NCBI GenBank assembly: GCA_026996895.1
Contig: JALWJX010000125.1
Location: 1 to 33,699, forward strand
From: Candidatus Kapaibacterium sp.
GTDB taxonomy: Bacteria > Bacteroidota > Ignavibacteria > Kapaibacteriales > WFXC01
Direction of reading: 5' to 3'
Length of the DNA stretch: 33,699 nt
Positions 1-33,699 of this stretch are shown in pieces. Each line of letters opens with the position of its first letter. Position 1 is the first letter of the stretch. Made by a program: the position numbers and the translations under genes. A model generated the notes under the pieces. The model saw only the letters and a program-made list of their open reading frames with translations. It searched no databases and was not told the DNA's origin.

Positions 1-6
1 CTGCTT

Positions 7-3000
7 TTAATCAAACTGTGCGGGCAGGCTAATCAGCGGAGCAAATGCAACGGTAATCCGCTGCGCTTCGATCGTCTTGCCATTGTCAGTAATACGCACA
101 TTCTCCAGATACTCGGACACGTAGCGATGCTCCAGCCGTGCGCTTTTGACCCATTTGCTCCACAAACCGAATTTTTCCAGTCCATCCCACCGCAGCGACC
201 AGTTGACGCGGGGAATCACCTTCTGGAGTGACGGCGGCAACCACGCCAGCGCTTCCATTCCTTCCGCAAAGGCTTCCGACAGCGCTTCTGCCAGCCGTTG
301 ATTTTTCGTCGCCGTGTCCAATCCCAACTGCTCGATCGCCTGCTTGCGCTCCTGATACAGAGCCACCACCCGTTCGACCGTATTGCCCGTTGGACTTACA
401 AACAGAATAGGCGGAAAAGAGAGAAACGTGCGTTGATAGCTCCGGGTTACAACGACGTTACTGGGCGTTGGAACGCCAGTTGCATCGGTTGTCACCGTTT
501 GATTTCGGTTATAGCTAAACGTGGAGCGCCATTGCAGATCCAGCTTCGCACGATCCCAGAGGGGACGGGACGTTCGCATTTCGATGCTGGTCTGCTGGGA
601 GAAATTGTCCAGCAGTACCGCATTGGGTGGGCGAATGCCCGGATAGGTGGTAAAGCGGAAAAAGGGAAAGTGGGAGCTGCTCTCGACCCGGAAACCGCCG
701 TGAGGACTGGCAACCAATCCCAGCTGGTAGGCTGCTGACGGACCAAAGCTGGGTGACTGCGGACGTCCAAAGGGAGCACGGAACAGCAGATTGGTCACGC
801 CACTGCCACCAATGACCCCCGTATTTTTGGAACTGTTACTCTGGCGGAAGTTCAGCGAAAGATTCTCATAGTCCAGGAAGATGCTGCGGAGCACCGCTCC
901 AACCGTTGCCCAGAATCCTTTCGGTTTCGCTTTTGCCGTATCCGGCGCCCGTGCTGGCGGCGCTCCCCGCCGACCGGGAATCAGCCGAGGACGCTTGCTT
1001 TCTGTTCCAAAAAGCTGATCTGCCAGCCCCTTGAGGCGGAAAGCAAACCCGAACGTGATGATGTTGTTCCACGAAGCTCGCTTAACGACATCACCCAAAT
1101 TCGGTGCTTTCTGCAGCGGACTTTCCCACGTGTAGTTGGTTGTAAAAGCACCGGTGGATGTTAGAAACCGTTCGACATCTCTGGAAAATGGAAAGATTCG
1201 TGGACGGAAGTTCACAGAAACCGTTTGCACAAAGCGATAGTCGTCACCCAGATCGACCAGCTTGTCGTTGTGCCAGATCATTCGATCCAGAATTTCCGAA
1301 AACGGACGCTGATTGCCCTGTGCATCTAACTCGTACGGCACCAGGGTGCTGTAGCCGCTGAAGGAATAATCGATGGTCGGATTGAGCCACCCCTTTTCCG
1401 ACAGTCGCCAGCTCAACTGGAATCGTCGGTTCGCAGAAAATGTTCGCAGCACGGGACTGGGGCGATTCAAAAAGCGGGATTGTTCCGTCTGCCGACTCCG
1501 ATTCAGTTTCAAATCGAAGCCAATGGTCGACGGTGCTAAGGAGAGTTTCCAGTCAGCAAAGGCTTTGAGCAGTGGAATGGATTTCGCCCACCCCAGCGGC
1601 TTGATCGTGTAAATCGGCGGAATAGTGACGCCATACTTAACGGAGAAATTCCACAACCACTTAAAGCGCTTTGCCACAACCGGCGATCGTTCAAAACGCT
1701 GGGAGTAATCAAACCCAAAGCTCCATCGGTTGAGCACATCGCGGATCAGCCAGAATCGGCTGGGAATTGCAATCTTGAAACCGGGCACGGCAATCCCGTC
1801 TTCAACAACCAGTGTTTGCGAACGCTGGCGCACTTCATCCCCGATCCGCTTTGCTTCCTCCGGCGACGCTCCCTGCTCCAGCGCCTTTCGCTCTGCCGCC
1901 TGTGCTGCTGCTTCCAAGTTGACGTCATTGTTCGCGACATAGAGCGGATTTTCAAACGATTCCCGGTGCGTCAGAGAAAACGGGATAGAAAACCGCTGGA
2001 GCGACTTGGGTAACAACTTTTCAAACTGCGCCCGCACCGCAAAGCTAAGCTGAGAGCGGGCAATCCGATCGCCGAACCGTTCTTCCAGCCGGTGGAAATT
2101 CGGATTCCGGACATTGTAGGAAAGGTTCATCGAGGCAAAATCGGATAGATTCAGCTCGGAGTACGCCACAGCCGCCCAATCCGGCGTATCTTCAGCACCG
2201 ACCAATCGCAATTCATCCACCCACATCGTGGTTGTCAGCGTGTTTGGAAATCGCTCTTTGGGATTTGCGATCCCGAAGCCAACAAAGCGGACTGCCGTGA
2301 GCGTCGGATTGCCCCGGATCACATAGACGGTCTGGGGATCGGTCGAGGACGGAAACTGCTGGCGTTCGTACAACTGCAGGGAATCGCGCAATTGTTTGAT
2401 CGCTGTTAGCTCTCGCAAATCAATCGAAATTTCCCGCCATCCTCGCAGCAGCGGGCGTCGAACTTCATAGTAGTTGAGCGAATCGGTACCGAAGCGAATA
2501 AAGCCAATAGCAACCGGCGTCTGTCCGGGATACACCGTATCGGGCATCGTGCCATCGCCGTGGAAAAAGACCTTCATTTCCCGATAGTTGAACAGGTCCT
2601 TCGTGCTATAAAAATACCGAACTGCCATCCGTTCCTCACCAAAGCGCAGATTCTTCACGCTGACCGCCAGCGACTGCTCATTTAAAAAGAGCTCTTTGAG
2701 CGGATCCGGATTTGCCAGTTGCCGCGGAGGGCGCACGCCAGGGGGAAGGGTGTAATAATCCGGCGGTCCACTGTTTTCCTCGCGGTTAACAAATGAAACA
2801 CTCAGTACCGTATCGTAGTCAACGCCGGGAACCGGCGCTTTCCGCCATTGTGATCCTGCCAGAATCCAGTCAGCAATTCGCAGCCGGACTTTTCCGCCTT
2901 TGAACCACACCCGCACATACTGGATGTTGGAAAACGACGGATTGCCCACCTTGCGATAGCCGGTACGCAGCGGAATGCGATACAAATACCACCCTTTGTT

Positions 3001-6000
3001 GCCACCGCCAACGATCTGGGGATTGCGTGCAGGATCCGGATCCAGATTCACTTCGTAGGAAAAGTAACTGTTTTCCAGCATAATTGTCTGCCCATTGTTG
3101 GGATTGAGCACCTCCTGATCCGGCACCTGCGTTTGCACATAAGTTCCATTGCCTTCGTGCCGGTTGAACTTGATAAAATCCTGTTCTGTCTGGGCGCTGG
3201 GCGTTTTTTCAAAATCAAAAGCAAAATTATCCCGCGACGGATCATCCTCTAAGTTGAGCGGGTACGGATACTGCGCTTTTTCCTGTTCGTCGCTCCACTG
3301 ATCCAGCCCGACATCTTCCCCCTCATCCAGAATGCCATTGGGAATAGGGTTGGCATCGGTAATGCCATCTTCGGTGTTCAATGTTTGATTGGGGATCACA
3401 TCCTCGCTAATCTGCCCCAGATCAATGAACATCCGGGCACCTGGATCTTTGTGCTCGATTTTCATCATAATCTCGATGTACTCGATGTTTTCAGCATCGA
3501 AGTTGGTGTTGTAGGAAGAAAGCAGGCGCATCATTCCGCCCCAGATCCGCCGTTTGTTCTCCTGCACAAACCGGTGTTGTGCAGGATCGTAAATGGGGTT
3601 CAGGGTATCCAGAAACTCCGGATTTGGATTGTAAATGCCTCGAATGTCGGGGGTAAAAACAATGCGCAGGACAGAAAAATTCTGGCTTCCCGGCGCAACG
3701 TCCTTGTTGGGATAGACCTCTTTGTACGGCGTTCGCCCGATAAAATACCGGTACCAGTAGAGCTGTCCCCGATAGAGCGCCGCCATACTGTCAGTTGGCG
3801 CAATGGAGGAATCCACCGGCGGAGAGGAATACTGCCAGAACTCTGGCATCAACCCCAGGTAGATGTTCCGTTCTGCTCCTTCAAAGTTATCCAGATACGC
3901 AACGGACTGCTGCCGATCGCTGGGCACATCCGACTTCCGCTTGTTCGGATCCGGTAGCATCATCGCCCATTCTCCCCGCAGCAGCAGTGAAGAGGGTGCT
4001 TTCAGGTTGGAAAACAGCGGTAAGGTTCGCAACGCATCGGTCAGCCACGGCGCTTTGACCTCCATTTCTCCATCGAAGCCGAACATTACATTGCTGACCG
4101 GCTCATCGCCCAGGCGCACCTGGTCGACCTGCAAAGATTGATCGTATGCCATAAATGTCATCCCCAGATTGCTCCGCACCGATCGCGACCGGAGAATGGT
4201 TTTCATATCCAGATCGGCGCGAAGTCCCACCAGCGTCCGGGTGCTGAGGTTAAAAATGTCGTTCTGTTCGTACTCGATCTCCAGATTCGCATTCGGCAAC
4301 GTCGCCCGCGGATCCAGAATCCGCACCGAGCCGCTGAAATACTCAACGGTGTAGTCCTTCCCTTCCTTGAGCGGAACGCCATCCAGGTAGACCTTAACAC
4401 TGCCGGGCGTCAGGTTGAAAGCACCGGGGAGCACAATGCGATTGCCAGATCGACCGGTCACATCGGCAACGATGATAAACCGATCGCGTTCGGTCTGCAA
4501 GCGTGCAATTTCGCGAGTCGTATCATAGACCGCCGGATAAATGAAGCGATCTGCTAACTGGGGCGTCCCCAGTTGCGTGAAGTAGTCGATCAGCCGCTGA
4601 CGGAATGGCTCCAGGTCGGGGAAAATAATTTCACCACGCTGAGGATTAAAGAACACGCCGGAGTTGATGTCGAATTCTCCATCTGGCTGCGGTTCTCCCG
4701 TGGTATTGTTACGCTGATCCACCCGCAAAATGGTCACCAGCTTATCCTGCGTCCCTTCCAGCACGTCCGATGAATCGTTGGAGGAACGGATGTACCAGAT
4801 AGCAATCTTCGTCCCGTTCAACGACACATTGGTCATTCCCAGCGAGTAAATGTTCTTCATCTGCCGCTCCCACAGCGATCGGAACGCCGGCTGCATATTG
4901 GGACGGTAGACCAGTTTGAGAATGAGCGTGTCTTTTTCCCCAATCGAGTTGGAAAACGTGCCGTAGATCAGATCATCTTCTTTGGCGCTGGTTGGACCTT
5001 CGATGCGGTATGCAACCGCATAGGTACGATCGCGGCGCAGGGTGTAGATCGTCAGCGTTCCGAGATTCGGATCGTAGTGGTAGCTGTTTTTATTCAACCG
5101 GACGAACGTTCCGCGCTCCACTTTCCCTGCACTTCCCTGCTCAATTTTGACCCGCTTCAAAGCAGGGTCGTAGCTTTCTCCCACCCGGATTGGTGGCAAA
5201 TCGGCATAGGCAACGCCTTCCGTTGCACGGAGCGCCGCCTCTTTGACATCGACCGTACTTTCCCAGACCTCAATATCTTTCACCCGAAGCGGTGCCGCCG
5301 ATGGGGGGATCACCGGTGTGCTGTACTGAAAGTACGCTTTGTACACCGGCTTGTACGCAGTGTCCAGGAAAAAGTGATTTTCGGCATAATCGTAAGCGTG
5401 GAGCACAATTCGCTGGCGCGTTGCGCCGCCACGAACCCGAATCGTTCGCCGCTGCCCCCGCTTCTGGGACCCGATGGTTTTCAGAAACAAAGGACCAAAC
5501 TGGAAATCAGCCGCAACGCCGAACAGCGCCTGACTGCTGCCGATCAACGTCGACGGCGTCTGGAATTTGACGTTCCCGGCTTCAACCTTCTTGATAATGT
5601 CATCGTCTTCGCCCTCGAATCCAATTTTGAACTTGTTGTCAAACTCAAACTGCCGCCGGGTATTCCAGTCTACCCCTAACTTCAATTTATCACCAACCTT
5701 GCCGGAAACGTTGATCTGGATGTCCTGAGAAAAGATCGGTCCTGACTGCACCTGCCCGAATGCCGATGCGGTACCGAGCGACTGACTATCCCACCGCCAT
5801 CCTGCCCGCACATTGACCTCACCGTTCACATTGATGCTGATGGTCGGCTTCCCAAAAATGCTGCTCAAAGGATTCGGAGGAATGGGAATGGAAATGGTTG
5901 CTGCCTGCTTGAGCAGATCCACAATGTCGGAAGGTTGAAAAGCCTTGCTCACATCGTACGCGTACAGCAACGAATCGTAAATCTTCTGCTGAATCTGCGT

Positions 6001-6306
6001 TTTCCGCCATACGAGAAAAGAATCGAGGTTAAAAATCCGGGCGGTCGGCTCGCCAGCGTGCTTATATCGCACAAACCAGAGAGAATCCACCAGAAGAAAA
6101 TCCGTAGAGTCCCGGTCTCCGGGCTTCGGCATAAAGAGTCGGCGGCGATACTCAGCCACCGTCGGATCTGCGGACGGCAGGAGCGAATCGGGCAGTTTGG
6201 GTTTGAGGAAATGCGAAGGGGTGAAATCAAAGTGCGGCGACTGTGCTGTTGCGACATTGAGCACGCACCAGAGACAGCATACCACCCCTGCTGCCCGAAT
6301 CAACAT
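7..6306 (-). CDS. sprA: SprA, T9SS outer-membrane translocon
   Basis: Giant cell-surface protein SprA (also called Sov), the beta-barrel channel through which type IX secretion cargo crosses the outer membrane. About 2,099 residues, slightly shorter than Flavobacterium SprA. Visible family signatures include IIKKVEAGNVKFQ near residue 240, followed by a conserved stretch on Ser/Gln-rich and 'LFGV' segments. A second SprA_N-like block lies around residues 1000-1100, and aromatic-rich beta strands run to the C-terminus. I chose the ATG at 6306 because it gives a clean Sec signal peptide (LIRAAGVVCCLWCVLNVATA, then QS). The frame stays open to a TTG at 6348, which would put an acidic stretch in front of the signal. 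It lies about 240 nt downstream of murE on the same strand. A putative T9SS cargo gene sits two genes upstream. Identity is secure; the exact start is not. Confidence 0.95.
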   Translation of the reverse strand: MLIRAAGVVCCLWCVLNVATAQSPHFDFTPSHFLKPKLPDSLLPSADPTVAEYRRRLFMPKPGDRDSTDFLLVDSLWFVRYKHAGEPTARIFNLDSFLVWRKTQIQQKIYDSLLYAYDVSKAFQPSDIVDLLKQAATISIPIPPNPLSSIFGKPTISINVNGEVNVRAGWRWDSQSLGTASAFGQVQSGPIFSQDIQINVSGKVGDKLKLGVDWNTRRQFEFDNKFKIGFEGEDDDIIKKVEAGNVKFQTPSTLIGSSQALFGVAADFQFGPLFLKTIGSQKRGQRRTIRVRGGATRQRIVLHAYDYAENHFFLDTAYKPVYKAYFQYSTPVIPPSAAPLRVKDIEVWESTVDVKEAALRATEGVAYADLPPIRVGESYDPALKRVKIEQGSAGKVERGTFVRLNKNSYHYDPNLGTLTIYTLRRDRTYAVAYRIEGPTSAKEDDLIYGTFSNSIGEKDTLILKLVYRPNMQPAFRSLWERQMKNIYSLGMTNVSLNGTKIAIWYIRSSNDSSDVLEGTQDKLVTILRVDQRNNTTGEPQPDGEFDINSGVFFNPQRGEIIFPDLEPFRQRLIDYFTQLGTPQLADRFIYPAVYDTTREIARLQTERDRFIIVADVTGRSGNRIVLPGAFNLTPGSVKVYLDGVPLKEGKDYTVEYFSGSVRILDPRATLPNANLEIEYEQNDIFNLSTRTLVGLRADLDMKTILRSRSVRSNLGMTFMAYDQSLQVDQVRLGDEPVSNVMFGFDGEMEVKAPWLTDALRTLPLFSNLKAPSSLLLRGEWAMMLPDPNKRKSDVPSDRQQSVAYLDNFEGAERNIYLGLMPEFWQYSSPPVDSSIAPTDSMAALYRGQLYWYRYFIGRTPYKEVYPNKDVAPGSQNFSVLRIVFTPDIRGIYNPNPEFLDTLNPIYDPAQHRFVQENKRRIWGGMMRLLSSYNTNFDAENIEYIEIMMKIEHKDPGARMFIDLGQISEDVIPNQTLNTEDGITDANPIPNGILDEGEDVGLDQWSDEQEKAQYPYPLNLEDDPSRDNFAFDFEKTPSAQTEQDFIKFNRHEGNGTYVQTQVPDQEVLNPNNGQTIMLENSYFSYEVNLDPDPARNPQIVGGGNKGWYLYRIPLRTGYRKVGNPSFSNIQYVRVWFKGGKVRLRIADWILAGSQWRKAPVPGVDYDTVLSVSFVNREENSGPPDYYTLPPGVRPPRQLANPDPLKELFLNEQSLAVSVKNLRFGEERMAVRYFYSTKDLFNYREMKVFFHGDGTMPDTVYPGQTPVAIGFIRFGTDSLNYYEVRRPLLRGWREISIDLRELTAIKQLRDSLQLYERQQFPSSTDPQTVYVIRGNPTLTAVRFVGFGIANPKERFPNTLTTTMWVDELRLVGAEDTPDWAAVAYSELNLSDFASMNLSYNVRNPNFHRLEERFGDRIARSQLSFAVRAQFEKLLPKSLQRFSIPFSLTHRESFENPLYVANNDVNLEAAAQAAERKALEQGASPEEAKRIGDEVRQRSQTLVVEDGIAVPGFKIAIPSRFWLIRDVLNRWSFGFDYSQRFERSPVVAKRFKWLWNFSVKYGVTIPPIYTIKPLGWAKSIPLLKAFADWKLSLAPSTIGFDLKLNRSRQTEQSRFLNRPSPVLRTFSANRRFQLSWRLSEKGWLNPTIDYSFSGYSTLVPYELDAQGNQRPFSEILDRMIWHNDKLVDLGDDYRFVQTVSVNFRPRIFPFSRDVERFLTSTGAFTTNYTWESPLQKAPNLGDVVKRASWNNIITFGFAFRLKGLADQLFGTESKRPRLIPGRRGAPPARAPDTAKAKPKGFWATVGAVLRSIFLDYENLSLNFRQSNSSKNTGVIGGSGVTNLLFRAPFGRPQSPSFGPSAAYQLGLVASPHGGFRVESSSHFPFFRFTTYPGIRPPNAVLLDNFSQQTSIEMRTSRPLWDRAKLDLQWRSTFSYNRNQTVTTDATGVPTPSNVVVTRSYQRTFLSFPPILFVSPTGNTVERVVALYQERKQAIEQLGLDTATKNQRLAEALSEAFAEGMEALAWLPPSLQKVIPRVNWSLRWDGLEKFGLWSKWVKSARLEHRYVSEYLENVRITDNGKTIEAQRITVAFAPLISLPAQFD

Positions 6307-6549
6307 CCGCTTGTCTGCGTATTCGGCTGAAAACTTCACCTGTTCCAATCTGCTTTCTGTCGTACACGGTAGCTGTCGCTCAACGGTGGGATTTCTCCTT
6401 GTTACACATTAGCCGCACCCCTGGAAGCGCACGTTGCAGCGTACATTCACCGTCAGCCAAGATCAGCATTCCCTGGCAATGCCAGCGGACATCGGCGCTC
6501 CCGGTTACCGGGCATACTCGTCTTAGCGTGTATACCGTTTTACCTGTGT

Positions 6550-8037
6550 TTACCTTTTGCCCTCTTTTGCTACCCATTCTCGCACAACCTGTTGGTCAGA
6601 AAACGGAATCCGCTGTGTTCCGATAATTTGTTCCTGCTCATGCCCTTTGCCGGCAATACAGACGACATCTTCAGATGTTGCCAGCGACAAAGCGGTTACA
6701 ATGGCATTTGTACGATCAAGCTCCACAATCATTTTGTCTTGCAACGCTGCCGGCACCCCGGCAACAATATCTGCGGCAATGCGGGCTGGATCTTCTGTTC
6801 GGGGATTGTCCGAGGTGATAATTACGAGATCAGCACGTTGCGCTGCAATTGCTCCCATCAACGGGCGTTTCTGCCGATCGCGATCGCCTCCGCATCCAAA
6901 GACGCAGATCAGACGCTTCCGATGGGTTCCCATCCACTGCCGCAGTCCTTCCAGCAGTTTGCGCAGCGCATCGGGCGTATGGGCATAATCGACCACAGCG
7001 AATGCTCCATTCGGCAATGCAAAGGGCTCCAGCCGTCCCGGCGGTAGATTCAGGTGTGGCAGAACGGAAAGGATCTTCTCGACGGAAATTCCCAGGGCAT
7101 CGACCACGCAAAGCGCTGCGGCAAGATTCCACACCATAAAGGGTGCCAGAAACGGCAGGGATAGCTCGTACCGGTGCTCCCCGATCCTGAGCGTCGCTGT
7201 CAATCCATCCAGTGCTGGAGTGGTTGCTTCAATGCGGACGAATACCTCCGGATGCTGACCGTAAAATCGCACCATCGCACGAGTGTGGCGCTGGAAAAAG
7301 GGCGTCCACGGATCGTCCCGGTTGAATACCGCTACAGCCCTCTCCGAGAGCTGCTGAAAAAGCCGCGCTTTGGCAGCCGCATACCGCTCCATTGTACTGT
7401 GGTAGTCCAGGTGATCCTGCGTGAGATTGGTCAACACACCGGCTGCAAAGGAGAGTCCTTCGGTCCGATGCTGGTCCAGAGCGTGCGAGCTGGTCTCCAT
7501 TGCCACAAAGCGAACTCCTGCCACACTGAGCTTCTGGAGCCACTGCCAGAGGATCACAGGATCCGGTGTGGTATACCCCGTGGCGTGCCAGCATCCATTC
7601 CAGTAGACTCCCAGCGTACCAATGACCGCTGCCGAACGGTCAGCAGCCGCAAGCAACTGATGGAGAAACCACGCCACCGACGTCTTGCCATTCGTCCCGG
7701 TCACACCGATCAGTTGCAGGCGCAGCTCGCCATACCAGTTGCGAAGGATCCGCCCCAGCGCCTGCCGGGCATTGGCAACGGCCACCCGTGGAAGATCGGG
7801 AAAATGCGAGCGCAGAAAGGGCGCCATCGACGGCTGTACAACTACGGCGACAGCCCCCCGGCGGAGCGCTTCGGACAAAAAATTTCTCGCCCGCGGCGAA
7901 TCCTCGAGAGTGAGCACAAAGAGCATTCCGGGTTCAACCCGTCCGGAGTGATGTTCTACGCCTCCAACGCTTACGTCGAGATCACCGGAAACCTCAAGCA
8001 CCGGCACACCATCCAGCAACTGCTTCAACGGGACCAT
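6550..8037 (-). CDS. murE: UDP-N-acetylmuramoyl-L-alanyl-D-glutamate--2,6-diaminopimelate ligase MurE
   Basis: Cytoplasmic Mur ligase that adds the third amino acid of the peptidoglycan stem peptide, using ATP. 495 residues, the usual length. The ATP-binding motif GTNGKTS is at residues 114-120. The C-terminal domain has the DNPR signature near residue 410, which marks enzymes that add meso-diaminopimelate rather than lysine, consistent with a Gram-negative wall. Start is ATG at 8037, inside the end of the preceding cargo gene (13-nt overlap), so translation is probably coupled to it. It is unusual that murE here is not followed by murF/mraY and the rest of a division and cell-wall cluster; downstream comes sprA. 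A 200-nt spacer follows its stop, without a clear intrinsic terminator. Confidence 0.96.
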   Translation of the reverse strand: MVPLKQLLDGVPVLEVSGDLDVSVGGVEHHSGRVEPGMLFVLTLEDSPRARNFLSEALRRGAVAVVVQPSMAPFLRSHFPDLPRVAVANARQALGRILRNWYGELRLQLIGVTGTNGKTSVAWFLHQLLAAADRSAAVIGTLGVYWNGCWHATGYTTPDPVILWQWLQKLSVAGVRFVAMETSSHALDQHRTEGLSFAAGVLTNLTQDHLDYHSTMERYAAAKARLFQQLSERAVAVFNRDDPWTPFFQRHTRAMVRFYGQHPEVFVRIEATTPALDGLTATLRIGEHRYELSLPFLAPFMVWNLAAALCVVDALGISVEKILSVLPHLNLPPGRLEPFALPNGAFAVVDYAHTPDALRKLLEGLRQWMGTHRKRLICVFGCGGDRDRQKRPLMGAIAAQRADLVIITSDNPRTEDPARIAADIVAGVPAALQDKMIVELDRTNAIVTALSLATSEDVVCIAGKGHEQEQIIGTQRIPFSDQQVVREWVAKEGKR

Positions 8038-8915
8038 CCGCCGCCAACACCGGTTGCAGCAACAACAAACGCCTGTGACTGCTGCGCTGAGGAAACGACT
8101 ACCAGATACACACCGGGCACCGGGAGAGAAAACGCAGCCGGTAGTGCGCTGACGGTGCGGCGCTCCACGACCCGTCCCCGAAGGGTATACAATGCAACAT
8201 AAAACGGCACACCCGAACCGGTCAGGAGCAGTCGTCCTCCAGCAACGATCGGTTGCACCTCCAGCGCCACCTGCGATTCCGGCACCAGATGCAATCCCAC
8301 GACAGCGTCCAGATCGAATCCAGAGATCACGGGACTCCAGTACGGATGATCGGGATTTTCTGCAACCATTCGAGAAATGTCCCGAATTTTGATAAACCGA
8401 ACCGAGTCGACCCCAATCGTTGCCAGATCAAAAGCATCGCCACCACTTTCCGCCGGATCGAAAGGATTCCCCGCGCCATTGGTCGGCGTTCTTCCAGCAC
8501 ATCCTTCCAGCGACAGGGAATCAAAGGGAAAAGGGACGAAGTGTGTGCCGTCGCGGCTAACGCTCACTTCGGCAGGTTCAGCAAAAATTTTTCCATTCCC
8601 ATAGGCAAAAGCATTCTCAAAGACGGTGAAATCCGGACCGGGACCATCGACCAGCACAAAATTTTTCCACCCGACGACGATGACCCCATCCATTCCCAGG
8701 GAACAGATCTGGCGTGGATCGGAGCTGGGGACATTCCAGCGGGCATTCGTATCCGGCAATCCAAAAATGTTCTGCGGAAAAAACGCCGGCGACTGCCCCA
8801 CCGCCTGCCCGCTGCCAGGGTGGAACCAGTACACCGTATCAATGCCAGAGTGGACGTACTGCGCCCACGCGGGAGAAAGCGCCACAAGCACCCCAAGACC
8901 ATACCACAGCCACAT
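8025..8915 (-). CDS. Secreted protein with T9SS-like C-terminal sorting domain
   Basis: 296-residue exported protein of unknown function. A short Sec signal peptide (MWLWYGLGVLVALSPAWA) is followed by a globular domain of about 185 residues rich in Asp/Gly/Phe. Motifs such as GPGPDFTVFENAF and a late SGFDLDAV are typical of a conserved family of extracellular proteins often labelled 'cell surface protein'. The last ~75 residues form a beta-rich module with VALYTLRGRVV and a PGVYLVVV strand, the pattern of a type A T9SS C-terminal sorting domain. The protein therefore probably leaves the cell through a SprA-type channel such as the one encoded two genes downstream. Start ATG at 8915 has a GGGAG ribosome-binding site 8-9 nt ahead. 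Its 3' end overlaps murE. The sorting-domain assignment is by pattern only. Confidence 0.8.
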   Translation of the reverse strand: MWLWYGLGVLVALSPAWAQYVHSGIDTVYWFHPGSGQAVGQSPAFFPQNIFGLPDTNARWNVPSSDPRQICSLGMDGVIVVGWKNFVLVDGPGPDFTVFENAFAYGNGKIFAEPAEVSVSRDGTHFVPFPFDSLSLEGCAGRTPTNGAGNPFDPAESGGDAFDLATIGVDSVRFIKIRDISRMVAENPDHPYWSPVISGFDLDAVVGLHLVPESQVALEVQPIVAGGRLLLTGSGVPFYVALYTLRGRVVERRTVSALPAAFSLPVPGVYLVVVSSAQQSQAFVVAATGVGGGWSR

Positions 8916-9015
8916 CCGCCACTCCCATTTGTTAACCAGTAGGGAAACGCACAGCCCCGCCGTTTATTCCATCGCCGGTGTCGCGCAGGCACGCCAGCGT
9001 TTGCCAGCACACACC

Positions 9016-9160
9016 GGGAGCGCCTCTCTGGGAGCCCCGGCTTCAGCCGGCACCAACTGGAGCGCCGGCTTTAGCCGGCAAAAGATGCACCCTAAAGGGT
9101 GCGCTCCCAGTAAATGCACCCTAAAGGGTGCGCTCCCAGTAACTGGAGCGCCGGCTTTGT
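9016..9160. repeat. Palindromic repeat cluster A
   Basis: Cluster of short GC-rich palindromes between the divergent cargo gene and methyltransferase gene. GGAGCCCCGGCTTCAGCCGG begins at 9031; GGAGCGCCGGCTTTAGCCGG begins at 9059 and is partly repeated at 9145-9158. A 29-bp unit containing GCACCCTAAAGGGTGC is present twice in exact tandem, at 9085-9113 and 9114-9142. GCCGGC-TTTA-GCCGGC and GCACCC-TAAA-GGGTGC are perfect 6-bp hairpins with 4-nt loops. The same units recur at 26085-26360 and 31940-32135. Confidence 0.85.
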
Positions 9161-9999
9161 CAATAGCAGACACAGTGGTACAGCCCAGCTCTTTTCTCTC
9201 CTATTCGCATTTGTGCCGACGAACGTTGGTGTTGCCAACATCGGCTTTCGCCAGTTCCTTGGTACGCAAACGGGTGCACGCCAGAGTGATGGGAAGGAGA
9301 CTCGGCGCTCACGGACGATTCATTGGTTGATTCTATGGATGTTATGTGATGCTCTCGCCCCCGATTTCCCTCTCCCAGAGAGAAAAAGCACGAGGAATGC
9401 CGATTCTCGCTACCATGCTCTGGCAAGTACAATAGGGCAGCGCGGAAATCGTTCCCTTCGGCGGATAATAAAAAATTTCTGACAAATTTGGGAATCAATG
9501 AACACAATTGCCTTAGAGCACTGGTCACGGGAAGTTGGCTATGCTTTGCGTGCACCGGTGGATGTCCTCAAGTTCAAAGGAAGCAATCAGCAGCGAGGGT
9601 ATGAGCGGGCAGGAGTGGAAGGGGTTAAGCGGAAAGTTGATGTATGGACTAAGCGTCAATTCAGGCAACCCACGAAACGCGCTGCTCAATGCCCACCGTC
9701 CGGTGGTGCTTGCTCTGGACAGTCCCCAGGAGTTAAAAATCCCCGGACCTCAAGGCAAAGCCTGATCACTCAGCTATCTGGGCTGCGGCGTCGGACAGAA
9801 AAAGCAGCATCTGATGTCGGTGTATTAGCCACTGAACAGCGCCTTCGAGCACGAACACCTCGATTCCAACCCCAACAGTGTGTTGCAGCCGAGCCAATCC
9901 AGAGGCTGGGGTCCATAGTCGAGCTTTCAACTGGCCTGCGCACAGTCACAAGGCGGAGAAATGCCGATCATCAGAAGTTGACATACGAAAGGAGCATTG
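9161..9999. other. Gap without a convincing gene, upstream of the methyltransferase
   Basis: About 840 nt between repeat cluster A and the first gene of the NurA-HerA block. Open frames here (for example plus strand 9498-10022 and 9535-9765, minus strand 9160-9555) lack ribosome-binding sites, recognisable domains and protein-like composition. An AT-rich patch at 9466-9495 could hold promoter elements, but I found no convincing box pair. AAGGAG at 9989-9994 is the ribosome-binding site of the following gene. The stretch may be decayed DNA at the edge of a transferred block, or may contain an RNA I cannot recognise. Confidence 0.5.
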
Positions 10000-12900
10000 A
10001 TGGATCTTACGCAGTCGCTTGAAAAAATTCATCAATATGCTTCCACCTTTCGGCAGTTTGTGCAGAGCGCTACGTCTCGGGTGCACAACGAGGCAGAATT
10101 TGAACGCCAGATCAACAACGAAATCGAACACATAGCGGAACGACTTGGTGTGAAGTTATTGGCTCGCGAGCAGTATACCCTGGCCACAGGTCGCGCCGAC
10201 GCTGTTTACAACCGGTTCGTTATCGAGTACGAACCACCAGGTTCCTTGCGACCCAATTTGAACCACAGTCGCACCAAGCATGCCGTGCAGCAGGTTAAGG
10301 ACTACATTGTGGGGCTGGCGAAAGCAGAAAAACACGACCGCGACCGCCTGCTGGGCGTGGCTTTTGACGGACATTATTTCATCTTCGTTCGCTACCACGA
10401 GGGCCACTGGATCGTCGAAGAACCGCTGGAGGTCAACGAGAACTCCTGTGAACGCTTCCTGCGCGCGCTGTTCTCCCTCTCCTCCGGCCGGGCACTCATC
10501 TCTGAAAATCTGGTAGAAGATTTCGGCAGCCAGAACCTTCTGAGCCACCAGGTGACCCGTGCCCTCTACAATGCACTCGAGGGGCACTCCGACGACCTGA
10601 CAGCTCACCTGTTCGAGCAGTGGAAACTGTTCTTCGGCGAAACCGCAGGGGCGGACGCCGCAGCCGGCGAACTGAAACACAAAAAGGAACTGCGCGCCTT
10701 TGCCCGGGGGATGGGGCTGCGCGGCGAACCGGTGGACATGCCCCGCTTCCTCTTTGCTCTGCATACCTACTTTTCCTTTCTGGTCAAGAACACCGCGCGG
10801 CTGGTGCTTCAGGCATATGCCGGCGGCAGCCTGGGAACCACACCGCTGACTACCGTTGCCAACCTGCAAGGTGAGGCTCTGCGCCGCGAACTGCGCAACC
10901 TGGAAAGCGGCGGTCTCTTTCGCGCTCTGGGTCTCAAAAACCTACTGGAAGGCGACTTCTTCGCCTGGTATCTCGATGCCTGGAACCCTGACATCGAAGA
11001 GGCACTGCGGCAGGTGCTGACCCGCCTGGCCGAATACAACCCGGTCACCGTGCAGGACGATCCCTACAGTGCCCGCGACCTGCTGAAGAAACTCTACCAC
11101 TACCTGTTGCCGCGCGACATACGCCACGACCTGGGCGAGTTCTACACCCCCGACTGGCTGGCTGAACGTCTGCTCACTATGCTGGGCGAGTCGTGGTTCA
11201 CTATGCCCAGGAAAAACCGCTCACCTCGAGGGCTACCCAAGAAACGTCTGCTCGATCCGGCTTGCGGCTCCGGCACCTTCCTGGTGCTGGCCATTCGCGC
11301 CTTCAAGGCCAACTGCACCCTGGCCGGGCTGGCGGAAGCTGACACGCTGGAGATGATCCTCAACAGCATAGTAGGCATTGACCTGAATCCCCTGGCCGTC
11401 ACCGCGGCGCGAGTGAACTACCTGCTCGCCATCGCCGACCTGCTGCCCTACCGCCGCGGGGAGGTGGAAATCCCGGTCTATCTGGCTGACAGCATCCTGA
11501 CGCCGGCGCGAGGAAAGGAGCTCTTCACCCAGCACCGCCGCATTTTAGAGACTGCGGTAGGACCGCTGCCTGTGCCCGAGGTCATCGACACCCGCGCCGA
11601 GATGGAGCGCCTGACGGACCTGCTGGAGGAGTATGTCAGCAGCGACTTCACGACCGAGGCCTTTCTGACGCGATGCAAACAGGAAATTCCCGACCTCAGA
11701 GAAGCACCTCATGCCGACGAGGTGCTGACCGAACTGTACGAAAGACTGCGCGACCTACACCGCCGGGGCCTGGACGGCATCTGGGCGCGGGTGCTCAAAA
11801 ACGCCTTTATGCCCCTTTTTCTGGAACCCTTCGACTACGTGGTGGGAAACCCGCCGTGGATCAACTGGGAAAGTTTGCCCCAGGGATACCGACAACAGGT
11901 CGCTCCGCTCTGGAAGGATTATGCTCTGTTTCAACACAAAGGATTTGACGCCATATTGGGCAAAGCCAAAGACGATATATCCGCACTGATGACCTATGTG
12001 GCCGCCGACCGCTATTTGAAGGATGGTGGCAAACTGGCCTTCGTCATCACCCAGAGTGTGTGGAAAACTGTTGGCGGCGGCCAGGGCTTCCGCCGCTTCC
12101 GCATCGGCGAGAGCGGTCCCTTTCTGCGCGTGCTCCACGTGGACGACCTGAGCAGCCTGCGGGTCTTTGAAGGCGCAAGTACCCGTACCAGCATCTTCAT
12201 CCTGCAAAAGGGCAAACCCACCCGTTATCCCGTGCCCTACACCTACTGGAAGAAAACCACCCGCGGCAAGGGACTGGACTACGACAGCACGCTGGATGAA
12301 GTAGAGACCCAAACGCAACGCTTCCACTTTTTCGCCACGCCGGTGGATGCCAACGACCCGACCAGCTCCTGGCTGACCGCCCGCCGCAAGGCGCTGGACG
12401 CCGTGCGCAAGGTGCTGGGACCGTCGGAGTATCAGGCTCACGCCGGGGTTACTACCTGGGCCAACGCCGTGTATTGGCTGGACATTCTGGCCGAGCGGCC
12501 GGATGGCCTGCTGGTGGTGCGCAATGTGACCGAAGGAGCCAAGCGGGATGTAGACTCCATCACCGTCGAACTGGAACCGGACCTGGTCTATCCTCTGCTG
12601 CGCGGCCGGGATGTACGGCGCTGGTATGCCGTACCAACTTACTATATCCTGCTCACTCACCGAAAAGGTGACCGTCTAAATGCCATCCCAGAGCAGGAGA
12701 TGCAGCAGCACTATCCCAAGACCTGGGCTTACTTGAAGCGCTTTGAGAAGCCCCTGCGCGAGCGCTCCGGCTTCAAACGCTACTTCACCCGCAAGGACAA
12801 ACGGGGGCAAATTGTCGAGACCGGCCCCTTCTATTCCATGTTCAACGTCGGCGACTACACCTTCGCCCCGTGGAAGGTGGTGTGGCCCTGGATATCGCGG

Positions 12901-13329
12901 GACATTGTGGCGTCGGTTATCGGGGAAACGGATGGAAAACCGATAATTCCAGATAACAACGTTACATTTTTAGCTTTTCCAAGTGATATAGAAGCTTTCG
13001 GTGTTGCTGCGATTCTAAATTGTTCGGTGTTTCGCTTTATAGTACGTGCTTTTTATTCTGGTGGCGGTGGAGGTATAGGTAGGCCAGCTGTATTAACCAG
13101 AGTACGCATCGAACAGTTTAGGGAATCAAATCTGCCATACCTTCAATTAGCAAAACTCTCCCGCTGCGCCCACGAGTTGGCTCCGCGGGCATATCAGGGT
13201 GACGAAGCCGCGCAGGCGGAACTGAGGCAGGTGGAAGCCGAGATCGACCGCCTCGCGGCGCAGTTGTGGGATCTGAGCGAGGAAGAATTGCGGGAGATTC
13301 AGGCAAGTTTGGAAGAGTTGCGGGGATAG
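10000..13329 (+). CDS. N6-adenine DNA methyltransferase with N-terminal RecB-like nuclease domain (type IIG/Eco57I-like)
   Basis: 1,109-residue protein resembling single-chain restriction-modification enzymes. The N-terminal ~150 residues look like a PD-(D/E)XK nuclease: GRADAV with D67, then IEYE with E76/E78 where the family normally has ExK, then a QxxxY motif (Q98-Y102) as in RecB-type nucleases. The methyltransferase core has DLGEFYTP near residue 377, the SAM-binding motif I LLDPACGSGTFL near 415-425 and the catalytic NPPW near 615. The remaining C-terminal part probably recognises the target sequence. ATG at 10000 is preferred over the TTG one codon earlier because GGAG lies 5 nt upstream. 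First gene of the seven-gene block; the next gene starts 2 nt after its stop. A patch at 12961-13140 is much more AT-rich than its flanks. Whether the nuclease domain cuts is uncertain given the missing Lys. Confidence 0.88.
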   Translation: MDLTQSLEKIHQYASTFRQFVQSATSRVHNEAEFERQINNEIEHIAERLGVKLLAREQYTLATGRADAVYNRFVIEYEPPGSLRPNLNHSRTKHAVQQVKDYIVGLAKAEKHDRDRLLGVAFDGHYFIFVRYHEGHWIVEEPLEVNENSCERFLRALFSLSSGRALISENLVEDFGSQNLLSHQVTRALYNALEGHSDDLTAHLFEQWKLFFGETAGADAAAGELKHKKELRAFARGMGLRGEPVDMPRFLFALHTYFSFLVKNTARLVLQAYAGGSLGTTPLTTVANLQGEALRRELRNLESGGLFRALGLKNLLEGDFFAWYLDAWNPDIEEALRQVLTRLAEYNPVTVQDDPYSARDLLKKLYHYLLPRDIRHDLGEFYTPDWLAERLLTMLGESWFTMPRKNRSPRGLPKKRLLDPACGSGTFLVLAIRAFKANCTLAGLAEADTLEMILNSIVGIDLNPLAVTAARVNYLLAIADLLPYRRGEVEIPVYLADSILTPARGKELFTQHRRILETAVGPLPVPEVIDTRAEMERLTDLLEEYVSSDFTTEAFLTRCKQEIPDLREAPHADEVLTELYERLRDLHRRGLDGIWARVLKNAFMPLFLEPFDYVVGNPPWINWESLPQGYRQQVAPLWKDYALFQHKGFDAILGKAKDDISALMTYVAADRYLKDGGKLAFVITQSVWKTVGGGQGFRRFRIGESGPFLRVLHVDDLSSLRVFEGASTRTSIFILQKGKPTRYPVPYTYWKKTTRGKGLDYDSTLDEVETQTQRFHFFATPVDANDPTSSWLTARRKALDAVRKVLGPSEYQAHAGVTTWANAVYWLDILAERPDGLLVVRNVTEGAKRDVDSITVELEPDLVYPLLRGRDVRRWYAVPTYYILLTHRKGDRLNAIPEQEMQQHYPKTWAYLKRFEKPLRERSGFKRYFTRKDKRGQIVETGPFYSMFNVGDYTFAPWKVVWPWISRDIVASVIGETDGKPIIPDNNVTFLAFPSDIEAFGVAAILNCSVFRFIVRAFYSGGGGGIGRPAVLTRVRIEQFRESNLPYLQLAKLSRCAHELAPRAYQGDEAAQAELRQVEAEIDRLAAQLWDLSEEELREIQASLEELRG

Positions 13330-13331
13330 CT

Positions 13332-14327
13332 ATGGCCCTTTGGATGCGTGGAAGTGTTTCTTTTGTCGCCCTGCGAGAGTTGATCGGCTACATTGCACAA
13401 CACCCTGAGGGCGTACGGCCCAAAGAGATAGAGGTGTGGGCGCGTGAGAAAGCACATCTTCGTACCCAGAACGGCAAGATAGTTTCAAAAACTACAGTCT
13501 ACCATTATCGCAACACCTTACGTCACTTGGGAATTTTGGTCGTGGTCAATAGGCGTTATCAGATTGCCAGAGAGAACCCGTTGGTATCCGAACTCTTGGA
13601 AGTCATCCAGCCAGGTACTCTTGGGCTTTCGCTCCAAGAGCGAGAATGCTTTGCCCAGTTTGTTGTTCGCAATCCAGATTGTCGCGCATATTTTTTTGAT
13701 CTCTTCATGCCGCAAGATATTGTAACCTACGACCTGGAAGGCTTTCTGGACAAGGGACAACCGGTCGTTTGGCGACGGGTAGAAAGAGAGAACAAGCGCA
13801 TTGAGGAGATCTATAATGTGGAACAGGACGAAAAGCGATGCTGGATTCGGTCCGAGGACGAACGACAGGCTATTCTCTATGGAGTGCGCTATTGGGCACG
13901 CAACGAGTTGGGATTCATCGAAGAAATTTTCTTGGAAGGGACAGGGGGGCTGATGTTTCCCGTTTACCTGCGTGGGCCAGTTCCGGATCCACGGGTTCTG
14001 AACGCCCTTCGGGAAACCATCTCTGAACAAGACGGATGGACGCTCCTTTCCCTGCGAAAATTGGCGGCTGCATGGGGACCCAAGTATCGCATCTCTCTGG
14101 ATAGGCTTTATGGAACTCTGGAATGGATGTATCACCAATTTCCCCAATATGTGGTTCTCATTCCCACTTCAGAGTCCTTTGCCACGATTATGGCTACATC
14201 CCCCCAAGCCGAAAAGTATCATTTGCGCGGTTACTACCAAGATGAAAAAGGGCGTTATATTTCTCACATACGGGTTTATCGAAAACTAAAGGAAGTCGTG
14301 CTATGGCCAGAAACCTTGACTATTTGA
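13332..14327 (+). CDS. Unknown protein with N-terminal winged-helix-like region
   Basis: 331-residue protein I do not recognise. Residues ~15-80 read like a winged helix-turn-helix: a helix on LRELIGYIAQHPEGV, a recognition-like helix on SKTTVYHYRNTLRHLG, and a beta wing on ILVVVNRRYQIA. The rest is mixed alpha/beta with a conserved-looking segment around YWARNELGFIEEIFLEGTGG. No signal peptide or membrane segment. ATG at 13332 follows the methyltransferase stop by 2 nt. A longer frame runs back to 13266 inside that gene, but the shorter start is the natural one. Its 3' end overlaps the AAA ATPase gene by 25 nt. By position it is probably a DNA-binding or adaptor subunit of the same system, perhaps the regulator; this is inference. 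Confidence 0.75.
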   Translation: MALWMRGSVSFVALRELIGYIAQHPEGVRPKEIEVWAREKAHLRTQNGKIVSKTTVYHYRNTLRHLGILVVVNRRYQIARENPLVSELLEVIQPGTLGLSLQERECFAQFVVRNPDCRAYFFDLFMPQDIVTYDLEGFLDKGQPVVWRRVERENKRIEEIYNVEQDEKRCWIRSEDERQAILYGVRYWARNELGFIEEIFLEGTGGLMFPVYLRGPVPDPRVLNALRETISEQDGWTLLSLRKLAAAWGPKYRISLDRLYGTLEWMYHQFPQYVVLIPTSESFATIMATSPQAEKYHLRGYYQDEKGRYISHIRVYRKLKEVVLWPETLTI

Positions 14328-15511
14328 ACTTACATTTTAACCCTTTTGAGCCTGCAGCCAGTGGTGTACCTCTGGTCGACAGATTGTGGGTGCCAGAGCG
14401 ATGGAAATCCTCGCTTCAGCGATTCCTCGACGGAATGCAGCGAACCCAAGGAGCGAAGGCCTTTGCCATCCTTGGTGAATATGGAAGTGGAAAGACATAC
14501 CTGCTACACTGGTTGGAACGTGAAGAGCTGTCCAAGCGCCGAATCCGCGCGTTCTTTTTTGATAATCCCGGTGTTCAGTTCTATGATTTGGCGAACGCTC
14601 TTATGCGCCAATTGGGACGCGAGGAGTTCGCCAAAGCCCTCTGGGAATTTCTGGATCCTCGCTTAACAGACTTCCAACCTGCTCTGTTCAGGAACAGCTT
14701 TCAAGAATGGTTGCGGACAGTCAAGAAGTACCGTCGCAGAGAAGACGCCATTCGGGAACTTTCCCGAAAAATCCAAGAAAAGGAAATCGCCGATGATGAG
14801 GAAATTCGGTACAAGTTGGCTCGACTTATCGTGGAGACCTATGAACGACCTTACTTCCAGTACAAGGATTTTGTGGCTGGACAGCGCGGTGCTCTGGTTC
14901 CTGAGAAAGAGGAAGCGCCGTATTTTGCGGCCCTCCTGCGCGCCTTGCGGCTAACAGGAGGTGCTGAATCGGTGGCTTTTTTAATCGATGAGTTTGAGGA
15001 AGTCTCCCTGCAGAAACGCCTCACTAAACGTCAGGCTCACGAATACCTGGCGACGATGAAACGATTGATCAACCTGACCGAACGAGAACAGTTCTGGATT
15101 TTTGTGGCCATGACACCCCAGGCGGCAGAAATTACGGAAAAGCTTGAGCCGGCTCTCTGGGAACGATTTATCAGTCATGGTGAGCACCGTTTCCAAATAC
15201 CACCGCTGAATAAGGAGGAAGCGAAACAACTCGTTATCCATCGCTTGGACGCAGCACGCCTCGAACAGGGTGCCTCCCAGCGCCTCGAACAAAGTGCCCC
15301 AAGAAATCCCTTGTTCCCTTTCCCGGAGGACTTGGTAGAATCTTTACGGGAAGACATTTATTCATCACCGCGACGGCTGGTCAAAGTGTGCAGCCTTGCC
15401 ATTGCCCGGGCGGCCAGCGAAGAAGTCCCTGTGCCGTTTACCGCCAAGTACCTGGAAGAAGTACAGGAAGCACTCTACCCGCGACCTGCTGAAAAGGACT
15501 CACCATCATAG
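14303..15511 (+). CDS. AAA-family ATPase
   Basis: 402-residue ATP-binding protein. Walker A is GEYGSGKT at residues 58-65 and Walker B VAFLIDE at 224-230, so nucleotide binding and hydrolysis look intact. The N-terminus (LNLHFNPFEPAAS) is the LxxNPF-like lead-in common in ORC/Cdc6-type and ExeA-type AAA ATPases that load onto or sense DNA. A charged helical stretch at ~135-185 separates the two Walker motifs. The C-terminal ~70 residues (SSPRRLVKVCSLAI...) look like the AAA lid. ATG at 14303 has AAGGAAG 7 nt upstream, within the end of the winged-helix gene. The PIN gene follows after 9 nt. Probably the ATP-driven sensor or loader of the block; no precise family could be assigned. Confidence 0.85.
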   Translation: MARNLDYLNLHFNPFEPAASGVPLVDRLWVPERWKSSLQRFLDGMQRTQGAKAFAILGEYGSGKTYLLHWLEREELSKRRIRAFFFDNPGVQFYDLANALMRQLGREEFAKALWEFLDPRLTDFQPALFRNSFQEWLRTVKKYRRREDAIRELSRKIQEKEIADDEEIRYKLARLIVETYERPYFQYKDFVAGQRGALVPEKEEAPYFAALLRALRLTGGAESVAFLIDEFEEVSLQKRLTKRQAHEYLATMKRLINLTEREQFWIFVAMTPQAAEITEKLEPALWERFISHGEHRFQIPPLNKEEAKQLVIHRLDAARLEQGASQRLEQSAPRNPLFPFPEDLVESLREDIYSSPRRLVKVCSLAIARAASEEVPVPFTAKYLEEVQEALYPRPAEKDSPS

Positions 15512-15520
15512 GAGACTGTC

Positions 15521-16300
15521 ATGGCGGACACACAGTCAAAACCCCGTCCTACAATACTTTTGGATACCAACGCTTTGCACTACATGAATTCATACTTACG
15601 GTGGGCAGAAAAGAAAAACTTACCTCCATTTCATAGTGCAGTAACATTCAAACAGGTACGGGATACTTTGCGTCGATACATGCCTGGAAGCATTGTCAAG
15701 ATGCTTCTGCAGGGAGTAAAAACCCTGGCTTTCCTTGAACAGCAGGTAGATCAACACGATCCAGTTATCTATACATCCCGGTTTGCAAAAGCAGAAGTAA
15801 TTTATGGTGTGCTTGAGGGACAAGCTCATGCACGTATGGCGCGTGAAGGTCTGCCTTATCGGATGCGTCAACGTTCGGGCGTCTTGAGCGAATTGGTTTC
15901 CATGTATTTGGAGTCACGAGATTACCAACAAGTCATAGAAGAATGGGATAATTTTTTGAATCGCCTCGAAAATGAAGGAGGCATAGCGGTCTTATATGTA
16001 GAAGACGACGAGGTCTTTTCCCGAATCGCAGAAGTGGCCGAGTTCCTGCAAAGCCGCATTTTTATGGATGTGATAGACGGCTGGATGTATGCTTGCGCCC
16101 TGGTGATGCAAGCTGAGAGAATCATTACATTTGACGGGTACTTCAAGCGTGTAATAAATAGACTACACAACCCTCAAGGGGAGTCGGACTGGCAACAATT
16201 GCAGAGTGATTTACAAAATATGCTCAAAGAAAGGTTTCCGGGAGATCCAACTTTGCCAAACGTTGAAGACCTCCCTCAAACTCTTCCCAAACCGTGGTGA
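15521..16300 (+). CDS. PIN-domain-like nuclease
   Basis: 259-residue protein whose acidic residues follow the PIN nuclease pattern: ILLDTNALH with D15, an acidic E92 in SRFAKAEVIYGVL, D183/D186 in FMDVIDGWMYA, and D205 in IITFDGYFKRV. These would coordinate the metal ions for cutting RNA or single-stranded DNA. It is longer than VapC toxins (~130-150 residues) and has no antitoxin-sized partner gene next to it, so it is unlikely to be an ordinary toxin-antitoxin pair. A GGAG site lies 5 nt after the end of the AAA gene region, 5-9 nt before ATG 15521. The gene is AT-rich (about 43% GC by hand count at 15601-15720) compared with the genes on both sides. Assignment rests on motif spacing only. 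Confidence 0.72.
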   Translation: MADTQSKPRPTILLDTNALHYMNSYLRWAEKKNLPPFHSAVTFKQVRDTLRRYMPGSIVKMLLQGVKTLAFLEQQVDQHDPVIYTSRFAKAEVIYGVLEGQAHARMAREGLPYRMRQRSGVLSELVSMYLESRDYQQVIEEWDNFLNRLENEGGIAVLYVEDDEVFSRIAEVAEFLQSRIFMDVIDGWMYACALVMQAERIITFDGYFKRVINRLHNPQGESDWQQLQSDLQNMLKERFPGDPTLPNVEDLPQTLPKPW

Positions 16301-16307
16301 GGTAACC

Positions 16308-17438
16308 ATGCCCAACCCATTCCAACCACTCCAACAAGCCCTGCGCACTCTGGTGGAAAACGCCGAGATATTGCCGGCCACCGGGCAGGCGGTAACAGAT
16401 ATGGTCACGCCGGACATCGAGGAAATCTACGACCGCCACACCACTGGCGACGCAACCGTGCAGACCGTTTGGGAGACAGATGCCCGCTCACTTTACCGCA
16501 CCGTCGAGCCGATTCCACGGACGCAAGAGCACGGCTTCCGTTATTTCGTGGATGGATCGGCCCGCACGTATTTTATCGGGACGCTTCTGGAGCAGGACCG
16601 CTCCACCCCTGTGCAGATCTCCCAGGTCGGTGCGGCTATGGTCAAGCGGGAAGACGATGGCCACATTCGGGTTGCGGCAAGTCGCCACAAAATTCTGCTC
16701 ACTCTGGAAAAAAGCCAGGTTTCCGAGCAACTGTGGGAAGAACTCGAACGCGCGCTAAAAGGAATTCCGGAGTATGATCTGTGCGACAGTACCACCAACA
16801 ACCCCTACGCGGAGAGGCAGGGTCTGCGCGAGCCCCGTCCCCGGGGCGCCCACCGGGCGAACTGGTACATGCGCGAACTGGAGGTCGAACTCGCTTCGTC
16901 GGTGCCGCGGGAGGAAAATGCCTGGCTGGTGGTGGACGGTAGTCTGGGCAAGGAATTCGAGAACTGGCAGGGTGCTCCCCTAGTGGGGGTGGCGAAAACC
17001 TTCCGCCGCGATTCGCAATTCGCCCTTGGGAGTGGACCACGGGCGAAGAAGCTGAACCTGTTTACTCTGCTCAAAGATTTGCGAGAGAATCAACGCACGA
17101 TTGTTTTCCCACGTGGTGGCGAAGGCAAAATCGTCTTCTGGTATGTGCGAATTCGTCCCCAAAAAGGACTGGACTACCCGCTGATGGGCGTGGTCAAGGT
17201 GGAAATGCCCAACCCGGACCGGGAACCGGTGGATAGCACCTTGGTCGACCGCATTAGCGGCTGGCTCATTGCCGAGCGTACAGTGACGCCCTATGGCCGC
17301 GACAGGCGCTGGCACGCTCATCTGTACCCGATTTACATTGCCGAACGCGTGATTCGCGCCCGGTTCTACTCCGAAGAAGTGCTGCGTTCGGGGATTCGCT
17401 GGCCGTTTCAGATTAGCAATCCGAGTGCGGAAAGATGA
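16308..17438 (+). CDS. NurA-domain nuclease
   Basis: 376-residue protein with the features of NurA, an RNase H-fold nuclease that works with the HerA translocase to resect DNA ends. FRYFVDGSARTYF (D82) is the first catalytic Asp in its usual DGS setting. WLVVDGSLGKE (D210) is the second, followed by LVGVAKTF, the expected GxxK element. The C-terminal HLYPIYIAERVIRARF matches the family's last motif, with Glu at the site often occupied by Asp. ATG at 16308 has GAGG 5 nt upstream; the frame remains open further upstream into the PIN gene, but those residues do not belong. The HerA gene starts within its stop codon (ATGA overlap), which strongly supports a NurA-HerA pair. Confidence 0.85.
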   Translation: MPNPFQPLQQALRTLVENAEILPATGQAVTDMVTPDIEEIYDRHTTGDATVQTVWETDARSLYRTVEPIPRTQEHGFRYFVDGSARTYFIGTLLEQDRSTPVQISQVGAAMVKREDDGHIRVAASRHKILLTLEKSQVSEQLWEELERALKGIPEYDLCDSTTNNPYAERQGLREPRPRGAHRANWYMRELEVELASSVPREENAWLVVDGSLGKEFENWQGAPLVGVAKTFRRDSQFALGSGPRAKKLNLFTLLKDLRENQRTIVFPRGGEGKIVFWYVRIRPQKGLDYPLMGVVKVEMPNPDREPVDSTLVDRISGWLIAERTVTPYGRDRRWHAHLYPIYIAERVIRARFYSEEVLRSGIRWPFQISNPSAER

Positions 17439-19147
17439 AGGGACAAGATATGGAGCAGGACATGCAAGGTAAAAAGAACGAAGTTATTGGGCGGGCATCC
17501 GCCACGGAGCGTGATCCGAATACCGCAGAAAAGTTCAAGTTCTGGATTCGTCCGGGCCAAATGGTCAATCCTTTTGACATTGTCGCTGCCGAACATTTCC
17601 CAAAAGAAGGCGAGCAGGAACCCAGTTATACCTTTGGGCTGGTGACCAACATCCAGCACATCACCGATGCCGGCGGCCATCTGGCCAATTATATCTCTAA
17701 CGACTTTGGCGAGGAAGTGGACGCGCCGCCACAAACGCCGCGTCAGGGAGCCAACGTTGCAGAAGCTGCCGTGCTTTCCAACAGCGCCGACATTTACATG
17801 CCGGTACAAAACGAGGCGCGCGTGTACTTCGCCGATGAGGATAAAATCCACGAAGCCCTCGGCATCGACGGTATTCCTGAAAAGCGACGGGTGCCGGCCG
17901 GGTTGATTCAGATGAGCAACGGGACCCAAGCCGTAGCCTACCTCGATCGAGACTTCGTCCTAGGACCTGAAGCAGGACACGTGAACATCTCAGGCATCTC
18001 TGGCCTGGCTACCAAGACCTCCTATGCGATGTTCCTCATTCAGTCCATCTTGCAAACCGGTCCCGCCGAGGAGATCGCCGTCATTCTGCTCAATGTGAAA
18101 TACGACGACCTGTTACGCATCCACGAGCCCCGCAAACTTACCGAAGAGGAGCACACTTTGTGGCAACAACTGGGCTTATGTCCCGAACCATGGGCTACCG
18201 ACCGCGTGCACTACTTACTCCCCTGGGGCAAGCAAACCCATGCCACTGGACGTCCTAACACCTTCGCCGATCCACCGCCGCCTCACCGAGCTTACGCCTA
18301 CGATCTACGTGGAACGGCTTCCAAGTTGGACCTGCTCTTTTCTGACATTCCCGACAGCACGGGAACTCTGGCATCAATTGTTGGTGAGGTGATGACTGGC
18401 ATCGCCGGTAATGAGCGGGCGTGGCAGGGAGTACAAACCTGGGACGACCTGCTGACAAAACCCCCTTTGGTCCAGCAAGGCATCCCGCAAAAGTTTCGCA
18501 ACATCCACGCCTCCAGCGTGGGACGGTTCCTGCGGCTGTTACGACGAGTGGTGAAGACGCGACAAAGCGGCATTTTTGTGCCGCGGCTTTCGACCCGCAT
18601 GACTACCATCGAGCACGAGATTGGCAACATTCACGGGGGACACACTTACGTGGTAGACATCGCCCGCCTGGCTCCCGAAGAACAAACCCTTGTCTTTGGT
18701 GACGTGTTACGCACCGTGTATGGACTCTACTCCGGTGAGACCCTGCCTTTTGATGATTACGAACCTCCCAAACGGGTCATCATCTTTGTGGACGAGCTCA
18801 ACAAGTACGCCCCTGCCCGTGGCAAAGGAGAATCGTCCCCCATTCTGGACCAAATTTTAGATATCGCAGAACGCGGGCGTTCCTTCGGAATCATTCTGTT
18901 CTCCGCCCAGCAATTCCTCAGCGCCGTACACGAACGCGTCACCGGCAACTCGGCCACCAAAGTGCTGGGCCGAACGGATAGCGCCGAAATTAATACAGGC
19001 AATTATCGCTTTCTTGCCCAAGACATCCGCTATCATCTCACTCGTCTGGAAAAGGGCGAGATGATTCTCACGCATCCCATTTACCGGCAGCCAGTGAAGA
19101 TTCACTTCCCGAAACCACCTTTCCGGCAGGGGCGAGCAGAGAAATGA
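17435..19147 (+). CDS. HerA-like ATPase with altered Walker A
   Basis: 570-residue HerA/FtsK-superfamily ATPase, expected to form a hexameric ring that moves DNA and partners NurA. The N-terminus holds a HAS-barrel-like region (GQMVNPFDIV..., residues ~40-75). Walker A would be at 187-196 but reads GISGLATKTS: one residue longer than GxTGxGKS, with Thr in place of the glycine before Lys. Walker B is normal (IIFVDELNKYAP, D453-E454), and the later SAQQFLSAV...GNSATKVLGRT segment matches HerA sensor motifs. So the protein is a HerA relative, perhaps of a subfamily with a modified P-loop. It overlaps NurA by 4 nt (ATGA) and the downstream methyltransferase by 4 nt (ATGA), indicating coupled translation. 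Confidence 0.88.
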   Translation: MKGQDMEQDMQGKKNEVIGRASATERDPNTAEKFKFWIRPGQMVNPFDIVAAEHFPKEGEQEPSYTFGLVTNIQHITDAGGHLANYISNDFGEEVDAPPQTPRQGANVAEAAVLSNSADIYMPVQNEARVYFADEDKIHEALGIDGIPEKRRVPAGLIQMSNGTQAVAYLDRDFVLGPEAGHVNISGISGLATKTSYAMFLIQSILQTGPAEEIAVILLNVKYDDLLRIHEPRKLTEEEHTLWQQLGLCPEPWATDRVHYLLPWGKQTHATGRPNTFADPPPPHRAYAYDLRGTASKLDLLFSDIPDSTGTLASIVGEVMTGIAGNERAWQGVQTWDDLLTKPPLVQQGIPQKFRNIHASSVGRFLRLLRRVVKTRQSGIFVPRLSTRMTTIEHEIGNIHGGHTYVVDIARLAPEEQTLVFGDVLRTVYGLYSGETLPFDDYEPPKRVIIFVDELNKYAPARGKGESSPILDQILDIAERGRSFGIILFSAQQFLSAVHERVTGNSATKVLGRTDSAEINTGNYRFLAQDIRYHLTRLEKGEMILTHPIYRQPVKIHFPKPPFRQGRAEK

Positions 19148-20373
19148 GAAGCCAAAAGCTTCCACCACTGCCAGAAGGCTTCGAATACCGTCTGGACCTA
19201 CGCCATTATGTGACTCCTAAGCTGCTTAAAGCCCAGCCTGTCCATCGCTGGTTCTGGTTTCCGCACAGTTTTTCGCCTCAATTAGTGGATGAGATTCTCC
19301 AGGCATTCCCGTTACCCAACGGCGGACGGGTTCTTGACCCCTTCGTCGGTGCTGGCACCACCGTGTTGCGAGCCGCTCAATCGGGATATTCTGCGGCAGG
19401 CGTGGATCTCTCTCCGCTTAGCTTGTTCGTCAGCCAGGTCAAAGTAGCACCGCTGGCGAAGGCTGCTCTCGCAGAATATTTGAGATTTGTCCTGGCGTAT
19501 CGGCCAGTCCAAGACCTTCCCACCTTGCCAGCGCGGATGCGCAAAGCCCTCTCCCCAAACGAACTGGCCCACTTGTATGGCCTGCGCCAACAAATTGCCC
19601 AACTTCCCCAACTATACGCCAACTTTTTTCTCCTCGTCCTTCTCCGCACACAGCAACGAATAAGCCGTGCCGTGCCAGATGGGGGATGGTTCCGCTGGGT
19701 ACAAAAACCGGATCAGAGCACGTTGATTGCCGGCTGGTTTGAAGAACAGGCAAGGGTTCACATGGAGGACGTGCCGACCGAGGCTTTCCGGTATCCTTCG
19801 ATTCAGCTTCTCTACGACGATGCTCGTCGGTTGGACCGTCTTCAAGGAGTATTTGATCTGGTGGTGACATCGCCCCCTTATCCTAACCGCCACGATTATT
19901 CTCGCATTTTTCACATCGAACTTCTAACCATAGGGTTACGTGAAGACGAAGTCAGACAGTTCCGATATTCCTCTTTACGCTCCCATGTCGAGGCGAAACA
20001 GCCGGTACAGATAAACGGCAGCTATCCTTCTTTCCCGAAGTTGGAAAAGGCTCTGGCATCCTTGCCGGACAGCGCAGATCCACGAATCTTACCGATGCTC
20101 CGGGGATATTTCGAGGACCTCTATTTGACGCTCAGAACCCTACACCAACACTTGGTCCCAGGAGCTCTTTGTGCCTTTGTAGTGGGCAATGTTCGCCACG
20201 CTGGGGTAATGATCCCTGTCGATGAGATCTTAGTCCAAATAGCGGAACAGAGCGGGTATTCTTTTTTAGGTGCCTGGGTGGCTCGCCTGCGCGGCAACAG
20301 TGCACAGCAGATGGGACGTTTCGGGCGCCAGCCGGCACGAGAAAGCATTGTGTTGCTCCAGCGGGAGAGATAG
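19144..20373 (+). CDS. DNA methyltransferase (amino-methylating, N4-cytosine or N6-adenine)
   Basis: 409-residue SAM-dependent DNA methyltransferase. Motif I DPFVGAGTT is at residues 65-73 with the following GVDLSPLS. The catalytic motif IV TSPPYPNR is at 242-249, followed by HDYSRIFHIELL. The ~170 residues between them are helical and probably carry target recognition. The SPPY form occurs in both N4-cytosine and N6-adenine enzymes, so the base cannot be told from sequence. The motif order (I before IV) differs from the classical beta-class order. Last gene of the block and joined to HerA by an ATGA overlap. No separate restriction endonuclease gene follows, so its protective mark may be read by the NurA-HerA complex or the first gene's nuclease domain; that link is inference. 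Confidence 0.87.
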   Translation: MRSQKLPPLPEGFEYRLDLRHYVTPKLLKAQPVHRWFWFPHSFSPQLVDEILQAFPLPNGGRVLDPFVGAGTTVLRAAQSGYSAAGVDLSPLSLFVSQVKVAPLAKAALAEYLRFVLAYRPVQDLPTLPARMRKALSPNELAHLYGLRQQIAQLPQLYANFFLLVLLRTQQRISRAVPDGGWFRWVQKPDQSTLIAGWFEEQARVHMEDVPTEAFRYPSIQLLYDDARRLDRLQGVFDLVVTSPPYPNRHDYSRIFHIELLTIGLREDEVRQFRYSSLRSHVEAKQPVQINGSYPSFPKLEKALASLPDSADPRILPMLRGYFEDLYLTLRTLHQHLVPGALCAFVVGNVRHAGVMIPVDEILVQIAEQSGYSFLGAWVARLRGNSAQQMGRFGRQPARESIVLLQRER

Positions 20374-20567
20374 TTTTGCTCTGATCTTGAGTTGTCGTCA
20401 TTACCAAAAGTCCATTGTCAACCTGAGGGCAGATTGCTCTACCTCCGACTCGGTCGAAACCGGGATTGGGATCGCCGCCCAACAAGAAATCCGGGGGGCT
20501 ATTCGTTGAACGTTTTTTGTGGCTGGCTCACCGACTGAGGGCAAGTTGAACAACGGGAAGCAGTGCG

Positions 20568-21137
20568 ATGGCAGCAACACCATCGGTTATGGTTCCACTG
20601 GGCACACCGGCTCCGGATTTTACCCTGCCAGATGCCGTGTCGGGCGAGATGAAGTCGCTGCGCAAGCTGCAGGGCGAGAAAGGCACCGTGGTGATGTTCA
20701 TCTGTAACCACTGCCCGTATGTGAAGCATATCCAGAAGGAGCTGGTGGCGGTGGCGAAGGAATATATCCCGAAGGGCATTACATTCATCGCCATTAACTC
20801 GAATGATCCGGAGCAGTATCCCGAAGATTCGCCGGAGAATATGAAGCGGGTAGCAGAAGCGCTGGGGTATCCCTTCCCGTATCTATTCGATGAAACGCAG
20901 GAAGTGGCAAAGGCGTATCAGGCGGCGTGTACACCCGATTTCTTTGTCTATGATGCCCAACTGCGGCTGGTGTACCGCGGACAATTCGATGATGCCCGTC
21001 CCGGCAATCAGGAGCCCGTAACGGGCAAAGATCTGCGGGCGGCGCTGGATGCACTGCTGGAAGGACGGACCATTCCGGAAGATCAGCAGAAGCCCAGCAT
21101 CGGATGCAATATTAAGTGGCGGCAAACGGGAGCGTAG
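20568..21137 (+). CDS. Thioredoxin-family protein (AhpC/TSA-like)
   Basis: 189-residue thioredoxin-fold protein. GTPAPDFTLPD near the N-terminus is the usual peroxiredoxin/redoxin opening. The active-site motif is CNHCPYVKH with Cys46 and Cys49, the signature of a widespread 'thioredoxin family protein' group related to AhpC/TSA and ResA. A PDFFVYD segment with the cis-Pro-like position occurs later. No signal peptide, so it should act in the cytoplasm as a disulfide reductase or peroxidase; substrate unknown. ATG at 20568 has a weak GGGAAG upstream. It starts about 195 nt after the methyltransferase block, and I place it outside that block. The LonC-like gene follows after 14 nt from the chosen start. 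Confidence 0.9.
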   Translation: MAATPSVMVPLGTPAPDFTLPDAVSGEMKSLRKLQGEKGTVVMFICNHCPYVKHIQKELVAVAKEYIPKGITFIAINSNDPEQYPEDSPENMKRVAEALGYPFPYLFDETQEVAKAYQAACTPDFFVYDAQLRLVYRGQFDDARPGNQEPVTGKDLRAALDALLEGRTIPEDQQKPSIGCNIKWRQTGA

Positions 21138-21151
21138 GGCGCGCACCCGAA

Positions 21152-23662
21152 ATGAAATCGCAACGGCGGAAACAGGCAAAGAAACCGGTTCGGAGCGGCG
21201 ATGGAAGTCCTGCCTCGCGCAAGCGCGCGAGCCGATCCCGTTCGTATCCCGAATTGTCGCATACAGAGCTGCGATGGACCTGCCCTACCCGGTGGTTCAC
21301 GTTCCGAACCACGAAGGAATTAGAACCGCTGGACACGATCGTCGGGCAGCCTCGAGCAATTGAAGCGCTGCGCCTGGGCGCCCTGCTGCGATCGGCGGGA
21401 TACAACATCTACGTTTCGGGCTTGAGCGGTACCGGGCGGCTGACAACGATCCAGCATATTCTGGAGCAGTTGCGCCAGCCGGTGAAAAACTTACGCGATT
21501 TCTGCTATGTCCATAATTTCCAGACCCCCGAAGAACCGAAATTGCTGGTGCTCAGCGCCGGGATGGGGCGTGGGCTGAAGCAGCGACTGCACGAAACGCT
21601 GACGTTGCTGCAAAACAAACTCGCCAAACTCTTCGATGAAGAAGGCTTTCGCCGCACCCGCAAGGCGATTTACCAGCGGTATCAGGCAAAACAGCAGCAG
21701 TTGCTGGAGGATTTTCAGCAAAAAATTGCTGCGTACGGTTTTACCGTCGGGCAGATTGAAGAGGAAGGAACGGTCTACCCGGCGTTGTTGTTCCAGCACG
21801 ATGAGCAGTTGTATACCTTCGATGATCTTCCAGAACTGGTGCAGCAGGGAGTGCTGTCGCCGGAGCAGTATCGGGAAATTCAGCAGCATTACCGGCAGTG
21901 GGAGGAAGAGTTGCTGGAGCGAACGCGCAAAAGTTTGCAACTGGCGGAGGAGATGGAGCGCGAGTTGCTGGAGCACGATCAACTGGCAGCATTTGGGCTG
22001 GTGCGCGCTGCCTTTGATGAGCTGCGGGGGGAATTTGCATCGGAGACGGCGGCAGTACGCACTTTTCTGGATACGGTGGAGAACCAAATTCTGCAAAATA
22101 TTGAGCTGTTCCATCCCGAAGTGGACCTGGATCCGCAGAAACTGGCGGAGCGGGAAAATCTGCTGCGCAAGCTGGAAGTCAACCTGATCGTGGATCGGAC
22201 GGATCAACAGTATCCACCGGTGGTCATTGAAGCGTATCCGAGCTATCGCAATTTGTTCGGCACGATTGAAGCCAGTATAGATCCTGCAACCCGCGAGGTG
22301 CGAAGCACGCATCTTCACATTCGGGCAGGATCGCTTCTGAAAGCTGACCGGGGTTTTCTGATCCTGAATGTAACTGATGTGCTGGCGGAACCGGGCGTGT
22401 GGGAAGCGCTGAAACGGGTGTTGCTCCATCAGCGACTGGAAATTCAGGCGGTGGATTCGGCATTCTTAGCGCCCGCCTTCCTGAAACCAGAACCCATCAA
22501 TGTCGATGTGAAGGTGATCCTGATTGGCAGTGAAGAACACTACCTGACCCTCTATGCGCTGGAGGAGGAATTCAAAAAGATTTTCAAGATCAACGCAATG
22601 TTTGACTATGAAGCACCGTTGAGCCAGTCGATGGTGCAGGCGTACGCTCGATTTGTGGCAAAAATCTGCAATGATGAGCAATTGCCGCACTTTAGCCGGA
22701 CCGGGATGGCGGCGTTGATAGAGTTTGTTGTGGAGCATACGGAAAAGCGGGGGTACGGAACGCTGAAGTTTAGCGATATTGCGGATGTTGTTCGCGAAGC
22801 GGGATTCTATGCCCGGCAGCAGGGAGCAGCCGTAGTCCATCGGAAGCACGTGGAGTATGCCCTCCGCCAGCGTCGATGGCGTAACAGCTTGATGGACGAA
22901 AAGTATCATCAGGCGATTCTGGAAAATACGGTGTTGATCCAGACCACCGGTGCTGTGGTGGGACAGGTCAATGGATTAACCGTTTATCACGTCGGCGGCA
23001 TCCACTTTGGCAAACCCGTGCGCATCACAGCGACGGTCAGTCCGGGCAATGCTGGCATTGTGAACATTGAGCGGGAGGTGGAACTCAGCGGCAGTACGCA
23101 CGACAAGGGCATCTTGATTCTGGGCGGTATTCTGCGAAGCCGCTTTGGCACACGAAATCCGATCACGCTGACCGCTTCCATTACCTTAGAGCAATCGTAC
23201 GATGAGATCGATGGCGATAGCGCTTCGTCGGCAGAGTTGTATGCCCTGTTGTCTGCCCTGGCTCAGGTACCGGTGAAACAAAGTATTGCGGTGACCGGAT
23301 CCGTTGACCAGTACGGGCACATCCAGCCGGTGGGTGGGATCAATGATAAAATTCGGGGATTTTTTGAGATTTGCCGCGATCGAGGCTTGACCGGCGAACA
23401 GGGGGTGATTATTCCAGAGCAGAATGTTCGGAATCTAATGCTGCCTCGCGACATCGTTGCTGCGGTGAAACGGAAGCAGTTTCACATCTACCCAATTCGC
23501 ACGGTGGAGGAAGGGATCGAAATCTTAACAGATCTTCCCGCCGGAACAATGGATAAAAAAGGACACTATCCGCCCGGTTCGCTCTATGCCCGTATAATGG
23601 AACGCTTGCAGCAATTCCGGGAATCTCTCAAAGAAAGTGAGATGAGTGATGGAGAACACTGA
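21152..23662 (+). CDS. LonC-like S16 peptidase with degenerate ATP site
   Basis: 836-residue Lon-family protein. The C-terminal S16 protease domain is intact: catalytic Ser690 in GDSASSAEL and Lys733 in GGINDKI, 43 residues apart as in E. coli Lon (S679/K722). The N-terminal AAA-like part has GLSGTGRLT at 90-98, where Walker A needs GK[S/T]; Arg and Leu replace Lys and Ser/Thr. A long coiled-coil-like helical insertion (~170-330, rich in Q/E/L) follows. This fits the LonC group, of which Meiothermus LonC is known to degrade unfolded protein without ATP. It lacks the substrate-binding N domain of LonA. I chose ATG 21152; a GTG at 21116 inside the thioredoxin gene is possible. Its stop overlaps rpe by 1 nt (TGATG). 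Confidence 0.88.
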   Translation: MKSQRRKQAKKPVRSGDGSPASRKRASRSRSYPELSHTELRWTCPTRWFTFRTTKELEPLDTIVGQPRAIEALRLGALLRSAGYNIYVSGLSGTGRLTTIQHILEQLRQPVKNLRDFCYVHNFQTPEEPKLLVLSAGMGRGLKQRLHETLTLLQNKLAKLFDEEGFRRTRKAIYQRYQAKQQQLLEDFQQKIAAYGFTVGQIEEEGTVYPALLFQHDEQLYTFDDLPELVQQGVLSPEQYREIQQHYRQWEEELLERTRKSLQLAEEMERELLEHDQLAAFGLVRAAFDELRGEFASETAAVRTFLDTVENQILQNIELFHPEVDLDPQKLAERENLLRKLEVNLIVDRTDQQYPPVVIEAYPSYRNLFGTIEASIDPATREVRSTHLHIRAGSLLKADRGFLILNVTDVLAEPGVWEALKRVLLHQRLEIQAVDSAFLAPAFLKPEPINVDVKVILIGSEEHYLTLYALEEEFKKIFKINAMFDYEAPLSQSMVQAYARFVAKICNDEQLPHFSRTGMAALIEFVVEHTEKRGYGTLKFSDIADVVREAGFYARQQGAAVVHRKHVEYALRQRRWRNSLMDEKYHQAILENTVLIQTTGAVVGQVNGLTVYHVGGIHFGKPVRITATVSPGNAGIVNIEREVELSGSTHDKGILILGGILRSRFGTRNPITLTASITLEQSYDEIDGDSASSAELYALLSALAQVPVKQSIAVTGSVDQYGHIQPVGGINDKIRGFFEICRDRGLTGEQGVIIPEQNVRNLMLPRDIVAAVKRKQFHIYPIRTVEEGIEILTDLPAGTMDKKGHYPPGSLYARIMERLQQFRESLKESEMSDGEH

Positions 23663-24357
23663 TGGAGTCGTTGGTACAACAACACAGAGTGCTGATTGCC
23701 CCGTCCCTGCTTTCCAGTAATTTCGCACGGCTGGAGGAAGAAGTTCGGCGGTGCGAACGCGGGGGTGCTGATCTGCTCCACATTGATGTGATGGACGGAC
23801 ACTTTGTGCCGAACATTACGATCGGCATTCCAGTGGTCCGGGCTTTGCGTCAGATTACCGATCTCCCGCTGGATTGTCACCTGATGATAACCAATCCGGA
23901 TCGCTACATCGAGGCGTTTGTTGCGGCGGGTGCCAATGCTATTTCCGTGCACGTGGAAGTATCGGCGCACCTGCATCGGACGTTGCAACAAATTCGGGCT
24001 GCTGGCGCTTTCGCCGGTATCGTGCTGAATCCGCTGACGCCCCTGTCCTACGCTTTTGAAGCTGCCGAACATTGTGACTATATCCTGTTGATGTCGGTCA
24101 ATCCCGGCTTTGGCGGGCAGAAATTTATCTCCTCGGTGCTGCGCCGCATAGAACAGTTGGCAGCGTTTCTGGAACAGCACCAGCTACCGGTTCCCATCGA
24201 AGTCGATGGCGGGATTGACGCAACCAATGCTGAGGCTGTGGTCCGTGCTGGCGCTTCCATTCTGGTCAGCGGCTCTGGTATCTTTCGGGGAGGGACCGTG
24301 GAACAAAACATCGCCCGGCTGCGCGATGCTGCGCTGAAAGCCCTGCCGGTCGTGTAG
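23662..24357 (+). CDS. rpe: Ribulose-phosphate 3-epimerase
   Basis: 231-residue TIM-barrel enzyme that interconverts ribulose 5-phosphate and xylulose 5-phosphate in the pentose phosphate pathway, in the cytoplasm. Family motifs are complete: IAPSLLSSNFARL, HIDVMDGHFVPNITIG with metal ligands H40 and D42, DCHLMITNP with H73, LMSVNPGFGGQKF, and EVDGGI for the phosphate and metal site. Length is typical. The start codon shares one base with the stop of the LonC-like gene (TGATG), so the two are translationally coupled. The last 20 nt of the gene and the bases after the stop occur again 67 nt downstream. Confidence 0.97.
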   Translation: MESLVQQHRVLIAPSLLSSNFARLEEEVRRCERGGADLLHIDVMDGHFVPNITIGIPVVRALRQITDLPLDCHLMITNPDRYIEAFVAAGANAISVHVEVSAHLHRTLQQIRAAGAFAGIVLNPLTPLSYAFEAAEHCDYILLMSVNPGFGGQKFISSVLRRIEQLAAFLEQHQLPVPIEVDGGIDATNAEAVVRAGASILVSGSGIFRGGTVEQNIARLRDAALKALPVV

Positions 24358-24447
24358 CAAAGCAAATAGCCACGCTGGCGCGATCAAAATGAATTCATCC
24401 TGCAAAGCCCTGCCGGTCGCGTAACGAAGCAAATAGCTACGCTGGTG
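24337..24447. repeat. Duplicated 44-bp 3' end of rpe
   Basis: A 44-bp stretch at 24337-24380, covering the last codons, stop codon and trailer of rpe, is repeated at 24404-24447 with 39 of 44 bases identical (hand alignment). The period is 67 bp. In the second copy the stop codon TAG has become TAA-like within GTAACG. It reads as an old tandem duplication or the footprint of a recombination event in the rpe trailer. Confidence 0.8.
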
Positions 24448-24450
24448 GAG

Positions 24451-24490
24451 AAACAAAAACAGCGCCCCTGCCGCGTGGGCAGAAGCGCTG
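24451..24490 (-). terminator. Intrinsic terminator of the outer-membrane porin gene
   Basis: Read on the minus strand: CAGCGC, two mismatched bases, CTGCC stem arms closing on GGCAG and GCGCTG, followed at once by TTTTTGTTT. The hairpin spans 24460-24490 and the U-tract 24451-24459. It lies 25 nt past the stop codon of the minus-strand porin gene. No matching U-tract exists on the plus side, so it should act only on the porin transcript. Confidence 0.8.
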
Positions 24491-24515
24491 CGTCCGGATG
24501 TCACGAAGCGTTGGA

Positions 24516-25928
24516 TTAGAACCCGATAGCAACCTGTGAAAATCCCCACAGCATTGCGTCTTCTCTTCCCATATCCTTCAGCAATTGCCCCGGCATAAAG
24601 AAAGCAACGCCACTCATCCACTTGAGCGCTTTCCATTGGAGAATGAAAGTTACATCGATTTCCTGTCCGGCATCATCGGAGCTGAAAGGCGCACCACTGA
24701 TAAAGATGCCCTGTCCGGCGTGATACCAGTAGTCTTCGGTGGTGAACAGGTTGAATTTCCACCAGTCGAATGCCAGTTTGGCTGAGAGCGTGGTCTGTTT
24801 GAACAATGTCCCATCCAGGTGGATACGCAGTCCCTTCATATTCTTCCACGAAAACAGATCGCCGTAGCCGTAGTGGATGTGATTGGTGGGGAAAAAGTTG
24901 TAGAAGGTTGCCCGCTTACCTGCGGCTCGATCCGAGGTATCGGTACCGGAAGCCAGATTGTATTCGACGAACAGATTGGGCGATAGGGGCAACGCCCCCA
25001 ACTGCGTACCGAGGCGAACTGAAGCAGCAAAAGCAGAATGATCATACTGCCACGCCTGTCCCGTCTGGTAAACAGCTTCCACTGCCCAGAAGGGTTTCAT
25101 ACCGCCCACACTGGTATTTCCGGTAAATCGGAAACCGAGTGCAGCAATGCTGGCAGCTCGGGCACTGTCAGATACTGCTCCTTCTCCCGCTATAATCGGA
25201 TTGCCTTTAAGAGTAAGATCAGCGCCGCCAATGGGATCAAAGCCAATACCTCCCCCAAATTTCTTGCTGTCCTGCAGAATGAGAGCGTAACCAGAAAAAT
25301 TCAAAGCTTCTATGGCATATTGAGCATACGCTCCCAGCAGGTACGACCCTTCGCTGATCCCTGTGGGCTTTTCAACCGTGCTTTCCACCACCTGACTTTC
25401 CCGCAGAACAAAAGCCAGTCCATCGATCTGAAAACGGTCCATCTGGTATCGTACTTTGAGCCCGTCAAAGGAATTGGAAACATTTGACCAGTCAAATGTT
25501 CCCAGAAGGCGATGTTCCCCGTATGCCAGCCGCTGGCGTCCCAGAATAGCCTGGAAATGCTTGCTGAAGAAAATGCGCAGGTACGCTTCGTTCAGATCTA
25601 TGGACTCCAGTCCACGGGAGTTTGTTGCTGTAAAGTTGACTCCTTCCAAAGGCGTACCAGTGCCAACCGCAGCACCCGGTGCGCCAAAAATCCGTGCATC
25701 CTGAAGCGTTGCTTTGATCTCAAAATTCTCGCCCAGTGTTGCTTTTGCACTGAGTCGCAATCGGGAATTGACAAAAGCATAAGCATCCGACTGGTCAGAA
25801 GAAAAATCTTTGTTGTTTCGATACTCTAAGCGTGCCCGATATTGACCTGAAAACTCGATGTTGGGTTGAGCGAAACCTGCCAGGGAAGCACACAGAAGTA
25901 GCACGATGACAACGAGACTGCGGCGCAT
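24516..25928 (-). CDS. Outer-membrane beta-barrel, alginate-export/porin-like
   Basis: About 470-residue outer-membrane protein. A Sec signal peptide (MRRSLVVIVLLLCASLAGFA, cleaved before QP) precedes alternating hydrophobic/polar strands. The sequence IEFSGQYRARLEYR, then LNEAYLRIFF, ILGRQRLAYGEHRLLG and FDGLKVRYQM, is the typical opening of the alginate-export (AlgE-like) porin family. The last residues (WGFSQVAIGF) end in Phe, as expected for a barrel recognised by the BAM machinery. Substrate cannot be told. I chose ATG 25928 because AGGA lies 8 nt upstream and the signal peptide begins cleanly; ATG 25958 in the same frame lacks a ribosome-binding site. Single-gene unit with its own promoter candidate and terminator, convergent with rpe. 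Confidence 0.85.
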   Translation of the reverse strand: MRRSLVVIVLLLCASLAGFAQPNIEFSGQYRARLEYRNNKDFSSDQSDAYAFVNSRLRLSAKATLGENFEIKATLQDARIFGAPGAAVGTGTPLEGVNFTATNSRGLESIDLNEAYLRIFFSKHFQAILGRQRLAYGEHRLLGTFDWSNVSNSFDGLKVRYQMDRFQIDGLAFVLRESQVVESTVEKPTGISEGSYLLGAYAQYAIEALNFSGYALILQDSKKFGGGIGFDPIGGADLTLKGNPIIAGEGAVSDSARAASIAALGFRFTGNTSVGGMKPFWAVEAVYQTGQAWQYDHSAFAASVRLGTQLGALPLSPNLFVEYNLASGTDTSDRAAGKRATFYNFFPTNHIHYGYGDLFSWKNMKGLRIHLDGTLFKQTTLSAKLAFDWWKFNLFTTEDYWYHAGQGIFISGAPFSSDDAGQEIDVTFILQWKALKWMSGVAFFMPGQLLKDMGREDAMLWGFSQVAIGF

Positions 25929-25979
25929 GGTTTTGATCCTGCTTTTGTGAAACTTCATTTTACGCGCTTACGCGCATTA

Positions 25980-26012
25980 CAAAATTAGTGAATTTTGTCT
26001 GAATACCGCAAA
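25980..26012 (-). promoter_or_regulatory. Bacteroidetes-type promoter candidate for the porin gene
   Basis: On the minus strand, TTTG (26012-26009) is followed after 21 nt by TAATTTTG (25987-25980), an exact match to the TAnnTTTG -7 box used by the Bacteroidetes primary sigma factor; the -33 element is TTTG. The predicted start of transcription lies near 25973. The -7 box also forms half of an inverted repeat, CAAAATT-4-AATTTTG (25980-25997), which could be an operator. Confidence 0.55.
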
Positions 26013-26084
26013 GGTTGTTATTGAGACAATTAGGAGGGGGAAGGCAAAAACCTGAAAAATATCCACCGGTGGGACTTCGGACAA

Positions 26085-26360
26085 GGAGCGCCCTAACTGG
26101 GGCGCCGGCTTTAGCCGGCAACGTTGCAAATGTGTAGGGGCGACCGGCCGGTCGCCCCTACGGGTGGGGTGTGGCAAGGATATAGACGCCAGCGATGGAA
26201 GCGCCGGCTTTCGCCGGCATGCACACTGAAGCGTGCGTTCCCAGCCACTAGGAGCGCCAGCTTTAGCCGGCATGCACGCTGAAGTGTGCGCTCCCAGACC
26301 ACGGCAGTGTGCGCTCCCGATGCAATGGTAGGAGCGCAGCGCCGCTGCGCCCCTACGGGT
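26085..26360. repeat. Palindromic repeat cluster B
   Basis: Second cluster of the family in cluster A. It contains GGGGCGCCGGCTTTAGCCGG (from 26099), a perfect 28-bp palindrome starting GTAGGGGCGACCGG (26134-26161), and two composite units at 26197-26242 and 26251-26294. A near-palindrome GTAGG(A/G)GCGCAGC-GCC-GCTGCGCC... lies at 26328-26356 and, like the 28-bp one, is followed by GGGTG. In the composite units an outer stem GGAGCGC/GCGCTCC encloses two inner hairpins. No coding sequence is visible in the cluster, nor in 26361-26575 after it. Confidence 0.85.
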
Positions 26361-26575
26361 GCGTGTATGCGAAGTAGGGGGACGAGGCAGATCTATGTGT
26401 CCAACCGATGGACTGCTGGTTTCCTCCGGGAGCGCAGCAACGGGGCAAATGTTCCGGAGCGGGCGGAAACATCCTGTAACATTCCGATAAACCGCCGATT
26501 ATTCTGGTGGAAGCAAACTATGTTTTTGGCAGCGTTCGTCAATAGAGTGGAGTTTCAAAGACGGTTACAAACAGA

Positions 26576-26830
26576 ATGGAATTCTTCGATGCATATGAAG
26601 AGCTGTACGCGTCGCTGAATGCGTATGTAGCCAAGTATGGAGAGCCACCGACGCGGGTGTTGATGTCGCCTTATCTGTATCAGTGGCTGCGGAATTTGCT
26701 GGCGGAAGAAGCGAAGTTGCACGGGCGCGATCTTTCGCACACCGATCCCCGAATTTTGCACACCGATTATGGCGATATCCAGATCATCATCGATGAAAGT
26801 TTGTCGGATTGGGACATTATCGTTGAGTGA
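26576..26830 (+). CDS. Small conserved-looking protein of unknown function
   Basis: 84-residue acidic protein, not recognised. Predicted mostly helical (MEFFDAYEELYASLNAYVAKYG; YLYQWLRNLLAEEAKL) with a C-terminal beta segment GDIQIIIDESLSDWDIIVE. It has no signal peptide, Cys pairs or catalytic pattern. Composition and codon use look coding, and the frame is closed by a hairpin with a short T-run. Ribosome-binding site is weak (an A-rich leader). It stands alone between repeat cluster B and tRNA-Phe. The length and the beta-rich end recall small phage or structural proteins, but I cannot support that. Confidence 0.6.
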   Translation: MEFFDAYEELYASLNAYVAKYGEPPTRVLMSPYLYQWLRNLLAEEAKLHGRDLSHTDPRILHTDYGDIQIIIDESLSDWDIIVE

Positions 26831-26846
26831 CATTCGTTATAGCCGT

Positions 26847-26878
26847 TTTGTTAAGAAACAACACCGAAGGTGTTTTTG
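26847..26878 (+). promoter_or_regulatory. Promoter candidate for tRNA-Phe
   Basis: TTTG at 26847-26850 and TGTTTTTG at 26871-26878 are separated by 20 nt, one mismatch from the Bacteroidetes TTTG-N19-21-TAnnTTTG pattern. The predicted start site, about 7 nt on, falls at the first base of the tRNA (26885). It overlaps a short hairpin that could alternatively be a terminator. Confidence 0.35.
26860..26877 (+). terminator. Short hairpin with T-run after the 84-residue gene
   Basis: AACACC-GAA-GGTGTT makes a 6-bp stem with a 3-nt loop (26860-26874), running into TTTTT (26873-26877). It sits 30 nt after the stop of the small gene. The stem is short and weak, and the same bases form a tRNA promoter candidate, so function is uncertain. 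Confidence 0.4.
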
Positions 26879-26884
26879 CAACGT

Positions 26885-26957
26885 GGACGGGTAGCTCAGT
26901 TGGTAGAGCACGGGACTGAAAATCCCGGTGTCGGCGGTTCGATTCCGCCCCCGTCCA
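26885..26957 (+). tRNA. tRNA-Phe (anticodon GAA)
   Basis: 73-nt cloverleaf. The acceptor stem GGACGGG (26885-26891) pairs perfectly with CCCGTCC (26950-26956), with A as discriminator. The D arm is GCTC/GAGC, and the anticodon stem CGGGA/TCCCG closes the loop CTGAAAA, giving GAA in the anticodon. The T arm is GGCGG-TTCGATT-CCGCC. No CCA is encoded; it must be added after transcription. Confidence 0.97.
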
Positions 26958-27826
26958 CTTTCTTTTTCCTCCTAAGCCTCTGTTTCCTTTTCCTCTCCCA
27001 ATGCACGCCCTCGGCACAGCCGCCATCGGAACGTACTTCTCCGGTACTGACTAACGTGGCAGCGCAGGCAGCGACGGTATGGCAGGACACGCTGGATCTG
27101 GATGGAGATGGATGTCCTGATGTGCTGGGAATCCAGCAGGATTCTTCGTCCCTTTCTACCATCGTGGTAGTGTTGTGCCCCACCCTGCCGGCTCGAACAG
27201 TGGCGATCCAGCTTCCGTCGTTGTGCCTGGACCAATTCGAGGTGATTCCTGCCAGACAGCAGCCGGTGCTGATGGTGGTCGAACGGTGTGGCGATCACGG
27301 ATGGGGAAGTCCCGTTACCGCTGGTTTCCGGATTCGAGCCGGGAATGTGGATACCGTTTTTGCCATCGATGGATTGCCGGTGCGAGCTCACCTGGCGGAC
27401 ACTCAGCAGGTTGTAGGATTGCTGCGACCGTGGGAGTTCCAGTTGCCGGAAGCGGAGTTTTTACCGGAACTGTACGTCCCTCTTGTGCTGGATACGATTC
27501 TCATTCTGCCTCCGACGTCAGATCCCGAAATCCTGCACCGTGCCGCTGATTCCCTGTTCTATTACCTGCTTCAGCGCTACTATCAGTTACGCGCAGCTTT
27601 TCAGGTTGCTGATACCGCAATGTTGCCGGCGCAGGCGCTCCAGCTTGCCAGAGCGGCAGCAACGGTGCTGCTCAGCTTTGCCCGCTTCGGTCGGATGTAT
27701 CAGATGGAGCAATTCGTTCGTCAAGAGCAACCGCTGTGGCAGCGACTGCCGGAGGAAAGTCGGACGTTGCTCCAGTTGGTACAAAGCGAGATCGCTGAAC
27801 GGTGGGGGAGTAACCGGGAGTTGTAA
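26957..27826 (+). CDS. Probable lipoprotein, start codon unresolved
   Basis: About 290-residue exported protein of unknown function. The N-terminus reads FFFLLSLCFLFLSQC, a hydrophobic segment ending in a lipobox-like LSQC, so it is probably an outer-membrane or periplasmic lipoprotein. DTLDLDGDGCPDVLGI resembles a calcium-binding FG-GAP/VCBS-type repeat. The C-terminal ~100 residues are helical and Gln/Arg/Leu-rich. The problem is the start: no ATG, GTG or TTG occurs in frame between the tRNA and the lipobox. The only standard ones (ATG 26870, TTG 26876 and another inside the tRNA) would translate the tRNA sequence. I give the first codon after the tRNA body; ATT at 26942 is a possible rare start. 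The next lipoprotein starts 3 nt after its stop. Confidence 0.6.
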   Translation, partial: TFFFLLSLCFLFLSQCTPSAQPPSERTSPVLTNVAAQAATVWQDTLDLDGDGCPDVLGIQQDSSSLSTIVVVLCPTLPARTVAIQLPSLCLDQFEVIPARQQPVLMVVERCGDHGWGSPVTAGFRIRAGNVDTVFAIDGLPVRAHLADTQQVVGLLRPWEFQLPEAEFLPELYVPLVLDTILILPPTSDPEILHRAADSLFYYLLQRYYQLRAAFQVADTAMLPAQALQLARAAATVLLSFARFGRMYQMEQFVRQEQPLWQRLPEESRTLLQLVQSEIAERWGSNREL

Positions 27827-27829
27827 GCA

Positions 27830-28276
27830 ATGCGTTTTCTGATCGGTGTGATAGGAGTGCTGGTCCTGGTGATAGCAGGATGTGATCAGCGTTCAAAAGT
27901 TGAGGAGTTGCTGGGTATTCAGACCGTTTACGAATACTATGAGCCGCCAACGGAGCGACAACCAGCGCGGCACCTGTTTGTTTATCCGACGGGCGAAGCA
28001 AAGTTGTACATTGGCGTTGATTCCGTCGTTGTCCAGCTTTCACCGGAAATGGTGGATACGCTGGCGCGAGCAATTCGCCAGGTGTCCCGATGGAATCAGG
28101 AATTTTTAGTCGCCGGCGATTTTGCCGTTGCCAGCATTACCCGCATCAAACCCGATGGTATTGAAAGTCTTCGCAAAGCGGAGCAAGCGACGAACGTGCC
28201 AGCCAGTGTACAGCAATTGTTCCGTCGGTTTCACCAGTTATCCGAGCAGTTACGTCGTCAAATGGTGCAGCAATAA
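27830..28276 (+). CDS. Small lipoprotein of unknown function
   Basis: 148 residues. A clear lipoprotein signal (MRFLIGVIGVLVLVIAGC; lipid attached at Cys18) precedes a small beta-rich domain (residues ~30-75) and a helical C-terminus with Q/R/L-rich repeats. No family recognised. GGGAG lies about 9 nt before ATG 27830. It follows another probable lipoprotein with a 3-nt gap, and the HAD gene starts 10 nt after its stop, so all are likely co-transcribed. The tandem of two lipoproteins suggests that they act together at the cell surface; nothing further can be supported. Confidence 0.75.
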   Translation: MRFLIGVIGVLVLVIAGCDQRSKVEELLGIQTVYEYYEPPTERQPARHLFVYPTGEAKLYIGVDSVVVQLSPEMVDTLARAIRQVSRWNQEFLVAGDFAVASITRIKPDGIESLRKAEQATNVPASVQQLFRRFHQLSEQLRRQMVQQ

Positions 28277-28286
28277 GGATTGTAAG

Positions 28287-29048
28287 ATGGCAATACAGGT
28301 AGTCACGATCGATTTCTGGAACACGCTCTTCACCACTGCCAACGGAGAGCAACGGGAACAGCATCGGCTGGCAGTCATTCGCTCGCACGCTGAACGATTG
28401 GGCGCCCGTGTTTCCGACGACATATTGCGGGCAGCGCAGGCAGCGACCTGGCAGGAGTTCAAGCGGATCTGGAAGCGGGAGCACCGGACGCCGACGACGG
28501 AAGAGCTGGTGCGCTTCTTTTTCCGTACCCTGAAGCTGGAACCGGATGCGACGGCAGTCGAGGAAGTTGCTCACGAGCTTGCTTATGGAATCTTAGAGCA
28601 CCCGCCCGCATTGCTACCGGGTGCAGCGTCCGTGCTGGAACATCTGGTACGGCAGGGATTTCAACTGGCGGTGATCTCGGATACAGCATTTTCTCCCGGT
28701 GCCGTCTTGCGGAAAGTGATGGAGCAAGCAGGCATCGCCGAATTTTTTGCCGCGTACAGCTTCAGCGATCAGACGGGCGTTTCAAAGCCCCATCCTGAAG
28801 CGTACCTCTATGCCCTGCGGCAGTTGAACGCTTCCCCACAAGCCGCTGTGCACATTGGGGACATTGAACGAACAGACGTGGCAGGCGCAAAAGCGCTGGG
28901 TATGTATGCGGTGCTGTTTCGCGGCGACCATAACGCAGTGCTGGAAGAGGAGTATGTGGAACAGAGCCAGGCGGATCACGTGGTATTTCACTGGGATGAA
29001 GTACCGCCAGTCGTAGAGCGGATTCACAAACAGGGATCGCAGCGATGA
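28287..29048 (+). CDS. HAD-superfamily hydrolase lacking the second motif-I Asp
   Basis: 253-residue HAD subfamily I protein. Motif I is TIDFWNTLF: nucleophile D9 is present, but the +2 position, normally Asp in phosphatases, is Trp. Motif II is LAVISDT, motif III Lys is in GVSKPHPEAY, and motif IV is HIGDIERTDVAGAKA. A four-helix cap is present (residues ~20-100). DxW is seen in a minority of the family, including dehalogenase-like members, so phosphatase activity cannot be assumed. ATG 28287 is chosen over an upstream frame that runs into the lipoprotein gene. It overlaps the next HAD gene by 4 nt. Confidence 0.87.
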   Translation: MAIQVVTIDFWNTLFTTANGEQREQHRLAVIRSHAERLGARVSDDILRAAQAATWQEFKRIWKREHRTPTTEELVRFFFRTLKLEPDATAVEEVAHELAYGILEHPPALLPGAASVLEHLVRQGFQLAVISDTAFSPGAVLRKVMEQAGIAEFFAAYSFSDQTGVSKPHPEAYLYALRQLNASPQAAVHIGDIERTDVAGAKALGMYAVLFRGDHNAVLEEEYVEQSQADHVVFHWDEVPPVVERIHKQGSQR

Positions 29049-29737
29049 TCGAGGCAGTGGTGTTTGATCTGGACAACACCCTGGTCGACTTTATGGCGAT
29101 GAAGCGGCAGGCAATCGACGCCGCTATCGACGCAATGATCGATGCAGGATTCGATCTGACGTACGATCAGATCCGCTCCCATATCGACCGCATTTACCAG
29201 GAAAAGGGCATTGAGTACCAGCGCGTGTTCGATCAATTGCTGCAGGATGTTCTGGGCAGAGTCGACTACAAGATCCTGGCAGCAGGGATCATTGGCTATC
29301 GCCGGGCGCGCGAAGCGGCACTGAAGCCGTACCCACACGTTACCGCCACGCTGAATGCGCTGGTTAAGATGAACATCAAATTAGGGCTGGTTTCGGACGC
29401 CCCGGCGCGGGAAGCGTGGCTGCGGCTCTGCTTCATCAATTTCCATCACATCTTTGACGTGGTGGTCACCTACGACGACACTGGCGAACGGAAACCCAGC
29501 CCCAAGCCGTTTCTGAAAGCGCTGGAGCAGTTGCAGGTCGAACCACATCACGCCCTGATGGTGGGTGATTGGGCAGAACGCGACATTCTGGGTGCAAAGA
29601 ATGTCGGGATGCGCACGGCATTTGCGCAATACGGCGATCCTTTCGGAACCACCAATCACCAGGCGGATTACGTCTTAACAGATATTTCGCAGTTGTTAGA
29701 CATTATCAAGCAGGAAAATGGACTCGCAGACCGTTAA
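29045..29737 (+). CDS. HAD-superfamily hydrolase (phosphatase type)
   Basis: 230-residue HAD subfamily IA protein with a complete active site: motif I VFDLDNTLVDF (D8, D10), motif II GLVSDAP, motif III ERKPSPKPF, and motif IV MVGDWAERDILGAKNVG. The cap domain follows the DxD motif (residues ~15-90). Its DLDNTLVDF opening resembles archaeal and bacterial small-molecule phosphatases. Substrate unknown; candidates are phosphorylated sugars or phosphoglycolate. Begins within the stop of the previous HAD gene (ATGA) and its own end overlaps peptide deformylase by 20 nt. Two adjacent HAD genes that differ in the catalytic +2 residue may have divided roles after an old duplication, though their sequences are quite dissimilar. 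Confidence 0.9.
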   Translation: MIEAVVFDLDNTLVDFMAMKRQAIDAAIDAMIDAGFDLTYDQIRSHIDRIYQEKGIEYQRVFDQLLQDVLGRVDYKILAAGIIGYRRAREAALKPYPHVTATLNALVKMNIKLGLVSDAPAREAWLRLCFINFHHIFDVVVTYDDTGERKPSPKPFLKALEQLQVEPHHALMVGDWAERDILGAKNVGMRTAFAQYGDPFGTTNHQADYVLTDISQLLDIIKQENGLADR

Positions 29738-30305
29738 GGACGGCACCATTCTCCCGATTCGATTATACGATGATCCGATCCTTCGATCGAAAGCAACACC
29801 GGTCACCGAGATCGACGACCAATTGATCCAGCTCATTCGGTCGATGTTTGCCACGCTGTACAATGCACCGGGGATTGGATTGGCAGCAAATCAGGTAGGA
29901 GAAACCGTCGCTGTGACAGTTATCGACATCAGCGATCTGGAAGAAGGCAAAGGCACAAAGCCAATGGTGCTGATCAATCCCGTCATCGAAGCATTCTCCG
30001 AAGAAACAGCCGAATTTGAGGAAGGATGCCTGAGCTTACCCGATCTGCGAGCGACGGTGGTTCGCCCGGCGGAAATTCAGGTGCGATTCTACGACGAGCA
30101 GATGCGGGAACATCGGATGACTACCGGAGGATTACTGGCACGGGTGATGCAGCACGAAATCGACCATCTGAACGGCATTTATTTCTTCGACCATCTTTCC
30201 CCTGTCCAGCGTGCCCGAATTTTTTATCAATTGCGGCAAATTCGCAAGGGACTGGTAAAAACGGAGTACCCGGTCGTGAAGCCTTCAAAAGCGTATGCGT
30301 CGTAA
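29718..30305 (+). CDS. def: Peptide deformylase
   Basis: 195-residue metalloenzyme that removes the formyl group from the N-terminal Met of new proteins at the ribosome exit. All three signature motifs are present: GIGLAANQVG (residues 52-61), EGCLSLP with metal ligand Cys104, and HEIDH (146-150) with two His ligands and the catalytic Glu. The C-terminal extension (~30 residues, basic) is slightly long but within the family range. AGGAA lies 3-4 nt upstream of the ATG at 29718, inside the HAD gene. cysS starts about 90 nt downstream in the same direction, making a small translation-related run. Confidence 0.97.
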   Translation: MDSQTVKDGTILPIRLYDDPILRSKATPVTEIDDQLIQLIRSMFATLYNAPGIGLAANQVGETVAVTVIDISDLEEGKGTKPMVLINPVIEAFSEETAEFEEGCLSLPDLRATVVRPAEIQVRFYDEQMREHRMTTGGLLARVMQHEIDHLNGIYFFDHLSPVQRARIFYQLRQIRKGLVKTEYPVVKPSKAYAS

Positions 30306-30397
30306 GAGGGTAGCGATCGCTGCTTTTGCCCTGGTCTGCTGGAAGGACGAAGCGCTGAGGAAACGGAACGGTGAGTGAGCAAATGGGAGAAATCGAT

Positions 30398-31867
30398 ATG
30401 CAACCATTGGTGCTTTTCAACTCCTTAGGACGCAAAAAAGAAGAATTTCAGCCCTTAGATCCGGCGAACGTCCGGATGTACACCTGTGGACCAACGGTCT
30501 ACTCCTACGCCCACATTGGCAATATGCGGGCATTTCTGTTTGCTGATTTGCTGCAACGCACTCTGCGGTTCGTTTGCCGCTACCCGGTGACGTGGGTAAT
30601 GAACATTACCGACATCGACGACAAGACCATCCGGGGCAGTGCACCCGGTTCGCCAGAGTGGCGACCGGAAATGGGAGAGCAAACGCCAGATCCGCTGGAG
30701 AATTTGCGGCGATTCACCCGCTTTTACGAACAGGCGTTCAAAGAGGACATTGCAACGCTGGGAATTGAGCTGGAACATATCGCTGCTTTTCCCCGCGCGA
30801 CCGAATACATTGAGCCGATGCAGGAACTGGTACGCCGGATCTACGAACGGGAGATTGCTTACATCAGCCAGGGAAGCGTGTACTTTAACGTAACCCGATG
30901 GAACAGCATCGACAAGTACGGCAAACTGGTCACCATCGATTTCGAGCACTTCCGCAAAGGCGTTCGCATCGACGCTGATGAGTATGACCGGGAAAGTGTC
31001 GCGGATTTCGTGTTATGGAAAGCACGCAAGCCCGGCGAACCGTTCTGGCAGTTTTCCCTGGGTGGGGAGCAGTGCGATGGTCGGCCCGGCTGGCACCTGG
31101 AGTGTTCAACGATGGAATACGTGCTGCTGGGACTCCCGTTCGACATCCATACCGGGGGGATCGATCTGAAATTTCCCCACCACGAAGATGAAATTGCGCA
31201 AAGCAAAGCTGGCTATGGGGTGGAGCCGACCCGGTACTGGTGTCACAACGAACACCTGCTGGTCGAGGGAGAAAAAATGAGCAAATCGCTGGGCAATTTC
31301 TACACGCTGCGGGATCTTTTAGCCCGTGGCATCGATCCAATGGATATCCGCTACATTATGCTGGCAGCGCATTACCGTTCGAAGCTCAACTTTACGTTCG
31401 AAGCCCTGAAGGCAGCCCGTCGGGCACGACGGCGAGTGCAGCGAGTATTCGACGAACTGGCAGCCGTCAACCCGGCGGAACAGGTCACAATTCCAGCGAT
31501 GCAGCAGCTTCGGGACACTGTATTCAGTGCGTTGCTGGACGATCTGAATACCCCGAAAGCCCTGGGTGCACTTTTCACCTTTCTCCGGCAGCATCCTGTT
31601 GCAGCGATGACGCCAGCGGAGCGAGCAGAGTATAAAGCGGTGCTGCTTCACCTCAACCAGGTCTTCCACCTGTGGAATCCGGAAGGAGAATCACCGGCAG
31701 CAGTAGAAATTCCGGAAGAGATCCGCCAGTTAGCGGAGCAGCGGTGGGCAGCGCGGCAGCAAAAAGACTACGCAACAGCAGATGCGCTGCGGGAGCGTAT
31801 TCAGCAGGCAGGATTTCGCGTCATCGACACTCCCTCTGGCTACCATCTGGAACCGATCGAGGAGTGA
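30398..31867 (+). CDS. cysS: Cysteinyl-tRNA synthetase
   Basis: 489-residue class I aminoacyl-tRNA synthetase that charges tRNA-Cys. TCGPTVYSYAHIGNMR carries the Zn ligand Cys30 and the HIGH-type motif HIGN (39-42). KMSKS is at residues 293-297. HLECSTM and HHEDE provide the remaining Zn-site residues. The DALR-like C-terminal domain ends in the usual DAxxIRxxLxxxGxxxxDTxxG-type segment (ADALRERIQQAGFRVIDTPS). I chose ATG 30398 (GGGAG 8-12 nt upstream; product starts MQPLVLFNSLGRKKEEF, matching the family). GTG 30371 would add nine residues. Ordinary housekeeping gene in every visible respect. Confidence 0.97.
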   Translation: MQPLVLFNSLGRKKEEFQPLDPANVRMYTCGPTVYSYAHIGNMRAFLFADLLQRTLRFVCRYPVTWVMNITDIDDKTIRGSAPGSPEWRPEMGEQTPDPLENLRRFTRFYEQAFKEDIATLGIELEHIAAFPRATEYIEPMQELVRRIYEREIAYISQGSVYFNVTRWNSIDKYGKLVTIDFEHFRKGVRIDADEYDRESVADFVLWKARKPGEPFWQFSLGGEQCDGRPGWHLECSTMEYVLLGLPFDIHTGGIDLKFPHHEDEIAQSKAGYGVEPTRYWCHNEHLLVEGEKMSKSLGNFYTLRDLLARGIDPMDIRYIMLAAHYRSKLNFTFEALKAARRARRRVQRVFDELAAVNPAEQVTIPAMQQLRDTVFSALLDDLNTPKALGALFTFLRQHPVAAMTPAERAEYKAVLLHLNQVFHLWNPEGESPAAVEIPEEIRQLAEQRWAARQQKDYATADALRERIQQAGFRVIDTPSGYHLEPIEE

Positions 31868-31939
31868 CAGTGCCACTCCGTGCAGAGTATCATTCAAGCC
31901 CATACCGGCGCTACCGGCAGCACATTGCTATCGGTGCCG

Positions 31940-32135
31940 ACACCGGGAGTGTGGAAGCGCTGACTTTCGTCGGCAAAGGATGCACTGTGTAGGGGCGCAG
32001 CGCTGCTGCGTCCTTGGGCAATCCGCCGGGTCGCCCCTACCGGTGCAAAAATTCCCTTTCCCTCCGGGAAAGGGTTTGGGTGAGGGGAAAATTTGCCTGC
32101 TGAAATGTGCGCTCCCGGACCCTTCTCCAATCCAC
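31940..32135. repeat. Palindromic repeat cluster C
   Basis: Third cluster, between cysS and the next gene. GGAAGCGCTGACTTTCGTCG (from ~31952) is a diverged copy of the GCCGGC-TTTA-GCCGGC hairpin in which an A:T pair replaces a G:C pair on both arms. GTAGGGGCG (31989-31997) and CGCCCCTAC (32032-32040) form an outer stem around smaller hairpins. CCCTTTCCC-TCC-GGGAAAGGG (32054-32074) is a perfect 9-bp hairpin followed by GGGTGAGGGG. TGTGCGCTCCC near 32107 repeats the 3' arm seen in the other clusters. The rest of 31868-32226 shows nothing coding. Confidence 0.8.
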
Positions 32136-32145
32136 ATTTTCGCCC

Positions 32146-32175
32146 TTGCCTGTGTCCGGAATTTTTTGTAATTTG
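32146..32175 (+). promoter_or_regulatory. Promoter candidate upstream of the 95-residue gene
   Basis: TTG at 32146-32148 and TAATTTG at 32169-32175 are separated by 20 nt, close to the Bacteroidetes -33/-7 pattern (one T short of TAnnTTTG). The predicted transcript would start near 32182, 45 nt ahead of the ATG at 32227. It could serve both this gene and the exported protein after it. Confidence 0.4.
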
Positions 32176-32226
32176 CTTTTCCCGGATGAGCGAAATGGCT
32201 GTTTCACAAAAGCTGGAGGCATTTCA

Positions 32227-32514
32227 ATGACAGCATTGTTTACCAGTTGGATGAAGGACTTCACTGTTCCAGAGGCATTGCTATCGGCAGGGCAACTGGA
32301 AGGATGGAGAACGGAAGGGCGAATACAATTTGGCAAACCGGCGAAGGTGGGTGATGGATGCTTTGAGTTATTGCTGGACAGCCGTCAGGAGAAGGTGCTG
32401 ATGTATGAGGAAATGATGGAAGTGGTGAAAGGGCAGGTACGGGAAATGGACCTGCGGCTGGAGCAGGTGTCAATAATATATGATCAAGCAGGATGTCAGG
32501 ATACCCTCCCGTAA
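32227..32514 (+). CDS. Small protein of unknown function
   Basis: 95-residue protein with no recognised family. N-terminal half MTALFTSWMKDFTVPEALLSAGQ..., then a predicted amphipathic helix EEMMEVVKGQVREMDLRLEQV. No signal peptide. The ATG at 32227 has GGAG about 10 nt upstream. A longer frame back to 32107 would include repeat sequence and is not favoured. It precedes the IgGFc-binding-like gene by 23 nt, which carries a strong ribosome-binding site (GGAGG...GGGAGGAA), so the two are probably co-transcribed. Codon usage looks coding but the call rests on little else. Confidence 0.55.
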   Translation: MTALFTSWMKDFTVPEALLSAGQLEGWRTEGRIQFGKPAKVGDGCFELLLDSRQEKVLMYEEMMEVVKGQVREMDLRLEQVSIIYDQAGCQDTLP

Positions 32515-32537
32515 GGAGGTGAGGGAGGAACAGAATA

Positions 32538-33699
32538 ATGCGGGTTTCCCGGTGGGTATGCTGGGTGTGGGGAATTATCTTGTGGGTAATGGGTGGACAA
32601 TGGACATATCCACAGGTATGCTCGCTACCTGTGGCGAATGCCTATGCGGGACGCCAGTTCTGGGTTGTTGTTCCACCGTCAGATGGTCATCATCGCCCAC
32701 ATCTTTTGGTTACTATCATTGGTATCGATAGCGGGATAGTGTGGGTTGATGTGCCGGCACTTGGGTGGCAGTTGCCGCCATTTGTGCTCCGCAGGGGAGA
32801 AGTGCGGGTGCTGACAACCCGGCAGGAGTTGCCACTGCTGGAGGATCAGGTCGGAAAGATTGAGTATACAGCGATTCGGATCCGAAGTTCGGGGATGGTT
32901 GTTGTAATAGCGACCAGTCGGGAAGAAGAGCTGGACATGGCGAGCTACGTGGCATATCCGACTTCTGTATGGGGGACTCACTATGTGTTTGCAGGGTATT
33001 ATGATAACAGAGGGGACTCCTATACTGATCGCGGGACGCTGTTTCCCAATGGCTTTTACGTTATAGCCCGCGAGAACGGGACCAATGTCCAGATTCGTCT
33101 TCGAGGGCACGGGCGGGGGTGGATGCGGATCAATGGACAGGATCAGCAGGTGATGTTTCCTCGAGATTGGGGCAAAACCTTCCAGTTTACCCTCAATGCA
33201 GGCGAAGTGCTGGATTTCTGCAGTCTGGGTTTGAGCCAGGATGAAAATGGAAATGAAGGGGAACTGGATATCACCGGGACAGAAATCGTTGCCAGTCAGC
33301 CGGTGGGAGTAATCTCGATCAATGCCGAAGCCTACATGCCATACCAGCACGTGACGGAATTTGGTGGAGAGTCAATAGCGGAGATGCTGCCACCGAAGGG
33401 GGTATGGGGGAAACGGTACATTACCCGTGCTTTGCGGAGCCGTGGACCGCTGGAAAATCACCCTGGGGGACCTATCTACAGTGGCGACAACTACCGGGTC
33501 GTTGCGCTGGAGGCAAACACAGTCTTTACCGTGCGGTGGTATGATCCGCAGAGCGGACAGTTGAAAGGACAATGGTCGGGACTGCTTCGGCGGGCAGGGG
33601 AGTTTATGGAATATGTCAAAGGGGGCAACCTGCAGGAGTTCATCGAAGGGTATGCGGTCTGGGAAGCAGATCGCCCTTTTATGCTGGTGCAGTACGGTG
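32538..33699 (+). CDS. IgGFc-binding-like exported protein (5' part only)
   Basis: Open frame from ATG 32538 to the end of the window, at least 387 codons, so the protein is truncated by the window edge. A signal-like hydrophobic N-terminus (WVCWVWGIILWVMGG) is followed by GRQFWVVVPP at residue ~39, and by repeated motifs such as SVWGTHYVFAGY and PKGVWGKRYITRAL, with YRVVALEANTVFTV later. This pattern is that of the IgGFc-binding protein N-terminal domain found in large extracellular proteins of Bacteroidota. Such proteins usually end in a T9SS sorting domain, which would lie beyond the window. GGGAGGAA is 8-15 nt upstream of the ATG. Binding to immunoglobulin should not be assumed; the domain name comes from a mammalian mucin-like protein. 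Confidence 0.8.
   Translation, partial: MRVSRWVCWVWGIILWVMGGQWTYPQVCSLPVANAYAGRQFWVVVPPSDGHHRPHLLVTIIGIDSGIVWVDVPALGWQLPPFVLRRGEVRVLTTRQELPLLEDQVGKIEYTAIRIRSSGMVVVIATSREEELDMASYVAYPTSVWGTHYVFAGYYDNRGDSYTDRGTLFPNGFYVIARENGTNVQIRLRGHGRGWMRINGQDQQVMFPRDWGKTFQFTLNAGEVLDFCSLGLSQDENGNEGELDITGTEIVASQPVGVISINAEAYMPYQHVTEFGGESIAEMLPPKGVWGKRYITRALRSRGPLENHPGGPIYSGDNYRVVALEANTVFTVRWYDPQSGQLKGQWSGLLRRAGEFMEYVKGGNLQEFIEGYAVWEADRPFMLVQYG

What the first reader, a model, noticed from the sequence alone, without database searches (positions are those of the whole stretch)
10000..20373. Seven-gene NurA-HerA block bracketed by two DNA methyltransferases: candidate undescribed defence system
Seen: seven same-strand genes with gaps of 2-9 nt or overlaps of 4-25 nt: nuclease-methyltransferase, winged-helix protein, AAA ATPase, PIN-like nuclease, NurA, HerA, methyltransferase. 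Known: NurA-HerA resects DNA ends, HerA-like ATPases recur in bacterial anti-phage systems, and methyltransferases mark self DNA in restriction, BREX and DISARM systems. Inference: a self/non-self system in which unmethylated DNA triggers AAA-dependent loading of HerA-NurA, with PIN as second effector. I do not recognise this seven-gene set as BREX (no PglZ/BrxC pattern), DISARM (no DrmA/DrmB helicase pattern), Dnd or type I restriction.
Basis: partly seen in the sequence, partly recalled or inferred. Interest (0 to 1): 0.85.

Follow-up and report, generated by a model that had tools for sequence, protein, structure and literature searches.

The report
Restriction enzyme operon with DNA-pump nuclease
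Seven neighbouring genes in a Kapabacteria-type bacterium pair a DNA-cutting-and-marking enzyme with a motor that pumps and chews DNA; four of them match the gene layout of an operon already known from Thermus, where it pushes DNA out of cells, while the other three are an unusual insertion whose job is untested.

Summary
Seven intact, same-strand genes at 10000-20373 have exactly the stated spacing. The claim 'undescribed system' is only partly right. The first gene is a type IIG restriction-modification enzyme of the TspDTI subfamily (D-EXE, DPACGSG and NPPW motifs). With NurA, HerA and the terminal methyltransferase it reproduces the gene order, sizes and end overlap of the Thermus thermophilus ICETh1 operon TTC1877-1880 (TthHB27I, NurA, TdtA, methylase), which is needed for DNA donation ('transjugation'). 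I tabulated 80 HerA loci. HerA relatives above about 50% identity form one clade across roughly eleven phyla; most loci with enough flank carry this enzyme, and 13 rows also carry the methyltransferase. New here is a three-gene module (winged helix, AAA ATPase, PIN) in the slot between enzyme and NurA. The full seven-gene order recurs in a congener and in a Chloroflexota genome (Levilinea), but the module is very rare. Other genomes have OLD-like ATPases in that slot. Most likely mechanism: the IIG enzyme cuts unmodified DNA, HerA-NurA loads at the ends, and the methyltransferase protects the other strand. Whether the DNA is destroyed or exported is open; I lean to restriction. New variant of a known kind.

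The parts
10000..13329 (+). RM: type IIG restriction enzyme-methyltransferase, TspDTI subfamily (1109 aa from ATG 10000)
   Evidence: PADLOC REase_MTase_IIG PDLC03630, 1610 bits over the full length; D67-E76-E78 (D-EXE), DPACGSG, NPPW as in TspDTI D66/E75/E77 (PMC3384240)
13332..14327 (+). WH: winged-helix protein of unknown family (ORF can start at GTG 13266; ATG 13332 better supported)
   Evidence: no Pfam, PADLOC or significant NCBIfam family; N-terminal wHTH modelled, rest low confidence; 39% identical homologue in L018
14303..15511 (+). AAA: P-loop ATPase (AAA_22; weak BrxD/mad8/SspC similarity)
   Evidence: Walker A GEYGSGKT and Walker B FLIDEFE conserved in L018
15521..16300 (+). PIN: PIN-domain nuclease
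   Evidence: PF01850 6e-6; acidic active-site residues D15, E92, D183, D186, D205 conserved
16308..17438 (+). NurA nuclease (376 aa)
   Evidence: PF09376; invariant D82, D210, K230, E299 across 17 homologues; start set by alignment
17435..19147 (+). HerA/TdtA-like hexameric translocase ATPase (570 aa)
   Evidence: 7f6d D. radiodurans HerA 7e-41; PADLOC HerA; Walker motifs invariant
19144..20373 (+). MT: N4/N6 DNA methyltransferase, candidate protector of the strand the IIG enzyme leaves unmodified (409 aa)
   Evidence: PF01555; PADLOC MTase_II 1.6e-53; DPFVGAGTT and TSPPYPNRHDY conserved in 13 homologues

Best explanation
This is an expanded variant of the RM-NurA-HerA-methyltransferase operon family whose studied example is the tdtA operon of ICETh1 in Thermus thermophilus. 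Shown here: anatomy, conserved active sites, co-inheritance of the parts and recurrence of the order. Inferred: the type IIG enzyme nicks or cuts DNA at its unmodified asymmetric site; the HerA hexamer with its NurA dimer loads on those ends and translocates dsDNA into the nuclease; the terminal methyltransferase marks the strand the IIG enzyme cannot mark, so self DNA is spared. The winged-helix/AAA/PIN insertion adds regulation (winged helix), a switch or loader (AAA) and a second effector (PIN). My reading is that in this host the machine acts mainly as a cut-and-degrade restriction system. Export of the processed DNA, the only role shown experimentally for the core, is the main rival. About 0.85 that it belongs to this operon family; about 0.5 that degradation rather than export is the selected role.
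For: Same order, sizes and -4 overlap as TTC1877-1880 (1106/377/TdtA/410 aa; gaps 4, 2, -4; PMC5365140) versus 1109/376/570/409 aa here. TspDTI-subfamily motifs with the same spacing. HerA tree: all RM-associated loci fall in one clade of 32 rows (SH-aLRT 97), and all 13 MT-bearing rows form a subclade (SH-aLRT 98). HerA-RM distance correlation r=0.60, 0 of 2000 permutations as high. Translational coupling is repeated across phyla. Full seven-gene order in L018 and G001. For degradation: Thermococcus HerA-NurA digests both strands of dsDNA and was argued not to resect (PMC12977600); OLD-like ATPases, a NERD helicase and an NsnA-like nuclease lie next to homologues; the distribution is patchy.
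Against: The only experimental phenotype of the core is DNA donation. I could not reach the Thermus sequences, so homology to TTC1877-1880 is argued from anatomy and motifs, not alignment. Close RM homologues also occur alone (L116, L124), and NurA-HerA-MT occurs without RM (L017, L019), so the parts are separable. Nothing shows what the winged helix, AAA or PIN do.
Confidence: 0.6

Rival explanations
1. DNA-secretion (transjugation-like) operon: the IIG enzyme nicks host DNA at many sites to make origins of transfer, NurA trims the ends, and the HerA/TdtA hexamer pushes dsDNA out to neighbours that take it up by competence.
For: In T. thermophilus HB27, no transjugants were detected without TdtA, and loss of the IIG enzyme or NurA cut donation by about 3 and 4-5 orders of magnitude (PMC5365140); the methylase matters little (PMC7767461). 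All 14 genomes tested that carry HerA of this clade have ComEC.
Against: ComEC is also in 10 of 14 control genomes, so it carries little weight. No integrase or bracketing att-like repeats in the window block; tRNA-Phe lies 6.5 kb away. An integrase sits beside only a few homologues, e.g. L018 and L036. A PIN/AAA/winged-helix insertion has no obvious role in export.
Confidence: 0.3
2. Ordinary type IIG restriction-modification system (RM + MT) whose NurA-HerA and other neighbours act separately, as repair genes that merely share the island.
For: RM homologues at 40-46% identity also stand alone (L116, L121, L124); D. radiodurans NurA-HerA has been linked to recombination.
Against: RM and HerA are co-inherited and translationally coupled in about eleven phyla; in Thermus the three proteins act in one process.
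Confidence: 0.08
3. The inserted winged-helix/AAA/PIN trio is an independent defence or toxin-antitoxin cassette that landed in the operon (this concerns the insertion only and can be true together with either reading of the core).
For: The slot also takes other cargo: AAA_21 in L037, an IS200-type transposase in L115; in L017 AAA_21 plus a DUF4276-like protein replaces RM.
Against: The trio was never seen outside this slot: AAA in 1 of 400 Chloroflexota genomes, winged helix and PIN not on plasmids, winged helix and AAA not in IMG/VR. It is tightly packed with its neighbours in both known settings.
Confidence: 0.25

Closest known systems
tdtA operon of ICETh1, Thermus thermophilus HB27 (TTC1877-TTC1880)
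   Same: Type IIG enzyme of the TspDTI subfamily, NurA, HerA/FtsK-family ATPase, PF01555 methylase, in that order, with near-identical lengths and the same -4 overlap at the end
   Different: Three extra genes between RM and NurA; no integrase, att repeats or tRNA junction at the block; host is Kapabacteria; function untested
TspDTI/TthHB27I/Tth111II/TsoI type IIS-IIC-IIG enzymes
   Same: Single-chain nuclease-MTase-TRD of about 1110 aa; D-EXE at the same spacing; DPACGSG; NPPW
   Different: Target site unknown; encoded with NurA-HerA and a second MTase (as TthHB27I is)
HerA-NurA of Deinococcus radiodurans (7f6d) and archaea
   Same: HerA ATPase plus NurA nuclease pair, overlapping genes, conserved active sites
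   Different: Those stand with repair genes or alone; here the pair is tied to a restriction enzyme
SIR2-HerA and DUF4297-HerA anti-phage systems
   Same: HerA ring used with a partner enzyme (PMC12977600 discussion)
   Different: Partner here is NurA plus a type IIG enzyme; no SIR2 or DUF4297 domain found

Membership tests
tdtA-type operon (RM IIG-NurA-HerA-MTase) | Four genes in that order, same strand, tightly packed | tested here: met
   Order kept, with WH-AAA-PIN inserted after RM; uninterrupted order in L020, L023, L024, L030, L147
tdtA-type operon (RM IIG-NurA-HerA-MTase) | RM of TspDTI subfamily: D-EXE, DPACGSG, NPPW | tested here: met
tdtA-type operon (RM IIG-NurA-HerA-MTase) | Sequence homology to TTC1877, TTC1878, TdtA, TTC1880 | not testable with these tools
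   No HB27 chromosome sequence in the collections reached; only plasmid pTT27 was available
ICETh1-type integrative and conjugative element | Integrase, flanking att direct repeats, insertion in a tRNA gene | tested here: not met
   No integrase in the block; no bracketing direct repeats; tRNA-Phe 6.5 kb downstream
ICETh1-type integrative and conjugative element | DNA donation phenotype | not testable with these tools
   needs experiment
Type IIG restriction-modification system | Fused PD-(D/E)XK nuclease, N6-MTase and TRD in one chain | tested here: met
   (by profile and motif; activity not tested)
BREX | PglZ phosphatase, BrxC/PglY, PglX | tested here: not met
   No PglZ; RM scores 36 bits against a PglX cut-off of 400, AAA about 20 against a BrxD cut-off of 350
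DISARM | DrmA helicase and DrmB | tested here: not met
   No DrmA/DrmB hits; only a 17.7-bit DrmMI hit
MADS | mad1-mad8 set | tested here: not met
   Only weak mad2 and mad8 similarity
SIR2-HerA / DUF4297-HerA | SIR2 or DUF4297 partner | tested here: not met

The most novel reading that the evidence does not exclude
A restriction system in which a type IIG enzyme is only the recogniser and first nicker, and a HerA-NurA DNA pump is the real effector, gated by a winged-helix/AAA sensor and backed by a PIN nuclease. The Thermus 'DNA secretion' operon would then be a repurposed branch of a defence family spread over some eleven phyla.
Probability: 0.35. Interest if true: 0.8.

Novelty: new variant of a known kind. 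Interest (0 to 1): 0.5.

Why it matters
It places a supposedly undescribed set in a known operon family and shows that family is far wider than the Thermus and Chloracidobacterium examples on record. It also makes a sharp question testable: is the TthHB27I-NurA-TdtA machine a DNA exporter, a restriction system, or both? The variable slot between RM and NurA, holding WH-AAA-PIN, OLD-like ATPases or nothing, points to exchangeable control modules for one HerA-NurA engine.

Tried and rejected
BREX, DISARM, Dnd/Ssp, MADS and SIR2/DUF4297-HerA by profile search: no match beyond shared domains. Solved-structure search with RM: none. IMG/VR scans with single window proteins found nothing; with alignments they gave one four-gene operon. 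Plasmids: RM relatives only at about 30% or less; no winged helix or PIN. Structure model of the winged-helix protein too poor for a fold search (mean pLDDT 51.7). An empty site in the same-genus genome G002 could not be shown: it lacks HerA, but its contig ends about 800 bases beyond the block edge. Promoter and terminator scans were at shuffle level; Rfam found only the tRNA. The Thermus operon could not be fetched for a direct alignment. Papers: no report of RM-NurA-HerA as a defence system found.

Full report
OBSERVATION. The seven ORFs are present at 10000-20373 on the + strand with no internal stops. The upstream flank is an oppositely oriented gene of unknown function followed by a Mur ligase (murE-like) and sprA; the downstream flank is a redoxin and a LonB-like protease. 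The host is a Kapabacteria-type genome: a relative in the same order (G015) has the same 89,896-base contig, starting with the same HerA gene, as a named Candidatus Kapabacteria MAG.

WHAT THE PROTEINS ARE. Gene 1 is not a loose nuclease-methyltransferase. It matches the PADLOC type IIG model over its full length at 1610 bits and carries D67-E76-E78, DPACGSG and NPPW (numbered from ATG 10000). TspDTI has D66, E75, E77, DPACGSG and NPPW, and its D-EXE pattern belongs to active enzymes of the TspDTI, TthHB27I, Tth111II and TsoI subfamily (PMC3384240). Homologues split between D-EXE and D-EXK, as that paper reports for the subfamily. Gene 2 has no known family; its N-terminal winged helix is modelled with moderate to high confidence, the rest is not. 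Gene 3 is a P-loop ATPase with intact Walker motifs. Gene 4 is a PIN nuclease with its acidic residues conserved. Gene 5 is NurA with invariant acidic residues. Gene 6 is HerA, closest among solved structures to D. radiodurans HerA. Gene 7 is an N4/N6 methyltransferase.

DISTRIBUTION. Tabulating the window proteins in them split the loci cleanly. At 50% HerA identity or more, the type IIG enzyme sits beside NurA-HerA in most loci with enough flank, in Chloroflexota, Bacillota, Planctomycetota, Kapabacteria, Thermokryptus, Omnitrophota, Armatimonadota, Desulfobacca, Thermodesulfobacterium, Thermodesulfovibrionales, Caldisericales and others. Clear exceptions with flank are L017, L019 and L041. 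At 35-41% identity, NurA-HerA is instead followed by an HSP90-like (GHKL) ATPase and a radical SAM protein. The HerA tree gives the same split: 32 rows holding all RM-linked loci (SH-aLRT 97) against 47 rows of which 46 carry GHKL and/or radical SAM (L010 is scored there as lacking RM only because I fetched its RM gene in two pieces). All 13 rows with the methyltransferase form one supported subclade. RM and HerA distances correlate (r 0.60, 0 of 2000 permutations as high), as do RM and MT (r 0.69, 1 of 2000). The methyltransferase rows keep RM-NurA-HerA-MT with overlaps of 4 nt or short gaps; another branch has RM after HerA. RM itself is rare: 12 of 400 Chloroflexota genomes and 1 of 345 in the window's phylum. 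Among close RM homologues some stand alone (L116, L124), so linkage is strong but not absolute.

THE INSERTION. The winged-helix/AAA/PIN trio was found in the window, in congener G001 (96-98% identical) and in Levilinea L018, which has the whole seven-gene order. Against L018, RM and HerA are 68% and 71% identical but the trio only 39-50%, so the trio evolves faster than the core. The AAA gene was in 1 of 400 Chloroflexota genomes, namely L018's own. The same slot holds an OLD-like AAA_21 ATPase in L037 and an IS200-type transposase in L115; in L017 AAA_21 plus a DUF4276-like protein replaces RM. I read the slot as a place for exchangeable control modules; that is inference.

COMPARISON WITH WHAT IS KNOWN. 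The core has been described. In T. thermophilus HB27, TTC1877 (Tth111II/TthHB27I, 1106 aa), TTC1878 (NurA, 377 aa), tdtA and TTC1880 (410 aa, PF01555) form one operon with gaps 4, 2 and -4 on the element ICETh1; TdtA is essential for DNA donation, the nuclease and restriction enzyme strongly promote it, and similar clusters were noted in T. scotoductus and Chloracidobacterium (PMC5365140). A later paper gives a cut-then-pump model and a minor role for the methylase (PMC7767461). Lengths here are 1109, 376, 570 and 409 aa. I could not fetch the Thermus proteins, so the link rests on order, sizes, overlaps, motifs and domains. The window block lacks the element-level features of ICETh1: no integrase, no bracketing repeats, no tRNA junction. 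So it is a relative of the operon, not shown to be such an element. The four-gene operon also sits on a prophage-like IMG/VR contig beside a RecE-like exonuclease and a replication initiator.

MECHANISM. Shown: intact active sites, co-inheritance, tight packing. From the literature: type IIG enzymes of this subfamily cut or nick at a distance from asymmetric sites; HerA hexamers with NurA dimers thread dsDNA and, in Thermococcus, digest both strands (PMC12977600). Inferred: RM cuts unmodified DNA, HerA-NurA loads on the ends, MT protects the other strand, and the insertion gates the machine and adds a second nuclease. Whether the DNA is destroyed or exported cannot be settled here. I lean to destruction because of the total-digestion biochemistry, the defence-like neighbours and cargo, and the missing element features. 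The experimental record favours export. ComEC in all 14 genomes tested does not discriminate, since it is in 10 of 14 control genomes. The neighbour survey was not compared with a background rate, so the defence-neighbour argument is suggestive only.

VERDICT. Observation confirmed; interpretation partly supported; new variant of a known kind.

Noticed in passing
L042-L090 (e.g. L049:8814-15105, L089:8766-15227): A separate, strongly conserved operon NurA - HerA - HSP90-like (GHKL) ATPase - radical SAM protein in Bacillota, Bacteroidota and others: strict order in 37 of 50 loci with GHKL or radical SAM, mostly with overlaps or gaps under 30 nt; no PADLOC match for the last two genes and no paper found. 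Possibly more novel than the window's set.
   Followed up: partly
L038:748-13586; L028; L039: Hybrid loci in which NurA-HerA is followed by the type IIG enzyme and also by radical SAM (and, in L038, GHKL) genes, as if both were accessory modules of one engine.
   Followed up: partly
L147:5358-13006 (IMGVR_UViG_3300045912_000930): Complete RM-NurA-HerA-MT operon on a prophage-like contig beside a RecE-like exonuclease and replication initiation genes.
   Followed up: partly
L012:2-4903 (G006): Kapabacteria relative with RM-NurA-HerA and no insertion; its RM and NurA read in several frames, so they look broken or mis-assembled.
   Followed up: no
window 9055-9158 and 26135-26318: Interspersed repeats of about 80-130 nt (GGAGCGCCGGCTTT...TGCACCCTAAAGGGTGCGCTCCC) found many times in this genus, one at the upstream edge of the block and one near where G002 departs from the window. 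Could have helped move the block.
   Followed up: partly
L011:2338-5952 (G001): In the congener the operon's upstream neighbour is not the murE-like gene but a 1204-aa ORF with helicase-like motifs, so the block or its flank has been rearranged.
   Followed up: no
window 9498-10022 (+): 174-aa ORF overlapping the RM start, conserved in G001 (L011:1357-1887), no family hit; probably not a gene.
   Followed up: no
L003, L004, L005, L006 (plasmids): HerA-like genes on cyanobacterial, Chloroflexota and Streptomyces plasmids sit beside SbcD/SbcC-like genes, another partner set for this ATPase family.
   Followed up: no
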